From Microbispora sp. NBC_01189 (lineage in GTDB: Bacteria; Actinomycetota; Actinomycetes; Streptosporangiales; Streptosporangiaceae), in contig NZ_CP108581.1 of assembly GCF_036010665.1 (NCBI RefSeq), forward strand, positions 4,817,501 to 4,881,500: a stretch of DNA of 64,000 bases, in the 5' to 3' direction. The stretch's first letter is position 1; every line of letters begins with the position of its first letter. Positions 1 to 64,000 of the stretch are shown in pieces. A model generated the notes under the pieces. That model was not told the DNA's origin. It saw nothing but the letters and a program-made list of their open reading frames with translations, and searched no databases. The position numbers and the translations under genes were made by a program.

Positions 1-1121
1 CTGCCGGCGAACCGCACCCGCGCGTCGGGCCCGAACGCCGCCCTGACCAGGGCGAGGTCGAACGCCTCGGTCCCCGGCGCCCACCTGCGGCCCCCGTCGA
101 GCGGCGTCCAGGGGCCGGTCAGCGTCACCGCGACGTCCGGGAGCGTGCCGCGCAGCACCGCGTCGACGGCCGCGACGATCCGCCGCTCGTCCGCCCCGGC
201 CACGTCGAAGACGACCTCCACGTACGGCACGCGCCACCGCCGGCCGGGCTCCTTGCGCAGGTCGCGGCGGAGCGGCACCCGCTGCGCCAGATGAGCCTCG
301 ACCAGCCGGACGATCGCCCTGCCGTGCTCGCCGCGCTGCGCGGGCAGGCCGAGGTGGACGGCGCGGGCCTCCGGGTCGGGCACGAAGACGGCCCCCGCCT
401 GGGCGAGCCGGTAGGCGAACTCGGTGTCCTGGCCGCGCACGACCTCGGGATCGAAGCCCCGGACCTCGTCCAGCAGGGCCCGCCGCAGGGAGACCGTCGG
501 CCCGGTGCAGACCTGGTAGGGGTTCTTGCTGGCGCGTAGGCCGTCGAGGCGGCGGATGGTCTCCTCGGTCGAACTGGACACCAGCGCCGACGGGTCGAAC
601 AGGTCCTCCGGCGAGCCGCGCCGTACGGCGTCGTGGACCTGCCCGGGAGTGAGCGCGGGCTCCTCGGCGAACCTCTTGCCGCCGATGGTGACGAGGTAGT
701 CGGTGAGGTGGTGCCAGCGGAACAGCGCCTCCAGGTGCTCGCGCGAGATCACCATGTCGGCGTCGAGGCGCTGCACGATCTCCCCCTCGGCCGCCGCGAT
801 GCCGGCGTTCATCGCGTGCCCGGCGCCCCACCCGCCGGCCGGCACGGAGACGATTCTCGTGTTCTCCGGCCGTAGCCCGGGCAGGCGCAGCGGGGGATCG
901 CTGCGGTCGTCCACCACGATCACCTCGGTGAGACGCGCGGGATAGGTCTGCGCGGCCAGCGCGGCCAGCGTCAGGTCGAGGCGGTGCTGTCCGCCGTGCG
1001 CGGGGATCACGACGCTCGCGCCGAGCGTGGGACTCCAACTTCCGAGGGGCGGCGGCGTGAGCGGAGAGTAGTCGTTGTGGCGAATCCTCGGCCGGGGCTC
1101 CACGCCTGTCAGGTGGGCCAA
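1..1121 (-). CDS. Family 2 glycosyltransferase, 3' end outside window
   Basis: The minus strand carries an open frame entering from beyond base 1. The protein has the GT-A start ASVVIPAHGGQHRLDLTLAAL, then VIVVDDRSDPP, a DAD-type metal site in QRLDADMVIS, and RGQDTEFAYRLAQAG (the ED-type acid region). These are the hallmarks of inverting GT2 enzymes that transfer sugars from nucleotide sugars to polysaccharide, lipid or protein acceptors; the acceptor cannot be told. No membrane segment is seen in the visible part. The start is uncertain: TTG at 1121 follows AAGGACGAGG at good distance, and GTG at 1103 is the next in-frame choice. In many actinomycetes homoserine dehydrogenase precedes thrC, so this neighbour is unusual. 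Confidence 0.8.
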   Translation of the reverse strand, partial: MAHLTGVEPRPRIRHNDYSPLTPPPLGSWSPTLGASVVIPAHGGQHRLDLTLAALAAQTYPARLTEVIVVDDRSDPPLRLPGLRPENTRIVSVPAGGWGAGHAMNAGIAAAEGEIVQRLDADMVISREHLEALFRWHHLTDYLVTIGGKRFAEEPALTPGQVHDAVRRGSPEDLFDPSALVSSSTEETIRRLDGLRASKNPYQVCTGPTVSLRRALLDEVRGFDPEVVRGQDTEFAYRLAQAGAVFVPDPEARAVHLGLPAQRGEHGRAIVRLVEAHLAQRVPLRRDLRKEPGRRWRVPYVEVVFDVAGADERRIVAAVDAVLRGTLPDVAVTLTGPWTPLDGGRRWAPGTEAFDLALVRAAFGPDARVRFAG

Positions 1122-1202
1122 TCCTCGTCCTTCACAGCGATGGTCAAAGGCCCGGTCCACACTAGCGAAAGCGACTGACGGTTCCCTAAGGTGACGCCCA
1201 AT

Positions 1203-1221
1203 ATGTCCAGTCGGTGGACAT
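1203..1221. promoter_or_regulatory. Inverted repeat in glycosyltransferase-thrC divergent region
   Basis: ATGTCCA and TGGACAT are perfect 7-bp arms separated by GTCGG. The repeat lies in the only space between the divergent glycosyltransferase and thrC, about 30 nt upstream of the thrC -10-like element. It could be a regulator site. No regulator is suggested by the sequence alone. Confidence 0.3.
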
Positions 1222-1249
1222 CGGAGTCCGCACGTCAAACGGTTGGCCG

Positions 1250-1262
1250 TAGACTCGGTGAC
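1250..1262 (+). promoter_or_regulatory. Probable thrC promoter -10 element
   Basis: TAGACT at 1250-1255 fits the actinobacterial TANNNT -10 consensus and would place transcription start near 1262, giving a 5' leader of about 46 nt before thrC. No convincing -35 hexamer is seen, which is common in these genomes. Confidence 0.35.
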
Positions 1263-1307
1263 CGATACCCCTGGTGACACGCGTCCGCACGCGTGGGAGG
1301 AGCAACC

Positions 1308-2366
1308 ATGTTCAGGGCTTGGCGTGGCCTTATCGAGGAGTACCGCGACCGTCTGCCGGTCTCCGCGACGACGCCCGTGGTGACCCTGCTCGAAGGCGGC
1401 ACGCCGCTCGTCCCCGCCCGGCGGGTGTCCGAGATCACGGGATGTGACGTCCATCTGAAGGTCGAGGGTCTCAACCCCACCGGCAGCTTCAAGGACCGCG
1501 GCATGACCCTCGCGATCAGCAAGGCCGTCGAGGAGGGCGCCCAGGCGGTCATCTGCGCCTCCACCGGCAACACCAGCGCCTCCGCCGCGGCCTACGCCGT
1601 ACGGGCCGGGCTGACCTGCGCCGTCCTCGTGCCGCGCGGGAAGATCGCGATGGGCAAGCTGGCCCAGGCGCTGGTCCACGGCGCGAAGCTGCTCCAGGTC
1701 GAGGGCTCCTTCGACGACTGCCTGGAGATGACCAGGAAGCTCGCGGAGACCTACCCGATCGCGCTGGTCAACTCCGTCAACCCGCACCGCCTGCAGGGCC
1801 AGAAGACGGCGGCCTTCGAGATCGTCGACGCGCTCGGCGACGCGCCGGACGTCCACTGCATCCCGGTCGGCAACGCCGGCAACATCTCGGCCTACTGGAT
1901 GGGCTACCAGGAGTACGCCGAGGACGGCGTGGCCACCAAGCGTCCCCGAATGCTGGGGTTCCAGGCCAGCGGCGCGGCGCCGATCGTCGGCGGCTCCCCG
2001 GTCACCCATCCGCAGACGATCGCCACGGCGATCAGGATCGGCAACCCCGCCTCGTGGCGGCTCGCCGAGGCCGCTCGCGACGAGTCCGGCGGCGACATCC
2101 AGGCCGTGACCGACCGCCAGATCGCCGCGGCGTACAAGCTGCTCGCGCAGGAGGAGGGCGTCTTCGTCGAGCTCGCCTCGGCGGCGAGCGTCGCCGGCCT
2201 GCTGCAGGCCCACGAGCAGGGCCTGATCACGCCGGGACAGCGGATCGTCTGCACGGTGACCGGCAACGGCCTGAAGGACCCGGACTGGGCCATCTCCGGA
2301 GCTCCCGCTCCGGTGACGATCCCGACCGACGCCTACGCGGCCGCGGCGGCGCTGGGACTCGCCTGA
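1308..2366 (+). CDS. thrC: Threonine synthase
   Basis: The 352-residue protein is a PLP-dependent fold type II enzyme that converts O-phosphohomoserine and water to threonine and phosphate, the last step of threonine synthesis. The PLP lysine is K62 in [11 protein letters not shown], and the phosphate loop SGAAPIVGG and a [13 protein letters not shown] segment fit the family. ATG 1308 is preceded by GGGAGGAG at 5 nt; an upstream GTG at 1293 lacks such a site. thrB follows after 38 nt, so both are probably one transcript. Length is normal for the short bacterial threonine synthases. Confidence 0.95.
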
Positions 2367-2404
2367 CCCGCCCTCTGACACTCAGCACATCTCCAGGTGA
2401 CGAA

Positions 2405-3331
2405 TTGACCGACAGTCACGGTGTCGTCGTGCGCGTGCCCGCGACGAGCGCCAATCTCGGCCCGGGCTTCGACAGCCTCGGCCTCGCCCTCGACCTGTAC
2501 GACGAGGTGGAGGCGGCGATCTCCGGCTCGCCCGGAGTGCGGATCGCGGTGGAGGGTCAGGGCGCCGGCGAACTCGACGACGGCGAGGGCCACCTCGTCG
2601 TCAGGACCATGCGCGCGACCTTCGACCGCATGGGGTTCGCCCAGCCCGGCGGCGTCGAACTGCGGTGCCGCAACCGGATTCCGCACGCGCGCGGGCTCGG
2701 CTCGTCGTCCGCCGCGATCTGCGCGGGCATCCTCGCCGCCCGCGCCCTCGCGCGGGGGCGCGGCGCGGAAAATCTTCCGGACGCTGACGTGTTCGCGCTG
2801 GCCACCGAGCTGGAAGGGCATCCCGACAACGTGGCGCCGTGCCTGGCGGGCGGGCTCACCATCGCCTGGACCGACCAGTCGGGGGCGGCGAGTATGGTGA
2901 AACTGACTCCGCACGAGGACGTCCGGCCGGTGGCGCTGATCCCGGATTTCCGGTTGTCCACGGAGGAGGCACGGGGGCTGCTGCCGAAGGACGTACCGCA
3001 CTCGGACGCGGCGGCCAACGCGGGGCGGGCGGCTCTGCTCGTCGCGGCGCTCACGGGGAGACCGGAACCCGGCCTCCTGCTCGCCGCCACCGAGGACCGC
3101 CTGCACCAGAGGTACCGAGCGCCGGCGATGCCGCGCACCGCCGACCTGGTGCGACGGCTCCGTGCGGCGGGTGTGGCCGCCGTGGTCTCGGGGGCAGGTC
3201 CGACGGTGCTCGCGTTGACGACAACGGGAACCAAGGATTTGATCGCGGCAGAAGTGGGTAATGACTGGCACATCCAGCCAATGAACGTCGACCCGTCTGG
3301 TGCGTTCGTTCGGTTTCCCGAGACACGCTGA
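2405..3331 (+). CDS. thrB: Homoserine kinase
   Basis: This 308-residue GHMP-family kinase phosphorylates homoserine with ATP, supplying the substrate of ThrC just upstream. The N-terminal RVPATSANLGPGFDSLGLAL is the family hallmark, and the phosphate-binding loop is PHARGLGSSSAA at about residues 93-104. A C-terminal AVVSGAGPTVLAL segment is the third GHMP motif. The start chosen is TTG 2405 with AGGTGA just upstream; spacing is short (4 nt), and GTG 2429 is an alternative that would remove eight residues. The order thrC-thrB is standard in Actinobacteria. Confidence 0.93.
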   Translation: MTDSHGVVVRVPATSANLGPGFDSLGLALDLYDEVEAAISGSPGVRIAVEGQGAGELDDGEGHLVVRTMRATFDRMGFAQPGGVELRCRNRIPHARGLGSSSAAICAGILAARALARGRGAENLPDADVFALATELEGHPDNVAPCLAGGLTIAWTDQSGAASMVKLTPHEDVRPVALIPDFRLSTEEARGLLPKDVPHSDAAANAGRAALLVAALTGRPEPGLLLAATEDRLHQRYRAPAMPRTADLVRRLRAAGVAAVVSGAGPTVLALTTTGTKDLIAAEVGNDWHIQPMNVDPSGAFVRFPETR

Positions 3332-3375
3332 TGTTTCTTCGACCTTCAGGGAATAGCTGTGCGCGCTGGTGATGT

Positions 3376-3744
3376 TAGGCTGATAGCCGCACCAGGTGCC
3401 CCCGTGTTGGGTGCGTGCTTGTCATTCGTTCATCGCTGCACTTCGTCTCGCGTCCCGCGACGCGGGCAAGGCGATTTCCCCGAAACCGGTTCTTCCAGTC
3501 GGCACACCCTCGGGTGGCATGGCCGGAGGCGGCGCGCTCGGAGACATGCGCGTTCGAACCACCAAGACATCTGGTCGGTGGCGGCAATCCGGGGGATAGC
3601 CCCCGGGCACCTACCGCTCGCGAATCCCGAGGGTCACCGACACATGAGATTCGCGAAGCCCGACCCGGTCTGTCCCGCCGGGTCGCATCACCGGGACGCC
3701 TGGACGCACGATTCTGGCGCCCGACCCCTGGGAAGGACCCTTAG
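3376..3744 (+). promoter_or_regulatory. Long structured leader of rho
   Basis: A TAGGCT -10-like element at 3376-3381 would start a 5' leader of about 355 nt. The leader holds two clear hairpins: CCGGGGG-ATAG-CCCCCGG at 3589-3606, and an 8-bp stem of CGACCCGG (3661-3668) with CCGGGTCG (3678-3685). A small open frame at 3644-3748 overlaps the rho start. Long leaders are known for rho in other bacteria, where Rho regulates its own transcript; that it does so here is inferred. Confidence 0.4.
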
Positions 3745-3748
3745 TTGA
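3644..3748 (+). CDS. Possible upstream small ORF overlapping the rho start
   Basis: ATG 3644 opens a 34-residue frame ([19 protein letters not shown]...) that stops with TGA at 3746-3748, so its stop overlaps the TTG start of rho at 3745. GAGGGTC lies about 10 nt upstream, a weak ribosome site. The overlap would permit translational coupling. The frame stays open further upstream to GTG 3359, so it may be chance in GC-rich DNA; no protein family is recognised. Confidence 0.25.
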
Positions 3749-5718
3749 GCGACACCACCGAACTCCTCTCCGACGGCCAGGCCGCCGGAGACACCCCCAC
3801 TTCAGCCCCGGCCCGTACGCGACGTCGCTCCGGCACGGGCCTGGCAGGTATGGTGCTCCCCGAGCTTCAGGCCCTGGCGACCAGCCTCGGCATCACGGGG
3901 ACCGGACGGCTGCGCAAGAGCCAGCTCATCTCGGCCATCCAGGAGAAGCAGGGCGGAGCGGGAGAGGCCGCGGCCGAGCCGAAGGCCGCCGCCGAGGCGG
4001 CGCCCGCCGTCGCGGAGCGCCCCGCCCGTACCCGCAGGGAACGTTCCCGCTCGGCCGCGCCCGTGGCGGCGCCCGCCGAGCCCGTGACCGCCGCCGAGCC
4101 CGTCGTCGCGCCGCGCGAGGAGCGCCCCGCGATCGAGCACGCGCCCGCCGTGGTCGCCGAGCCCGCGCAGAACGGATCCGCCGCCGTGGTCTCCGAGCCG
4201 CAGGCCGAGTCCACGCCGTCCGAGGTGCGCGGCGAGCGGCCCGAGCGCGGCGAGCGCCGGGAGCGCCGCGCGCGCGGTGAGCGCAGCCGCGAGCGCGGAG
4301 ACCGCGACAGCCGTGAGAGCCGTGCCGACCAGCGCGGCGACCAGCGGAGTGACCAGCGCGTCGCCGACGGCGGCGACGGCCCGGGCCGTCGCGACCAGCA
4401 GAGCCGTGGCGACAGCCGTGGCGACGGTCGCCAGGACAACCGTCCGGACAACCGCCAGGACAACCGCTCCGACGGCAAGGGCGATCAGGGCGACGACCGC
4501 GGGCGTCGTGGCCGCTTCCGGGAGCGGGGCCGCCGCGGGCGCGACCGCTTCGAGAGCAACGAGCCGGTGATCAGCGAGGACGACGTCCTGATCCCGATCG
4601 CCGGAATCCTCGACATCCTCGACAACTACGCCTTCGTGCGCACCAGCGGCTACCTGCCGGGCACGAACGACGTGTATGTCTCGCTCGCCCAGATCCGCCG
4701 CAACGGCCTGCGCAAGGGCGACGTCGTCACCGGCGCCGTCCGGCAGCCGAGGGACGGCGAGCGGCGCGAGAAGTTCAACGCGCTCGTCCGGCTCGACACC
4801 GTCAACGGCATGGACCCGGAGCAGGCCCGCCAGCGGCCCGACTTCAACAAGCTCACGCCGCTCTACCCGCAGGAGCGGCTGCGCCTGGAGACCGAGCCGA
4901 ACATCCTGACCACCCGGATCATCGACCTCGTGGCGCCGATCGGCAAGGGTCAGCGCGGGCTCATCGTGTCGCCGCCCAAGGCCGGCAAGACGATGGTGCT
5001 CCAGGCGATCGCCAACGCGATCACCCGCAACAACCCGGAGTGCCACCTGATGGTCGTCCTGGTGGACGAGCGTCCGGAAGAGGTCACCGACATGCAGCGG
5101 TCGGTCAAGGGCGAGGTCATCCACTCGACCTTCGACCGCCCGGCCGAGGACCACACCACCGTCGCGGAACTCGCCATCGAGCGGGCCAAGCGGCTGGTGG
5201 AGCTGGGGCACGACGTCGTCGTCCTGCTCGACTCGATCACCCGTCTCGGGCGCGCCTACAACCTCGCGGCGCCCGCGAGCGGCCGGATCCTGTCCGGTGG
5301 TGTCGACTCGACCGCGCTCTACCCGCCGAAGCGGTTCTTCGGCGCCGCCCGCAACATCGAGAACGGCGGCTCGCTGACGATCCTCGCCACGGCCCTCGTC
5401 GAGACCGGGTCCAAGATGGACGAGGTCATCTTCGAGGAGTTCAAGGGCACCGGCAACGCGGAGCTCAAGCTCAACCGCTCCCTCGCCGACAAGCGGATCT
5501 TCCCCGCGGTCGACGTGGACGCCTCCGGCACCCGCAAGGAGGAGATCCTGATGGGCAAGGATGAGCTGGCCATCGTCTGGAAGCTCCGCCGCGTCCTCCA
5601 CGCCCTCGACATGCAGCAGGCGCTTGAGCTCCTTCTGGAGAAGATGAAGGAGACCAAGTCGAACGCGGAGTTCCTGCTCCAGGTGCAGAAGACCACGGTC
5701 AGCAACGACCGCGACTGA
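3745..5718 (+). CDS. rho: Transcription termination factor Rho
   Basis: Hexameric RNA-dependent ATPase that ends transcription. The 657-residue protein starts with the Rho N-terminal helix-extended-loop domain ([24 protein letters not shown], about residues 36-58). It is followed by a roughly 200-residue Ala/Pro- then Arg/Asp/Gln-rich disordered insertion typical of high-GC actinobacterial Rho. The RNA-binding cold-shock-like domain begins about residue 275. Walker A is SPPKAGKT near residue 409 and Walker B is [11 protein letters not shown] near residue 490. The start is TTG 3745 with GGAAGGA 7 nt upstream. A strong hairpin terminator follows at 5740-5768. Confidence 0.97.
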
Positions 5719-5739
5719 CACCGGCACGGCACTCGCCGA

Positions 5740-5768
5740 CGCCCCGGACGGCCCGCCCGTCCGGGGCG
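5740..5768 (+). terminator. Terminator after rho
   Basis: CGCCCCGGACGG and CCGTCCGGGGCG form a perfect 12-bp stem around CCCGC, 21 nt after the rho stop codon. There is only a short T stretch, as usual for actinobacterial terminators. Confidence 0.7.
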
Positions 5769-5821
5769 TTCGCGTCTCCGGGTTGCGCGTGTCCTGGTAC
5801 GGCTCCCCGCCCGGACGCGGA

Positions 5822-5853
5822 AAGGCCCGCGCGGACTGGTCCGCGCGGGCCTT
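5822..5853. terminator. Bidirectional terminator between rho and the convergent secreted-protein gene
   Basis: AAGGCCCGCGCGGAC and GTCCGCGCGGGCCTT are perfect 15-bp arms separated by only TG. The hairpin is flanked by A and T residues on each side, so it can serve both convergent transcripts. Confidence 0.75.
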
Positions 5854-5932
5854 CGGCGATCTGTGCCGCGTCACCGCGGTGTGCTGTACGGCCGGCGCCA
5901 GGGGTTGGTGGGGCGAGCCGTACAGCCGGGCG

Positions 5933-7018
5933 CTACTTCACGTCAACGAACTTGATGTTCGACAGGGAGCCGGAGGTCAGGCTGGTGGCGGCCGCCGTGG
6001 TCCGCCAGTAGCCGTCGTACTTCGGCTTGACGCTCTTGGTGTACTTACCGGTGGAGGTCGCGCCGACGTAGCCGACGAACTTCCACGTCGAAGTGCCCTT
6101 CTTCTTGAAGTACAGCTTGAGGATCTTCTTGCTCCACGCCTTCGAGCCGCGGTAGACCTTGCCGTAGAGCTTGGTCGCCTTGCCCTTCGTCACCTTGCTG
6201 GGGGAGGCGTACAGCGTGATCTTCGACTTGGCCTTCGAGCTGCCGCTCTTCTTGACCTGGAAGGCCTTGACGAAGGAGTACTTCTTGGTGCCCCGGCTGA
6301 TGCTGATCCGAAGCTGCCAGCCGCCCGCGGACGTGCTGTAGTCCATCGACGTGGAGTCGTGGTAGGAGTCGTCCGCCTCGAGGCCCGTGGCCAGCGAGTA
6401 GTAGTCGTCCGAGTCCTTCGACTCCAGCCGGACGTCGGTGATCTTCTCGTCGCCGAACTTCTCCAGATGGAAGCCCGCGTAGACGTCGACCTCCTTGCCC
6501 GACTTCAGATACACCGGGTCCGGGTCCACGTTCGCGCTGGTCACCCGCGTCGCGGCGGCGACGGTGAATTCGAAGGGCCCCTTAGTCTCCGCCGCGGCAT
6601 CGCCATCGGGGTCGACCGTGATCTTCAGGTTCCACTTGCCCGGCTTGTCGCCTGATGTCACAGGGACGCTACCGCTGAACTCGGTGGGCTTGGTGCCGCT
6701 CGTCTCCGAGAGCTGGGTCACATTGGCAGCGGTTCCGGTGCCGGAGGTGACCTCGCCCTCCTTGTAGAAGACCGCTGTGATCTTTGGCGGCTTGTCGCCT
6801 ACGTAGGCGGAGCCGATCGATGCCTTGAAGGGGATCGTGGTGCTGCCGCTCGGCGGGATGAACGAGTCGGTGAAGGTCGGAGTACCGATACTGACGTCGG
6901 CGCGAGCAATGCTCGTGGTGCCGGCGTTGGCGGGGGTGACTGTCGTGATGGCCGCTCCTGCGGCAAGGACAGCTGCCCCCGTTGCGGTCGCCAAGGCGAT
7001 CCGCAAGCCCTTCCTCAT
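5933..7018 (-). CDS. Secreted protein with Lys-rich repeat-like C-terminus, function unknown
   Basis: A 361-residue protein with a Sec signal peptide (MRKGLRIALATATGAAVLAAG, cleavage likely after PANA near residue 32). The mature part looks all-beta: a segment at about 35-150 rich in Thr/Ser/Gly, a second Asp/Tyr-rich segment at about 155-250, and a C-terminal region from about 260 with KITLYASPSKVTKGKATKLYG and many Lys and Tyr residues. The last region resembles Ig-like or surface-protein repeats (TxxG-K-xLYGKV), which suggests a cell-envelope or extracellular role. No catalytic motif is seen. Codons are less G+C-extreme than the neighbours because of Lys-rich content. It interrupts the usual rho-rpmE adjacency. 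Confidence 0.75.
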   Translation of the reverse strand: MRKGLRIALATATGAAVLAAGAAITTVTPANAGTTSIARADVSIGTPTFTDSFIPPSGSTTIPFKASIGSAYVGDKPPKITAVFYKEGEVTSGTGTAANVTQLSETSGTKPTEFSGSVPVTSGDKPGKWNLKITVDPDGDAAAETKGPFEFTVAAATRVTSANVDPDPVYLKSGKEVDVYAGFHLEKFGDEKITDVRLESKDSDDYYSLATGLEADDSYHDSTSMDYSTSAGGWQLRISISRGTKKYSFVKAFQVKKSGSSKAKSKITLYASPSKVTKGKATKLYGKVYRGSKAWSKKILKLYFKKKGTSTWKFVGYVGATSTGKYTKSVKPKYDGYWRTTAAATSLTSGSLSNIKFVDVK

Positions 7019-7335
7019 GGTTACCCCTTACATTGGTAAAATTGAGGGAAAAGAGGGTTTGGACACGGGAGCCTAGTGGTACAGATGTGGCTCGTCCACA
7101 CAGGTGTCAACCACGGTCATGTTTCACTGCGTTTCCGTCAGACCGGTGACGCCGCCCGGGCGGGCCCCGTGCGCGTGGGAATAGCGCATGGCCTGGGATG
7201 GTTGCAGGATCTGGCACACTGGTAGCCGACCGCAGCGGTACCGGTTCCCGCGCAGCGCATCGAGGTGTGCCCGATGCGCGCAGCCCTCGACAGGCAGAGC
7301 GACCCGGCGACCGCACCTAGCGTTAGGACTGAGAC
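7019..7335. other. Intergenic region between divergent secreted-protein gene and rpmE
   Basis: This 317-nt gap must hold promoters for both divergent genes. The part just upstream of the secreted-protein start (7020-7080) is A/T-rich for this genome and likely holds its promoter. On the plus strand TTGCAG at 7202-7207 is -35-like for rpmE but no good -10 is spaced from it. No conserved small gene is seen. Confidence 0.4.
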
Positions 7336-7554
7336 ATGAAGGCCGACATCCACCCGGAGTACCTGGTTACGCAGGTGACCTGCAGCTGCGGGAACTCCTT
7401 CACCACCCGTAGCACCGCCAAGAACGGCGTCATCCACGCCGACGTCTGCTCCGCCTGCCACCCGTTCTACACGGGCAAGCAGAAGATCCTCGACACCGGT
7501 GGCCGGGTGGCGCGCTTCGAGGCGCGCTTCGGCAAGAAGGCCCAGGGCAAGTAG
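7336..7554 (+). CDS. rpmE: Ribosomal protein L31, zinc-binding form
   Basis: The 72-residue protein matches bacterial L31 throughout ([20 protein letters not shown]...). Cysteines at positions 16, 18, 37 and 40 (CSC and [10 protein letters not shown]) form the zinc site, so this is the C+ zinc-dependent form. It binds the large subunit near the central protuberance and bridges to the small subunit. A GC-rich hairpin follows at 7577-7598, then prfA. This placement between rho and prfA is standard. Confidence 0.97.
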
Positions 7555-7576
7555 CTCCTCCAACACGCCGGCTCGG

Positions 7577-7598
7577 GGCGCCCCTTTTCGGGGGCGCC
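7577..7598 (+). terminator. Hairpin after rpmE
   Basis: GGCGCCCC at 7577-7584 pairs with GGGGCGCC at 7591-7598 around TTTTCG. It lies 22 nt after the rpmE stop and about 60 nt before prfA, so it may limit read-through from the highly expressed L31 gene. Confidence 0.6.
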
Positions 7599-7659
7599 AT
7601 CGGGTCGGCGTTCTTGGTGATTGCGGCCTTTACCGAGGACAGAGCGTAAGGAGCGTGCG

Positions 7660-8706
7660 GTGAACCTCGACGAGATCATGAGCGAGTACGCGGACCTGGA
7701 ACTGCGGCTCGCCGACCCCGCCGTGCACGCCGACCAGAGCAAGGCGAGAACGTACGGCAAGCGGTACGCGGAGCTCACGCCGATCGTCGCGACGTACCGG
7801 GAGCTCGAAGGCGTACGGCAGGATCTCACGGCGGCGCGCGAACTGGCCGCGGAGGACGCGGCGTTCGCGGACGAGGCGACCGAGCTGGAGGGCCGCATCC
7901 CGGTGCTGGAGGAGAAGCTCACCCGCCTCCTCGTCCCGCGCGACCCGAACGACGACAAGGACGTCATCATGGAGATCAAGGCGGGTGAGGGCGGCCAGGA
8001 GTCCGCCCTGTTCGCCGGGGACCTCCTGAGGATGTACCTGAGGTACGCCGAGCGGGCCGGCTACAAGACCGAGGTCATCGACGCCCAGCACTCCGACCTC
8101 GGTGGCTACAAGGACGTCACCGTCGCCATCAAGGGCCGCGAGGGCGTCTGGTCGCGGCTGAAGTTCGAGGGTGGCGTGCACCGCGTCCAGCGCGTACCGG
8201 TGACCGAGTCGCAGGGCCGCATCCACACGTCCGCCGCGGGCGTGCTGGTGTATCCCGAGGCGGAGGACGTGGACGTCCAGATCGACTCGGGTGACCTGCG
8301 GATCGACGTGTTCCGCTCCAGCGGGCCCGGCGGGCAGAGCGTCAACACCACCGACTCGGCCGTGCGGATCACGCACCTGCCGACCGGCGTGGTGGTCTCC
8401 TGCCAGAACGAGAAGAGCCAGCTCCAGAACAAGGAGTCGGCGCTGCGCATCCTGCGCGCCCGGCTGCTCGCGATGGCGCAGGAGCAGGCCGACGCCGCGG
8501 CGATGGCCGAGCGCAAGTCGCAGGTGCGCACCGTCGACCGCTCCGAGCGGGTCCGCACCTACAACTTCCCGGAGAACCGAATCTCCGACCACCGCGTGGG
8601 CTTCAAGGCCTACAACCTGGACCAAGTCCTGGACGGCGAGCTCGACGCGGTGATACAGGCATTGCTCGACGCCGAACTCGCGGAGAAGCTGGCCGCCCGT
8701 ACGTGA
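7660..8706 (+). CDS. prfA: Peptide chain release factor 1
   Basis: RF1 recognises UAA and UAG and releases the finished protein from the ribosome. The 348-residue protein has an N-terminal coiled-coil domain ([17 protein letters not shown]), the PRF domain, and the universal GGQ at residues 224-226 in [20 protein letters not shown]. That glutamine is the substrate of PrmC, encoded next. GTG 7660 is chosen because AAGGAG lies 6 nt upstream; the frame is open further upstream but lacks a site. Slightly shorter at the N-terminus than mycobacterial RF1. Confidence 0.96.
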
Positions 8707-8890
8707 GACAGCGGCGGGTGAGGTAGCGGTGGGGGTCGATGGGAGACCGTGGAGGACCTGGGAGATGATGCGTGAGACCCGGAGACCTGGCGACCCCGCC
8801 GCGTGCCACCCCGCCGGCCCGTGCTCCGCGAACCGGCGACCGCCACGCCCAGCCGCGAACCCAGCCGCGAATCCCGTGCCGTAAGAGATC

Positions 8891-9745
8891 ATGACCTTTC
8901 TGCTCGACGAAATCGCCCTCGCCACCGCCCGGCTCGCCGAGGCGGGAGTGCCGTCACCGCGAACGGACGCCGAGGAGATCGCGGCCTTCGTCCACGGCGT
9001 GCCGCGCGGCATGCTGCACACGGTCAAGGACGCCGACTTCGACGCGCGCTTCTGGGAGGGGGTCGCCCGGCGCGAGGCACGCGAGCCGCTGCAGCACATC
9101 ACCGGGCGGGCCTACTTCCGCTATCTGTCCCTGGAGGTCGGCCCCGGGGTCTTCGTGCCCCGCCCGGAGACCGAGGTCGTCGCGGGCTGGGCGATCGACC
9201 GGCTCCAGGAGATGGACGTCGCCTCCCCGGTCGTGGTCGACCTCGGCACCGGTTCGGGGGCGATCGCGCTGTCGATCGCCCAGGAGGTCGCGCTGGCGCA
9301 GGTGCACGCCGTCGAGATCGATCCCGTGGCGTACGGCTGGGCCAGGCGCAACGTCCTCGAACACGGCCAGGGGCGCACGACCCTGCACCCGGAGGACCTC
9401 ACCGACTGCCTGCCCGAGCTGAACGGCCAGGTGGACCTGGTCGTCTCCAACCCTCCGTACATCCCGCCCGGAGCGGTCCCCCGGGACCCCGAGGTGCGTG
9501 ACTACGATCCCTCCCGGGCGTTGTACGGCTCGGGCGAGGACGGGCTGGACGAGGTCAGAGCCGTCGAGCGCACGGCCCGCAGGCTGCTGCGGCCGGGCGG
9601 GTTCGTCGTGGTCGAGCACGCCGACCTCCAGGGCAACGCGGTGTACTGGTTGTTCTCGGAGGAGAGGGGCTGGCGCGACGTGCGGTTGCGGCAGGACCTG
9701 ACCGGCCGGGACCGGTTCGTCACCGCGCGGCTGGCCCCGGACTGA
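8891..9745 (+). CDS. prmC: Release-factor glutamine N5-methyltransferase
   Basis: A 284-residue SAM-dependent enzyme that methylates the GGQ glutamine of RF1 and RF2. It has the N-terminal helical RF-binding domain, the SAM loop DLGTGSG at 117-123, and the catalytic NPPY at 187-190 in VVSNPPYIPPGA. ATG 8891 follows TAAGAG. The 184 nt after prfA hold no recognisable gene. The prfA-prmC-tsaC order is conserved in Actinobacteria. Confidence 0.95.
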   Translation: MTFLLDEIALATARLAEAGVPSPRTDAEEIAAFVHGVPRGMLHTVKDADFDARFWEGVARREAREPLQHITGRAYFRYLSLEVGPGVFVPRPETEVVAGWAIDRLQEMDVASPVVVDLGTGSGAIALSIAQEVALAQVHAVEIDPVAYGWARRNVLEHGQGRTTLHPEDLTDCLPELNGQVDLVVSNPPYIPPGAVPRDPEVRDYDPSRALYGSGEDGLDEVRAVERTARRLLRPGGFVVVEHADLQGNAVYWLFSEERGWRDVRLRQDLTGRDRFVTARLAPD

Positions 9746-9832
9746 TCCAGACTGGTTCGGGACCGGCTCCGATCGGACCGGTGAGCCGGTCACGACGGCG
9801 GAGCCGGGCGAAAGACGTGGAAGGATGGCTTC

Positions 9833-10480
9833 GTGAGCCGACGGTATGACTGTGCGAACCCGGACGAGCGAACTGGTGGTCTGACCGATGCCACCTCTGC
9901 CGTACGCAAGGGCGAACTCGTGGTGCTTCCCACCGACACGGTCTACGGGATCGGCGCGGACGCCTTCACCGCCTCCGCGGTCAACGCGCTGATGGAGGCG
10001 AAGGGCCGGGGCAGGGACACGCCCCTCCCCGTTCTCGTGGGCACCGTACGGGCCGCCAACGCGCTCGTGGAGAGCCTTGGGACGTACGGGCAGGACCTCG
10101 TGGACACCTTCTGGCCCGGGCCGCTCACGCTCATCCTGAGGGCCAACCGGTCACTGTCGTGGGACCTCGGTGACGCCAAGGGAACGGTCGCCGTCCGCAT
10201 GCCGCTCCATCCGGTCGCGCTGGACCTTCTCAAGGAGACGGGCCCGATGGCGGTCTCCAGCGCCAACCGGTCCGGCAATCCGCCCGCCACGACGGTGGAC
10301 CAGGCCCAGGAGCAGCTTGGCGAGTCGGTGGCCGTCTATCTGGACGGCGGCCTCTGCGGCGACAACGTCCCCTCCACGATCGTCGACCTGACCACCGCCG
10401 TTCCCCGTGTGCTGCGCACGGGCGCGATTCCCACGGACAAGATCCGGAACCTGGTGGGGTATCTCGCGACGGAGGAGTGA
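9833..10480 (+). CDS. tsaC: L-threonylcarbamoyladenylate synthase (Sua5/YrdC family)
   Basis: A 215-residue YrdC-domain enzyme that makes threonylcarbamoyl-AMP from threonine, bicarbonate and ATP for the t6A37 modification of ANN-decoding tRNAs. The N-terminal VVLPTDTVYGIGADAF, the KGR basic motif and the SSANRSGNPPATT segment are family signatures. It lacks the long C-terminal domain of full Sua5, so it is the short TsaC form. GTG 9833 is preceded by GGAAGG at about 8 nt. Confidence 0.93.
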   Translation: MSRRYDCANPDERTGGLTDATSAVRKGELVVLPTDTVYGIGADAFTASAVNALMEAKGRGRDTPLPVLVGTVRAANALVESLGTYGQDLVDTFWPGPLTLILRANRSLSWDLGDAKGTVAVRMPLHPVALDLLKETGPMAVSSANRSGNPPATTVDQAQEQLGESVAVYLDGGLCGDNVPSTIVDLTTAVPRVLRTGAIPTDKIRNLVGYLATEE

Positions 10481-10625
10481 CCGCGCTCCGGGTTTGCGTC
10501 TCACGATGTGAGATGTGATCGCGGGCTCTGAGCAGGGCGATCGATGCCGTCTGGCTATCGGTCTTCTCTACCGAAGTCGCCCCGGCTACCGTGAAGTGCG
10601 CCGATATCTCTGTGGAGGCGCGCCC

Positions 10626-13151
10626 ATGGCCAAGCTCGACGGGATGGATCCCAAGCTCGTTCGTGAGCTGTTGTCGCAAGTTCAGCACGCAGCGAACCAG
10701 ATGGGCACCATCGAGGCCCGCGTCACCCAGCTGACGCGCAACGCGGGCGTGTCCGTGCACGTGACGCACCGGCCCTCCCAGGTCGCCGACGCCTGCTCCA
10801 CCCTGGTCAAGGACGTCACCGGCCGGCTTGAGCTGCTGGAGAAGAAGGAGAAGCAGAGCACCGGCAAGGCGCCCACGGTCAACGGCACCGCCTACACGCA
10901 GGAGAAGGACATCACCGCGCCGGCGGACGACCCGGCGCCGAAGTCCGAGTCGCACGGAGACAAGGCCGACCACAAGGCCGATCACAAAGCCGACCACAAG
11001 GCCGCCGCGAAACACGGGACGGCGGCCGGCGGGGCGGAGAGCACGGCCACGCAGCCCGGGGACAAGCAGCTCCACGACAAGGAGCAGCCCGTCCGCACCT
11101 CGCCGGCCGGGCACGGCTCGGGCGACTCCGGCGCGGCGGTGAAGGGCGAGAGCTCCCACCAGGTGCACAGCGCGTCCGACGGAGCGCCTCGCTCCGCGAC
11201 GGACGGCGGCGGCTCGGCCGGGGCGAAGCAGGCGGAGAAGACGCACGGTACGGCGACGGGCGAGCTTCCCCAGATGCGGCCCGCCCAGGACGCGGCCCAG
11301 GTCATTCATCCCGTCCGGCCCGTCGACGTCGCCGACACCGGCGACTCCGGTCTCGGAGAGCCCGCGGGTGTGGGCCAGGCCCAGGGACATGGGCAGGGAA
11401 CGCCGGAGGCATCGAAGCCGGCGGGGGAGCAGTCGCCCGCCGTCCGCGACGACTCGCAGATCATCGACACCCCGGGCAAGGACCATCCGGACGACATCGA
11501 CCAGAGGGCCGGCCGGCAGGAGATGACGGTCGACGGGGTCAGGGTCGTCGCCACCCCGCTGAACCAGCCCGACGCGGGGGGCGCGGCAACCCACGCCCAG
11601 CAGACGGCGAACGGAACCGCCGGTCCGCACCCGAACGGGGCACCCGGGTACGTCGATCCGCTCGAACCGAGCAACCAGACGGCGAACCAGGCCTCTCACA
11701 CCGGGCTCGCCCCCGGCGACCCCGATGGCGACTACGTCGGCACACCCGCCGACAACGCCACGGAGGATCCGTACGCGGCGGGCACCGCGACCTCTGTTCC
11801 GGGAACCCCCGACAACCATGGCTCGGTGACGACCCACACCGCGAGCACGGGCCAGACGGCCACGTACAACGCGGCCACGTACGACTCGGCCACGTACGAC
11901 TCGGCCACCGGCTACACCGACACCGGCGGCGGGGCGACGAACGGCACGACGACGGCCAGTCTCACGATGAACATGGCGGACAACGGTCCGACCGGCACCG
12001 CCACCGGCACGGCCGGTGGTTCGGGCACAGGCACGGGAGGCCTGGCCGACCACTCGGGCACGGGCTCCGGCACCGCGACCGGCACGGCCGGTGGTTCGGG
12101 CACGGGCACGGGCGGCCTGGCCGACCACCCCGGCACGGGCAGCGGTCACTCGGGCACCGGGACGGCCACGGGCAGCGGTCACACCGGCAGCGGTCATACG
12201 GGCAGCGGTCATACGGGCACGGGCAGCGGCACCGGGAACCCCACGACGACGGCCAGCGTCGCGATGGACGGTGTGGAGCGGGGCCACACGGGCACGGGCG
12301 GCGGCGCGGCCAGTGGTTCGGGCACGGCCACCGGCGGCCTGGCCGATCACCCGGGCAGGGGCACGGCCACGGGCGGCCTGGCCGATCACCCGAGCGGCGG
12401 TGCGGTGACGGTCGACGTGACGCGGCCGGTGGACACCGCCGGTTCCGCCGGGTCCTCGGACACGACCTCCGGCTTCTCCTGCACCTGTGGCGCGGCCTCC
12501 GTGCCCGGGGGCGTCGTGGGCGGGCCGGGCTGCACCTGCGGCGCGATGCACGCCGGAGCGGGCGGTCATGGCGTGACGGCTGGTCACGGTGGCACGGGCT
12601 GGACCGGCGGGGGCGGTCAGGGAGAGACGGGTGGCCACGGAAACGGATACGGAAACGGTCACGGAACGCACGGTGCGGGTGGTCACGGCACGGCGGGTGG
12701 CCATGGAGCCGGGGACTGCGTCACGGCGGATGGTCGTGGGGCCGGTGACAGAGGAGCGGAGGACCACGGAGCGGCGCGTGGCCAGGGATGGGGCGGGCAC
12801 GGGCCGGCCGGGGGAGACGGCACCGGGACGGGCGTGACCGGTACGGACCGGGACGGCACGGCCGCGGGGACCAGGGACGGCGACGGCTACTCGCGGCCCG
12901 ATCCGCGGACGGCCGCCTCCGAGCAGCCCGGGAGGGTGCTCACCTATCCGGAGCGTCACCTGCATGACGACGCGAGGCTGCAGATGCTGACGGACCATCA
13001 GCGCGACATCGCTCCCCACGACATGCCGGACGTCAGAGTTCCGGAGGGGGAGTGGGGCGAGGGCGACTGGGTGGCGAGGAAGATCCAGCCCGACGGGCCT
13101 CCCGGACGCGTCGAGGCCGTCGACCCCGGTCCGCCGACCCCGGAGAACTGA
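10626..13151 (+). CDS. Large low-complexity protein with helical WXG100-like head and paired CTCG motifs
   Basis: An 841-residue protein of no recognised family. Residues 1-75 are predicted helical (DGMDPKLVRELLSQVQHAAN and a second helix ending LELLEKKEKQ), like the helical hairpins of WXG100-type proteins. Residues 80-770 are disordered and Gly/Thr/Ala/Ser/His-rich, with near-identical tandem blocks (GGSGTGTGGLADH repeated four times) from about base 12000. Two CTCGA motifs lie about 20 residues apart near residue 620 (CTCGAASV and CTCGAMHA). The last 75 residues look folded again (WARKIQPDGPPG-like end). ATG 10626 has GGAGG 7 nt upstream. Two small genes follow almost without gaps. Secretion is possible but no signal peptide is present. 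Confidence 0.75.
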   Translation: MAKLDGMDPKLVRELLSQVQHAANQMGTIEARVTQLTRNAGVSVHVTHRPSQVADACSTLVKDVTGRLELLEKKEKQSTGKAPTVNGTAYTQEKDITAPADDPAPKSESHGDKADHKADHKADHKAAAKHGTAAGGAESTATQPGDKQLHDKEQPVRTSPAGHGSGDSGAAVKGESSHQVHSASDGAPRSATDGGGSAGAKQAEKTHGTATGELPQMRPAQDAAQVIHPVRPVDVADTGDSGLGEPAGVGQAQGHGQGTPEASKPAGEQSPAVRDDSQIIDTPGKDHPDDIDQRAGRQEMTVDGVRVVATPLNQPDAGGAATHAQQTANGTAGPHPNGAPGYVDPLEPSNQTANQASHTGLAPGDPDGDYVGTPADNATEDPYAAGTATSVPGTPDNHGSVTTHTASTGQTATYNAATYDSATYDSATGYTDTGGGATNGTTTASLTMNMADNGPTGTATGTAGGSGTGTGGLADHSGTGSGTATGTAGGSGTGTGGLADHPGTGSGHSGTGTATGSGHTGSGHTGSGHTGTGSGTGNPTTTASVAMDGVERGHTGTGGGAASGSGTATGGLADHPGRGTATGGLADHPSGGAVTVDVTRPVDTAGSAGSSDTTSGFSCTCGAASVPGGVVGGPGCTCGAMHAGAGGHGVTAGHGGTGWTGGGGQGETGGHGNGYGNGHGTHGAGGHGTAGGHGAGDCVTADGRGAGDRGAEDHGAARGQGWGGHGPAGGDGTGTGVTGTDRDGTAAGTRDGDGYSRPDPRTAASEQPGRVLTYPERHLHDDARLQMLTDHQRDIAPHDMPDVRVPEGEWGEGDWVARKIQPDGPPGRVEAVDPGPPTPEN

Positions 13152-13153
13152 CC

Positions 13154-13297
13154 GTGCGAGCACGAACGACGCCGTCGCCTGGCGTGGGGACCGCGGCATG
13201 GTCTCCCGCCTGGCGCCGTATCGGGCAGCGTGCCGCAGGGCATGCGATCACCATCGCCGGCGTTCCCGCCGGCCCCGCACAGGAGGCGCGATCGTGA
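13154..13297 (+). CDS. Possible 47-residue coupled small protein
   Basis: GTG 13154 lies 2 nt after the stop of the 841-residue gene, with GGAG 8 nt upstream, and the frame ends in TGA at 13295-13297, overlapping the next GTG (13294) by three bases. The double coupling suggests a real gene, but the sequence (Arg/Ala/Pro-rich, VRARTTPSPGVGTAAW...) matches no family I know and could be a chance frame in GC-rich DNA. Confidence 0.35.
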   Translation: MRARTTPSPGVGTAAWSPAWRRIGQRAAGHAITIAGVPAGPAQEARS

Positions 13298-13683
13298 GCT
13301 ACGCCGACCCCCCGGCGCCGACCCCGCTGCAGCCCGGCGAGACCCCGCCGGCGCCGTCGAGCACCGACCTGCTCTCGCCCGGCGGGCAGCCGACGCACTG
13401 GGTGTTCAACCCGGAGTACCAGAAGCTCGTGGACCTGTGGCTGCAGGTGGTCCCGCTGCTGGACCAGCTCACCAGGTCCCTCGACAAGCCGTACGAGATG
13501 GCGCGCAGCAGGGACGTCTGGGACGCGCCCGTCGCCGGCCGGTACGTCCAGGACGTCGCCGAGTGGCGCAGCAGGCTCGGCATGTACCGCCAGGCGGTGC
13601 TCACGGCGATCAGCGACCAGGCGGCGGACACGCCGCGCTGGATTCCCGGCAAGACCAGCGCGCCGCACGCGTTCACCTCCTGA
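13294..13683 (+). CDS. WXG100-like helical-hairpin protein
   Basis: A 129-residue protein. The first 35 residues are Pro-rich; residues 38-65 (NPEYQKLVDLWLQVVPLLDQ) and 75-108 (RYVQDVAEWRSRLGMYRQAV) form two long amphipathic helices joined by a turn containing DVWDAPVAG. This is the size and shape of an ESX/WXG100 substrate, with W-x-x-P-V-A in place of W-x-G. GTG 13294 has AGGAGG 7 nt upstream and overlaps the stop of the preceding small frame. It may pair with the helical head of the 841-residue protein; no secretion-system gene is present in this window. Function not assigned. Confidence 0.7.
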   Translation: MSYADPPAPTPLQPGETPPAPSSTDLLSPGGQPTHWVFNPEYQKLVDLWLQVVPLLDQLTRSLDKPYEMARSRDVWDAPVAGRYVQDVAEWRSRLGMYRQAVLTAISDQAADTPRWIPGKTSAPHAFTS

Positions 13684-13690
13684 CGTCCAC

Positions 13691-13750
13691 CGGTGCCTCG
13701 GGGTGCCCCCGGGTGCTTCCGGTGCCCCCCGGTGCCCCCCGGTGCCCTTC
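13691..13750. repeat. Six-copy 10-bp tandem repeat
   Basis: Six consecutive 10-bp units related to GGTGCCCCCC begin 7 nt after the stop of the preceding gene. Two units are identical and the others differ at two to four positions. Confidence 0.8.
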
Positions 13751-13933
13751 GGGGAGCGGGCCCGGCCGCCTCGGGTCTGTCGTCGTCCGGGCCATCCAGC
13801 GGCCGGGTGCGATACCGTCAGTCTCGAACGGGTAAAGGGGCTGACCGCGGTGCATCCGGCGTATCCCCAGGGATAGGGCGATCTGTGTCTTTTGCCCGTC
13901 ACAACTGAACCGCCTATCCAGGAAACTAGGTCC

Positions 13934-15382
13934 GTGCGGGAATATCTCCTCTTGGCACTCGTGGCGGCAGCGGTGACGTATCTGCTCGTGCCGCCGGTCC
14001 GGGTGTTCGCGCTGCGTATCGGCGCCGCACCCGAGGTGCGGGAGCGGGACGTGCACAAGGTGCCCACCCCGCGGCTGGGCGGACTGGCGATGTTCGGCGG
14101 GATGGCCGCGGCGCTGCTGGTGGCGACCAACCTCCCGTACGTCGGCGGCGCGTTCGACAGCGGTCAGACGGGCAACACGGTGCTCGCTCTCCTGGCGGCC
14201 GGCGGCCTGATCGTCGTCACCGGGTTCCTGGACGACTGGCTCGGCATGGACGCGCTGGTCAAGTTCGGCGGCCAGGTCGCGGCCGGTGCCGTGCTCGTCA
14301 AATTCGGCATGTATCTCCAGTGGCTCCCGCTGCCGCAGTTCATGGGCGGGTCGCAGGGGCTCGACACCACCCTGTACACGATCCTCACGATCATGATCGT
14401 GGTCGTCGTGATCAACGCGGTGAACTTCGTCGACGGCCTGGACGGCCTGGCGGCGGGCATCGTCGGGATCGCCGCCGCGGCGACCTTCGCCTACTCGATC
14501 GTGCTCCAGCAGACCGCGAGCGGTTCGCGGATCAACGGGACCGCCGCCATCGCGGCGATCCTCATCGGGATGTGCGCCGGTTTCCTGCCGCACAACTTCC
14601 ACCCCGCCAAGATCTTCATGGGTGACACCGGGGCGATGCTGATCGGCCTGCTGCTGGCCACTTCGATGATCACGATCCTGTCGTCGGTCGAGCCGGACGC
14701 GATCGTCGGCAAGATCAACAAGTTCCCGGTGATCCTGCCGCTCGTCCTGCCGATCGCGGTGGTGGTCCTGCCCCTCGCCGACCTGATAATGGCGGTCGTC
14801 CGCCGCACGTCGGCCGGACTGTCGCCGTTCGCCCCCGACCGCGGCCACCTGCACCACCGGATGCTCGACATCGGCCACTCCCACCGGCGCAGCGTCCTGA
14901 TCATGTACGCGTGGACGTTCCTGTTCGCCTTCACGATCGTCGGCCTGTCGATCGTCGGCGTGGGGGTCGTCGTGTTCCCGCTGACGATCGCGTTCGCGGT
15001 GGCGGTGCTGGTCATCATGGGCCTGCCGCGGTGGCGGTCGCGCCGCACCCTGGCCCGCGACCAGAAGGCCGTCGCGCACGCGGCCCCGGGAGTGGCCGTC
15101 GCCGGCCCCGCCCACCCCGTAAGTTCTGCACGCCCCGCCCGCCCCACGACCTCCGAACACGACACGCTCGTCTTCCCCGTGGTCCCCGCGCCCGCGCCGC
15201 CCCTGGCTTCCGGGCGGCACGCGTCCGGCGCGCCCGGGCAGGCCGCGCCCGTCGTGCCCGGGCAGGCCGCGCCCGGGAGGCTTCCGGCGAGCGGCCGGAA
15301 TCCCTACCCCGGACAGGGCCCCTCGGGTGCCGGAACCATCCCGCCCACGACCTCCGTCACGGACACGCAAACCCTCCGCTGA
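13934..15382 (+). CDS. wecA: Polyprenyl-phosphate GlcNAc-1-phosphate transferase
   Basis: A 482-residue multi-pass membrane enzyme of the MraY/WecA family that transfers a sugar 1-phosphate, normally GlcNAc-1-P, to polyprenyl phosphate, starting wall polymers such as arabinogalactan or teichoic acids. Diagnostic pieces are RERDVHKVPTPRLGGLAMF, the catalytic NFVDGLDGLAAG, HNFHPAKIFMGDTGAMLIG, and a His-rich loop DRGHLHHRML. About eleven membrane helices occupy residues 4-360. The last 110 residues are a Pro/Ala/Ser-rich cytoplasmic tail absent from mycobacterial orthologues. GTG 13934 is chosen with AGGAAA upstream. It precedes atpI as in other actinomycetes. Confidence 0.93.
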   Translation: MREYLLLALVAAAVTYLLVPPVRVFALRIGAAPEVRERDVHKVPTPRLGGLAMFGGMAAALLVATNLPYVGGAFDSGQTGNTVLALLAAGGLIVVTGFLDDWLGMDALVKFGGQVAAGAVLVKFGMYLQWLPLPQFMGGSQGLDTTLYTILTIMIVVVVINAVNFVDGLDGLAAGIVGIAAAATFAYSIVLQQTASGSRINGTAAIAAILIGMCAGFLPHNFHPAKIFMGDTGAMLIGLLLATSMITILSSVEPDAIVGKINKFPVILPLVLPIAVVVLPLADLIMAVVRRTSAGLSPFAPDRGHLHHRMLDIGHSHRRSVLIMYAWTFLFAFTIVGLSIVGVGVVVFPLTIAFAVAVLVIMGLPRWRSRRTLARDQKAVAHAAPGVAVAGPAHPVSSARPARPTTSEHDTLVFPVVPAPAPPLASGRHASGAPGQAAPVVPGQAAPGRLPASGRNPYPGQGPSGAGTIPPTTSVTDTQTLR

Positions 15383-15528
15383 GCCCGGCCCGGCGCGCCC
15401 GCACCAGCAGAAACGCCAGGTAAAGGTGGCACTCCGAGGCTTGTGATAGCTTTCACTAGCAAGGGGCCGGGCATACGCCGCCCCGGCAGGTAGCAATCGC
15501 TCGTTTGACAACCGATCCTGGAGTTCCG

Positions 15529-15951
15529 ATGCAGGCCAACGACGTGCGCGTGCTCAAGGGCGCCGCCGTGCCGACCTTGATCGTCGGTCTCGTCGCCGTC
15601 GTCGTCGCGGCGCTCGTGACCGGTGCGCAGGGTGCTCTGGGCGCCGGCATCGGTCTCGTCATCGTCGTCGTCTTCTTCACCGTCGGCCTCGCCGTCGTCT
15701 CCTGGGCCGGCCGGGTCTCGCCCATGGCGATGATGGCCGCGGCCGTGGTGGGTTACGCCGTCAAGGTCCTCGTGATCATGGCGATACTGCGCGCCCTCGA
15801 CGGGGCGACCGCGTTCGACTCCCGGGTGCTCGCGCTGAGCGTCATCGCCTGCACGCTCGCGTGGACCATCGGTGAGATGCGCGGATTCATGAAGCTCAAG
15901 ATGCTCTACGTCGAGCCGGACGCCGAGGTCCCCGGGCGGGGACGCGGATGA
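15529..15951 (+). CDS. atpI: ATP synthase protein I, AtpI family
   Basis: A 140-residue membrane protein with four hydrophobic segments (about 12-32, 37-57, 68-88 and 98-118). It has the actinobacterial AtpI ends: an N-terminal MQANDVRVLKGAAVPT and a C-terminal MKLKMLYVEPD. AtpI-like proteins help assemble the Fo c-ring. ATG 15529 follows GGAG at 5 nt; a TTG at 15505 lacks a site. First gene of the atp cluster. Confidence 0.85.
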   Translation: MQANDVRVLKGAAVPTLIVGLVAVVVAALVTGAQGALGAGIGLVIVVVFFTVGLAVVSWAGRVSPMAMMAAAVVGYAVKVLVIMAILRALDGATAFDSRVLALSVIACTLAWTIGEMRGFMKLKMLYVEPDAEVPGRGRG

Positions 15952-16014
15952 CCATGCGTACGGGGCAGCCCGATATGACTAGTCCGCATGGCTCCTGCTA
16001 TCGTCGTGCCCGCG

Positions 16015-16230
16015 ATGAGCGAACAGGAGCGCAGGCCCGAGACGGACGGCCGCGACTTCGCCGACGCCGCCTGGTCGGTCCCGAGCTATCTGCTATCCGG
16101 GATCCTGTTGTGGGGCGGCCTCGGCTGGTTGCTGAGCTGGTGGACCGGCGTGCACGCGTTCATCCCCATAGGCGTCATTCTCGGGGTCGGGCTGGCTTCC
16201 TACCTCGTCTATCTGAAGTACGGCCGCTGA
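16015..16230 (+). CDS. AtpZ/AtpI-like small membrane protein
   Basis: A 71-residue protein with two membrane helices (YLLSGILLWGGLGWLLSWW and FIPIGVILGVGLASYLVYLKY), typical of the AtpZ/AtpI family that is proposed to carry Mg2+ or Ca2+ or to aid Fo assembly. ATG 16015 is chosen; ATG 15988 in the same frame would add nine residues, and neither has a clear ribosome site. It lies between atpI and atpB, so it belongs to the atp operon. Confidence 0.75.
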   Translation: MSEQERRPETDGRDFADAAWSVPSYLLSGILLWGGLGWLLSWWTGVHAFIPIGVILGVGLASYLVYLKYGR

Positions 16231-16362
16231 CAGCCGGCCCGCTTCCCACGCTCTTCTGTTGATCCAATCGTTGAAGGGAACGCCCGTGCGCGAGCGTAGC
16301 GAACGGACGAACAAGCACATGCTTCGGGCATTCAGCCCCGAGCGGGTAGGCGAGGTGACAAG

Positions 16363-17154
16363 GTGACCCCCCTCGTTCTCGTCGCCGAGGACGCGTTCAC
16401 GGCGCCGGGGCCGTCGATCTTCGACTTCCCGCCCCTGTTCGAAGGCGCGCCCTACTGGCTGACCAAGCCCGTGCTTTTCGCCATCGTCGGCGCCCTGCTG
16501 GTTTCCGCCCTGGCGTGGAGCGCCTTCGCCAACCCGAAGCTCGTCCCCCGTGGCATGCAGAACGTCGGCGAGATGGGCTACCAGTTCGTCCGCGACCAGG
16601 TCGCCCGCCCGTTCCTGGGCAAGGACGCCGAGCGGTGGATGCCGCTGCTGCTCAGCCTGTTCTTCCTCATCCTGCTGTGGAACTTCTTCGGCGTCATCCC
16701 GCTGATCCAGATCCCGATCGCCTCGCACATCGCGTTCCCGATCGTCTTCGCGGTCACCATCTACATCATCAAGATCTACCTGGGCATCAAGCACCAGGGC
16801 TTCGGCGGCTACTTCAAGAACATGATGTTCCCGCCCGGACTGCCGAAGGCGATCTACTTCCTGCTGGCGCCGATCGAGTTCCTGTCGAACCTGATCATCG
16901 CGCCGTTCACGCACGCCGTCCGGCTCTTCGCGAACATGTTCGCCGGCCACCTGATCCTGGCCTTCTTCAGCGCCGTCGGGTTCTGGTTCCTGTTCGAGAA
17001 GCTCACCCCGCTCGGCGCCGGCCTCGGCGTCGTGGGTGCGGTCATGACGATCGCGATGACCGGCTTCGAGATGTTCATCCAGTTCCTGCAGGCGTTCCTG
17101 TTCACGCTGCTCGCCGCCATGTACATCGGCGGCTCCCTGCACGCGGACCACTGA
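16363..17154 (+). CDS. atpB: ATP synthase Fo subunit a
   Basis: The 263-residue a subunit forms the proton half-channels next to the c-ring. It has about six membrane helices, and the essential arginine is in THAVRLFANMFAGHLILAFF. A conserved GFEMFIQFLQAFLFTLLAAMY helix closes the protein. GTG 16363 follows GAGGTGACAAG. The gap of 132 nt from the preceding gene contains no other clear feature. Confidence 0.96.
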   Translation: MTPLVLVAEDAFTAPGPSIFDFPPLFEGAPYWLTKPVLFAIVGALLVSALAWSAFANPKLVPRGMQNVGEMGYQFVRDQVARPFLGKDAERWMPLLLSLFFLILLWNFFGVIPLIQIPIASHIAFPIVFAVTIYIIKIYLGIKHQGFGGYFKNMMFPPGLPKAIYFLLAPIEFLSNLIIAPFTHAVRLFANMFAGHLILAFFSAVGFWFLFEKLTPLGAGLGVVGAVMTIAMTGFEMFIQFLQAFLFTLLAAMYIGGSLHADH

Positions 17155-17201
17155 CGGGATCCCTGAGACCCGCCCCTGACGTAGACCAGACCGGTGAGTG
17201 A

Positions 17202-17462
<261 letters not shown>

Positions 17463-17476
17463 CGTACCCACTCTGA

Positions 17477-18036
<560 letters not shown>

Positions 18037-18037
<1 letters not shown>

Positions 18038-18846
18038 TGCGCGGCCTCAGCAGGACCGCCATCGCGGAGGTCGAGGAGCGGTTCAACACCGCCGCCGCGG
18101 CGGCCGACCTCGGCGCCCTCGCCGAGGAGCTGTTCGCCGTCGCCGACCTGTTCGACCGTGAGCACGGGCTGCGGCGGGGGCTTTCGGACCCCTCCCGCCC
18201 GGCGGGGCAGAAGGAGAGCGTGCTGCGCTCCCTGCTGGCGGGCAAGGTCGGCGACGCCACCGCGGAGATCGCGGCCGCCGCCGTCGGCGCCAGGTGGTCC
18301 AGGGCCGGCGACCTGCCGGACGCCCTGGAGCGCGTCGGCGTGATGTCCGCGGCCGCCGAGGCCGAGTCGGAGCGCCGCCTCGACGACGTCGAGGACGAGC
18401 TGTTCCGCTTCGGCCGCATCCTCGCCGCCAACCCGCAGCTGCGCCGCGCGCTCAGCGACCCGGCCATCCCGGCCGAGCGCAAGAGCGGCCTGCTCGCCAC
18501 GCTGCTCGGCGGAAAGGCCGCGCCCTCCACCGTACGGCTCGTCACGCAGGCCGTCGTGCATCCGCGAGGACGTAGCCTGGAGACGGCGCTGGAGGAGTTC
18601 GGCTGGATCGTCGCGCGGTCGCGCGAGCGCCTCGTCGGCGTGGTCCGCAGCGCGGTCCCGCTCACGCAGCAGCAGAAGCAGCGGCTCGCGGCCTGGCTGC
18701 GAGTCACTTACGGGCGAGACGTCCACCTGAACGTCGAGGTGGACCCGAAGGTGCTCGGTGGGTTCTCCGTGCGGGTCGGAGACGACTACATCGACACCAC
18801 GATCACCGGACGTATCGAAGAAGTCCGCCGCCGGTTGGCCGGCTGA
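18037..18846 (+). CDS. atpH: ATP synthase F1 subunit delta
   Basis: The 269-residue delta subunit joins the b stalk to the top of F1. It is longer than the 180-residue E. coli protein, as in other actinobacteria, with an N-terminal helical bundle duplicated by an extra region. The C-terminal VEVDPKVLGGFSVRVGDDYID...RRRLAG is the family signature. ATG 18037 overlaps the atpF stop by one base. Confidence 0.95.
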
Positions 18847-18870
18847 GGCGAATAGGGAGACAAGAAAGAG

Positions 18871-20520
<1,650 letters not shown>

Positions 20521-20523
20521 CCC

Positions 20524-22852
<2,329 letters not shown>

Positions 22853-22922
22853 GACACCTTCGGCGCCTGCACGGCCCGGCCCCGCCGGGCCGTGCGGGCG
22901 TCCGTCGAAAGGGAGCTGAGAA

Positions 22923-23324
22923 GTGGCAAAGCTTCGCGTGGGCGTCGTCTCGCCGGAACGTGAGCTCTGGACGGGCGAGGCCGACATGGTCATTGCCAAG
23001 ACCGTGGACGGCGAGATCGGTATTATGCCGGAACACGCTCCCGTGCTCGGCGTCCTCGTCGAGGGCGGGGTGCTGCGCGTCAAGCGCGACGGCGACGCCG
23101 ATCTCGTCGCGGCCGTGCACGGCGGGTTCATCTCCGTCGCCAACAACGACGTGTCGATCCTGGCGGAGACGGCCGAGCTCGGCTCCGAGGTTGACGTCGC
23201 ACGGGCCAAGGACGCGTTGCAGCGTGCGCAGGCCTCGATCGAGGCCGACCAGGAGGACGCGGACGCGCGGCACCAGGCCAGGCGCGCGGCTGCCCGGCTG
23301 CGGGCCGCCGGCGAAGAGGTCTGA
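22923..23324 (+). CDS. atpC: ATP synthase F1 subunit epsilon
   Basis: The 133-residue subunit has the N-terminal beta sandwich (MAKLRVGVVSPERELWTGEAD, GEIGIMPEHAPVLGVL) and a C-terminal helical hairpin that inhibits ATP hydrolysis. GTG 22923 is preceded by AAAGGGAGCTG. The 70 nt after atpD include a CCCGGCCCCGCCGGGCCG-like GC-rich hairpin but no clear terminator. Last F1 gene of the operon. Confidence 0.94.
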   Translation: MAKLRVGVVSPERELWTGEADMVIAKTVDGEIGIMPEHAPVLGVLVEGGVLRVKRDGDADLVAAVHGGFISVANNDVSILAETAELGSEVDVARAKDALQRAQASIEADQEDADARHQARRAAARLRAAGEEV

Positions 23325-23343
23325 CACGGCAGAGGAGAAGGCA

Positions 23344-23775
23344 GTGACGGCGCTTGAGGTTCTCACGGGCGTTGTCGCCGTGCTCGCACTCCTCGTCGTG
23401 CGGGGCTTCGCCCTGGCCCGGGCCCGGGGCACGATCGTGTGCCGGGTACGCGACCGCCGGGGAGGCTGGAAAAGCGGGGTCGCCCGCTACGTAGGGGGAG
23501 AACTGCACTGGATCCCGTTCCTGGGACTCGGCCTGAGGCCGCGCCACGCGATCGCGAGGCGCGGCCTCACGGTTTCCAGCCGGAGGATGCTCGGCTCGGG
23601 TGAGGGGCCCGCCGGCTACTGGACCGTCGTCTGCTCGGCGGACCGCTCGGCGGCGAGCGCCACCCGGCCCGTCATGGCCGGCCCGCTGTGCCTGGCGATG
23701 AGCGAGGACGCCCTGACCGGCTTCCTCGCCTGGCTGGAGTCTGCCCCGCCCAGCGCCCACCTCGACGCCGCTTAG
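23344..23775 (+). CDS. DUF2550 membrane-anchored protein
   Basis: A 143-residue protein with one N-terminal membrane helix (VLTGVVAVLALLVVRGFALA) and a basic external or cytoplasmic domain (GGWKSGVARYVGGELHWIPFLGL). It matches the DUF2550 family found right after atpC in mycobacteria (the Rv1312 position) and other actinobacteria. Its role is not known. GTG 23344 lies 20 nt after atpC with AGGAGAAGG upstream, so it is the last gene of the atp transcript. Confidence 0.8.
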   Translation: MTALEVLTGVVAVLALLVVRGFALARARGTIVCRVRDRRGGWKSGVARYVGGELHWIPFLGLGLRPRHAIARRGLTVSSRRMLGSGEGPAGYWTVVCSADRSAASATRPVMAGPLCLAMSEDALTGFLAWLESAPPSAHLDAA

Positions 23776-23782
23776 AATTGCG

Positions 23783-23795
23783 GCGCCTTCGGCGC
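23783..23795. terminator. Short hairpin between convergent genes
   Basis: GCGCC-TTC-GGCGC lies in the 35-nt space between the DUF2550 gene and the convergent adenosyltransferase gene. The stem is only 5 bp, so terminator function is uncertain. Confidence 0.3.
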
Positions 23796-23810
23796 GCCCC
23801 TCGGTGAGGG

Positions 23811-24410
23811 CTAGCGGGTGGCGCCGGGCTTCCAGAGGACGTCGTCGCCGGCGGAGGCCACGCGGCACAGGATGAACATCAGGTCCGACAGGCGGTTCAG
23901 ATACTTGGCCGTCAGGGGATTGACGTCGTCGTGCGCCTCCAGCGCCGCCCAGGCCATCCGCTCGGCCCGCCGTACGACCGTGCGGGCGAGGTGGAGGAAG
24001 GCCGTGGCGGGGGCCCCGCCGGGCAGGATGAAGCTGCGCAGCGGCTTGAGGGTCGCGTTGAACCGGTCGCACTGTTCTTCGAGCCAGACGATGTAGGACT
24101 CCTCCACCCGCAGCGGGGCGTACTCCATCCCCGCGGGATCGTCCACGACGGGATTGCACAGGTCCGCGCCCACGTCGAACAACTCGTTCTGCACCCTGCC
24201 CAGCACCGCCACCACGTCGTGCGGCAGGCCGCCGGTGGACAGGGCGACGCCGATCGCCGCGTTGGCCTCCTCGACGTCGGCGTACGCGGCCAGGCGGGCA
24301 TCGGTCTTGCGGGTGCGGCTCATGTCGCCGAGGGAGGTCGTGCCGTCGTCGCCCGTACGGGTGTAGATCTTGGACAGTACGACCGGGCTGTCGTTGTCGG
24401 CTCGGGTCAT
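23811..24410 (-). CDS. PduO-type cob(I)alamin adenosyltransferase
   Basis: A 199-residue helical trimeric enzyme that transfers adenosyl from ATP to cob(I)alamin to make coenzyme B12. The ATP-binding N-terminus KIYTRTGDDGTTSLGD, the central LRSFILPGG and the RRAER motif are characteristic of the PduO family. ATG 24410 is chosen since the preceding in-frame sequence has no family similarity. Its product is the cofactor of IcmA (38719) and of methylmalonyl-CoA mutase, whose other partners Mce and MeaB are also in this window. Confidence 0.93.
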   Translation of the reverse strand: MTRADNDSPVVLSKIYTRTGDDGTTSLGDMSRTRKTDARLAAYADVEEANAAIGVALSTGGLPHDVVAVLGRVQNELFDVGADLCNPVVDDPAGMEYAPLRVEESYIVWLEEQCDRFNATLKPLRSFILPGGAPATAFLHLARTVVRRAERMAWAALEAHDDVNPLTAKYLNRLSDLMFILCRVASAGDDVLWKPGATR

Positions 24411-24439
24411 GCCGCTCAGCGTAGCCGCCGTCCGCCGCC

Positions 24440-25072
24440 TCAGTAAGCGGAGGCCGTCTGGGTTCCGTCCGCCGCGAAGGTGCGGCGGAAGATGAACACG
24501 CAGGCCTCCACGAGCTCGTCCGTGGGCGGGGTGGGTTCGGTCAGCACCCATTCGATCAGCAATTCGGTGATCGCGCCGATCAGCCCGAGCGCCAGCAGGT
24601 GGAGGTCCAGAGGGGGCGTGCGGCCCGCGCCCCGCGCCGAGCTCTCGATGATTTTGGTGAAGGCGGCCACGGCCTGCTGCCGGGCCCCGCTCAGCACGTT
24701 GCCGGCTCGCCGTACCTCCAGGTGCATCACCCGGGCGCGTCGCGTGTCCGCGGTGACGAAGCGGACATACTCGGCGATGCCCGCGACGATGCGGTCGTCG
24801 AGTCGGGGCGGGGCCTTCTCGATTGCCTCGCCCACCGAGGCCAGAGTCTCCTCGATGCACCGGTCATAAACCGCCCGCATCAGGTCCTCGCGGCTGGAGA
24901 AGCATTCGTAGAAGGCGCGGTTGGAGATACGCGCGGTCGCGCAGAGCCGCTCGATGGTGGTGGAGTGGAAGCCGGGGTGGGCGAACAAGGAGTAGGCGGC
25001 TGTTATGAGCCGTTCCCGCCTGTCTGCCAGCCTTTCGGCAGCCGACATCCCCCGATAGTCCCGTCCCGCCAC
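24440..25072 (-). CDS. TetR/AcrR-family regulator
   Basis: A 210-residue protein with an N-terminal TetR helix-turn-helix (TTIERLCATARISNRAFYECFSSREDLM, about residues 38-65) and a helical ligand-binding C-terminal domain. The ligand and targets are unknown. It is divergent from nothing obvious: the 430-nt region upstream leads to the NucS gene, which faces the same way. It probably autoregulates from that region. Confidence 0.88.
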   Translation of the reverse strand: MAGRDYRGMSAAERLADRRERLITAAYSLFAHPGFHSTTIERLCATARISNRAFYECFSSREDLMRAVYDRCIEETLASVGEAIEKAPPRLDDRIVAGIAEYVRFVTADTRRARVMHLEVRRAGNVLSGARQQAVAAFTKIIESSARGAGRTPPLDLHLLALGLIGAITELLIEWVLTEPTPPTDELVEACVFIFRRTFAADGTQTASAY

Positions 25073-25501
25073 TCTTCACCTCGCGCTCTCATAGTCCCCC
25101 AGAACTCCCCATTATGAACGCAAGATCCTTTTAGTGGAAGTGCTGGGAATTAGCTGATTCAGGAACATGCTGAACCGGCCGAATGGCTTGACATAAGCAT
25201 CAATCATCACGACTATTAGCAATAGGTGTGAACCGGTACAGATGCAATTGCATCTGCGATTTCGGGCCGCGCGGGGGCGAGGCGGTCGTCACCACGGCGG
25301 CGAGCGGCGGCCGAGGCCCGCCGCGTACCGAGCGGGGATGTGCGCCGGGACCCAGCCCCGTCACCCGCCCCTTCACCCGTCCTACCTGGGCTTATCGGGC
25401 CCGGAGCGAGACGGGGTGGGGGCACGGAGGATCCTGGCACCGGTCTCCCCGGTTCTGTTGGCAGGGTCTGGGGAGGGTCTCCGGGAAGCTCTAGAAAGAG
25501 T
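25073..25501. other. Gene-free region upstream of tetR, with A/T-rich segment and promoter-like site
   Basis: Bases 25095-25260 are markedly A/T-rich for this genome. TTGACA at 25188-25193 is a perfect -35, with GACTAT 17 nt or TATTAG 20 nt downstream as possible -10 sites on the plus strand. No credible gene follows in that direction: the frames there are short and shadow-like, and the next gene (nucS) is on the other strand. The region also must hold the tetR promoter. A small RNA cannot be excluded. Confidence 0.35.
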
Positions 25502-26176
25502 CTAGAAAAGCGTGGGGTTCTCCGGCTCGATGCCGCGCAGGCCGGCGTAGTCGAGTGTGAGGCAGTCGATGCCGCGGTCGGCGGCGAGCACGCGCGCCTG
25601 CGGCTTGATCTCCTGGGCGGCGAAGATTCCCTTCACGGGCGCCAGGCGCGGGTCGCGGTTGAGCAGTTCGAGATAGCGGGTGAGCTGCTCCACGCCGTCG
25701 ATGTCGCCGCGCCGTTTGATCTCCACCGCCACCGCGCCGCCGAGATGGTCGCGGCAGAGGATGTCCACCGGCCCGATGGCGGTCATGTACTCCCGGCGCA
25801 CCAGCGTCCAGCCGTCCCCGAGCGTGGTGATGTGCTCGGCCAGCAGCTCCTGCAGGTGCGCCTCGACGCCGTCCTTGCGCAGCCCCGGATCGACGCCGAG
25901 CTCGTGGCTGGAGTCGTGCAGGACCTCCTCGATGGTCAGCACCAGCTTCTCGCCGGTCTTGCCGTGCACCACCGACCAGGTGAGCACGCCGTCGATCGTC
26001 TCCTCGCGCACCTTGCAGGGCGGGTTCATCCAGTTCAGTGGCTTGAACGCCCGGTCGTCAGCGTGGATGGACACGCTTCCGTCCGCCTTCATCAGGACGA
26101 GCCGGGGCGCCATGGGAAGGTGAGCCGTCAGCCGCCCCACGTAATCGACGCTGCACCGCGCGATGACCAGCCGCAT
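25502..26176 (-). CDS. nucS: Mismatch-specific endonuclease NucS (EndoMS)
   Basis: The 224-residue nuclease makes double-strand cuts at mismatches and replaces MutS/MutL repair in Actinobacteria. The N-terminal beta domain includes PLNWMNPPC, and the C-terminal RecB-like nuclease has GPVDILCRD and [10 protein letters not shown], carrying the catalytic D, E and K. The protein ends [10 protein letters not shown], the usual position of the beta-clamp-binding tail. ATG 26176 ([16 protein letters not shown]) is the conserved start. Absence of mutS cannot be judged from this window. Confidence 0.95.
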
Positions 26177-26381
26177 GAGCGTCAACCTTATCGGGCTTCC
26201 GGAGAGCCGGAGCCGTTCTCCGGTACTGTCCGCCGGTGCGCGACGTGTTCGCGTGACCGCCCCGCCGCAGGGTCTGACCGGTGCGACCGGCATCCCGGCG
26301 TACGAGGACCTACCGGTGCTGGAAGAATGGGGTGGGATCTCCCGTTCCGTCTGACATGAACTCCCCGGAAGGACGCCCGCC

Positions 26382-26699
26382 GTGAGCCCCCGCCGTGCCC
26401 GCCGCCGCGGCCCGTTCGAACGCCCGGACGGCCGCGCGGCACGTCCGGTCGGCGGCTCGGTCCCGGGCGTGGACCGCGTGGAGAGCGCGCCGGACGGGGA
26501 ATGGGTCGTCCGCAACGTCTCCGGGGCCATCCAGGGCAAGGCGTACCGGTGTCCGGGCTGCGAGCAGGAGATCGGTCCTGGGCTGCCGCACGTGGTGAGC
26601 TGGCCGGCGTGGTCCGGGGGAGAGGACGAGCGGCGGCACTGGCACACGGCGTGCTGGCGCAACCGGGTCAACCGGGGCCCGGGCCGCAGCCGCTACTGA
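26382..26699 (+). CDS. Small zinc-finger-like protein
   Basis: A 105-residue protein: Arg/Pro-rich first 40 residues, then a likely zinc site built from YRCPGCEQ and HWHTACW (Cys-x2-Cys and His-x-His-x3-Cys). Similar small proteins labelled as ATP/GTP-binding occur next to nucS in streptomycetes, although no nucleotide-binding motif is visible here. GTG 26382 has GGAAGGAC about 8 nt upstream. The hydrolase gene follows after 21 nt, so they may be co-transcribed. Confidence 0.75.
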
Positions 26700-26720
26700 C
26701 ACGACGTATACGAGGTGGGA

Positions 26721-27425
26721 ATGGACATCAGGGCGTCCACGGTGCTGCCGGCCCGGCGCGAGGACATCGAGCTGCGGACGGCGGACGGGCTGACCCTCGT
26801 CGGCGAGCTGGCGACGCCCGAGACCGGGCCGCCCGCGGCCACGCTGGTCTGCCTGCACCCCCTGCCCACCCACGGCGGCATGATGGACAGCCACGTGCTG
26901 CGCAAGGCGTCGTACCGGCTGCCCGCGCTGGCCGGCATCGCCGTGCTGCGCTTCAACACGCGCGGCACGACCTCCGACCGGGGCACCTCGCAGGGGGCGT
27001 TCGACGAGGGCGAGGGGGAGAGGTGGGACGTGGCCGCCGCCCTGGAGTACGCCGACTTCCACGACCTGCCGAACCCGTGGCTGCTCGGCTGGTCGTTCGG
27101 CACCGAGCTCGCGTTGCGGTGGGGCCGCGACCCGCTCGTGCGGGGCGCGATCCTGCTGTCGCCGCCGCTGAAGCGGGCCGGGGACGAGGACGTCGCCGCC
27201 TGGGGCGAGTTCGGCCGCCCGCTGGTGGCCCTCGTTCCCGAGCTGGACGACTACCTGCGCCCCGAGGAGGCCGCACGGCGGTTCGCCGCGGCGCCGCAGG
27301 CCGAGGTCATCGGCGTCGATGGGGCCAAGCACCTGTGGGTCGGCGAGCCGTACGTGCGGGTCGTGCTCGACGAGGTCGTCAGGCGCCTGAACCCCGCCGC
27401 CGCGCCGCTCCCCACCACCGTGTGA
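26721..27425 (+). CDS. Alpha/beta hydrolase, peptidase S9/DLH-like
   Basis: A 234-residue alpha/beta hydrolase. LVCLHPLPTHGG gives the oxyanion region, the nucleophile elbow is GWSFGTE, and a C-terminal DGAKHLWVGE provides the likely histidine. The substrate is unknown. ATG 26721 follows GAGGTGGGA; GTG 26715 is an alternative. The last codons and the stop (GTG TGA) lie inside a 15-bp direct duplication. Confidence 0.85.
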   Translation: MDIRASTVLPARREDIELRTADGLTLVGELATPETGPPAATLVCLHPLPTHGGMMDSHVLRKASYRLPALAGIAVLRFNTRGTTSDRGTSQGAFDEGEGERWDVAAALEYADFHDLPNPWLLGWSFGTELALRWGRDPLVRGAILLSPPLKRAGDEDVAAWGEFGRPLVALVPELDDYLRPEEAARRFAAAPQAEVIGVDGAKHLWVGEPYVRVVLDEVVRRLNPAAAPLPTTV

Positions 27426-27444
27426 CCCGCCACCGTGTGACCCG
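27415..27444. repeat. 15-bp tandem duplication containing the stop codon of the hydrolase gene
   Basis: CCACCGTGTGACCCG occurs twice head to tail (27415-27429 and 27430-27444). Each copy contains GTG TGA in the hydrolase frame, so the stop codon is duplicated in frame. Confidence 0.9.
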
Positions 27445-27561
27445 CCTCCCGCGCGTGCGCCGCCGCGCGGGCCCGCCGTCCGTACGGAGCGGGTGGTCGC
27501 ACCAGGTCGCGAATCGGTGACGAAGGGCGGCCGGAGGTGTGCCGCGCGTTACCGTGAGCTG

Positions 27562-28332
27562 ATGCAGCTCTACTCGCGATCCGCAGGAAGCGGCCTGCCT
27601 GTCGTCCTGCTCCACGCGTTTCCGCTGTCCTCGGCGATGTGGCTCGCCCAGCGGGAGGGACTCGCGCCCTTCTGCCGGGTGATCACTCCCGACCTGCGCG
27701 GCTTCGGCGGCACGCTCCTCGGCGACGACGAGCCCTCGGTCGACGCGATGGCCGACGACGTGGTGCGGCTGCTCGACCAGGAGGGCGTCGACCGCGCGGT
27801 GGTCGGCGGCCAGTCGATGGGCGGTTATGTGACCATGGCGCTGTGCCGCCGCCATCCCGGCCGGGTGCTCGGGGTGATCCTCGCCGACACCAAGGCGCAG
27901 GCCGACCCGGAGCCGGTGCGGGCCAACCGGGAGCGGATCGCCGCGGCCGTCCTGGCGGGCGACACCGGCGTCCTGCTCGAAGGGCTGCCCGCGCTGGTCG
28001 GCGCGACCACCAGGGAGCGCAGGGGAATGGTCCTCGGGAGGGTCCGCGGGCTCATGCAGGCGGCGCCCCCCGCGGCGGTCGCCTGGGCCCAGCGGGCGAT
28101 AGCGGCCCGGCCCGACGCGTTCGGCACGCTCCGGTCCCTGCCGGTGCCCGCACTGGTGGTCGTGGGCGACGAGGACGAGATCTCGCCGCTCCCGGACGCG
28201 CGGGCGATTGCGGAGGCCGTCCCTGAGGCGCGGCTCGCCGTCATCGAGAAGGCGGGCCACCTGTCCGCCATCGAGCAGCCCGAGGCGTTCAACCGCGTCG
28301 TCGCCGAGTTCGTCAAATCCCTCGCGCCCTGA
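27562..28332 (+). CDS. Alpha/beta hydrolase of the PcaD/haloperoxidase type
   Basis: The 256-residue protein is a canonical alpha/beta hydrolase: PVVLLHAFPLSSAMW (oxyanion), nucleophile GGQSMGGYVTMAL, acid in VVVGDEDEISPL, and histidine in EKAGHLSAIEQPE. Such proteins include 3-oxoadipate enol-lactonases, esterases and cofactor-free perhydrolases; the exact substrate is not evident. ATG 27562 is chosen because sequence similarity begins MQLYSRSAGSGLPV; no strong ribosome site is seen. A hairpin terminator follows. Confidence 0.88.
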   Translation: MQLYSRSAGSGLPVVLLHAFPLSSAMWLAQREGLAPFCRVITPDLRGFGGTLLGDDEPSVDAMADDVVRLLDQEGVDRAVVGGQSMGGYVTMALCRRHPGRVLGVILADTKAQADPEPVRANRERIAAAVLAGDTGVLLEGLPALVGATTRERRGMVLGRVRGLMQAAPPAAVAWAQRAIAARPDAFGTLRSLPVPALVVVGDEDEISPLPDARAIAEAVPEARLAVIEKAGHLSAIEQPEAFNRVVAEFVKSLAP

Positions 28333-28340
28333 TCGCCGTC

Positions 28341-28365
28341 CGCCCGGGCGAAGTCCGCCCGGGCG
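28341..28365 (+). terminator. Hairpin after hydrolase gene
   Basis: Two copies of the palindrome CGCCCGGGCG (28341-28350 and 28356-28365) can pair as a 10-bp stem around AAGTC. They are part of a 14-bp direct repeat GTCCGCCCGGGCGA. The hairpin starts 8 nt after the hydrolase stop. Confidence 0.55.
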
Positions 28366-28395
28366 AGAGTTCGGCCCGCGCGAGACTCCGGTCAC

Positions 28396-28427
28396 GCGGC
28401 GCCCTGGTGACGCGGCGTCCTGGTGAC
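28396..28427. repeat. 16-bp imperfect tandem repeat
   Basis: GCGGCGCCCTGGTGAC (28396-28411) is followed directly by GCGGCGTCCTGGTGAC (28412-28427), differing at one base. Confidence 0.85.
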
Positions 28428-28435
28428 GCGGAACG

Positions 28436-28460
28436 GGACCCGGCGCTGATCGCCGGGCCC
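28436..28460. terminator. Hairpin between convergent hydrolase and filament-protein genes
   Basis: GGACCCGGCG and CGCCGGGCCC pair with one mismatch around CTGAT. It lies about 70 nt beyond the stop of the minus-strand coiled-coil gene and may terminate both transcripts. Confidence 0.45.
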
Positions 28461-28530
28461 CGTTCTCGTAGCCGTCACTGTCGCCCGGCTGTCGAACGGC
28501 CTCGGCGGACTCCCCGAACGCGCCGGTGAC

Positions 28531-29832
28531 CTACTCCTGCCACCACTCCGAGTCGTCGTCGCTCTTGGCCGAGCTGATCGGCTCCGCCGGCGTGGCGGAC
28601 ACGACCGGCTTTTCCGCGATGGGCGGAGCGGCCGACAGGGCGGGCTTCGCCGGAGCCGCGGTGACCGGGGCCGGCTCCGCCTCCATGCCCGGCAGCGGGG
28701 CGCCGCCGAGCAGCTGACGGAGCTGGGCGAGGTGGCTGGTGATGCTGTCGCGCTGGCGGGTGAGCTCGTCCACCTGGCGCTGCATCGCCGTACGGGTGCG
28801 CTCGGCCTCGTTCTTGGCGTCGGTCACTATCGTGTCGGCGCTGGTCTTGGCCTCCGCCACGAGCTGGTCCGCGTTCTTGCGCGCGTTGGCCAGCAGCTGC
28901 TTGGCGTGGGTGTCGGCCTCGCGGCGGGTCTGCTCGGCCTGCTGCGTGGCCTTGGCGGCCCGCTGCTCGGCGGTGGCGGCGCGCTGCTCGGCCTCGGCGA
29001 CCAGCTTCTGGGTGTTGGCCTGGGCGGTGGCGTGCCGCTCGGCCTCCTGGCGCTCGGCGTCCTCGCGGCGGGCGGCGAGCTGGATCTCGAACTCCGCCTC
29101 GTCCTGGGCCCGCTTGGCCTCCGACTCCTCAAGGATCCGCTGCGCCTGCGCCCGCATCTCGTCCGCCTGGCGCTTGGCCGTGGTGAGCACCTCGTCGCGC
29201 TCGCGCTTGGTCGAGGCCCGCAGCTGGGCGACCTCACGCTCGGTCGTGGTGCGCAGCTTGGCGATCTCCCGCTCGGCGTCGGCCCGCTTCTCGGCGACCT
29301 CGTGGTCGGCGGTGGCGCGGATCTTGGCGACCTCGCGCTCGGTCGTCGCGGTCAGCTCGTCGGACTCGCGCCGTGCGGTGGAGCGGATCTCCTCGGCGTC
29401 GCGATCGGCGGTGCTGCGCATCTCCTCGACCTCGCGAGTGGCCAGCGCCCGCTTCTCCGCCGCCTCGTTCTCCGCCGCGGCCCGCAGGTCGGCGGCGTCC
29501 ACCTTGGCGGCGGCGCGGATCTCGTTCGCCTCCGACCTGGCCGCCTGCACCAGCTCGGTGGCCTGCTCCTCCGCCAGCCGCAGCAGCTGCTCGATGCGGG
29601 CGCCGAGACCGGAGTAGGTGGGCCGCTCCTGCTCCTGGAGCTGGCGCTGGGAGTCGGAGAGCTCCCGCTGAAGCCCGCTGACCTGCTCCTTGGCCTGACG
29701 CAGTTCGGTGTCGAGCGTCTTCAGGTGGTCGTGGACCTGGTGCCGGTCATAACCCCGGAGCACCACGTCGAATTCGCGGGAAGGGGCATCCTCGAAGAAG
29801 TTGTTGAGCTGGGCGTCGATGTCGGACTGCAT
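28531..29832 (-). CDS. FilP/Scy-type coiled-coil filament protein
   Basis: The 433-residue protein starts with a DivIVA-like N-terminal segment (EFDVVLRGYDRHQVHDHL, residues 21-38). It then has a nearly continuous coiled coil from about 40 to 370 built from repeats such as TEREVAKIRATADHEVAEKR, and a short Pro/Ala-rich tail ending SEWWQE. In Streptomyces the genes scy and filP, which organise the hyphal tip with DivIVA, lie at this spot beside methylmalonyl-CoA epimerase and acetyl-CoA acetyltransferase. Here only one gene occupies it, shorter than Scy and longer than FilP. It probably forms a cytoskeletal filament for polar growth; the assignment rests on position and architecture. Confidence 0.8.
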   Translation of the reverse strand: MQSDIDAQLNNFFEDAPSREFDVVLRGYDRHQVHDHLKTLDTELRQAKEQVSGLQRELSDSQRQLQEQERPTYSGLGARIEQLLRLAEEQATELVQAARSEANEIRAAAKVDAADLRAAAENEAAEKRALATREVEEMRSTADRDAEEIRSTARRESDELTATTEREVAKIRATADHEVAEKRADAEREIAKLRTTTEREVAQLRASTKRERDEVLTTAKRQADEMRAQAQRILEESEAKRAQDEAEFEIQLAARREDAERQEAERHATAQANTQKLVAEAEQRAATAEQRAAKATQQAEQTRREADTHAKQLLANARKNADQLVAEAKTSADTIVTDAKNEAERTRTAMQRQVDELTRQRDSITSHLAQLRQLLGGAPLPGMEAEPAPVTAAPAKPALSAAPPIAEKPVVSATPAEPISSAKSDDDSEWWQE

Positions 29833-30017
29833 GAGGCTCGATCCTGGTTGTCGAGACGGCTACAGGGGCCGGACGGGGGGGGTCGGTTCCGAAGCGAGGA
29901 GCCGGTATTGGCATCCACGTCCGGTGATGAACGCCAGCGTACTCCGGTACTGCCGCGTTGGCGGCCCCCTCCGACTTTCTGCGCTACTTGTTACGTATGA
30001 ACGTTTCTTGCGTTTAC

Positions 30018-30440
30018 TTAACGCTTGGACGACTCCACAAGCTCGGTGAGAACCCCTCCCACGTCCTTGGGATGCAGAAACGCGATCGAAGCTCCCATCG
30101 ACCCGTGTCTGGGCCGCTCGTCGACCAGGCGCACGCCCTTCGCTCCGATATCCTCCAGGGCTTTGGTGACGTCCGCCACGCCGTACCCGATATGATGCAC
30201 GCCCTCGCCCCGCTTGGCGAGGAACCTGCCCACGGCTGTGTCGGGGTGCAGCGGTTCGAGAAGCTGGACATACGACGCACCCTGGTCGCCGTCGGCGACG
30301 TGCAGCATCGCCTCCCGGACGCCCTGCTCCTCGTTCACCTCCCGGCTGACGACGGTCAGCCCGAAGACCGACTCGTAGAACTCGATCTTCTCTTCGAGGT
30401 TGTGACAGGCCACGCCCACGTGGTCGATTCGCAGGAGCAT
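30018..30440 (-). CDS. mce: Methylmalonyl-CoA epimerase
   Basis: A 140-residue vicinal oxygen chelate enzyme that interconverts (2S)- and (2R)-methylmalonyl-CoA. DHVGVACHNLEEKIEFYESVFG starts the first module, and metal ligands include the H of DHVGVA, the Q of YVQLLEPL, the H of VHHIGYGV and a C-terminal Glu. ATG 30440 has AAGGGACC 7 nt upstream. It is divergent from the thiolase gene, and supplies substrate to methylmalonyl-CoA mutase. Confidence 0.94.
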   Translation of the reverse strand: MLLRIDHVGVACHNLEEKIEFYESVFGLTVVSREVNEEQGVREAMLHVADGDQGASYVQLLEPLHPDTAVGRFLAKRGEGVHHIGYGVADVTKALEDIGAKGVRLVDERPRHGSMGASIAFLHPKDVGGVLTELVESSKR

Positions 30441-30534
30441 CGCAGGTCCCTTCGCCGCGCCCATATCAGGGCGACCCAACTACTCCTGGGTATGGTGACA
30501 CCGTCGCCCCGATCTCGCAGTGGAGGGTCCCGAA

Positions 30535-31728
30535 ATGTCTGGTTCCGTCATCGTCGCCGGAGCACGCACGCCCATCGGACGCCTTCTCGGCTCACTGTCC
30601 GGCCTGTCCGCCGTCGAACTCGGCGGAATCGCGATCAAGGCGGCGCTGGAGCGGGCGGGCGTCTCCCCTGACCAGGTCCAGTACGTGATCATGGGTCAGG
30701 TGCTCCAGGCGGGCGCCGGGCAGATCCCCTCCCGCCAGGCCGCGGTGAAGGCCGGAATCCCCATGACCGTGCCCTCCCTCACCATCAACAAGGTCTGCCT
30801 CTCGGGCCTGGACGCGATCGCGCTGGCCGGCCAGCTCATCCGCGCGGGCGAGTTCGACGTCGTGGTCGCGGGCGGTATGGAGTCGATGACGAACGCCCCG
30901 CACCTGCTGCCCGGCCTGCGCAAGGGCGTGAAGTACGGCGGCGCCGGGATCCTGGACTCGACGGCGTACGACGGGCTGACCGACGCCTTCGACCAGATCG
31001 CCATGGGGGAGTCCACCGAGCGTCACAACGCGAGGCTCGGCCTGACCCGCGAGGAGCAGGACGCCTTCTCCGCGCGCTCGCACCAGCGCGCCGCCGAGGC
31101 CACCGAGAAGGGCCTGTTCGACGACGAGATCGTCCCGGTCGCGCTGCCGCGGCGAAGGGGGGAGCCGGTCCTGTTCTCGGCCGACGAGGGCATCCGAGGG
31201 GACACCACGCCGGAGGCCCTGGCGAAGCTGCGGCCGGCGTTCACCGAGGACGGCACGATCACGGCCGGGTCCGCCTCGCAGATCTCCGACGGCGCCGTCG
31301 CCGTGGTCGTGATGTCGCGGGCCAGGGCCGAGGAGTTGGGCCTCGAGTGGCTGGCCGAGATCGGCGCGCACGGCAACGTGGCCGGGCCGGACAACTCGCT
31401 CCAGTCGCAGCCCGCCAACGCGATCAGCCAGGCGCTGGCCAAGCAGGGGATCGGCGTGGACGACCTCGACCTGCTGGAGATCAACGAGGCGTTCGCCCAG
31501 GTCGTGCTGCAGTCGGCGAAGGAGCTCGGCGTCCCGCTCGACAAGGTCAACGTCAACGGCGGCGGCATCGCGCTCGGCCACCCGATCGGCGCGTCCGGCG
31601 CCCGCATCGTGCTGACCCTGGCCCACGAGCTGCGCAGGCGTGGCGGCGGCCTCGGCGCGGCCGGGCTGTGCGGCGGCGGCGGCCAGGGCGACGCACTGAT
31701 CATCCGGGTGCCCGCGCCCGGGGCCTGA
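30535..31728 (+). CDS. Acetyl-CoA C-acetyltransferase (thiolase)
   Basis: A 397-residue biosynthetic-type thiolase condensing two acetyl-CoA to acetoacetyl-CoA or the reverse. The acylated cysteine is in [14 protein letters not shown], the His in [17 protein letters not shown], and the proton-exchanging Cys in [17 protein letters not shown] 30535 follows GGAGGG at 7 nt; the GTG at 30520 overlaps that site. The meaB gene follows after 12 nt, so these form an operon. Confidence 0.95.
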
Positions 31729-31740
31729 CCGGGGAACGGA

Positions 31741-32790
31741 GTGAACGTGGACGTCCGGGAGCTGGCCGCCCAGGTGCGGCTGGGACGGCCGAGGGCGGTG
31801 GCCCGGCTGATCTCGCTCGTCGAGAACGCCGCGGAGAACATCGCCGAGAACGTCACAGGGAACGTCACAGGGAATGCCACTGGGAACGCCGCGCGTGCCG
31901 GTGGTGCAGGCGAGGCGGAGCCGCGGGGAGGCAACCGTGTCCTGCGCGAGGTCATGGCCGACCTCGCCACCGGCGCGGCCCGGCCGTACACCGCCCGGGT
32001 GATCGGCCTGACCGGCGCCCCCGGCGTCGGCAAGTCGACCTCGACCGGCATGCTCATCCGGGCGTTCCGCAGACGGGGCTGCAGGGTGGGGGTGCTGGCG
32101 GTGGATCCGTCCAGCCCGTTCACCGGCGGCGCGCTGCTCGGCGACCGCGTGCGGATGCAGGAGCACGCGACCGATCCGGAGGTCTTCATCCGCAGCATGT
32201 CCAGCCGGGGCCACCTGGGCGGGCTCGCGTGGGCCACGCCGCAGGCGCTGCGGGTGCTGGAGGCGGCCGGCTGCGACGTGATTCTCGTCGAGACGGTCGG
32301 CGTCGGTCAGGCCGAGGTGGACGTCGCCCGGCTGGCGGACACCACCGTCGTCATCCTCGCCCCCGGCATGGGTGACGGCGTGCAGGCCGCGAAGGCGGGC
32401 ATCCTCGAGGTCGCCGACGTGCTGGTGGTGAACAAGGCCGACCGGGACGGCGCCCAGGCGACGGTGCGCGAGCTGCGGAACATGACGGGGCTCGCCGAGC
32501 CGCCCTGGCGTCCCCCGATCGTCACGACCGTCGCGTCCAGGGAGGAGGGCGCCGACGATCTGACGGCCGCGCTCGACAAGCACCAGGCCTACCTGGACGA
32601 GTCGGGCGAGGGGCGCAGGCGGCGGCTGGCCCGCGCCCGCGACGAGATCGAGGCCATCGCGCTCGCCGGGCTCCGCTCCCGCTTCGCCGGGCTGCACGGC
32701 GACCGCCTGGACGCGCTGGCCGCGCGGCTGCTCGACGCGGGGACCGACCCCTACACCGCCGCCGACGACCTCCTCGCCGCGCTGCGCTGA
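31741..32790 (+). CDS. meaB: MeaB-type G-protein chaperone for B12-dependent mutases
   Basis: The 349-residue GTPase protects and loads adenosylcobalamin mutases. Walker A is GAPGVGKST, followed by LAVDPSSPFTGGALLGDRVRM, the switch region VETVGVGQAEVDVA, and NKAD for guanine recognition. The C-terminal dimerisation arm is present. Between the N-terminal helix and the G-domain lies an in-frame 12-bp repeat block (residues about 28-51, ENAA/ENVT/GNVT units) not typical of the family. GTG 31741 is the start. Confidence 0.94.
   Translation: MNVDVRELAAQVRLGRPRAVARLISLVENAAENIAENVTGNVTGNATGNAARAGGAGEAEPRGGNRVLREVMADLATGAARPYTARVIGLTGAPGVGKSTSTGMLIRAFRRRGCRVGVLAVDPSSPFTGGALLGDRVRMQEHATDPEVFIRSMSSRGHLGGLAWATPQALRVLEAAGCDVILVETVGVGQAEVDVARLADTTVVILAPGMGDGVQAAKAGILEVADVLVVNKADRDGAQATVRELRNMTGLAEPPWRPPIVTTVASREEGADDLTAALDKHQAYLDESGEGRRRRLARARDEIEAIALAGLRSRFAGLHGDRLDALAARLLDAGTDPYTAADDLLAALR
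31822..31893. repeat. Six 12-bp units inside meaB
   Basis: Units GAGAACGCCGCG, GAGAACATCGCC, GAGAACGTCACA, GGGAACGTCACA, GGGAATGCCACT and GGGAACGCCGCG run head to tail in frame, encoding ENAA-ENIA-ENVT-GNVT-GNAT-GNAA. Confidence 0.9.
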
Positions 32791-32807
32791 CAGGCGGGCC
32801 GCACGGG

Positions 32808-33539
32808 TCAGGGTTCGCCGGTGTACTTGATCGTGACGGTGGTGAAGCCGAGCGACTTCAGCATGCCCTCCAGCATGGCCTTGGTGTTCTGGTCGGCCCT
32901 GGAGCGCAGGTCGCCGGCGGCGGCGGCGTCACCGATCTTGCGTTCGGCCAGGACGTACAGCTCCTGCTGGTTCTGCGGCGACGACGACAGCAGGTCGGAG
33001 ATGCGGTCGAAGATGCCCCGCTCCTGCGCGAACACGTACGACCGCTTGTTGTCGAGGTTCGGCTTCTCCAGCTCGGCGTGCGGCAGCCGTACGGTCACCG
33101 CCGTGCGGTCGGGAGAGACCGTGAGCGCGTCCTTCGGCAGACCCGAGAACTCCACGTACGCGTCGACGCTGCCGGCTCCGACGAACAGCGTCCGGCTGCC
33201 CTTGATGGCGTCGGGCAGGAACTTCGCGTCCTTCTCCAGATCGACGATGACCTGGAACTCGCCGGTCGCGGCCTCGAAGCGGCTCAGGTTCTGCATCGAC
33301 CGCAGCAGCGCGGGCCCGCTCCTGTCGATGGTCTGGTCGCCCAGCGGGTCGATCCAGGACCAGGTCAGGCGGGCGCCGACCACGAGCAGAGCGATCACGA
33401 GGAGCAGACCGGCGAGCACCCGCCAGCCGCGCCCCCGGCGGCGGGCGGGTATGCCGGCGCCCGTCGTGGCGTCGGTGGCGGAGTCTGCCCCGGGGCCGGC
33501 GTCGGCCGGCGCGAAGGAGGGACGTGTCTTTCGGTCCAC
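32808..33539 (-). CDS. DUF4230 membrane-anchored protein
   Basis: A 243-residue protein with a 38-residue basic cytoplasmic tail, one membrane helix (GWRVLAGLLLVIALLVVGARL, about 39-59), and an external domain. The segment FQVIVDLEKDAKFLPDAIKGSRTLFVGAGSVDAYVEFSGL is the DUF4230 signature. The role of the family is unknown. It ends 17 nt from meaB, convergent, with no clear terminator between. Confidence 0.8.
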   Translation of the reverse strand: MDRKTRPSFAPADAGPGADSATDATTGAGIPARRRGRGWRVLAGLLLVIALLVVGARLTWSWIDPLGDQTIDRSGPALLRSMQNLSRFEAATGEFQVIVDLEKDAKFLPDAIKGSRTLFVGAGSVDAYVEFSGLPKDALTVSPDRTAVTVRLPHAELEKPNLDNKRSYVFAQERGIFDRISDLLSSSPQNQQELYVLAERKIGDAAAAGDLRSRADQNTKAMLEGMLKSLGFTTVTIKYTGEP

Positions 33540-33728
33540 GGGTGGAATCTTCCCGGTATTTCGGCGATCTCACGCGCGGCAAGATCAATCCCTCTTTTCG
33601 CCGGTCTTCGGCTCTCCAAAACCCCGTCTTCGGCCCACCCCAACCGGGACGAGCCGCCTGACCGTGCGGCGATCAGGCGGCTTCGCCCCCGGAGCCAGGC
33701 CGGAGCCGGGACCGGAGCCGGGCCGGAA
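33540..33728. other. Gap between DUF4230 and repetitive membrane protein genes
   Basis: This 189-nt stretch lies upstream of the DUF4230 gene and downstream of the large membrane-protein gene (both minus strand). It contains short GGAGCCGG/GGAGCCGGGCC repeats at 33700-33725. No gene is seen. Confidence 0.3.
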
Positions 33729-35657
33729 TCAGGAGGGTCCCAGGAGGGCGGCGGGCACGTCCGTCACCTGGGGAGCGTCCTGCGCTGTGTCGCGACCGCC
33801 GGTGTCGTGACCGCCGGTGTCGTGACCGCCGGTGTCGCGGCTGCCGGTGTCACGGGTGCTCGCGTCGCGGCTGCCGATGCCGCGGCCGGAGTCGTCGCCT
33901 GTGCGCCGGTCGCCACGGCCGGGGCCGCGTTCCGCCACGCCGCGTCGCTCGCCGCGCCCAGGGGCGCGGTCCGGCGAGTCGCCCGTTCCGTGTCCGCCTG
34001 CGCCCTGTCCGCCTCCTGCCTGTCCGCCTGCGCCCTGTCCGCCTGCTCCCTGCCCGCCGGTTCCGTGTTCGCCTCCTGCCTGTCCGCCTCCTGCCTGTTC
34101 GCCGGTTCCGATGACGTCGGCTCGCCGCCCGCCGGGACGCCTCTCGTTCCGTATTCCGTCGTGCGTCCGCCCCTGCCGCCAGGAGGCGGTGTCCCCTGGG
34201 AGGCCTGGCTGCGCGCCTTCGGTGGCGGAGCCTCCGTTCCAGGGGCCGGGCCGCGGGTGGGTGGATCCGGCGGCGCCGTCCGCAGGGCCCGCACCGACCG
34301 GACCTGTGCCAGGGGCTCCCGGTTCGCCTGTGGGGACGGGCGCACCGGCGGACGGCGTCGCCCCGGCGTGCCCGGCCGGATCCGCCGGGGTGGGATCGAC
34401 GGGATAAGGAGTCACCGCGGGGTTCACCGGCCGGGTGCCCCCACCGAAGTGCCTGGCCTGCAGGCCGCAGGAGACGAAGTCGGAGTAGAACAGCCGCAGC
34501 CAGTCGTGCCGCTGGGCATCGGTCAGTTCCGAGAACCACAGGGCGGCGGCGTGCTGCTCCGGAAGCTCTCCGGGAGGCAGCGGATCGTTGCGCAGCCAGG
34601 CGACGACGATCGCCCGGTAGCCCTCCGCGGCCACTTCGGAGCAGGGGCGGGCCAGCCCGTCGAGGAACTCGGTGGCGGCCCGCTGGGCGTATCCGGCGCC
34701 GAGATCGCCGAGGTGGACGACCACGACTCCCGGCGCCGCCGGCCCGCCCTCGCCGGGCGCGCGCTGCTCGACCCGTTTGAAGGCGGCCGGGGTCCCGGCC
34801 AGCCGCGCCGCGAGCATGGTGAACATGCCCGCGAGGTCGGTCAGCCCCGCGCGCAGCGCCGGACGCACGCACACGGTGATAGGCCACTCCTGGCAGGCGT
34901 AGCGTTCACTCGCCAGCGTGGTCCGCGGCTCGCTCACCAGCCGGGCCGCGCCCGTCCCCGCCGCGAGGACGGCGATCGCCGCGGCGGCCAGCGCCAGCGT
35001 CCGTCCGGTCACCAGGGCGACCCACCCGAGGAACAGCGCGGCGCTGAGCCCCACCAGCCAGAGCGCCTGGTCCGCGTAGGCGGTCTCGCCGGCCGCGAGC
35101 AACTCGTACGGCTGCCGGGCGGCCGGGATGAGCCGGCCGGCCCAGCCGGGCCCGGTCGCCAGCAGGGTGAAGACGCCGTACGTGCCCGCTCCCGCGAGCA
35201 GCGGGACGACGGTGACCGGCAGTATCCAGCCCAGTATCCAGCCGACCATCACGTACAGCCCCAGGCCCGCGACGGACATGGCGAGGCCGCCGGGCAGCAG
35301 CGCGCCGCCCTGCCCGGTCAGCGCGGCGCGCAGGCCGAGCAGCAGGACGGTCGCCCCGAACGACCCGGTCACGACCGCGATGATCGACAACGGCGCCCTG
35401 GCGGCCCGCCAGGGCGTCAGGACGCGGCCGCGCTCGGCGCGGCGCCTGCGCAGCGCCACCCACGCCGCGAACGCGGCGCCGACCGGCCCTGTCAGCCGCA
35501 GCGAGCCGATGACGGCCGCCACTATCTCGTCCCAGTCCATGAAACCGGGAATAAGGACGCTCCACGCGGCGACGAGCCCGAGCACGAGCAGCACGGTCCC
35601 CGCGACCAGCGCGCCGTGTTTCAGCTCTCCGCGTGAACCGCCCCTGTGCTCACCCAC
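33729..35657 (-). CDS. Polytopic membrane protein with long repetitive Gly/Asp/Arg tail
   Basis: From GTG 35657 the protein has 642 residues. About the first 270 hold six or seven membrane helices (for example GALVAGTVLLVLGLVAAW, LYVMVGWILGWILPVTVVPLL). A soluble domain of about 150 residues follows, with Cys in ERYACQEWPITVCVRPAL, ARPCSEV and VSCGLQARHF. The last 200 residues are disordered with GGQGAGGQ and DTGGHDTGGHDTGGRD repeats. No family is recognised. The start is uncertain: ATG 35702 would add 15 basic residues, and the frame runs open to 36011. GTG 35657 is favoured because it overlaps the stop of a small frame that has a strong ribosome site. Confidence 0.65.
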   Translation of the reverse strand: MGEHRGGSRGELKHGALVAGTVLLVLGLVAAWSVLIPGFMDWDEIVAAVIGSLRLTGPVGAAFAAWVALRRRRAERGRVLTPWRAARAPLSIIAVVTGSFGATVLLLGLRAALTGQGGALLPGGLAMSVAGLGLYVMVGWILGWILPVTVVPLLAGAGTYGVFTLLATGPGWAGRLIPAARQPYELLAAGETAYADQALWLVGLSAALFLGWVALVTGRTLALAAAAIAVLAAGTGAARLVSEPRTTLASERYACQEWPITVCVRPALRAGLTDLAGMFTMLAARLAGTPAAFKRVEQRAPGEGGPAAPGVVVVHLGDLGAGYAQRAATEFLDGLARPCSEVAAEGYRAIVVAWLRNDPLPPGELPEQHAAALWFSELTDAQRHDWLRLFYSDFVSCGLQARHFGGGTRPVNPAVTPYPVDPTPADPAGHAGATPSAGAPVPTGEPGAPGTGPVGAGPADGAAGSTHPRPGPWNGGSATEGAQPGLPGDTASWRQGRTHDGIRNERRPGGRRADVIGTGEQAGGGQAGGEHGTGGQGAGGQGAGGQAGGGQGAGGHGTGDSPDRAPGRGERRGVAERGPGRGDRRTGDDSGRGIGSRDASTRDTGSRDTGGHDTGGHDTGGRDTAQDAPQVTDVPAALLGPS

Positions 35658-35730
35658 AGCCGGGCGCGGCCACCGGCCACGCCGTCGAAGTCCGGCGCGC
35701 ATGCGGCGCCGGGACAGCAGTGCTGCCCAT
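35650..35730 (-). CDS. Possible 26-residue leader ORF coupled to the membrane-protein start
   Basis: ATG at 35730 is preceded by GGGGGAG 7 nt upstream, the best ribosome site in this region. It encodes MGSTAVPAPHARRTSTAW and eight more residues, stopping in TGA at 35650-35652. The stop overlaps the GTG (35655-35657) of the membrane-protein gene within GTGGGTGA. It could be a coupling leader; an alternative is a frameshift in the main gene. Confidence 0.3.
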   Translation of the reverse strand: MGSTAVPAPHARRTSTAWPVAAPGCG

Positions 35731-36079
35731 TGAGAATCTCCCCCGTGTCTGTGTGAGCGGTGTGCGGACCCGCGCCGTTCCCCGTGGCGCTGATCCTCCG
35801 GCCGGCCTCGCCTCGCCTGCTCCGTGCGGGTGTCCCCGGATCCCGTTGTCCGCCGCGGCCGGCCGACGACCGGCCGCTTCCCCTGCGGCGAGATCCTGTG
35901 ACACCCGGTAGCAGACGGGGTTCCCCGTGCCGCCGGGTTTGCCGCCGCCTCACCTTTCGACGTGGCAACCATAACGGAGCGTGACCCTGCCGGGAGGAGT
36001 TCTGGGGTCAAGGACTCGGTCCGGTTACGCTGGGCCGCCCTGGACGATCAAGGCCGGAGCCGCGCTACCGTATATCGCT
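35731..36079. other. Divergent promoter region of membrane-protein gene and marR
   Basis: About 350 nt lie between the two divergent genes. TACCGT at 36066-36071 with transcription start at the GTG of marR would make a leaderless message. CGACGTGGCAACCATAACGG at 35957-35976 is an A/T-richer stretch that may include a -10 (CATAAC). Frames crossing this region are short and lack ribosome sites. Confidence 0.35.
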
Positions 36080-36625
36080 GTGTCCGTTCCGCCCAGCTCA
36101 GAGCCATCGCCCGTGACCGGTTCCCGGCCGCTCAAGCTCCCGTTCGACCCGATCGAGAGGGCCGCCGAGACCTGGCGCGCGACGTTCGGGCCGTCGTCCG
36201 CCATGGCCGCCGTGACTTCGATCATGAGAGCCCATCAGATCCTGCTGGCGCAACTGGACACGCTGCTCAAGCCCTACGACCTGACCTTCGCCAGGTACGA
36301 GGCGCTCGTGCTGCTGACGTTCAGCAGGTCGGGGGCGCTGCCGTTGTCGAAGATCGGCGAGCGGCTGATGGTGCATCCCACGAGCGTCACCAACACGGTC
36401 GACCGGCTGGAGCGCGCCGGGCTGGTGCGGCGCATGCGCAACCCGCGCGACGGCCGCGGGGTGCTCGCCGAGATCACCGCTGAGGGCCGGGACATCGTAC
36501 GGCGGGCCACGGACGACCTGATGAACGCCGGTTTCGGCCTGGGCATGTACGACGACGCCGAACTGGGCGAGATGTTCGGCCTGCTCCGGACGCTTCGGGT
36601 CGCGGCGGGCGATTTCGGCCCCTGA
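36080..36625 (+). CDS. MarR-family regulator
   Basis: The 181-residue protein has the winged helix of MarR regulators: helix DLTFARYEALVLLTF, recognition region LPLSKIGERLMVHPTSVTNTVDRLERAGLVRR, and wing NPRDGRGVLAEITAEG. Effector and targets are unknown. GTG 36080 is chosen because a TANNNT element lies 8 nt upstream, consistent with a leaderless message; GTG 36113 is an alternative. A strong terminator pair follows. Confidence 0.87.
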   Translation: MSVPPSSEPSPVTGSRPLKLPFDPIERAAETWRATFGPSSAMAAVTSIMRAHQILLAQLDTLLKPYDLTFARYEALVLLTFSRSGALPLSKIGERLMVHPTSVTNTVDRLERAGLVRRMRNPRDGRGVLAEITAEGRDIVRRATDDLMNAGFGLGMYDDAELGEMFGLLRTLRVAAGDFGP

Positions 36626-36668
36626 CCCCCCCGGCTCCTGCCTCCCGTTCCCGGCCCCCCGACGTGAA

Positions 36669-36715
36669 GGGGCCCCCGACGTGAGGGGGCCCCGGCCGCT
36701 GTCGCGCGGCCGGGG
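36669..36715. terminator. Overlapping hairpins between convergent marR and subtilase genes
   Basis: GGGGCCCCC (36669-36677) pairs with GGGGGCCCC (36685-36693) around GACGTGA. A second, mutually exclusive 10-bp stem CCCCGGCCGC (36690-36699) with GCGGCCGGGG (36706-36715) overlaps it. Together they can stop both convergent transcripts. Confidence 0.65.
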
Positions 36716-36777
36716 CCCGGAAGGGCGGACCGGTGGCGCGCCCGCGTGTTCACGGGTGCGCCGCCGATCCGCGGTCG

Positions 36778-38508
36778 TCAGCGGCCGACGGCGTGGAGGG
36801 CGTCGACGATGCCCTTGCCGTAGAAGCCGTTGCCGGCCGCGGTGCCCTCGCAGACGTGCGTGGTCGTCACCGTGGTGCCGCTCGGCAGGTTGCGGGTGTA
36901 GGTGTAGGCGGGCGGGTTCGGGCAGGCCGCCTTGGTCGCCGTGCCCTTGAGGATGGCCTCGACCCTGTCCGGGTCCATGGTCAGGCCGCCGCGGAAGCGG
37001 TCACGCTGGCCGTACCGGCTGACGATGAGCGCCGCGACGCCGGCCGCGCGCGGCGAGGCCATCGAGGTGCCCTGCAGGTACTGGTAGTAGGCGCAGGTCG
37101 AGCCCTTGCAGTCCTTCACCACGTAGTCGACCGTGGGGTCGCCGTTCGCGTCGATCTCGCCGTTGGCCAGGGCCAGCGCCTTGGGGTACGCGGACAGGGT
37201 GGCCTTGCCGACGTCCCGCGTGTTGCCGGGGGTGTCGTAGACGTCGCCGCCGGGGGAGGCCACGTCGATGTAGCCGTTGCCGTAGCTGGAGTAGTAGGCC
37301 TTCCGCTTGCTGATGCCGGTGGAGGACACCGAGATCACATGCTCGGCCTCGGCCGGCAGCGAGACGCAGGACGCGGGGATGGTCCGGGTCCTGACCGCCT
37401 GGCCGGGGAAGGTGGCGTAGTCGGGGCTGACCGAGTCGACGTTGGTCCTGGTGTAGTCGATCGCCTCGTTGCCGGCCGCGGCGACCAGCGTCACCCCGTG
37501 CGCGTGCGCGTAGTTGATCGCCCGCTGGGTGGCGGCGATGTAGAGCCGCTGCTGCGCCTGCTCCTCGGGGCTGTCGGCCGGGTTGTCGGCGCAGTTGAAC
37601 AGCCACGGGTCGATGTAGTAGCTCATGTTCACCACGTCGACGCCGATGTCGCCCGCGTAGGTGAGGGCGTCGACGGTCGGCTGGAGGAAGAAGTAGCCCG
37701 AGTCCTGGCCGGCCCGCAGGTTCACGATCGTCACCTTGGGTGCGACGCCGGAGATGCCCAGCTTGTTGATGGGCGCGGCGATCGACGAGGCGACGTGGGT
37801 GCCGTGGCCGTCCTCGTCCACGTCGTTCGGGTCGGTGCAGGACCCGTCGGGGTCGTCCTCACACGGCCCGTCGATCTCGTTGCCGTTGGCGTCCGCGGGC
37901 ACGTCGACGGTGAAGTTCCGGCTCAGCCTGCGGTCGAAGTTGGGCGCGATGTCGGGGTGCGAGCCGTCGACGCCGGTGTCGAGGATGCCGACGAGGACGC
38001 CCTTGTCGCCCTGCTCGTACCTGTGCGCCTCGTCCGCGTGGATCTGCTTCATGTCCCACTGCAGGTCGGCGAGCGGCTCGTCCTTGACGTTGCGCCCCCA
38101 CTTGGGACCCTTGCCGCCGCCCCGGCCCTCCCTCTCGACGCCCCGGTTCCTGGCCGCCCACGAGGGGGCCTTCCGCGCGGCGGACGCCTTGGCGTCGTCG
38201 GGCGCGCTGCCGATCACCCGGTTGGGCGCGACGCCCTCGATGGCCGCGGCCCCGGCGAGGGCTGTGGCGAAGCCGGCGTTCGTGCTGCGGACCGTGGCCA
38301 CGCCGACCTCGGTGTTCACCTTCACCACGGTGCCGCCCGCGGCCTCGATCGCCTTCTGGGCGTCCGCCGCGGACGTGCCTTCCTTGTACAACACCACGTA
38401 TTCGGTCTGCGTCGCCGATCCCGTGGCCGTCGGTACGGCCTGCGCGGGTACGGCGAGGGTTGCCGCCACCATCGCCGCGGTCGCGGCGACGACTGTCAAG
38501 CGGTTCAC
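36778..38508 (-). CDS. Secreted subtilisin-like serine protease (S8 family)
   Basis: A 576-residue extracellular protease. Residues 1-24 are a Sec signal peptide ending AQA; residues about 33-100 form an inhibitor I9-type propeptide (TEYVVLYKEGTSAADAQKAI...). The catalytic triad is Asp177 (GILDTGVDGSHPD), His235 (DGHGTHVASS) and Ser482 (QGTSMASPRAAG), with Asn347 as oxyanion residue. Acidic loops around 205-230 may bind calcium. GTG 38508 has GGAGGTGG 5 nt upstream. It probably degrades external protein. Confidence 0.94.
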   Translation of the reverse strand: MNRLTVVAATAAMVAATLAVPAQAVPTATGSATQTEYVVLYKEGTSAADAQKAIEAAGGTVVKVNTEVGVATVRSTNAGFATALAGAAAIEGVAPNRVIGSAPDDAKASAARKAPSWAARNRGVEREGRGGGKGPKWGRNVKDEPLADLQWDMKQIHADEAHRYEQGDKGVLVGILDTGVDGSHPDIAPNFDRRLSRNFTVDVPADANGNEIDGPCEDDPDGSCTDPNDVDEDGHGTHVASSIAAPINKLGISGVAPKVTIVNLRAGQDSGYFFLQPTVDALTYAGDIGVDVVNMSYYIDPWLFNCADNPADSPEEQAQQRLYIAATQRAINYAHAHGVTLVAAAGNEAIDYTRTNVDSVSPDYATFPGQAVRTRTIPASCVSLPAEAEHVISVSSTGISKRKAYYSSYGNGYIDVASPGGDVYDTPGNTRDVGKATLSAYPKALALANGEIDANGDPTVDYVVKDCKGSTCAYYQYLQGTSMASPRAAGVAALIVSRYGQRDRFRGGLTMDPDRVEAILKGTATKAACPNPPAYTYTRNLPSGTTVTTTHVCEGTAAGNGFYGKGIVDALHAVGR

Positions 38509-38669
38509 ATCCACCTCCGTGTGCACCTTCAAGGGCGGTGACCATATTTGAAGATTTCCGCGAGCTGTCAAAGCCCTGTGGAATTTCGCGACCAACGTGT
38601 GACGTGACCTTGGTCGAAGTGAGGAGTCAGGAAGGGGGTCCCAGCCGAGAGGGCAGGGGTGGCTCCGAT

Positions 38670-38687
38670 TACTAGGACGTCCTAGTA
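38670..38687. promoter_or_regulatory. Perfect 18-bp palindrome upstream of icmA
   Basis: TACTAGGACGTCCTAGTA is a perfect palindrome, extended to 24 bp (GATT...ATTC) with one mismatched pair. It lies 31 nt upstream of the icmA start and 160 nt from the divergent subtilase start, a good operator position. The TetR or GntR protein that might bind is not identified. Confidence 0.55.
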
Positions 38688-38718
38688 TTCGGAGAGGAGC
38701 GACGACCGGGGAGGACCC

Positions 38719-40443
38719 ATGCAGCCGGAATCGGCGAGCGCCACAGGGAACGCGGGAGCGGGGACAGGCGCCGGCACCGGGGCGGAGCCGATCGAGGCCG
38801 GCCGGGCCCGCTGGCAGGCGCGGTACGACGCCGCATTCAAGCGCGACCGCGAGTTCCGGACCCTGTCGGGGCTGGAGGTGGACCCCGTCTACGGTCCGCC
38901 CGGCACGGACCCCGGGTTCGGGCGCATCGGCTGGCCGGGGGAGTTCCCCTTCACCCGCGGCCTGTACGCCACCGGCTACCGCGGCCGGCCCTGGACGATC
39001 CGGCAGTTCGCCGGGTTCGGCAACGCCCGGCAGACCAACGAGCGCTACAAGATGATCCTCGGCGCCGGGGGCGGCGGCCTGTCGGTGGCGTTCGACATGC
39101 CGACCCTGATGGGCCGCGACTCCGACGACCCGCGCTCGCTCGGCGAGGTGGGCCACTGCGGCGTCGCGGTCGACTCGGCCCTCGACATGGACCTGCTGTT
39201 CGACGGGATCCCGCTCGGCGAGGTCACCACGTCGATGACCATCAGCGGGCCGGCCGTGCCGATCTTCTGCATGTACGTGGTCGCGGCCGAGCGGCAGGGC
39301 GTGCCGGTGGGGAAGCTCAACGGCACACTCCAGACGGACATCTTCAAGGAGTACATCGCGCAGAAGGAGTGGCTGTTCGCCCCGGAGCCGCATCTGCGGC
39401 TGATCGGCGACCTCATGGAGTTCTGCGCCGCCGAGATCCCCGCGTACAAGCCGCTGTCGGTCTCGGGCTACCACATCCGCGAGGCCGGGTCCACGGCCGC
39501 GCAGGAGCTGGCCTTCACGCTCGCCGACGGGTTCGGCTACGTCGAGCTCGGCCTGTCGCGCGGACTCGACGTGGACGTCTTCGCCCCCGGGCTCTCGTTC
39601 TTCTTCGACGCGCACATCGACTTCTTCGAGGAGATCGCCAAGTTCCGCGCCGCGCGCCGCATCTGGGCCCGCTGGATGCGCGACGTGTACGGCGCCCGTA
39701 CGGAGAAGGCGCAGTGGCTGCGCTTCCACACCCAGACGGCCGGGGTGTCGCTGACCGCGCAGCAGCCGGACAACAACATCGTGCGTACGGCCGTCGAGGC
39801 GCTGGCGGCCGTGCTCGGCGGCACCAACTCGCTGCACACCAACGCGCTGGACGAGGTGCTCGCGCTGCCGTCGGAGAAGGCCGCCGAGATCGCGCTGCGC
39901 ACCCAGCAGGTGATCATGGAGGAGACCGAGGTCGTCAACGTGGTCGACCCGCTCGGCGGCTCCTGGTACGTGGAGGCGCTGACCGACCGGCTGGAGGCCG
40001 AGGCGGAGGAGATCTTCGCGAGGATCCGGGAGATGGGCGGTGGCGGCACGATGACCGCCGGCATCCTGCGGGGCATCGAGGACGGCTGGTTCATGTCGGA
40101 GATCGCCGAGTCGGCCTTCGACTACCAGCGCAAGCTGGAGAAGGGCGACAAGCGGATCGTCGGCGTCAACTGCCACACCTCGACCGCGGAGGAGCCGCTG
40201 GAGATCCTCCGGATCAGCCACGAGGTCGAGGCCGAGCAGCGGCGGGTTCTCGCCGAACGGCGCGCGGCGCGCGACCGGAAGGCGGTGGACGCGGCGCTGG
40301 CCGCCCTGCGGAGCGCGTCGAGGACGGCCGAGAACATGATCCCGCCGATGCTGGAGGCGGCCAGGGCCGAGGCAACCCTGGGCGAGATCTGCGACGTCCT
40401 GCGCGAGGAGTGGGGCACCTACTCCGAGCCCGCCGCCTTTTGA
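38719..40443 (+). CDS. icmA: Isobutyryl-CoA mutase large subunit
   Basis: The 574-residue protein is the TIM-barrel catalytic subunit of an adenosylcobalamin mutase that interconverts isobutyryl-CoA and n-butyryl-CoA, feeding polyketide and fatty acid precursors. It lacks the C-terminal B12 domain, which is the separate IcmB subunit. Residues that separate IcmA from methylmalonyl-CoA mutase are Phe97 (TIRQFAGF, Tyr in the latter) and Gln215 ([10 protein letters not shown], Arg in the latter). The sequence follows streptomycete IcmA closely ([29 protein letters not shown]). GGGGAGG precedes ATG 38719. The first 22 residues are a Gly/Thr-rich extension. Confidence 0.9.
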
Positions 40444-40511
40444 CCGCGATCGCGGAGGAAGGCGGCGGGGATGGCACGGATCACGCGGAAGAGTACGGCA
40501 GGATTGGGGGT

Positions 40512-41426
40512 ATGGCAGCGGAGTTCTCTCGACCTGGATCGCTCTACGGCGCCGTGGACCTCGGCGCGCGCAAGCAGGCCCTCGACGCTCAGGCACGGCG
40601 CGAGGCCGCCGGACCGCCCGGAGCCGCCTCGGCGGCCGTCATCGAGGTGACCTCGGCCACCTTCAACGCCGAGGTGGTGGAGCGCTCGCTGAGCGTGCCC
40701 GTGATCGTCGAGGCGACGATGCGCCGGGCCGAGCAGGTGCAGCAGTTCAGCGAGGTGATGGACAAGCTGGCCGCGGAGGCGGCGGGCGCGTGGCTGCTGG
40801 CCCGCGTCGACGTGGAGGCCGAGCCGCAGCTCGCCCAGGCGCTGCGGATGCGCGCGGTGCCCACCGTCTATCTGGCCTTCCAGGGGCAGCTCATGCCCCT
40901 GTTCGAGGGTCCGCTGCCGGAGGCGCAGCTCCGGCAGGCGCTCTCGCAGGTGTTCGAGCAGCTCGGCGTCGAGGAGGCCGCGCCCGCGGCGGACGAGTCG
41001 GGCGAGCCGCCGGTCGACCCCGAGCTCCTGCGGGCGGAGCAGGCCGTCGAGAAGGGCGACCTGGACGCGGCGGCCGCCGCCTACCAGCGCCTGCTGGACA
41101 GGTCGCCCTCGGACGAGGGCGCGAAGATCGGGCTCGCCGGGGTCGGCCTGCTGCGGCGCACGCAGGACCTCGACGAGGCCGACGTGCTCGGGCGGGCCGC
41201 GGACGCCTCCGACGACGTCGACCTCCAGCTCCAGGCCGCCGACCTCGAAATGGTGAGCGGGCGGGTGGACGAGGCGTACGACCGGCTCATCGGGCTCGTG
41301 CGGCGCACGCGCGGCGGTGACCGGGACCGGGTCCGGGTGCACCTGCTCGGGCTGTTCGACGCGCTGCCCGCCGACGACCCCTCGGTCGTACGGTCGCGCA
41401 GGGCCCTCGCCAACGCCCTGTTCTGA
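40512..41426 (+). CDS. Thioredoxin-like/TPR co-chaperone of the YbbN (CnoX) type
   Basis: A 304-residue protein with a thioredoxin-like domain (IEVTSATFNAEVVERSLSVPVIVEAT... VPTVYLAFQGQLMPLFEG, about 42-155) and C-terminal TPR-like helices (ELLRAEQAVEKGDLDAAAAAY). The WCxxC of active thioredoxins is replaced by ATMRRAEQ, so it has no redox cysteines and may act as holdase or scaffold. ATG 40512 follows GGGGG closely. Similar proteins beginning with a GAVDLG motif are common in actinobacteria. Confidence 0.85.
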   Translation: MAAEFSRPGSLYGAVDLGARKQALDAQARREAAGPPGAASAAVIEVTSATFNAEVVERSLSVPVIVEATMRRAEQVQQFSEVMDKLAAEAAGAWLLARVDVEAEPQLAQALRMRAVPTVYLAFQGQLMPLFEGPLPEAQLRQALSQVFEQLGVEEAAPAADESGEPPVDPELLRAEQAVEKGDLDAAAAAYQRLLDRSPSDEGAKIGLAGVGLLRRTQDLDEADVLGRAADASDDVDLQLQAADLEMVSGRVDEAYDRLIGLVRRTRGGDRDRVRVHLLGLFDALPADDPSVVRSRRALANALF

Positions 41427-41690
41427 GAGCCGTTCCGGGTTCCCCGGCGGGACGGCGGCTCCGGGCGCCGTCCCGTTCTCGCCGCGTGCGGCCCTGAGGC
41501 GGCCCAGAGGCGGCCCTGAGGTGACACCGGGCGGCGGGCTGAAACACCCGGCCGGAGATGGCACGATGGATAACACTCAAGTGCCGCCCACGCCGGGGTG
41601 CGAGAGCGTGACCGCCACGCGGAGGCCGCGCCCAGGGGAGCAGCCGGGCGGGCGCGGCCAGGCACCACCCCCGCAAAGGAGCGGATAGAC

Positions 41691-43100
41691 GTGGCCACCG
41701 TGCCCAGCGTTTCCTACTCGATCACTGTGCGCCTCGAGGTGCCCGCGGGAGGCAAGGCCGTCAGCCTGCTGACCCACGCGGTGGAGAACGCGGGCGGCGT
41801 GGTGACCGCCCTCGACGTGACCAACGCCGGGCACGAGAAGCTCCGCATCGACGTGACGTGCGCGGCGAAGGACGCCGACCACGTCCAGGCGATCGTGGAC
41901 AGCCTCGGCGCGGTCGAGGACGTGGCCATCCACAAGGTCTCCGACCGCACCTTCCTCATGCACCTCGGCGGCAAGATCGAGATGCAGTCGAAGGTTCCCC
42001 TGCGCAACCGCGACGAGCTGTCGATGGCCTACACCCCCGGGGTGGCGCGGGTCAGCCTGGCGATCGCGCGCAATCCGGAGGACGCCCGCCGCCTCACCAT
42101 CAAGCGCAACTCGGTCGCGGTCGTCACCGACGGCTCCGCCGTCCTCGGGCTCGGCAACATCGGCCCCGCCGCCGCGCTGCCGGTGATGGAGGGCAAGGCC
42201 GCCCTGTTCAAGCGATTCGCCGGCATCGACGCCTGGCCCATCTGCCTCGACACCCAGGACGTGGACGAGATCGTCGCGACCGTGCGGGCCATCGCGCCGG
42301 GGTTCGGCGGCATCAACCTGGAGGACATCTCCGCGCCGCGCTGTTTCGAGGTCGAGCGGCGGCTGCGCGAGTTGCTCGACATCCCGGTCTTCCACGACGA
42401 CCAGCACGGCACCGCCATCTGCGTGCTCGCCGCGCTGACGAACGCGCTGAAGGTGGTCCTCAAGGAGATCTCCGAGGTGCGGATCGCGATGGCCGGGGCG
42501 GGCGCGGCGGGCACCGCGGTGCTGCGCCTGCTGCTGGCCGCAGGAGCGCGCAACGTCGTCGTCTGCGACTACCGGGGCGCGGTCCACCTCGGGCGCGACG
42601 ACCTCGACGACTCGCTGCGGTGGATCGCCGAGCACACCAACGCCGAGGGGTACGGCGGCGACCTGCGCGGCGCGGTCAAGGGCGCCGACGTCTTCGTCGG
42701 CGTCTCCGCCCCCGGGATTCTCACCGGGGACGACGTCGCGACGATGGCGCGGGACGCGGTGGTGTTCGCGCTGGCCAACCCCGAGCCCGAGGTCTCCCCG
42801 GACGACGCCCGCGAGCACGCGGCGGTCGTGGCGACCGGCCGGTCCGACTATCCCAACCAGATCAACAACGTGCTGGCGTTCCCGGGCGTGTTCCGCGGGC
42901 TGCTCGACGCGCAGGCGGACGGTGTGACCCCGGAGATGCTGCTCGCCGCGGCCCGCGCGCTGGCCGCGGTGGTGAGCCCCGAGGAACTCGGGCCCAACTA
43001 CATCATCCCCAGCGTCTTTCACCCCGACGTGGCCAACGCGGTGGCGGCCGCCGTACGGGAGTCGGCCGGGGGCCGGCCGCGCGGCTTCACGGAGGCCTGA
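41691..43100 (+). CDS. NAD-dependent malic enzyme with ACT domain
   Basis: The 469-residue enzyme oxidatively decarboxylates malate to pyruvate. An ACT domain ([21 protein letters not shown], residues 7-75) suggests amino acid regulation. The malic N-terminal domain has AYTPGVARV and the catalytic region [20 protein letters not shown], metal-binding ED and DD are in [15 protein letters not shown] and [11 protein letters not shown], and the Rossmann fold begins [16 protein letters not shown] 41691 has AAGGAG 9 nt upstream; GTG 41700 is an alternative. Confidence 0.92.
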
Positions 43101-43228
43101 CCGCGCCCGGCACACTCGGCACCCTGCGGCCGGCACCCACGGCGACGCTTCGGTCGCGGCGGGTCACCTGCCGCGGCAAACCGGGGGCGACGTACACGAA
43201 TTCGCATTCCTCCCTCATGATGGGATGT

Positions 43229-43804
43229 ATGGCGGAGGCGATCTACGTCGGCGGGTTGCTTGTAGCGACGCCACTGCTCGACGACCCCAACTTCCGGCGT
43301 AGCGTCGTGCTCGTCCTGGAGCACGACGATGACGGCGGCACCCTGGGCGTGGTGCTCAACCGGCCCAGCGAGATCGCGGTGACCCAGGTCCTGCCCTCGT
43401 GGGACCCTCTGGTCACCGGTCCTCCGGTGCTGTTCGAGGGAGGTCCGGTGCAGACGGACAGCGCGCTCGCGCTCGCCGTCGTGCTGAGCGGCGAGGAGCC
43501 GCTGGGCTGGCGCCGGCTGCAGGGCAGGGCCGCGGTGTCGCGCCTCGGCACGGTGGACCTCGACGCGCCCCCGGAGATCCTGGCGGGGGAGATCTCGCAG
43601 ATGCGGATCTTCGCGGGCTACGCGGGCTGGACGGCGGGGCAGCTGGAGAACGAGCTGAAGGAGGGCGCCTGGTACGTCGTCGACTCGGAGCAGGGGGACA
43701 CCTTCGACCCCGACCCCTCCGCGTTGTGGCGCACCGTGCTGCGCCGGCAGAAGGGCGATCTCGCCCTGGTCGCCACGTTCCCGGACGACCCGATGCTGAA
43801 CTGA
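43229..43804 (+). CDS. YqgE/AlgH family protein (UPF0301)
   Basis: The 191-residue protein is a full-length member of the YqgE/AlgH family. It has the ends LLVATPLLDDPNFRRSVVLVLEH and DPSALWRTVLRRQKGDLALVATFPDDPMLN, and the central GWTAGQLENELKEGAWYV. Its molecular role is not established. ATG 43229 is preferred (MAEAIYVGG, with GGGATG upstream); two ATG codons at 43217 and 43220 would add a few residues. Confidence 0.9.
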   Translation: MAEAIYVGGLLVATPLLDDPNFRRSVVLVLEHDDDGGTLGVVLNRPSEIAVTQVLPSWDPLVTGPPVLFEGGPVQTDSALALAVVLSGEEPLGWRRLQGRAAVSRLGTVDLDAPPEILAGEISQMRIFAGYAGWTAGQLENELKEGAWYVVDSEQGDTFDPDPSALWRTVLRRQKGDLALVATFPDDPMLN

Positions 43805-43910
43805 GCACCGGCCTTCCCTCGCGACCCGCACGGCCCGTACGGCGGAGGCCGGGCGCGGTGAGCGCGCCCGGCCGTGAACGATCGTTCGGGTGATCGCTTG
43901 GGGTCGCCGT

Positions 43911-43970
43911 GTCTCAGCTCGCGGTCTCTCAGCTCGCGGCTTCTCGGCTCACGGTCTCTCAGCTCGCGGT
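43911..43970. repeat. Four 15-bp repeats spanning the manA stop codon
   Basis: Units at 43911, 43926, 43941 and 43956, each close to CTCTCAGCTCGCGGT, run across the 3' end of the mannanase gene. Read on the minus strand each unit encodes the codons for Thr-Ala-Ser-stop (or a variant), so three of the four carry an in-frame TGA. Confidence 0.9.
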
Positions 43971-45386
43971 GCAGGTCACCGCGGGCACCGGGTTGGCGCC
44001 GTTCCAGGAGCCGAGGAAGCCGAACGACGTCGACGCTCCGGCGCCGAGGCCGCCGTTGTAGCTCACGTTCTTCGCCGTGACCGACGAGCCGCTCGACGTC
44101 ACCGTGGCGTTCCACGCCTGGGTGACCGTCTGGCCGTTGGCGTACGTCCAGGTGACGGTCCAGCCGGAGATCGCGCCGGACCCGGCCTTGACGGTGACCT
44201 CGGCCTGGAAGCCGCCGCCCCACTGGTTCGTGACCTGGTATGTCGCCGAGCAGCCCCGGCCGTTGCCGCTGGGCGACGCACTGGGCGATGCACTGGGGGA
44301 CGCGGACGGGCTGCGGGGCGGGCTCGGAGACGCGCTGGGCGACGGGCTCGGCGACGTGCTGGGCGAGCCGGACGGGCTGGCCGACGGGCTCACCGACGGC
44401 TGGCCGCTGTAGATCGTGGCCTCCTTGGCGGTCGGCTTGATGCCGTTCGCGCCGTTGAACAGCCGCTGGCCCCAGGAGGTGAGCTGATTGACGTTGAAGT
44501 TCGTGACCTGGTCCAGGTACTCGACGCCGCCGCCGTTGCCGCTCCACGACCAGCCGAGGTAGCCGACGCCCCGCGACTGAGCCTGGGACATGATCGTGTC
44601 CTCGTCCGGGTCGCCGTCCGAGTGCATGTTGCCGAACTCGCCGATGACGAGCGGAAGGCCCGCTGTCTGGAACGCCTGCAGATAGCTCGTGATCTCGGGC
44701 GCGGTGTCGAAGACGCCGTACATGTGGATCGAGAAGACGGTGTTCTTCTGGGTGTCGCTCGCGAAGACCGAGGCGGCGTTGTCACGCATGACGAACTGCC
44801 AGTCCTGGCCCCAGTTCGGCGCGTCCACCATGAGCAGGTGCTGGAAGCCGGCGGCGCGCATCCGGACGATCGCGTTCTTGGTGGCGCTGGTCCAGGCGGA
44901 CGGGTTGTTGTTGCCGTACGGCTCGTTGCCGATGTTGATGACGACGTAGTTCTCCTGGCCGGTCAGCACACTCTTCAGGCCGACCCAGTAGTCGACGGCC
45001 TGGTCGAGCGTGTACGCCCCGCCCTGCTCGGCGTACCCGGTGGTGTCGTGGTTCTCCAGCACGCAGATTAACCGGTTCTGCTTGCACAGCGAGATGACGT
45101 TGGCGACGTCGCTCGCCGAGTTGGCCGTCCAGCGGCCGCCGCTCAGCACGACGCGCACGGTGTTCGCGCCCAGCGACTTGATGTTCGCGAACGAGCTCGT
45201 CTGGCTCGCGTACCAGGTGTGCGCGTGGCTGGTGCCGCGCATCACGAAGTTGTTCCCGTTGGCCTCGACGATTTTCGTGCCGCTGACGTGGAGGCCGGTC
45301 GCGGCCTGCGCGGTCTGGTTCATCGCGACCACCGACAGCAGGAGGGCGAGCAGTGCCGCGCCCACGGCGATGAGACGTGTTTTCAT
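43959..45386 (-). CDS. manA: Secreted beta-mannanase, GH5 with CBM2
   Basis: A 475-residue extracellular endo-1,4-beta-mannosidase. Signal peptide 1-29 (TAQA-A), GH5 catalytic domain about 31-325 (TGLHVSGTKIVEANGNNFVMRGTSH...), Ser/Pro linker about 330-375, and a family 2 cellulose-binding module about 378-475 with CSATYQVTNQW and a terminal Cys. The acid/base is Glu155 (VINIGNEPYG) and the nucleophile Glu250 (VIGEFGNMH). It resembles streptomycete mannanases. ATG 45386 has GAGG 6 nt upstream. A CebR-like operator overlaps its promoter. The stop lies in a 15-bp repeat block. Confidence 0.93.
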   Translation of the reverse strand: MKTRLIAVGAALLALLLSVVAMNQTAQAATGLHVSGTKIVEANGNNFVMRGTSHAHTWYASQTSSFANIKSLGANTVRVVLSGGRWTANSASDVANVISLCKQNRLICVLENHDTTGYAEQGGAYTLDQAVDYWVGLKSVLTGQENYVVINIGNEPYGNNNPSAWTSATKNAIVRMRAAGFQHLLMVDAPNWGQDWQFVMRDNAASVFASDTQKNTVFSIHMYGVFDTAPEITSYLQAFQTAGLPLVIGEFGNMHSDGDPDEDTIMSQAQSRGVGYLGWSWSGNGGGVEYLDQVTNFNVNQLTSWGQRLFNGANGIKPTAKEATIYSGQPSVSPSASPSGSPSTSPSPSPSASPSPPRSPSASPSASPSASPSGNGRGCSATYQVTNQWGGGFQAEVTVKAGSGAISGWTVTWTYANGQTVTQAWNATVTSSGSSVTAKNVSYNGGLGAGASTSFGFLGSWNGANPVPAVTCTAS

Positions 45387-45417
45387 TCTGTACCTCGGGT
45401 GGGGGGAGCGACGCCGT

Positions 45418-45439
45418 TGGGAGCGCCTCCGGCACCCTA
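45418..45439 (-). promoter_or_regulatory. manA promoter with CebR-like operator
   Basis: On the minus strand TAGGGT (45434-45439) is a fair -10 for manA. Just downstream, TGGGAGCGCCTCCG (45418-45431) matches the LacI-family CebR-type operator TGGGAGCGCTCCCA at 11 of 14 positions, so a sugar-responsive repressor could block the start site. Confidence 0.45.
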
Positions 45440-45625
45440 GGCGGCGCGGCCGGGCACCGTACAGGAGACGGCCCGGCGGGACCGCCGAGCGGATCCACCT
45501 GGACTGAACCGGTTCGGCAGGATGGGCCGCCGGACCAGCGCGATCGCTCCCCGCCACCCCTCACCTGGGCCTCCGCGACCCGATGAAACGTTCACCGGTC
45601 GCACGGCCGCCGGTAGGGTCGCGGC

Positions 45626-46051
45626 GTGCCCGAATCCGCGCGGCTGCCCCAGGAGGCCATGAGGCCCATGAGCGCCGGCATGATCGTCGCCTCGCCCATC
45701 GCGGGCGTCCTCATCGGCAGGCTCGGCCCCAAGATCACCATCGCGGGCGGCATGGTGATCAGCGCGGTCGCGATGTTCCTCGTGTCGCGGCTCGGCGTGG
45801 ACGCCGCCTTCGCCGACACCGCGATCCCGTTCGTGCTGCTCGCGTTCGGCCTGTCGCCGGTGTTCGTCGGCGCCACCGAGATCATCGTCGGCAACGCGCC
45901 GGAGGAGCTGAGCGGCGTCGCGGGCGGCGTGCAGAACTCCGCCATGCAGGTCGGCGGCGCGCTCGGCACCGCCATCCTCGGCGCGATCGTGTCCGCCAGG
46001 GTGGCCGACGTGCCGATTCGCGCACCGAGGGGAACGCGCCCGCTGCAATAG
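45626..46051 (+). pseudogene. Remnant of an MFS drug-efflux transporter (DHA2 type)
   Basis: This 141-residue frame aligns only with the later helices of DHA2-family 14-helix efflux pumps: AGMIVASPIAGVLIGRLGPKITIAGG (a motif A-like loop) and GVAGGVQNSAMQVGGALGTAILGAI. Roughly 300 residues of the N-terminal half are missing. GTG 45626 has no ribosome site. It is most likely a deletion remnant. Confidence 0.75.
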
Positions 46052-46062
46052 ACTTGGTGCTC

Positions 46063-46314
46063 GTGAGCGGCACAAAGATTCTTCCCGAGAGCGACGTCAC
46101 ACCCCGGCTCTCGCACGGCGACGGTGACCACGAGCGCTTCTCGCACTTCGCCGACAAGAACAAGATCACTGAGAGCTACGTGACCGGTGCGCCGGTGCGA
46201 GCCCTGTGCGGCAAGGTCTGGGTGCCCAGCCGCGACCCGAAGAAGTATCCGGTCTGCCCGGAGTGCAAGGAGATCTACGAAGGGCTGCCGAAGGGCGAGC
46301 AGCCGGGCGAGTGA
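46063..46314 (+). CDS. DUF3039 protein
   Basis: An 83-residue protein with the DUF3039 signature DGDHERFSHFADKNKITESYVTGAPVRALCGKVWVP and a likely zinc site from Cys at about 51 and CPECKE at the end. Found once in most actinobacteria; function unknown. The start is probably leaderless: TAGACT at 46049-46054 is a -10 that would put transcription start at GTG 46063. GTG 46057 is an alternative. Confidence 0.87.
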   Translation: MSGTKILPESDVTPRLSHGDGDHERFSHFADKNKITESYVTGAPVRALCGKVWVPSRDPKKYPVCPECKEIYEGLPKGEQPGE

Positions 46315-46385
46315 GTGTCGGTGCGGGATGACCATTCCCCCGACGGCTAACGTCAGCCTTCTGACCAGCCGTATCGGGGGAAAGA

Positions 46386-47573
46386 ATGGTTCGGCGACCC
46401 ATCGCCGTCGTCCTCGCATGCCTCTGCGCGCTGGGCGGCGTCCTCGCCGTCCCGGCGTCCGCCGTCTCTCCGCCCTCCCGTCCCGCGGGGACGAGAGGGC
46501 CGGTCACGGGCCTCCCGACGGCCCGCCACGCCGCGACCACGACGCGTGGGCCGTCCACTGCTCGTACGTGGACCGCCCGGGTGCCCGCCGCTCGCGTGAC
46601 TGCGGCCCGGGTGACTGCCGCCCGGCCGGGTGACTGCCCGGCCGGGCCCGGCGTCGCCCGGCGCCGGGGCTCGGGAGCCGCGCTTCCCCTGGGGCTCACG
46701 CACGCGCTGGAGCCGCGCGACCCCGGGCCGGACGAGGTCGCCCGCATGTCGGCCGATCTCGGCCGCAGGCTCCAGGCGGCGGAGGGGAGCGGCGCCGTGG
46801 GCGCTGCCCGGCGCGACCCGGGCGCCGTCGAAGGAATCACCGTGCCGGTGTGGGTGCACATCGTCAGGGACGGCGCGCTCGGCCTGCCCGACTCCGCCGT
46901 GGCCAGGCAGATCGCCGTGCTCAACACCGCGTACTCCGGTGGGTACGGTGGCGCCGACACCGGGGTCAGGTTCGAGCTCAAGGGCATCACCCACACCGAC
47001 AACCGCGCCTGGTTCCGCGACCCTCTGGGATTCGAGGAGCCGCTGAAGGGGAAACTGCGGACCGGCGGCCCCGAGACGCTCAATCTGTTCATCGCCCAGA
47101 TGAGCCGGCTCGTGCTCGGATACTCCACCTATCCCTACTGGTACAAGGACGACCCCGGCCTCGACGGGGTGGTCATCGACTGGCGGAGCGTGCCCGGCGG
47201 CCCGCTGCGCGACTTCGCCAGGGGGTTCACCGCCGTCCACGAGATCGGCCACTGGCTCGGCCTGCTGCACACCTTCGAGAACGGCTGCGCCTCCCCGGGC
47301 GACTCGGTGGACGACACCCCCGCCGAGGCCCGCCCGACCAACGGCTGCCCGCCGCGGAAGGACACCTGTCCCGCGCCGGGGGACGACCCGATGCACAACT
47401 TCATGGACTACTCCCAGGACCGGTGCATGCGCGAGTTCACCCCGGGCCAGGCCGTACGGATCCGGCAGATGTGGGACGTCTACCGCCGGCCGGCCGCGGA
47501 GGGCGCCGACCCGGAGGTGACGACGGACGCCCTCGCCGCGCCGCCCTATGACGAATCGGCCGGGAAGCGTTGA
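46386..47573 (+). CDS. Secreted zinc metalloprotease of the M43/pappalysin type
   Basis: A 395-residue protein with a signal peptide (VVLACLCALGGVLAVPASA, cleavage near 26), a low-complexity Arg/Thr/Ala region (about 28-100, partly 15-bp repeats), and a metzincin catalytic domain. The zinc motif is HEIGHWLGLLH at 285-295 (ligands His285, His289, His295; catalytic Glu286) and the Met-turn is NFMDYSQDRC. Paired cysteines follow (NGCASPGD, NGCPPRKDTC). ATG 46386 has GGGGGAAAG upstream. Probably a digestive or processing exoprotease. Confidence 0.92.
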   Translation: MVRRPIAVVLACLCALGGVLAVPASAVSPPSRPAGTRGPVTGLPTARHAATTTRGPSTARTWTARVPAARVTAARVTAARPGDCPAGPGVARRRGSGAALPLGLTHALEPRDPGPDEVARMSADLGRRLQAAEGSGAVGAARRDPGAVEGITVPVWVHIVRDGALGLPDSAVARQIAVLNTAYSGGYGGADTGVRFELKGITHTDNRAWFRDPLGFEEPLKGKLRTGGPETLNLFIAQMSRLVLGYSTYPYWYKDDPGLDGVVIDWRSVPGGPLRDFARGFTAVHEIGHWLGLLHTFENGCASPGDSVDDTPAEARPTNGCPPRKDTCPAPGDDPMHNFMDYSQDRCMREFTPGQAVRIRQMWDVYRRPAAEGADPEVTTDALAAPPYDESAGKR

Positions 47574-47705
47574 CGCGGCGGCGCGTGTGTGAATAACTCC
47601 ACAGCAGCGTTCACGGTCACAGGGCTCCGCGGGTGGCCCTGATCGCTTCGTCTTGCTCGCCGGTTCCGTCCCACGCACGCCCGGCCAGGTCGCCCGGGAG
47701 GCTTT

Positions 47706-48602
47706 GTGGATGACGAGTGGACCCGCCGGGTCTGGCCGCCCGCCGAACAGCCCCCGGGACCGGGCGAGGCGGGCCGTGAGGCCACCGGCAGGGGCCTCAC
47801 GCGTCCGTACGGCATGCCGGGAACGGGCGGGGACACGGGCGCGGAGGACGCCGGGAGCGCCGCCGGCCGGCGCCGCACGGCGCGCGGCGCCGGGGGGCGC
47901 GACCGCACGGCGCCGTACGGCGCGCCGGTCCCCGGACGGGCGACGGCCGAGCCCCCCGTGTGGCCGCTCACGTCGCCCGCCGAGGAGGAGGAGCTTCCGC
48001 CCGCCGCCCGCCGGTACGGCGCGCCCGCCACGCCGCCCCGGCGCATGCCCCGGTGGCTGTGGCGGCTCCTGGTGGGCGGCCTCGCGCTGGCATGCTCGGC
48101 GGCGGTCATCGGCGCGGTGGTGGTCACGGTCCTGAACCGGGCCGAGCGCGTGCCGCCGACCGTGATCCACGACCAGGTGGCCGGAGTCGCCTACACCCTC
48201 CCGCCCGGGTGGCGGGAGGGGGTGGTCGCCCCGGTGAGCGGCTTCACCACCGTCGCCGCGCGCGGGGACAGCGCCACGGTCATGGCACGGCCGGGGGACC
48301 CGGTCGATCCGCCCGGCCTCCGCTCGGAGGTCATCGACCTGAGCGATCTCTACGCCCGTCTGCTGCTGCACGGAGACAAGGTCGAGGTGCTCGACGACCG
48401 CGCGGTGACCGTCGGCGGGCGGCCGGGCCACACGCGGGCCGTACGGGCCGAGTACAGCGACGTCGTGAACGAGCCCGCCTTCATGCGGGTGACCCTGCTG
48501 ACCCGGTCCGACGGCGGCAGCACCGTCCTGCTCGGGCTCGCGCATCCCGACCAGCCTCGGTCCCGCGCCGAGATCGAGGGCCTCATGTGGGGCGCCCGCT
48601 GA
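47706..48602 (+). CDS. Membrane-anchored protein with long Pro/Arg-rich cytoplasmic tail
   Basis: A 298-residue protein: disordered Gly/Arg/Pro-rich residues 1-110, one membrane helix about 117-142 (WRLLVGGLALACSAAVIGAVVV), then an external beta-rich domain (VAYTLPPGWREGVVAPVSGFTTVAARG ... AVTVGGRPGHTRAVRAEYSD). The external part resembles the LpqN/photosystem-II reaction-like domains of actinobacterial surface proteins, a weak inference. GTG 47706 has GGGAGG 4 nt upstream. No partner is evident. Confidence 0.75.
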   Translation: MDDEWTRRVWPPAEQPPGPGEAGREATGRGLTRPYGMPGTGGDTGAEDAGSAAGRRRTARGAGGRDRTAPYGAPVPGRATAEPPVWPLTSPAEEEELPPAARRYGAPATPPRRMPRWLWRLLVGGLALACSAAVIGAVVVTVLNRAERVPPTVIHDQVAGVAYTLPPGWREGVVAPVSGFTTVAARGDSATVMARPGDPVDPPGLRSEVIDLSDLYARLLLHGDKVEVLDDRAVTVGGRPGHTRAVRAEYSDVVNEPAFMRVTLLTRSDGGSTVLLGLAHPDQPRSRAEIEGLMWGAR

Positions 48603-48984
48603 CGGCCGTGGCGTGATCAGCCGGGCCTTCTCCGTCCGGCGGGGCCGGCGTCTTGCATGCCAGAAAAATGGCTTCTTGGCGGCGTTCCGCCCGATATAGC
48701 GGCTCAAGTGGACAACGGAGCGTCATAACGGTCGAGCGCTCTGTCCTTTATGCCCGGACGCATCAGTATATGAAGGGCCGAGTGTTCAGTCGGCGGTTCC
48801 GTCATGTGATGCGGGGAATCGCGACAATCGCCGGAACGGCTTTGAGATAGGCGTAACATCTGTTTGCCGGTATCCGATAAGTGGCTCGCTGCCCGCGTTT
48901 CTCCGGACGGGTATCTTCGAGGTCGCATCGCACGAAAACGCGGTGACCCGGAAAGACCAATTCTCACCATGGGGGGAAATCAAA
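48603..48984. other. A/T-rich intergenic region upstream of a secreted-protein gene
   Basis: This 382-nt stretch has lower G+C than its surroundings. A 65-residue Arg/Ser-rich frame at 48653-48850 lacks a ribosome site and is probably not a gene. The last 60 nt hold GGGGGGAAAT, the ribosome site of the next gene. Its promoter should lie around 48840-48960 but no clear hexamers are seen. Confidence 0.4.
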
Positions 48985-49590
48985 TTGATTTCTCGTAAGA
49001 GCAGCTCTGCCTCTGGTTCGCGTGGCGCCGGTCGCCTGCTGACCTGGTCCGCCGCGGTGGCGGTGACCTGCGCGACCGTGGGGCTGTCGGGCTCGATCGC
49101 GGCGAGCGCCACCTCGACGAAGACCACCCCGGTCACGCATGAGGCGACGAGTTCGCAGGGCGGGGAGAAGAGCTTCATTCCCCTTCCGCGTCACGACTCG
49201 ACGAACATCGTCACAACCTTCAGCGTGCTGCCGGCGGTGGGCGCCCCCACGGGCGTGGTGCCGCTCACCTCGCAGACCTTCACCGGGTCGGCGCGCAGGG
49301 GCCACGTGTTCGTCCACGACGGCACGGCCTGGGCGGACCTCACCTCGGTGTTCTCCCCGGGCTTCCTCTACGACGTGACGCTGGCGCCGTCGCCGAGCAC
49401 CGCTCTGTCGGGCACCGGCGGCGTTCTGACCAGCCTCACCAACAGCGGCATTCCCGTGGGGCGGCTCAGGGTCACCGTGCGGAAGGCCGACGGCAGCATC
49501 TTCGTCTCCGACTGCAGCGTCGCGAGCACGAGCGGCGCCTCGACCCTGCCGCTGACCGCCGCGGACTGCACCACGCCGACGCGTCTGTGA
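48985..49590 (+). CDS. Small secreted protein, function unknown
   Basis: From TTG 48985 the protein has 201 residues, with a signal peptide (about 1-45, RLLTWSAAVAVTCATVGLSGSIAAS) and a Thr/Ser/Val-rich all-beta mature part (HGTAWADLTSVFSP-like region, ending in two Cys at DCSV and ADCTTP). TTG is chosen because GGGGGG lies 8 nt upstream; GTG 48943 would lengthen the signal by 14 residues without a site. A perfect 19-bp terminator follows. No family is recognised. Confidence 0.7.
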   Translation: MISRKSSSASGSRGAGRLLTWSAAVAVTCATVGLSGSIAASATSTKTTPVTHEATSSQGGEKSFIPLPRHDSTNIVTTFSVLPAVGAPTGVVPLTSQTFTGSARRGHVFVHDGTAWADLTSVFSPGFLYDVTLAPSPSTALSGTGGVLTSLTNSGIPVGRLRVTVRKADGSIFVSDCSVASTSGASTLPLTAADCTTPTRL

Positions 49591-49615
49591 CGACGGGCGA
49601 AGCCGGCTAGACGAC

Positions 49616-49664
49616 AGGGCGGGTGGCCCGCGGACGCGTGGAAGCTCCGCGGGCCACCCGCCCT
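49616..49664 (+). terminator. 19-bp perfect terminator hairpin
   Basis: AGGGCGGGTGGCCCGCGGA (49616-49634) pairs perfectly with TCCGCGGGCCACCCGCCCT (49646-49664) around an 11-nt loop, 25 nt after the secreted-protein stop and followed by TTCG. Confidence 0.8.
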
Positions 49665-49680
49665 TCGTGTCTCCGCCGTC

Positions 49681-49734
49681 CTGACCGGCGCCGTGACGCT
49701 GACCGGTGCCGTGACGCTGACGGTGGCTGTGACC
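49681..49734. repeat. Three 18-bp tandem repeats
   Basis: CTGACCGGCGCCGTGACG, CTGACCGGTGCCGTGACG and CTGACGGTGGCTGTGACC lie head to tail between the terminator and the helicase gene. The first two differ at one base. Confidence 0.85.
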
Positions 49735-49941
49735 TCCCGGTCCGCGGCGCGGGCCGGTACGGATCGGGCCACGTCCTGCGGCGTCCTGATCGGTGGCTGT
49801 GGCGATTCCCACACCATGCGATTTCGGACCACCATGCGTGTGGTCGGCGCGTTCTGTCGGTGCGGCGGGCTACTCTGATGGCACTGTGAGGGAGCGAACC
49901 GATAGAGACACCAGTGTTCCGATGAGTTCGGGGAGGCGTCG

Positions 49942-51696
49942 TTGAGCGTTTCGGCCGCGTCCCACCTCTCCCCGTCCTATCCCGACAGAGCCGCCTGGGG
50001 CACCGCCCCCAAGCTGCGTGCCTGGCAGCAGGAGGCCTTCGACCTCTACTGCCGGCACGAGCCGAGAGACTTCCTGACCGTCGCCACCCCCGGCGCCGGC
50101 AAGACGACGTACGCGCTGCGCATCGCCAGCGAACTGCTCAGCCGCGGCGTCGTGCGCGCGCTGACGATCGTCACGCCGACCGAGCACCTCAAGCGGCAGT
50201 GGGCCGACGCGGCGGCGCGGGTCGGGATCGGCATCGACCCCGAGTTCAAGAACAGCCAGGGCGCGACCTCCCGCGACTACACCGGCGTCGCGGTCACCTA
50301 CGCCCAGATCGCCATGCACCCGGCGCTGCACCGCGCCCGCACCGAGGCGCGCAAGACCCTGGTGATCTTCGATGAGATCCACCACGCCGGCGACGCCAAG
50401 TCGTGGGGCGACGGTGTCCGTGAGGCGTTCGAGCCGGCGACCCGGCGGCTGGCGCTGACCGGCACGCCGTTCCGGTCCGACGAGAGCCCGATCCCGTTCG
50501 TCACCTATGTGGAGGACGGCGAGGGCGCCCTGCGCAGCGTCGCCGACTACTCCTACGGGTACGGCCCGGCCCTGGGCGACGGCGTCGTCCGGCCGGTCAT
50601 CTTCCTCGCCTACTCGGGGGAGATGAAGTGGCGCACGCGGGCCGGGGACGAGATCGCCGCCACGCTCGGCACGCCGCTGACGAAGGACCAGCTCTCCCAG
50701 GCGTGGCGCGCCGCGCTCGACCCGAAGGGCGACTGGATCCGCCACGTCATCCACGCCGCCGACCGCCGGCTCACCGAGGTCCGGCGCGGCGTCCCCGACG
50801 CCGGCGGGCTGGTCATCGCCTCCGACCACGAGTCCGCCCGCGCGTACGCCCGGCACATCCGCGCCGTGACCGGCGAGGGTGCGGAGGTCGTCCTCTCCGA
50901 CGACCCCGGCGCGTCCAATAAGATCAAGGACTTCGCCACCTCCGAGCGGCGCTGGCTGGTCGCGGTCCGGATGGTCTCCGAGGGCGTCGACATCCCCCGG
51001 CTGTGCGTCGGCGTCTACGCCACGAGCACCTCCACCCCGCTGTTCTTCGCCCAGGCCGTCGGGCGTTTCGTCCGCGCCCGCAAGCGCGGCGAGACGGCGT
51101 CGGTGTTCCTGCCGTCGGTGCCCGTCCTGATGGGCCTGGCGGGGGAGATGGAGACCGAGCGCGACCACGTGCTGGGCCGCCGCCGCGACGAGGACGGCCT
51201 CGACGACATGCTGCTGGAGCAGGCGCAGCAGGAGAAGAAGCAGCCCGACGCGCTCGGCGACGAGCTGCCCTTCCAGACGCTGGAGGCGTCCGCGACCTTC
51301 GACCGGGTGCTGTTCGACGGTGGCGAGTTCGGCACCGCCGCCGCACCCGGCTCACCGGAGGAGGAGGACTTCATCGGCCTTCCCGGCCTGCTGGAGCCCG
51401 ACCAGGTGGCGTCCCTGCTGCGTAAGCGTCAGGCCGACCAGCAGGCGGCGATGCGCAAGACCCGCAAGAGCGAGGAGCAGGCGCCCGCCCTCGCGCCGCA
51501 CGAGCAGCTCGCGGAGCTCCGCAAGGAGCTCAACGGCCTCGTCGGGGCGTGGAACCACCGCACCGGCCAGCCGCACGGCGTCATCCACGGGGAGCTGCGT
51601 CGGGCCTGCGGCGGGCCCGCGATCGCCCAGGCCACCGCCGAGCAGGTCCGTGAGCGAATCGCGATGATCCGCAAATGGGCCACCCAGCGCAGGTGA
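49942..51696 (+). CDS. DEAD/DEAH-box superfamily 2 helicase
   Basis: A 584-residue SF2 helicase. Q-like LRAWQQEAFDLY, Walker A TPGAGKTTYA (residues about 49-58), Walker B FDEIHHAGD, motif III ALTGTPFRSD, and the helicase C domain with VRMVSEGVDIPRLCVGVYAT and QAVGRFVRARKRG are all present. The C-terminal 180 residues are charged and helical. Such stand-alone helicases are widespread in actinobacteria; the substrate is not known. TTG 49942 has GGGGAGG at suitable distance. Confidence 0.9.
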   Translation: MSVSAASHLSPSYPDRAAWGTAPKLRAWQQEAFDLYCRHEPRDFLTVATPGAGKTTYALRIASELLSRGVVRALTIVTPTEHLKRQWADAAARVGIGIDPEFKNSQGATSRDYTGVAVTYAQIAMHPALHRARTEARKTLVIFDEIHHAGDAKSWGDGVREAFEPATRRLALTGTPFRSDESPIPFVTYVEDGEGALRSVADYSYGYGPALGDGVVRPVIFLAYSGEMKWRTRAGDEIAATLGTPLTKDQLSQAWRAALDPKGDWIRHVIHAADRRLTEVRRGVPDAGGLVIASDHESARAYARHIRAVTGEGAEVVLSDDPGASNKIKDFATSERRWLVAVRMVSEGVDIPRLCVGVYATSTSTPLFFAQAVGRFVRARKRGETASVFLPSVPVLMGLAGEMETERDHVLGRRRDEDGLDDMLLEQAQQEKKQPDALGDELPFQTLEASATFDRVLFDGGEFGTAAAPGSPEEEDFIGLPGLLEPDQVASLLRKRQADQQAAMRKTRKSEEQAPALAPHEQLAELRKELNGLVGAWNHRTGQPHGVIHGELRRACGGPAIAQATAEQVRERIAMIRKWATQRR

Positions 51697-51753
51697 CCCC
51701 ACCCCGGCGCTCGGTTCGCCGCCCCTGACAGGACGGCGACCCGAGGAACGCCG

Positions 51754-52434
51754 TCAGCCGCCGTTGGGCGCGCCTCCAGAAGCCGAGGCGTGCTGGTTCA
51801 TGCGGACCTGGGCAGACAGGTCGTCCAACCGTTGGAGAACGGCCTCGAACATCGTCGCGTTGGACTCCGCCATCTTGTCCATCCGGTCGTGGAGGCTGTC
51901 GACGCGCTGGGTGAGGTGGTCGACGCGGTCGTTTAGTCCGTCGACGCGCTGGGTGAGGTGCTCGACGCGGTCGTTGAGTCCGTCGACGCGCTGGGTCAGG
52001 GCGTCGACGCGTGCGGTCAGCCCATCGACTCGGTCGTTGAGGCCGTCGACCCGTTTGGCGAGGCCGTCGACGCGGTCGGTGAGGTGGTCGACGCGGTCGT
52101 GGAGGCTGTCGACGCGGTCGGTGAGGTGGTTGACCCGGACGTTGAGAGCCTCGATGTTGCCGTCCAGGCGGCTGATCTCGCCGTCGATGCGGTCGAGCCG
52201 GATGGTGACGACGCCCATCTGGCGCTTGAGGAGGCCGACGTCCGCTCTCGTCTCCGCGGCGACCTGCTCGACCCGGAGCAGGCGGTCGCTCATCGAATCG
52301 ATTTTGTCCCAAGTCATCTGCATCGCGTCGTACGCGTGCTCTGCCGCCTGCTTGCGGCAACGGACGCTGAGTTCCATGAAGTCAATCTCCAAGCGCTTGA
52401 CGCGGTGTCTGAGGGTGGGCATTGCCATGGCCAT
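51754..52434 (-). CDS. Coiled-coil protein built from 7-residue repeats
   Basis: The 226-residue protein is helical throughout. Residues 1-90 are an ordinary coiled coil; residues about 97-187 consist of thirteen near-identical heptads of the form LTDRVDG/LNDRVDH/LTQRVDG. The first and fourth positions are Leu and Val, giving a regular two-stranded rod. No signal or membrane segment is seen, so it is cytoplasmic. ATG 52434 has GGAGG 6 nt upstream. Similar DRVD-repeat proteins are known but functions are not. Repeat number may vary between strains. Confidence 0.8.
   Translation of the reverse strand: MAMAMPTLRHRVKRLEIDFMELSVRCRKQAAEHAYDAMQMTWDKIDSMSDRLLRVEQVAAETRADVGLLKRQMGVVTIRLDRIDGEISRLDGNIEALNVRVNHLTDRVDSLHDRVDHLTDRVDGLAKRVDGLNDRVDGLTARVDALTQRVDGLNDRVEHLTQRVDGLNDRVDHLTQRVDSLHDRMDKMAESNATMFEAVLQRLDDLSAQVRMNQHASASGGAPNGG
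51892..52145. repeat. 21-bp repeat array in the coiled-coil gene
   Basis: About a dozen 21-bp units, such as GTCGACGCGGTCGTTGAGTC and variants on the plus strand, encode the heptads. Neighbouring units differ at few bases, suggesting growth by slippage or recombination. Confidence 0.8.
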
Positions 52435-52674
52435 AGGGCGTCCTCCAACTGTAGGGCAGCGCAGCCGGGGCGCGCTGCGAAGGCGGGGTGCGCGGAGGAC
52501 ATTGCTATCAGGTTCGAACCTTCATGGGAGGGCGAGGATTCAGGAAATTCGCGGCGCGTACCCGGCAGGATAAGGATTGTCCATACCGGTGGATGAATGG
52601 CCACCGGAGTCGGGGGCGGCACGTGTGCTTTTTCCACCGGCACCGGAAAGCCGACAAGTGCGAATCGCCATTCA
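52435..52674. other. Promoter region of coiled-coil gene
   Basis: This 240-nt gap lies between two minus-strand genes and should contain the promoter of the coiled-coil gene. The TGGTTCGAACC-like palindrome GGTTCGAACC at 52511-52520 is present. No other gene is seen. Confidence 0.3.
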
Positions 52675-53262
52675 CTATGACATGGGCGACCGAAGGGGAA
52701 TTCGGTCGCCGGTGTGGCCGTCGATGGCGACGTAGCGGCGATGCTGCCGGGTGACCGGGCTCAGCCGGAGGCTGAAGGAGGCGACGCCCCCCTCCACGCG
52801 GATCGGAACGTGATGCGTTCCCTCCTGGCGCCCGCCCTCCGCGCCCTCCTGCACCCAGATGCGCAACCGGCGCCCGGCCTGGTGCACCGCCACCGTCGCG
52901 GTGTCGCACTGTCCGGCGGTGGCGGGCCAGTAGACGGTGAGGCCGTGCAGGGCCCGACCGCGGAACGAGAGTCGTACGGCGTCGGGGGTGGCGACGCGCT
53001 GGTCGCAGGCAGGCTCCCGCCCGGGTACGGCCGGCGCGCGTCCCTCGGGTGCGGGGGCGCCGGGGTCCCGTACGGCGACCGTCTGTGCGGGCACGGCCCC
53101 GTGCCTCTGGGCGAACCCAAAGGCGATCGTGGCCGCCTGCAGCGTGACCAGGGTCACCGCGCCCGCGGCGCGAAGCGGCCCCCGGTGGCCGCGGCGGAAG
53201 AGCAGCCAGACGCAGACCGGGGTGAGGACGAGCCAGCACAGGCCGAGCGAGAACGCGAACAT
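52675..53262 (-). CDS. Small membrane protein with Cys-containing external domain
   Basis: A 195-residue protein: two N-terminal hydrophobic segments (MFAFSLGLCWLVLTPVCVWLLF and AAGAVTLVTLQAATIAFGFA), a Pro/Arg-rich linker, then a beta-rich domain from about 85 (CDQRVATPDAVRLSFRGRALHGLTVYWPATAGQCDTATVAVH) with two Cys likely forming a disulfide, and RYVAIDGHTGDRIPL at the end. No family is recognised. A 10-bp hairpin overlaps the last codons. Confidence 0.7.
   Translation of the reverse strand: MFAFSLGLCWLVLTPVCVWLLFRRGHRGPLRAAGAVTLVTLQAATIAFGFAQRHGAVPAQTVAVRDPGAPAPEGRAPAVPGREPACDQRVATPDAVRLSFRGRALHGLTVYWPATAGQCDTATVAVHQAGRRLRIWVQEGAEGGRQEGTHHVPIRVEGGVASFSLRLSPVTRQHRRYVAIDGHTGDRIPLRSPMS
52685..52710 (-). 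terminator. Hairpin overlapping the 3' end of the membrane-protein gene
   Basis: GGCGACCGAA and TTCGGTCGCC form a perfect 10-bp stem around GGGGAA, ending 9 nt before the stop codon. It may be the terminator despite lying in the coding sequence. Confidence 0.4.
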
Positions 53263-53372
53263 CGGGCCGCCAATCCACGAAGGGTCGTCACTCCACGTGA
53301 TACCTCAATGACGCTACGGGGTGAGACTGTTGACGTGGGGGCACGCCACACCGGGAGGCGGCAGAGCCCCGG

Positions 53373-54602
53373 TCAGGCCGGCGGCTGGGCGGCCGGGCCC
53401 GCGTCACTCCCCGACGTGGCCCGCCAGGCGATCGTCAGGGCCGCCGCGCCGAAGACCACGCACAGCCAGAAGGCCGCCCCGCTGCCCGTCCGGTCCGCCA
53501 GCCAGCCCCCGCTGAACGCACCGACGGTGGTGCCCGCGCCCATCCCCGACGAGGCCCAGCTCATCCCTTCCGAAGCGCCCGCGGTCCGGCGGCCCAGGAG
53601 GGAGAAACCGGAGCTGAGGGAGGGGGCCGCGCCGATCCCGGCGAGGAAACAGGCGCCCACCAGCGGCAGCTTCGCACCGGCCAGGGGCAGGAGCAGGCCG
53701 CAACCGGTCATCCAGGCCATAGCGGGCACGAAGACCCGTTCGGGGGCCAGGCGGCCGAGCAGGGGCCCGGCCAGCAGGGCCGCCGACGCGCTGCCGAGGG
53801 CCCAGGCCGCCAGCGCGTAACCGGCCCAGTACGGCTCTCCGCCGGCGCCGGCGAGGGCGACGAGAAGGATCTCGATCGAGCCGAGGTACGCGCCGATGCC
53901 CACGAAGGCGGCGACGAGGGCGCGCGAACCGGCCATGGTGATGGGACGCCGGCCCGCCGGGTGGGCGCCACGCTTTCCGAGAGGAGGGGGCGCCGTGCCG
54001 GACTGGCCGGCCAGCAGCAGCCACCCCACGGCCGGACCGAGCAGGACCACCGCGGGCGCGGCCCAGCTCCGCGCGGCGGTGACGGCGGTGATGGCCATGG
54101 GCGCGAGAACGAACATCAGCTCATCGACCACGGATTCGAGGAGGAAGGCCGTCTGCTGGGAGACGCGGTCCGGCACGGCGTGCGCCCATCGGGCCCGCAC
54201 CGCGGATCCGATGTCGACCTGGGCGGCGCCGGCCACCGCCGCGGCCGCGATGATCCCCGGTACCTGCCACCATCCGGACGTGCGGCAGGCCAGCATCAGG
54301 CAGGCGAAGGCGGCGGCCTGGGCGGTGCCGGCGATGAGCAGCACCCGGCGCTGGCCCATCCGGTCCATCCGCCGGGCGTGCAGGGGGGCCATGACGGACG
54401 CGGCGATCACGTACAGCGCCGAGGCCGTGCCGGCGAGGCCGTAGGAGTGCGTGGCGCCGCCCGCGGCGAGGACGATCGCCACGCCCGCCCCCGCGAGCGG
54501 CAGGCGGGAGAGCGCGCCGGTGAGGACCAGCCGTCGCCGGGCGCGAGGGATCAGGAGAGTGCGGTAGCTGACGCGTGGGGGGCCGGAGACCTGTGTGTCC
54601 AT
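53373..54602 (-). CDS. MFS exporter
   Basis: A 409-residue major facilitator protein with about twelve membrane helices. A motif A-like loop between helices 2 and 3 (HARRMDRMGQRRVLL) is present, and GGWLADRTGSGAAF near helix 11. It resembles proton-driven exporters of small molecules. It starts 23 nt downstream of the radical SAM C-terminal fragment, so both were probably one operon and the exporter may have moved that pathway's product. Whether it is still transcribed after the insertion is unknown. Confidence 0.85.
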   Translation of the reverse strand: MDTQVSGPPRVSYRTLLIPRARRRLVLTGALSRLPLAGAGVAIVLAAGGATHSYGLAGTASALYVIAASVMAPLHARRMDRMGQRRVLLIAGTAQAAAFACLMLACRTSGWWQVPGIIAAAAVAGAAQVDIGSAVRARWAHAVPDRVSQQTAFLLESVVDELMFVLAPMAITAVTAARSWAAPAVVLLGPAVGWLLLAGQSGTAPPPLGKRGAHPAGRRPITMAGSRALVAAFVGIGAYLGSIEILLVALAGAGGEPYWAGYALAAWALGSASAALLAGPLLGRLAPERVFVPAMAWMTGCGLLLPLAGAKLPLVGACFLAGIGAAPSLSSGFSLLGRRTAGASEGMSWASSGMGAGTTVGAFSGGWLADRTGSGAAFWLCVVFGAAALTIAWRATSGSDAGPAAQPPA

Positions 54603-54625
54603 CGACGGTTCGGCGCGTCCTGTGC

Positions 54626-55351
54626 TCAGCGCGCGACGGGCGGCCGGCGTGCGCCGTCGAGGCGGCGGTACCGGGCCACGTAGTGGGCTGTCTCCTCATG
54701 GTTGGTGGACGCCGCCAGTTCCGCGAAGCCCGCCTTCCAGCACAGTTCCATGGTGACGGGGCTGGGGTCGGGTCCCTCGCTCCGCCGATCCGCCGCGATC
54801 CCGTGGCACATGCCGAGGACGTCGTACTCGTAGTCGCGCACCGCGACCAGCACGTCTTCGCCGTCGCGCACCTCGGCCAGGATCTCGTCCGGGCCGCGCG
54901 TCGCGGCGTCCGGGAGCGGGCGGGAGTCCAGGTCGAAACGCACGAGTTCGGACATCGGCTCCACCCAGGACGCCGCCACGAGAGACGGGCCCCTCGCCTT
55001 CCACCAGCCCAGCACGAGCTCGTCGAACTCCGGTGAGGTGAAGCAGAACTCCAGGGCCGGCGACAGGGAGTCCGGATCTGCCGTGGAGTTGGCCGCCGCC
55101 CGGCGCAGCAGCTGGGCGCCCGCGCTCTGCCGGCCTTCGATGTGGTCGGCGATGGAGAGGATCACCTCGGACTGGCGGACACCGCCGGCGGTGCGCAGGG
55201 CCGGGAACACGTGGCGCAGGACCAGGTTCTCGGCGAGCAGCCGGGCCCAGAAGAGGAAGCGCTGCATGCTCAGGTTCTGGTGGAGCGTCATGTCCTTGTT
55301 CGCCAGCACGTACTCGAAGTCATCCCGGTCGCCGCGGATGGTGACAAAGCC
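54626..55351 (-). pseudogene. C-terminal fragment of the interrupted radical SAM methyltransferase
   Basis: The fragment begins at the IS element border with GFVTIRGDRDDFEYVLANKDM and continues MQRFLFWARLLAENLVLRHVFPALR, both typical of the C-terminal half of class B cobalamin-dependent radical SAM proteins of the KedN5-like group. About 240 residues remain. The stretch linking it to the N-terminal fragment (57232-58059), about 90-100 residues in relatives, is absent on both sides of the element. No start codon is associated with it. Confidence 0.75.
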
Positions 55352-55480
55352 TTGAACTCCTCCCCGGCCTGAAGGCCGGAGATTCTCCCGTCGCGTCGCG
55401 GTTAAGCGGCGTGCGGGGGTTGACGCTTCGCGGACCGGGCAGCCCCGAGGTCTCCACGTCCTGACACCGCGGTTCCTGCG
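55332..55480 (-). ncRNA. Predicted TnpB omega-RNA (reRNA) with guide
   Basis: TnpB proteins use an RNA made from the 3' end of tnpB and the right end of the element, with the flanking DNA as guide. Here the minus-strand transcript would run from the tnpB 3' end through TTAAGCGG and the hairpin CCGGCCTTCAGGCCGG to GGGGAGGAGTTCAAG. The next 16-20 nt, GGCTTTGTCACCATCCGCGG, are the interrupted radical SAM gene and would be the guide. Boundaries are inferred from known systems, not measured. Confidence 0.45.
55364..55379. repeat. End hairpin of the IS element, tnpB side
   Basis: CCGGCC-TGAA-GGCCGG, a 6-bp stem with tetraloop, at the tnpB 3' side. The flanking CCCC...AG bases are shared with the other end (20 identical bases). 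Confidence 0.85.
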
Positions 55481-56667
55481 GCGTTGCGTATGTTGATCGC
55501 GGCGTTGGTGTCGGCATGCCCGGCCCACCCGCACGCGGGATTGGCGCACGAGAACCGGGTGCCGTCCCGGGCCGCCGGGTCGCGGTGGCCGCATTGGTGG
55601 CAGGTCTGTGACGTGCCCGGGGCGGGGACCTTCACCACCAGGCTGCCGCGATCACGGGTTTTGTACTCCAGCAGGGTGACCGTGCGGCCCCACGCCTGCC
55701 CGGTGATGGCGCGGTTCAGCCCGGCCTTCTGCCGCACGTTCCGGCCGGGGCGCTCGATCGTGCCGGTGGCGGAGCGGACCATGTTCGTGATCGTCAGGTC
55801 TTCCACCACGACCACGCCGAAGGTGCGCGCGAGTTCGGTGGTGGTCTGGTGCTGCCAGTTCACGGCTCGGCGCTTGGCTGTCGCGCGGAGCCGGGCGATC
55901 CGGTCGTAGGTGCGGGCCAGCCGTTTGGACGCAGGCCGGCCGGGAGAGCGAGTGCGGCGCTGGCGGGCCGAGGTCTTCTCCAGCCGGCGCAGGTGTTCCT
56001 TCTCGCCGTCGCGCAGCCAGGGCCCGTGCTCGCGCATGGTGCCGTCCGACAACGCCAGGGCGACGGTGATCCCCCGGTCGATCCCGACCCGCTCGCCGGG
56101 GTGGGCGGCCGGGGCAGGCACCTGGCGTTCGGTCCGGAACACGATGTGCCAGCCGTCGGCTTGTTTGACCAGGCGCGCGCCGGTGATGCGCCCGGCCGGG
56201 CCTCCCCTGGTGACGCCGGGAAGATCCCTGGTCCACCGGAACCGCACCCGCCCGACCTTCGGCAGGCTGACCGCACCCCACCGCCGGTTCACCCGCGTGA
56301 CCTGCAGATCGCGGGCCTGCGGCACATCCACCGCCAACCGGGACCGGGACCGACTCTTGAACGTGGGCCGTCCGGCGGGATGGGCGGGGTTGAAGAAGTT
56401 CGCCCACGCCTGCCGGTAGGTTTTCAGCACCGCTTGGGCCGCCTGGGCGGGCAGCCGGCCCATCCAGTCGATCTCATGGCGGGCCTGCCGGATCGCGGTG
56501 TCGCAGTCCTTCACCGTCGCCAACCGGCCCTGCCGGAAGGTGACGTACTCGTGCAGCAGGTTCCACAGCGCGCGGGCGGTGTGCGCCTGACCGTCCAGCA
56601 CCGCCACCTGGGCGGCGGTGAGGTCGAGTCGCGCCACGTGCGCACGAGCCTGCCTGGTCACCTCCAC
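55402..56667 (-). CDS. tnpB: TnpB, RNA-guided nuclease of the IS605 element
   Basis: The 421-residue protein has an N-terminal helix-turn-helix/WED region, then a RuvC domain with Asp197 (GIDRGITVALALS), Glu289 (VVVVEDLTITNM) and Asp386 (GHADTNAAINI). A zinc ribbon with Cys356, Cys359, Cys374 and Cys379 lies between the last two. All catalytic residues are present, so it is probably active as an omega-RNA-guided DNA endonuclease, the family ancestral to Cas12. It was not required for transposition in known systems but keeps the element in place. GTG 56667 is the start; the ribosome site is weak. Confidence 0.93.
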   Translation of the reverse strand: MEVTRQARAHVARLDLTAAQVAVLDGQAHTARALWNLLHEYVTFRQGRLATVKDCDTAIRQARHEIDWMGRLPAQAAQAVLKTYRQAWANFFNPAHPAGRPTFKSRSRSRLAVDVPQARDLQVTRVNRRWGAVSLPKVGRVRFRWTRDLPGVTRGGPAGRITGARLVKQADGWHIVFRTERQVPAPAAHPGERVGIDRGITVALALSDGTMREHGPWLRDGEKEHLRRLEKTSARQRRTRSPGRPASKRLARTYDRIARLRATAKRRAVNWQHQTTTELARTFGVVVVEDLTITNMVRSATGTIERPGRNVRQKAGLNRAITGQAWGRTVTLLEYKTRDRGSLVVKVPAPGTSQTCHQCGHRDPAARDGTRFSCANPACGWAGHADTNAAINIRNAAGTAVSGRGDLGAARSAKRQPPHAA

Positions 56668-56691
56668 GCCCTGATCGTATCCCTCTGGTTT

Positions 56692-57142
56692 ATGTCATCG
56701 TGATGGAATCCACACCCTGAGTGACCCCGATGTACGCATCGAACGCCATGGTGTCCACACCCTCCACGCCCACGTGGTGTGCGTGACAACGTACCGGCGT
56801 GGGCCCTTCACCGGCCCGATGCCGGCCCGATGCCGACCCGATGCGAGGAACTCATGCGCGAGGTGCGCGCCGACTTCGAGGTCGAACGTCGGGAGTTCAA
56901 CGGCGAACACGACCACGTCCACCCACTGATCCACTACCCGCCGAAGGTCGCCCTGTCCACGCTCGTCAACCCACTGAAGGGCGTCTCGGCGCGGATACTC
57001 CGCAAGGAACACAGCGCGCATGTCCGCAAGTACCTGAGGGGTGGACACTTCTGGTCCGAAGTCCTACTTCGCCGGCTCAGTCGGCGGTGCACCGCTCACG
57101 GTACTCAAGCAGTACATCGAGCAGCGGCAACGCCCACCGTGA
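56692..57142 (+). pseudogene. tnpA: Broken TnpA (Y1 HUH transposase)
   Basis: The IS200-type transposase is readable only across several frames. VHTLHAHVVCVTTYRRGPF is in one frame; CEELMREVRADFEVERREF, the HUH-containing HDHVHPL and YPPKVALSTLVNPLKGVSAR are in a second; YFAGSVGGAPLTVLKQYIEQ is in a third. The first shift is caused by a third copy of an 11-bp unit (56811-56843), and removing one copy restores the frame. The second is one extra base at 57058-57061 (TGGTCC-GAAG-TCCTAC). The start region also has in-frame stops, so it is dead. Confidence 0.85.
56811..56843. repeat. Three 11-bp copies that frameshift tnpA
   Basis: CCGGCCCGATG, CCGGCCCGATG and CCGACCCGATG run head to tail. Deleting one copy gives the reading TGPMPTRCEELMRE, matching the TnpA family. 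Confidence 0.9.
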
Positions 57143-57199
57143 CCTGCGGGTGAAGGAACGTTCGCGCCCTAGCGGGCACTCCCGCGCGGGCCTTCACCC

Positions 57200-57215
57200 C
57201 CGGCCTGAAGGCCGG
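57200..57215. repeat. End hairpin of the IS element, tnpA side
   Basis: Same hairpin CCGGCC-TGAA-GGCCGG as at 55364-55379, in the same orientation, near the tnpA 3' side. Confidence 0.85.
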
Positions 57216-57231
57216 AGCACTGGCCCGCATT

Positions 57232-58059
57232 CCGGTAGAAGGTCTTCGACTTGTTCTTGGCCCAGGAACTCTCCAGAGCCCGGGGGTAACCGTACCTGCG
57301 CCGCACCTCGACCAGGTCCTCCACGAACTCCAGGTCCGCGCGCAGGATTCCGAAGTTCGCGTCGCACAGCACCACCGTCTCGGCGCCGGCCCGGGCGAGG
57401 GCCTCCAGTTCGGCGCGCAGGCGTCCCCGGGAGAAGGACCGCACACGCTGGCCGACGGCTCCGCCCCAGTAGCAGAAGGAGCAGTGGTACGGGCAGCCCC
57501 GGTTGGTCTCCAGTAGCGCGACGTCGTAGCGGAACGCTCCGGTGTCGTCGTGGAGCGGGAGCGCACCGGTCAGGATCGGCGACGGGATGACGTCGAGGTC
57601 TTCGATCCGCGCACGCTCGGCCGTGGTGCGGATGGAGCCGTCCGCCTCACGGTAGGAGATCCCCCCGACCTCGGCGAAGTCGGTCCTGCCGTCGACGATG
57701 TGGGAGAGCAGGTCGACGAAGGTCAGTTCGCCCTCGCCGTTGACGATCACATCGACCGCGGGCCACTGGCGCAGGACGCGTTCCGCCTGGTTCGACACGT
57801 GGTTGCCGCCGAAGACCACGGCCCCTTTCGGGTTCACCTGCTTGAAGGTCTCCGCCAGCGCGCCGAACTGGCGGACGTCCCAGCCAAGCACCGAGAAGGC
57901 CAGGACGTCCGGCACGGCACCGCTGAGAAGCCGTGTCGCCATCTCCCATGGACTGGTCGCACCCGGATAGTTGACGATCTCGATCCGGCTCCGCGCCGAG
58001 AGTTCCGGGTCGCTCCGTACCATGGCCGCGAGGTAGCCTGCCGCCAGCGGCTTGGACAT
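57232..58059 (-). pseudogene. N-terminal fragment of a cobalamin-dependent radical SAM methyltransferase
   Basis: About 276 native residues remain from ATG 58059. They include a B12-binding-like domain (PDVLAFSVLGWDVRQFG... VVFGGNHVSNQAERVL) and the radical SAM CxxxCxxC at Cys189, Cys193 and Cys196 in NRGCPYHCSFCYWGG. The frame then runs into the IS element and stops at 57169. The conserved N-terminal VTIVQQGVWH lies in frame upstream but begins at ATA (58099-58101), where related genes have a start, so the start codon also seems lost. It resembles KedN5-type C-methyltransferases of natural product pathways; that name is an inference. Confidence 0.75.
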
Positions 58060-58199
58060 GTGCCAGACGCCCTGCTGGACGATCGTGACCGCCCTTTTTA
58101 TGTCACCGAAATATTACGCCGCCCCCGCTGGGGCGACGCCTCGGGCGCGCCGATGTCTCCCCGGGGCGGGTCGTACGGCCGGAAGGGGCGTCGTGCGGA

Positions 58200-58772
58200 T
58201 CAGGACCGGAGGACGGGCTCCCCGGTGAGTTCCACACCGGCCTCGGCCAGCCGGGCGAGCGCCGACTCGGTCGTCTCCCTGGCGACCCCGGCGGTCAGGT
58301 CCAGCAGGACCCGTACGGCGAAGCCGGCGGCCGCGGCGTCGAGGGCGGTGGCCCGGACGCAGTGGTCGGTGGCGATGCCGACCACGTCGACGGCCTCCAC
58401 CCCCCGCTCGCGCAGCCACGCGGCCAGCCCGGCGCCGTCGGCGGTGGCGCCTTCGAACCCGCTGTAGGCCGCCTGCCGCGCGCCCTTGCTGAAGATCTCC
58501 TCGACCTTCGCCGTGTCGAAGGCCGGATGGAAGGCCGCCCCCGAAGTCCCGGCCACGCAGTGCGGCGGCCAGGTGCCGACGTAGTTGGGCTCGGCGGCGA
58601 AGTGCGGTCCGGGGTCGACGTGGTAGTCGCGGGTGGCCACCACGTGGTCGTACCCGTGGTCGTCGATGTGGCGGCTGATCGCGGCGGCCACCCCGGCGCC
58701 GCCGCCGACCGGCAGGCTGCCGCCCTCGCAGAAGTCGTTCTGCACGTCCACCACGATGAGCGCGGTCTTCAT
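58200..58772 (-). CDS. pncA: Nicotinamidase
   Basis: A 190-residue cysteine hydrolase that converts nicotinamide to nicotinate in the NAD salvage path. The triad is Asp9 ([12 protein letters not shown]), Lys96 (SKGARQAA) and Cys138 ([11 protein letters not shown]), and metal ligands are Asp49, His51 and His57. It is followed upstream (minus strand) by pncB, the next enzyme of the path, 62 nt away. ATG 58772 has GGAGG at 8 nt. This family also activates pyrazinamide in mycobacteria. Confidence 0.94.
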
Positions 58773-58834
58773 CGGATCACCCTCCGGGCGATCACGGAGG
58801 ACCGGCGTCGTCCTCATGCGCCGGTCCCCCGCGA

Positions 58835-60112
58835 TCACTTGAAGATAGTAGGGACTGCGGGGTCTCCGGGGGAGAGGCTGCGGGCTTCGAGTGGCAACTC
58901 CGCCAAAGTCGCCCGATGGCGCTCGCGGGCGGTCAGGAGGCTCTCCCGGCCCACGACCTTGCCGTCCCGGACGAGTTCGGCCAGCAGCGGGCGGTCGCCG
59001 GACTCCACCGGCTCGCGGGTGACGACCTCGGCGGTGGCGGCGCCGCCGCCGGTCCTCCGGTAGGCCCACTTGCGCCCGCCGACGCTCGGCTTGCCCACCG
59101 ACGCCTTGGCGACCGGCCGGAGGCCTCCCGAGCCGTCCTCGCGGGCGACCAGCTTGTAGACGAGGCTGGCCGTCGGATGACCCGAGCCCGTGGACAGGGC
59201 GGTGCCGACGCCGTACGCGTCGACGGGCGCCGCCGCCAGCGCGGCGATCGCGAACTCGTCCAGGTCGCTGGTGACGACGATCCGGGTCCGGTCCGCGCCC
59301 AGGGCGTCGAGCAGGCGGCGCACCTCGACGGCCACCACGGCGAGGTCGCCGGAGTCGATGCGGACCGCGCCGAGGTCCGGCCCGGCCAGCTCCACCGCCG
59401 TCCGTACGGCCCTCTCCACGTCGTAGGTGTCCACGAGCAGGGTGGTGCCGAGCCCGAGGGACTCGATCTGGATCCGGAAGGCCTCCGCCTCCGAGTCGTG
59501 CAGCAGGGTGAACGCGTGGGCGGCGGTGCCCGCGGTCGGCACGCCGTACAGGTGACCGGCCATGAGGTTGGAGGTGGAGGCGAAGCCGCACAGGTAGGCG
59601 GCCCTGGCGGCGGCGACCGCGGCGTACTCGTGGGTGCGGCGCGAGCCCATCTCGATCAGCGGCCGGCCGCCGGCGGCCTGCGCCATGCGGGACGCGGCGG
59701 CGGCGATCGCGCAGTCGTGGTTGAGGATCGACAGGATCAGCGTCTCCAGCAGCACCGCCTCGGCGAAGGTCCCCTCCACCACCATGATCGGGGAGCCGGG
59801 GAAGAACGCCTCGCCCTCGCGGTAGCCGTACACGTTGCCGGAGAAGCGGTAGCCGGCGAGGAAGTCGCCCGTCGGCCCGTCCACGATCCCGGCGGAGCAC
59901 AGGAACTCGATGTCCTGCTCGTCGAAGCGGAAGTCCTCCAGCGCGTCGAGGAACCGCCCGGAGCCGGCCACCACGCCGTAGCGCCGTCCTCCGGGCAGCC
60001 GCCGGGCGAACACCTCGAAGACCGCCCGCCGGTGCGCCGCGCCGCCCGCCAGCGCGGCCTGGAGCATCGTCAGTTCGTACTGATCGGTCAGCAGGGCCGT
60101 GCCCGTGGTCAT
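58835..60112 (-). CDS. pncB: Nicotinate phosphoribosyltransferase
   Basis: The 425-residue enzyme couples nicotinate and PRPP, with ATP, to nicotinate mononucleotide. [30 protein letters not shown], the substrate segment [19 protein letters not shown] and the phosphate-binding VRIDSGD match the family. It forms an NAD salvage operon with pncA. ATG 60112 is chosen ([17 protein letters not shown]); GTG codons upstream overlap the divergent clpS promoter. Confidence 0.95.
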
Positions 60113-60157
60113 GCGCACGTGTCGAAGAGTACGACGGTCGTGGTGCAGGATGGTTAC

Positions 60158-60445
60158 GTGGGTAGCACAGCTCCAGCCGAGGTCGAGCGTCCGTCGTCGG
60201 ACGTGCGCCCCGATCTGCCGTGGCTCACGATCGTGTGGAACGACCCGGTCAACCTCATGTCGTACGTCACATACGTCTTCCAGACCGTGTTCGGCTATCC
60301 CCGGCAGAAGGCCGAGAAGCTCATGATGGACGTGCATCACCGGGGCAGGGCCGTCGTGTCCAGCGGCACCCGGGAGGAGATGGAGCGGGACGTGCAGATA
60401 CTCCACTCCTACGGCCTGTGGGCGACCGTCCAGCAGGACCGATGA
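60158..60445 (+). CDS. clpS: ClpS adaptor of ClpAP/ClpCP
   Basis: The 95-residue adaptor delivers N-degron proteins to Clp protease. [34 protein letters not shown] is the signature, containing the N-degron pocket residues (ND motif), and [28 protein letters not shown] completes the fold. GTG 60158 is chosen for length; the ribosome site is weak (AGGATGG). It overlaps the next gene by ATGA. Confidence 0.92.
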
Positions 60446-60969
60446 TGAGCGCGGGATTCAGGGCGGCGCGCGACGGCGTCTCGGTCCACCTCGACGCGGG
60501 CGAGGTGTCGATCCTGCGCTCGCTGGTGTCACAGGTGCTGGGCCTGGTGGAGCCGGGCGCCACGGGGGACGACCCGCTGGAGCGCGCGCTCGGCATCGGC
60601 TCGGCCACCCCGCCGGACGACCCCGTGCTCGCGCGGCTGTTCCCCGCCGCGTACGCCGAGGACGACGAGGCGGCGGGGGAGTTCCGGCGGTACACGGAGG
60701 CGACGCTGCGGGACGGCAAGCGGGCCGACGCGACCACCGTGCTGGAGACGGCGGCGCCGGGGCGGCTGACGCTGACCGCGGAGCAGGGGCAGGCGTGGCT
60801 GCGGGCGCTCAACGACGTCCGCCTCGGGCTGGGCGTGCGGCTGGAGGTGACCGAGGAGGTCCACGAGGAGATCTCCTCGATGTCCGAGGACGACCCGCGG
60901 TATCCCGTGTTCGTGATCTACGACTGGCTGACCTACCTGCAGGACACCCTCGTCAGGGCGCTTTGGTAG
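60442..60969 (+). CDS. DUF2017 protein
   Basis: A 175-residue helical acidic protein with the DUF2017 signature [26 protein letters not shown] and a C-terminal [14 protein letters not shown]. The family always sits beside clpS in actinobacteria; function unknown, possibly linked to Clp-mediated proteolysis. ATG 60442 overlaps the clpS stop by four bases (ATGA), with ATG 60445 as alternative. Confidence 0.85.
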
Positions 60970-60979
60970 GTTTTCCGAC

Positions 60980-61396
60980 ATGTTGACGATCTCACGCGAG
61001 CTGGTGGACAAGATCGTGGCCCACGCGCGGGCCGATCACCCGGACGAGGCGTGCGGCATCGTGGCCGGGCCCGCCGGATCGGACCGTCCCGAGCGCTTCG
61101 TCCCCATGGAGAACGCCGAGCGGTCCCCGACGTTCTACCGCTTCGACTCCATGGAGCAGTTCCGCGTGTGGCGGGAGATGGACGACAGGGACGAGACGCC
61201 CGTCGTGATCTACCACTCCCACACTGCCACCGAGGCGTACCCCTCCCGCACGGACATCCGGTACGCCTCCGAGCCCGACGCCCACTATGTGCTGGTCTCG
61301 ACCGCCTCCGAGGAGGAGACGCCGTTCCGGTCGTTCCGGATCGATGACGGCGTCGTTACGGAGGAGGACGTAAAGATCGTCGAGGCGTACGGTTAA
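60980..61396 (+). CDS. mec: JAMM-type protease for CysO-cysteine
   Basis: A 138-residue Mov34/MPN/PAD-1 zinc protease. The JAMM residues are Glu23, His79, His81, Ser89 and Asp92 (YHSHTATEAYPSRTD). By analogy with mycobacterial Mec+, it cuts the CysO-cysteine adduct made by CysM to free cysteine. It lies 10 nt after DUF2017, and cysO and cysM follow after a 329-nt spacer. ATG 60980 is the start. Confidence 0.9.
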   Translation: MLTISRELVDKIVAHARADHPDEACGIVAGPAGSDRPERFVPMENAERSPTFYRFDSMEQFRVWREMDDRDETPVVIYHSHTATEAYPSRTDIRYASEPDAHYVLVSTASEEETPFRSFRIDDGVVTEEDVKIVEAYG

Positions 61397-61405
61397 ACTT
61401 GACCC
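61394..61405 (+). promoter_or_regulatory. Promoter for leaderless cys leader peptide
   Basis: TAAACT at 61394-61399 fits the TANNNT -10 and ends 6 nt before ATG 61406, so transcription would begin at the A of that ATG. The -10 overlaps the mec stop codon. Confidence 0.5.
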
Positions 61406-61534
61406 ATGCCCTACGATGACGCCCGTCCTGTGTCGTCACCGGCTGTCCTGATGCGCCGGGTACGCCCGGAATCTCCTGTTCAGGCGTTCCTCTTCGCGCA
61501 CACGCCGTCCGTCGTCGTCTACGACTGTCGCTGA
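61406..61534 (+). CDS. Leader peptide ending in Asp-Cys-Arg, putative cysteine attenuator
   Basis: A 42-residue frame begins at a probably leaderless ATG and encodes MPYDDARPVSSPAVLMRRV... ending VVVYDCR-stop. Small leaderless leaders with Cys near the stop are known upstream of actinobacterial cysteine and sulfur genes, where ribosome stalling at Cys codons controls read-through. Here a single Cys codon precedes Arg and the stop, followed by 190 nt with hairpins (for example GCGCCC-CGCAC-GGGCGC at 61640-61656) before cysO. The regulatory role is inferred; no homologue was checked. Confidence 0.45.
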   Translation: MPYDDARPVSSPAVLMRRVRPESPVQAFLFAHTPSVVVYDCR

Positions 61535-61725
61535 GCCCCGGCCGCCTGCCGCCGCCCGGCTCGAATCCGGCCGGCTCCCGGCGGCTCCCGGCTGGAATCG
61601 CCGCCCGCCCGGCCATGTTCCATCCAGATGAACGAACGCGCGCCCCGCACGGGCGCACGCGGGCGGACGTGAGTGAACGGACGCCCACCCCGACGACGAC
61701 CACAGATCAAGGAGATTGAGCCGAG
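61535..61725. promoter_or_regulatory. Cis-regulatory spacer upstream of cysO
   Basis: The 191-nt spacer contains direct repeats CGGCTCCCGG (twice near 61570-61595) and the hairpin at 61640-61656, and ends with AAGGAGATTGAGCCGAG, the ribosome site of cysO. It could form alternative structures responding to the leader peptide. Confidence 0.35.
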
Positions 61726-62004
61726 ATGGCCATCGAGGTCCGCATTCCTACCATCCTCCGCAGCTACACCGATGGCGCCAAGGCGGTCAACGCCAAGGGA
61801 TCGACCCTCGAAGAGCTGTTCGGCGACCTGGAGTCGCGCCACCCCGGCCTGAAGGACCGGCTGGTGGACGACTCGGGGCTGCGCCGTTTCGTGAACGTCT
61901 ACCTCAACGACGAGGACGTGCGCTTCCTCGGCGGGCTCGGCACCCCGGTCGCCGACGGCGACACCGTGACCGTGCTCCCGGCCGTCGCGGGCGGAGCGCG
62001 CTAG
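61726..62004 (+). CDS. cysO: Sulfur-carrier protein CysO
   Basis: The 92-residue ubiquitin-like protein of the ThiS/MoaD group carries a thiocarboxylate at its C-terminus for cysteine synthesis by CysM. The fold includes AIEVRIPTILRSYTDG, RFVNVYLNDEDVRFL and DTVTVLPAVAGG. The GG is followed by Ala-Arg, so the C-terminus must be trimmed to expose the diglycine, or it is used differently. AAGGAG precedes ATG 61726. cysM follows with no gap (TAGATG). Confidence 0.93.
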   Translation: MAIEVRIPTILRSYTDGAKAVNAKGSTLEELFGDLESRHPGLKDRLVDDSGLRRFVNVYLNDEDVRFLGGLGTPVADGDTVTVLPAVAGGAR

Positions 62005-62952
<948 letters not shown>

Positions 62953-62962
62953 CGCCCGCCCG

Positions 62963-62986
62963 CCGCGCCACCCGTCGGCGGCGCGG
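62963..62986. terminator. Hairpin between convergent cysM and DUF3352 genes
   Basis: CCGCGCC (62963-62969) pairs with GGCGCGG (62980-62986) around ACCCGTCGGC. It occupies the 51-nt gap between convergent stops. Confidence 0.4.
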
Positions 62987-63003
62987 TCGTGCGGGCCGGG
63001 GGC

Positions 63004-64000
63004 TCAGTCGAAGACGACTCTGAGGGTGAAGCTCGATCCGGCCTCGCCGGAGGTGCCGCTCAGCCCGACCGCCCGCAGCTTCTCCAGGTCCCGCCGTTCG
63101 GCTTCCCCGGCGCCGCTCAGGTACAGCTTCTCCAGCCGGTCGAGGTCGGCGTACACCGCGTAGGTGGCGTTCCCGGCGTCCGGGACGGCCAGGCGGAACG
63201 TCTCCGACTCGGCGAGCGCGCCGCCGCCGCCGAGCGCGGCGGCGTACTCCGGGGTCGTCGCGAGCACGAACCGGCCGTCGCCACTCGCCGTGGCGAAGTC
63301 CGCCGGCCGCTCGATGCCGTTGAGGTAGGCCTTCACCCTGTCCACCACGTCCTGGGCCTTGGCGGCGTCGGTCGTGAGCACCGCGCCGAAGGCGGGCCGC
63401 GGGCCGTCCAGGCCCTTCTCGTCCAGGGCGAGCGTGAGGTTCCTGCCCAGCAGCGTCACGAGGTCGTCCGGCAGGGACAGGCCGTACTGCCGCGCCGCGT
63501 CGAGCGTCTCCGCGTACGGCCCGCCGCCCGCGCCGTTCGCGGCCTGCTCGATCGAGGGCCACTGCTCGCGCAGCAGGTCGCCCAGGCCGGAGAACGACGC
63601 CGCGGCGACCGTGGTCGCGGGCAGTTCGCCGATCCGCACCGGCTCGGGACGGCCCGGCGCCGTCTTCCCGCCGCGGGTGATCCCGGCCAGTTCCGCGTAG
63701 TCGCCGGAGAATCGGAGGGCGCCGGCGAAGCGCATGCCTTTGACGCGGTCGAGCAGCGGCTCCGCGCCGTCCCGCCTGGGGTACGCGGCCTCGACGGCCT
63801 TCTCCACGTCGGCCCAGAACGACAGCACGCCCGGCTCGCCCAGCGTCTGGAGATCGCCGGCGAAGCGGGGCTCGCCGGACAGCGGCGCCGCCGTGACGTA
63901 CTGGTCGGCCAGCTTCTGGCTCGGGGCGATGACGGCGTATCCGTCGCGGAACGCGAGGCCGCCCTTCCCGTCGCGCGGGCCGAGGCGCGCGATGCCCGCT
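63004..64000 (-). CDS. DUF3352-like secreted protein, 5' end outside window
   Basis: The open frame enters from beyond base 64000 and covers about 331 residues. The visible part is a beta-rich repeat domain: DGYAVIAPSQKLADQYV, GMRFAGALRFSGDYAELAG, ALDEKGLDGPRPAFGAVLTTDAAKAQDVVDR. It resembles DUF3352 proteins, usually one-helix membrane-anchored with a large external domain, of unknown role. The anchor would be in the missing N-terminus. Confidence 0.7.
   Translation of the reverse strand, partial: AGIARLGPRDGKGGLAFRDGYAVIAPSQKLADQYVTAAPLSGEPRFAGDLQTLGEPGVLSFWADVEKAVEAAYPRRDGAEPLLDRVKGMRFAGALRFSGDYAELAGITRGGKTAPGRPEPVRIGELPATTVAAASFSGLGDLLREQWPSIEQAANGAGGGPYAETLDAARQYGLSLPDDLVTLLGRNLTLALDEKGLDGPRPAFGAVLTTDAAKAQDVVDRVKAYLNGIERPADFATASGDGRFVLATTPEYAAALGGGGALAESETFRLAVPDAGNATYAVYADLDRLEKLYLSGAGEAERRDLEKLRAVGLSGTSGEAGSSFTLRVVFD

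What the first reader, a model, noticed from the sequence alone, without database searches (positions are those of the whole stretch)
55402..56667. Intact TnpB nuclease stranded beside a dead TnpA
The element keeps TnpB with every RuvC residue (Asp197, Glu289, Asp386) and the four zinc cysteines, while its TnpA cannot be made. The reading frame of tnpB has been preserved although the copy cannot move itself, which raises the possibility of selection on TnpB (retention, domestication or use of TnpA in trans). Recent work on TnpB homologues shows such copies can be recruited as RNA-guided regulators or nucleases.
Basis: partly seen in the sequence, partly recalled or inferred. Interest (0 to 1): 0.75.

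Follow-up and report, generated by a model that had tools for sequence, protein, structure and literature searches.

The report
Jumping element with broken transposase gene
This is an ordinary insertion sequence of the IS200/IS605 family that keeps its RNA-guided nuclease gene but has lost its own transposase; sister copies with the same damage sit at other places in the genome, so it was most likely moved by a transposase from another copy and is probably neither stranded nor tamed by its host.

Summary
TnpB (55402-56667, minus) is full length with D197, E289, D386 and four zinc cysteines; the divergent tnpA beside it (about 56692-57142, plus) is dead.

"Stranded" does not hold. The genome, a Microbispora by kinship, has 15 copies of this element: 9 with a full-length tnpB frame, 1 with a full-length TnpA. 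Two copies at other sites, c3527 and c4484, share the window copy's one-base tnpA insertion; c4484 also shares an 11-base duplication. The element most likely moved after tnpA died, using TnpA in trans. A second tnpA-deleted type sits at six sites in two species. Both ends and the predicted omega-RNA are kept.

Retention of this tnpB needs no special selection: a neutral copy would have stayed open with a chance of roughly 0.2-0.45. Its private changes, 2 nonsynonymous to 4 synonymous, are too few to decide. Over ten tnpA-less copies they are 42 to 56, so TnpB is constrained as a class, as its known role in keeping the element predicts. A near-identical situation is published for Halanaerobium (PMC7290912). 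A new member of a known kind.

The parts
55352..57234 (-). whole IS605-type element, 1,883 bp, read in the tnpB sense from left end (57234) to right end (55352)
   Evidence: boundaries from comparison of 15 genomic copies and from the uninterrupted relative L041
55402..56667 (-). tnpB, 421 aa, RuvC D197/E289/D386 and four zinc cysteines present
56692..57142 (+). tnpA remnant (Y1 HUH transposase), divergent from tnpB; early stop, 11-base duplication, one-base insertion
57165..57234 (-). left end (LE) with subterminal hairpin CCGGCCTTCAGGCCGG; 11 of 15 copies carry a recognisable LE
55352..55477 (-). predicted omega-RNA scaffold: 3' end of tnpB plus right end (RE), tip GTTCAA
   Evidence: conserved structure over 22 sequences, 24 pairs, 9 with double-sided changes, with controls; lower synonymous divergence in codons 381-421, weak by itself
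55332..55351 (-). predicted guide segment of the omega-RNA (flanking DNA 3' of RE, GGCTTTGTCACCATCCGCGG)
   Evidence: RE tip position; guide role inferred from ISDra2 (PMC8612924)
57235..57239 (-). target / transposon-adjacent motif TCTAC 5' of LE
   Evidence: TCTAC before LE in 9 of 11 LE-bearing copies, CCTAC and TCTAT in the other two
57240..58059 (-). N-terminal part of the interrupted B12-binding radical-SAM gene
54626..55351 (-). C-terminal part of the interrupted gene; its first 242 bp or so match the relative's continuous frame (93%), the rest is assigned by the open frame only; 312 bp of the relative are missing between the two parts

Best explanation
The feature is a non-autonomous copy of an IS200/IS605 element with divergent tnpA and tnpB. 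Its tnpA was most likely already dead when it inserted after TCTAC in a radical-SAM gene, and it was moved by a TnpA supplied in trans; the only full-length one now in the genome is at 414003-414365. TnpB with an omega-RNA from the 3' end of tnpB and RE should cut TCTAC + GGCTTTGTCACC..., the joint left by excision, so that repair from the sister copy restores the element. Shown: anatomy, ends, omega-RNA covariation, shared tnpA lesions at different sites, one full-length TnpA, interrupted gene. Inferred: movement after the lesions, TnpA action in trans, RNA-guided cutting, and TnpB's value to the element and not to the host.
For: One-base tnpA insertion shared by the window copy, c3527 and c4484 at three different flanks; 11-base duplication shared with c4484; tnpA side differs by 7-8 of 561-572 sites among them. 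A second type, with LE plus one tnpA remnant, sits at six sites in two species. Of 15 genomic copies, 1 has a full-length TnpA. LE in 11 of 15, RE tip in 14 of 15; the window's last 126 bp are identical to those of c0412, the copy with full-length TnpA. TCTAC plus guide has no other site in the genome. Neutral chance of an unbroken tnpB since the split about 0.2-0.45. Relatives in other genera are mostly normal tnpA+tnpB elements: 18 of 31 loci examined have a TnpA match of 136 or more residues without a stop beside tnpB.
Against: The copies are mosaics (window versus c3527, 8/561 differences on the tnpA side, 87/1263 in tnpB, Fisher p 1.4e-7), so gene conversion could have spread the lesions between sites without post-lesion transposition. 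Only one full-length TnpA is present and its activity is untested. Pooled private changes in tnpA-less copies show constraint (42 N: 56 S), which a purely neutral reading does not predict. Four copies have no recognisable LE, three of them with full-length tnpB; mobilisation in trans cannot explain why those stay intact, unless they are young. One genome per species: strain-level tests were not possible.
Confidence: 0.83

Rival explanations
1. The copy lost tnpA in place and its TnpB has been kept by selection for a host function (RNA-guided nuclease or TldR-like regulator).
For: All RuvC residues and the omega-RNA region are kept; private changes 2 N: 4 S.
Against: The lesions are shared with copies at other sites. 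No orthologous insertion found in the relatives held. No second site for TCTAC plus guide. Sister c4484 lost about half of tnpB. 2:4 is not distinguishable from neutral (p 0.056-0.15).
Confidence: 0.05
2. The shared tnpA lesions spread among copies by gene conversion, so this copy may have inserted with a working TnpA and been overwritten later.
For: Clear mosaicism along the element.
Against: Near-identity covers the whole LE-tnpA side in three copies, so long tracts would be needed; a second damaged type occurs at six sites in two species, which favours repeated movement of damaged copies.
Confidence: 0.12
3. TnpB is intact only because the copy is young; it has no present role and will decay. 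(This bears on TnpB's role and can be true together with the best explanation's movement in trans.)
For: Chance of no stop 0.62-0.79 and of no indel 0.33-0.57 since the split; 6 of 15 copies already have broken or truncated tnpB.
Against: Class-wide constraint in tnpA-less copies. In the second type, the remnant shows 3-7 indels per pair over about 410 bp among the four copies with intact tnpB, whose frames show at most a one-codon gap.
Confidence: 0.3

Closest known systems
IS605 elements of Halanaerobium hydrogeniformans (PMC7290912; search listing and matched passages seen)
   Same: A single element with intact IS605 tnpA, others with partial tnpA, element ends reported intact, mobilisation in trans proposed, inserts in tnpB used to infer recombination.
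   Different: A different bacterial lineage (recalled); here four of 15 copies have no recognisable LE and six have a broken or truncated tnpB.
ISDra2 of Deinococcus radiodurans, TnpB + reRNA (PMC8612924; search listing and passages seen)
   Same: TnpB aligns over residues 8-404 with chain 8bf8 (that this chain is ISDra2 TnpB is recalled); the target motif precedes LE and the guide follows RE.
   Different: Motif TCTAC instead of TTGAT; no activity tested here; tnpA dead in this copy.
IS1341-type tnpB-only elements (PMC9956272; search listing and passages seen)
   Same: tnpB between LE and RE without a working transposase.
   Different: tnpA sequence remains here; that paper classes such copies as decays of IS605 or IS607, not IS1341.
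[quoted passage not shown] search listing only; that they are TnpB-derived and nuclease-dead is recalled)
   Same: TnpB relatives outside autonomous transposons.
   Different: RuvC residues present here and no sign of conserved placement.

Membership tests
IS200/IS605 (IS605 group, divergent tnpA/tnpB) | Y1 HUH TnpA gene or remnant beside tnpB | tested here: met
   Remnant matches PF01797 positions 24-99; full-length homologue in copy c0412
IS200/IS605 (IS605 group, divergent tnpA/tnpB) | Subterminal hairpin ends, target motif only 5' of LE, fixed RE tip | tested here: met
   CCGGCCTTCAGGCCGG at both ends; TCTAC 5' of LE in 9 of 11 copies; GTTCAA tip in 14 of 15
IS200/IS605 (IS605 group, divergent tnpA/tnpB) | Autonomous transposition | tested here: not met
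   This copy's tnpA is broken; it is filed as a non-autonomous member
TnpB RNA-guided nuclease | RuvC D/E/D and zinc finger | tested here: met
TnpB RNA-guided nuclease | Structured omega-RNA at tnpB 3' end / RE | tested here: met
   24 pairs, 9 with changes on both sides, 22 sequences; covariation score 0.292, reached by 0 of 500 shuffles, slid versions at most 0.126; but 27 of 500 shuffles reach 9 such pairs and 182 of 500 the number of pair types. Transcription not tested
TnpB RNA-guided nuclease | Guided DNA cleavage next to TAM | not testable with these tools
   needs an assay
IS1341 group | tnpB only, without tnpA-derived sequence | tested here: not met
   tnpA remnant present
TldR / domesticated TnpB | Conserved placement outside a mobile element | tested here: not met
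   No shared site found in the genomes searched, one per species; both ends present
TldR / domesticated TnpB | Degraded RuvC site (TldR; recalled) | tested here: not met
   D197, E289, D386 present

The most novel reading that the evidence does not exclude
In Microbispora a tnpA-less, tnpB-bearing lineage lives as a stable parasite of a rare intact TnpA. Its nuclease is under selection in its own right, through guided restoration or homing, and the full-length tnpB copies without LE (c4248, c2276, c6831) could be the start of host use.
Probability: 0.12. Interest if true: 0.5.

Novelty: new member of a known kind. Interest (0 to 1): 0.2.

Why it matters
It is a clear case of 'intact TnpB beside a dead TnpA' that does not mean domestication: the damage predates the present insertion or was shared among copies. 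In one single-contig genome, 14 of 15 copies have no full-length TnpA beside them. Together they offer a natural series (tnpA intact, broken or deleted; LE present or lost) to ask how long TnpB alone stays under selection.

Tried and rejected
Domestication by conserved site: not supported, as no shared insertion was found, within the limit of one genome per species. One search did show two flank matches outside the element, L064 with L032 (c2276) and L076 with L029. Checked again: in L064 and L032 the matching stretch (479 bp, 67%) ends about 1.4 kb before tnpB in L032 and about 2.0 kb before it in L064, with nothing alike between, and in L076 it lies beyond RE while in L029 it lies beyond LE. 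Neither shows a shared junction.

dN/dS between the window copy and c3527 (0.26) was set aside as a post-loss estimate because tnpA-side and tnpB divergence disagree. The non-coding remnant as a neutral clock for tnpB was set aside too: remnant divergence in the six pairs with tnpB data (0.04-0.06) is no higher than codon positions 1 and 2 (0.045-0.071) and well below position 3 (0.133-0.143), so mosaicism or constraint on the remnant spoils it. Rfam gave four matches in 54500-58500 at E up to 1, all below their gathering scores; two lie at RE, HgcC E 0.067 and sot0042 E 0.99. No structure prediction was run.

How the 312 bp were lost is left open: the two TCTAC motifs found in L041 1501-2840 are exactly the two boundaries. 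Two insertions followed by recombination, a short-repeat deletion before or after insertion, or a faulty insertion all fit.

Full report
Observation. The 421-codon tnpB at 55402-56667 (minus) is open and carries D197, E289, D386 and cysteines 356, 359, 374 and 379. Pfam and PDB comparisons place it with IS605 OrfB and TnpB. The divergent tnpA (plus, about 56692-57142) is broken by an early stop, an 11-base duplication and a one-base insertion relative to copy c0412. The finding's coordinates and residues are right.

Limits and target. Comparing the copies gives sharp ends: RE tip GTTCAA at 55352, LE tip at 57234, TCTAC just outside LE. The flanks are two parts of one B12-binding radical-SAM gene: the relative L041 (G002) reads through both in one frame. 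Of 15 genomes in the genus set, own included, 12 match its N-terminal part at E up to 0.001; besides the own genome only G002 (90%), G003 (61%) and G009 (36%) exceed 31% identity, all in long open frames and all without this tnpB at E up to 1e-100. Against G002, 312 bp are missing, exactly between the two TCTAC motifs of the relative. The relative's own locus lacks about 1.1 kb further downstream, so it is a comparison and not an ancestor.

Copies in the genome. The protein search gave 38 matches: 20 belong to 15 copies of this element, 18 to other TnpB families at 30-51% identity. Nine copies have full-length frames, six are broken or truncated. Y1 transposase matches number five, one of them full length, at 414003-414365 beside copy c0412. 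LE is found at 11 of 15 copies and the RE tip at 14 of 15. c4248, c6831, c2276 and c2226 have no recognisable LE.

Did it move after tnpA died? The window copy, c3527 and c4484 share the one-base insertion; the window copy and c4484 also share the duplication; these three and c2011 share the early stop. On the tnpA side the three differ by 7-8 substitutions in 561-572 sites, and their flanks differ. A second type, with LE and one deleted tnpA remnant, is at four sites here and two in G001; G001 is Microbispora amethystogenes by the matching contig position of L052 and L055. Movement after damage is the simplest account. Gene conversion is real here (Fisher p 1.4e-7) and is the main rival.

Selection. 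Pairwise dN/dS of the window copy with ten others is 0.26-0.44, and over all 55 pairs the mean is 0.33. These values mix histories. Private changes are cleaner: window 2 N: 4 S; ten tnpA-less copies (eight here, two in G001) 42 N: 56 S; c0412 6 N: 1 S. Single copies vary: c1588 (4:2) and c1928 (3:0) show no deficit of nonsynonymous changes, and c4805 supplies 33 of the 98 changes. Under eight mutation models the ten-copy value is below neutral (one-sided p 1.4e-9 to 8e-5), the three full-length copies without LE (5:7) are borderline (p 0.027-0.12), and the window value is not decisive (p 0.056-0.15). An unbroken frame since the split from the sisters has a neutral chance of 0.62-0.79 for stops and 0.33-0.57 for indels, roughly 0.2-0.45 together. 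In the second type, the remnant shows 3-7 indels per pair among the four copies with intact tnpB, whose frames show at most a one-codon gap. TnpB is therefore constrained as a class; this copy says little.

Omega-RNA. Codons 381-421 have lowered synonymous divergence (0.06, against 0.11-0.32 in codons 301-380), but codons 241-300 are also low (0.06-0.07), so this alone is weak. The stretch 55352-55477 and its homologues give a consensus of 24 pairs, 9 with changes on both sides, in 22 of the 35 right ends located. Control: 95.5% of cells pair, covariation score 0.292 against 0.158 in shuffles (0 of 500 reach it) and at most 0.126 when partners are slid; the number of pairs with double-sided change is reached by 27 of 500 shuffles and the number of pair types by 182 of 500. 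Part of the region also codes for TnpB, and the sequences are related, so the shuffles are not a strict test. The predicted guide has no other site in the genome with TCTAC and up to 3 mismatches over 20 bases; the one hit is the element's own RE junction. Excision would leave TCTAC next to the guide sequence, the usual TnpB substrate.

Relatives. A genome-contig scan gave 46 loci. I examined 31 loci: L052-L054 from G001 and 28 of the 46 (L055-L082; L055 and L068 repeat L052 and L054). Of these 31, 18 have a TnpA match of 136 or more residues without a stop, five have pieces or remnants, and eight have none, six of those eight being cut by a contig end. In the genus set, own included, 2 of 15 genomes hold this tnpB at E up to 1e-100 and 9 of 15 hold some Y1 transposase match.

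Literature. [quoted passage not shown] PMC8612924 (listing and passages) gives TAM and guide anatomy. PMC11870625, a preprint (listing and passages), describes TnpB as a retention and gene-drive function. PMC9956272 (listing and passages) treats tnpB elements with tnpA-derived sequence as decays of IS605 or IS607. No claim is made that this element is absent from print.

Verdict. A real but ordinary non-autonomous IS605-type copy.

Noticed in passing
55351/57240 against L041 2286-2598: The insertion lies between sequences that in the relative are 312 bp apart, each ending in TCTAC, the only two such motifs in L041 1501-2840.
   Followed up: partly
G000 copies c4248, c6831, c2276 (L003, L008, L007): Full-length tnpB frames whose LE is not recognisable; better candidates for stranded TnpB than the window copy. 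Private changes 5 N: 7 S.
   Followed up: partly
window 55339-55457, minus: Sub-threshold Rfam match to HgcC (E 0.067) and, at 55361-55383, to sot0042 (E 0.99); a guess is that HgcC, an archaeal RNA by recall, is an omega-RNA of an IS605-type element.
   Followed up: no
G000, 18 further matches at 30-51% identity: Several other TnpB families, some with full-length frames, coexist in this genome.
   Followed up: no
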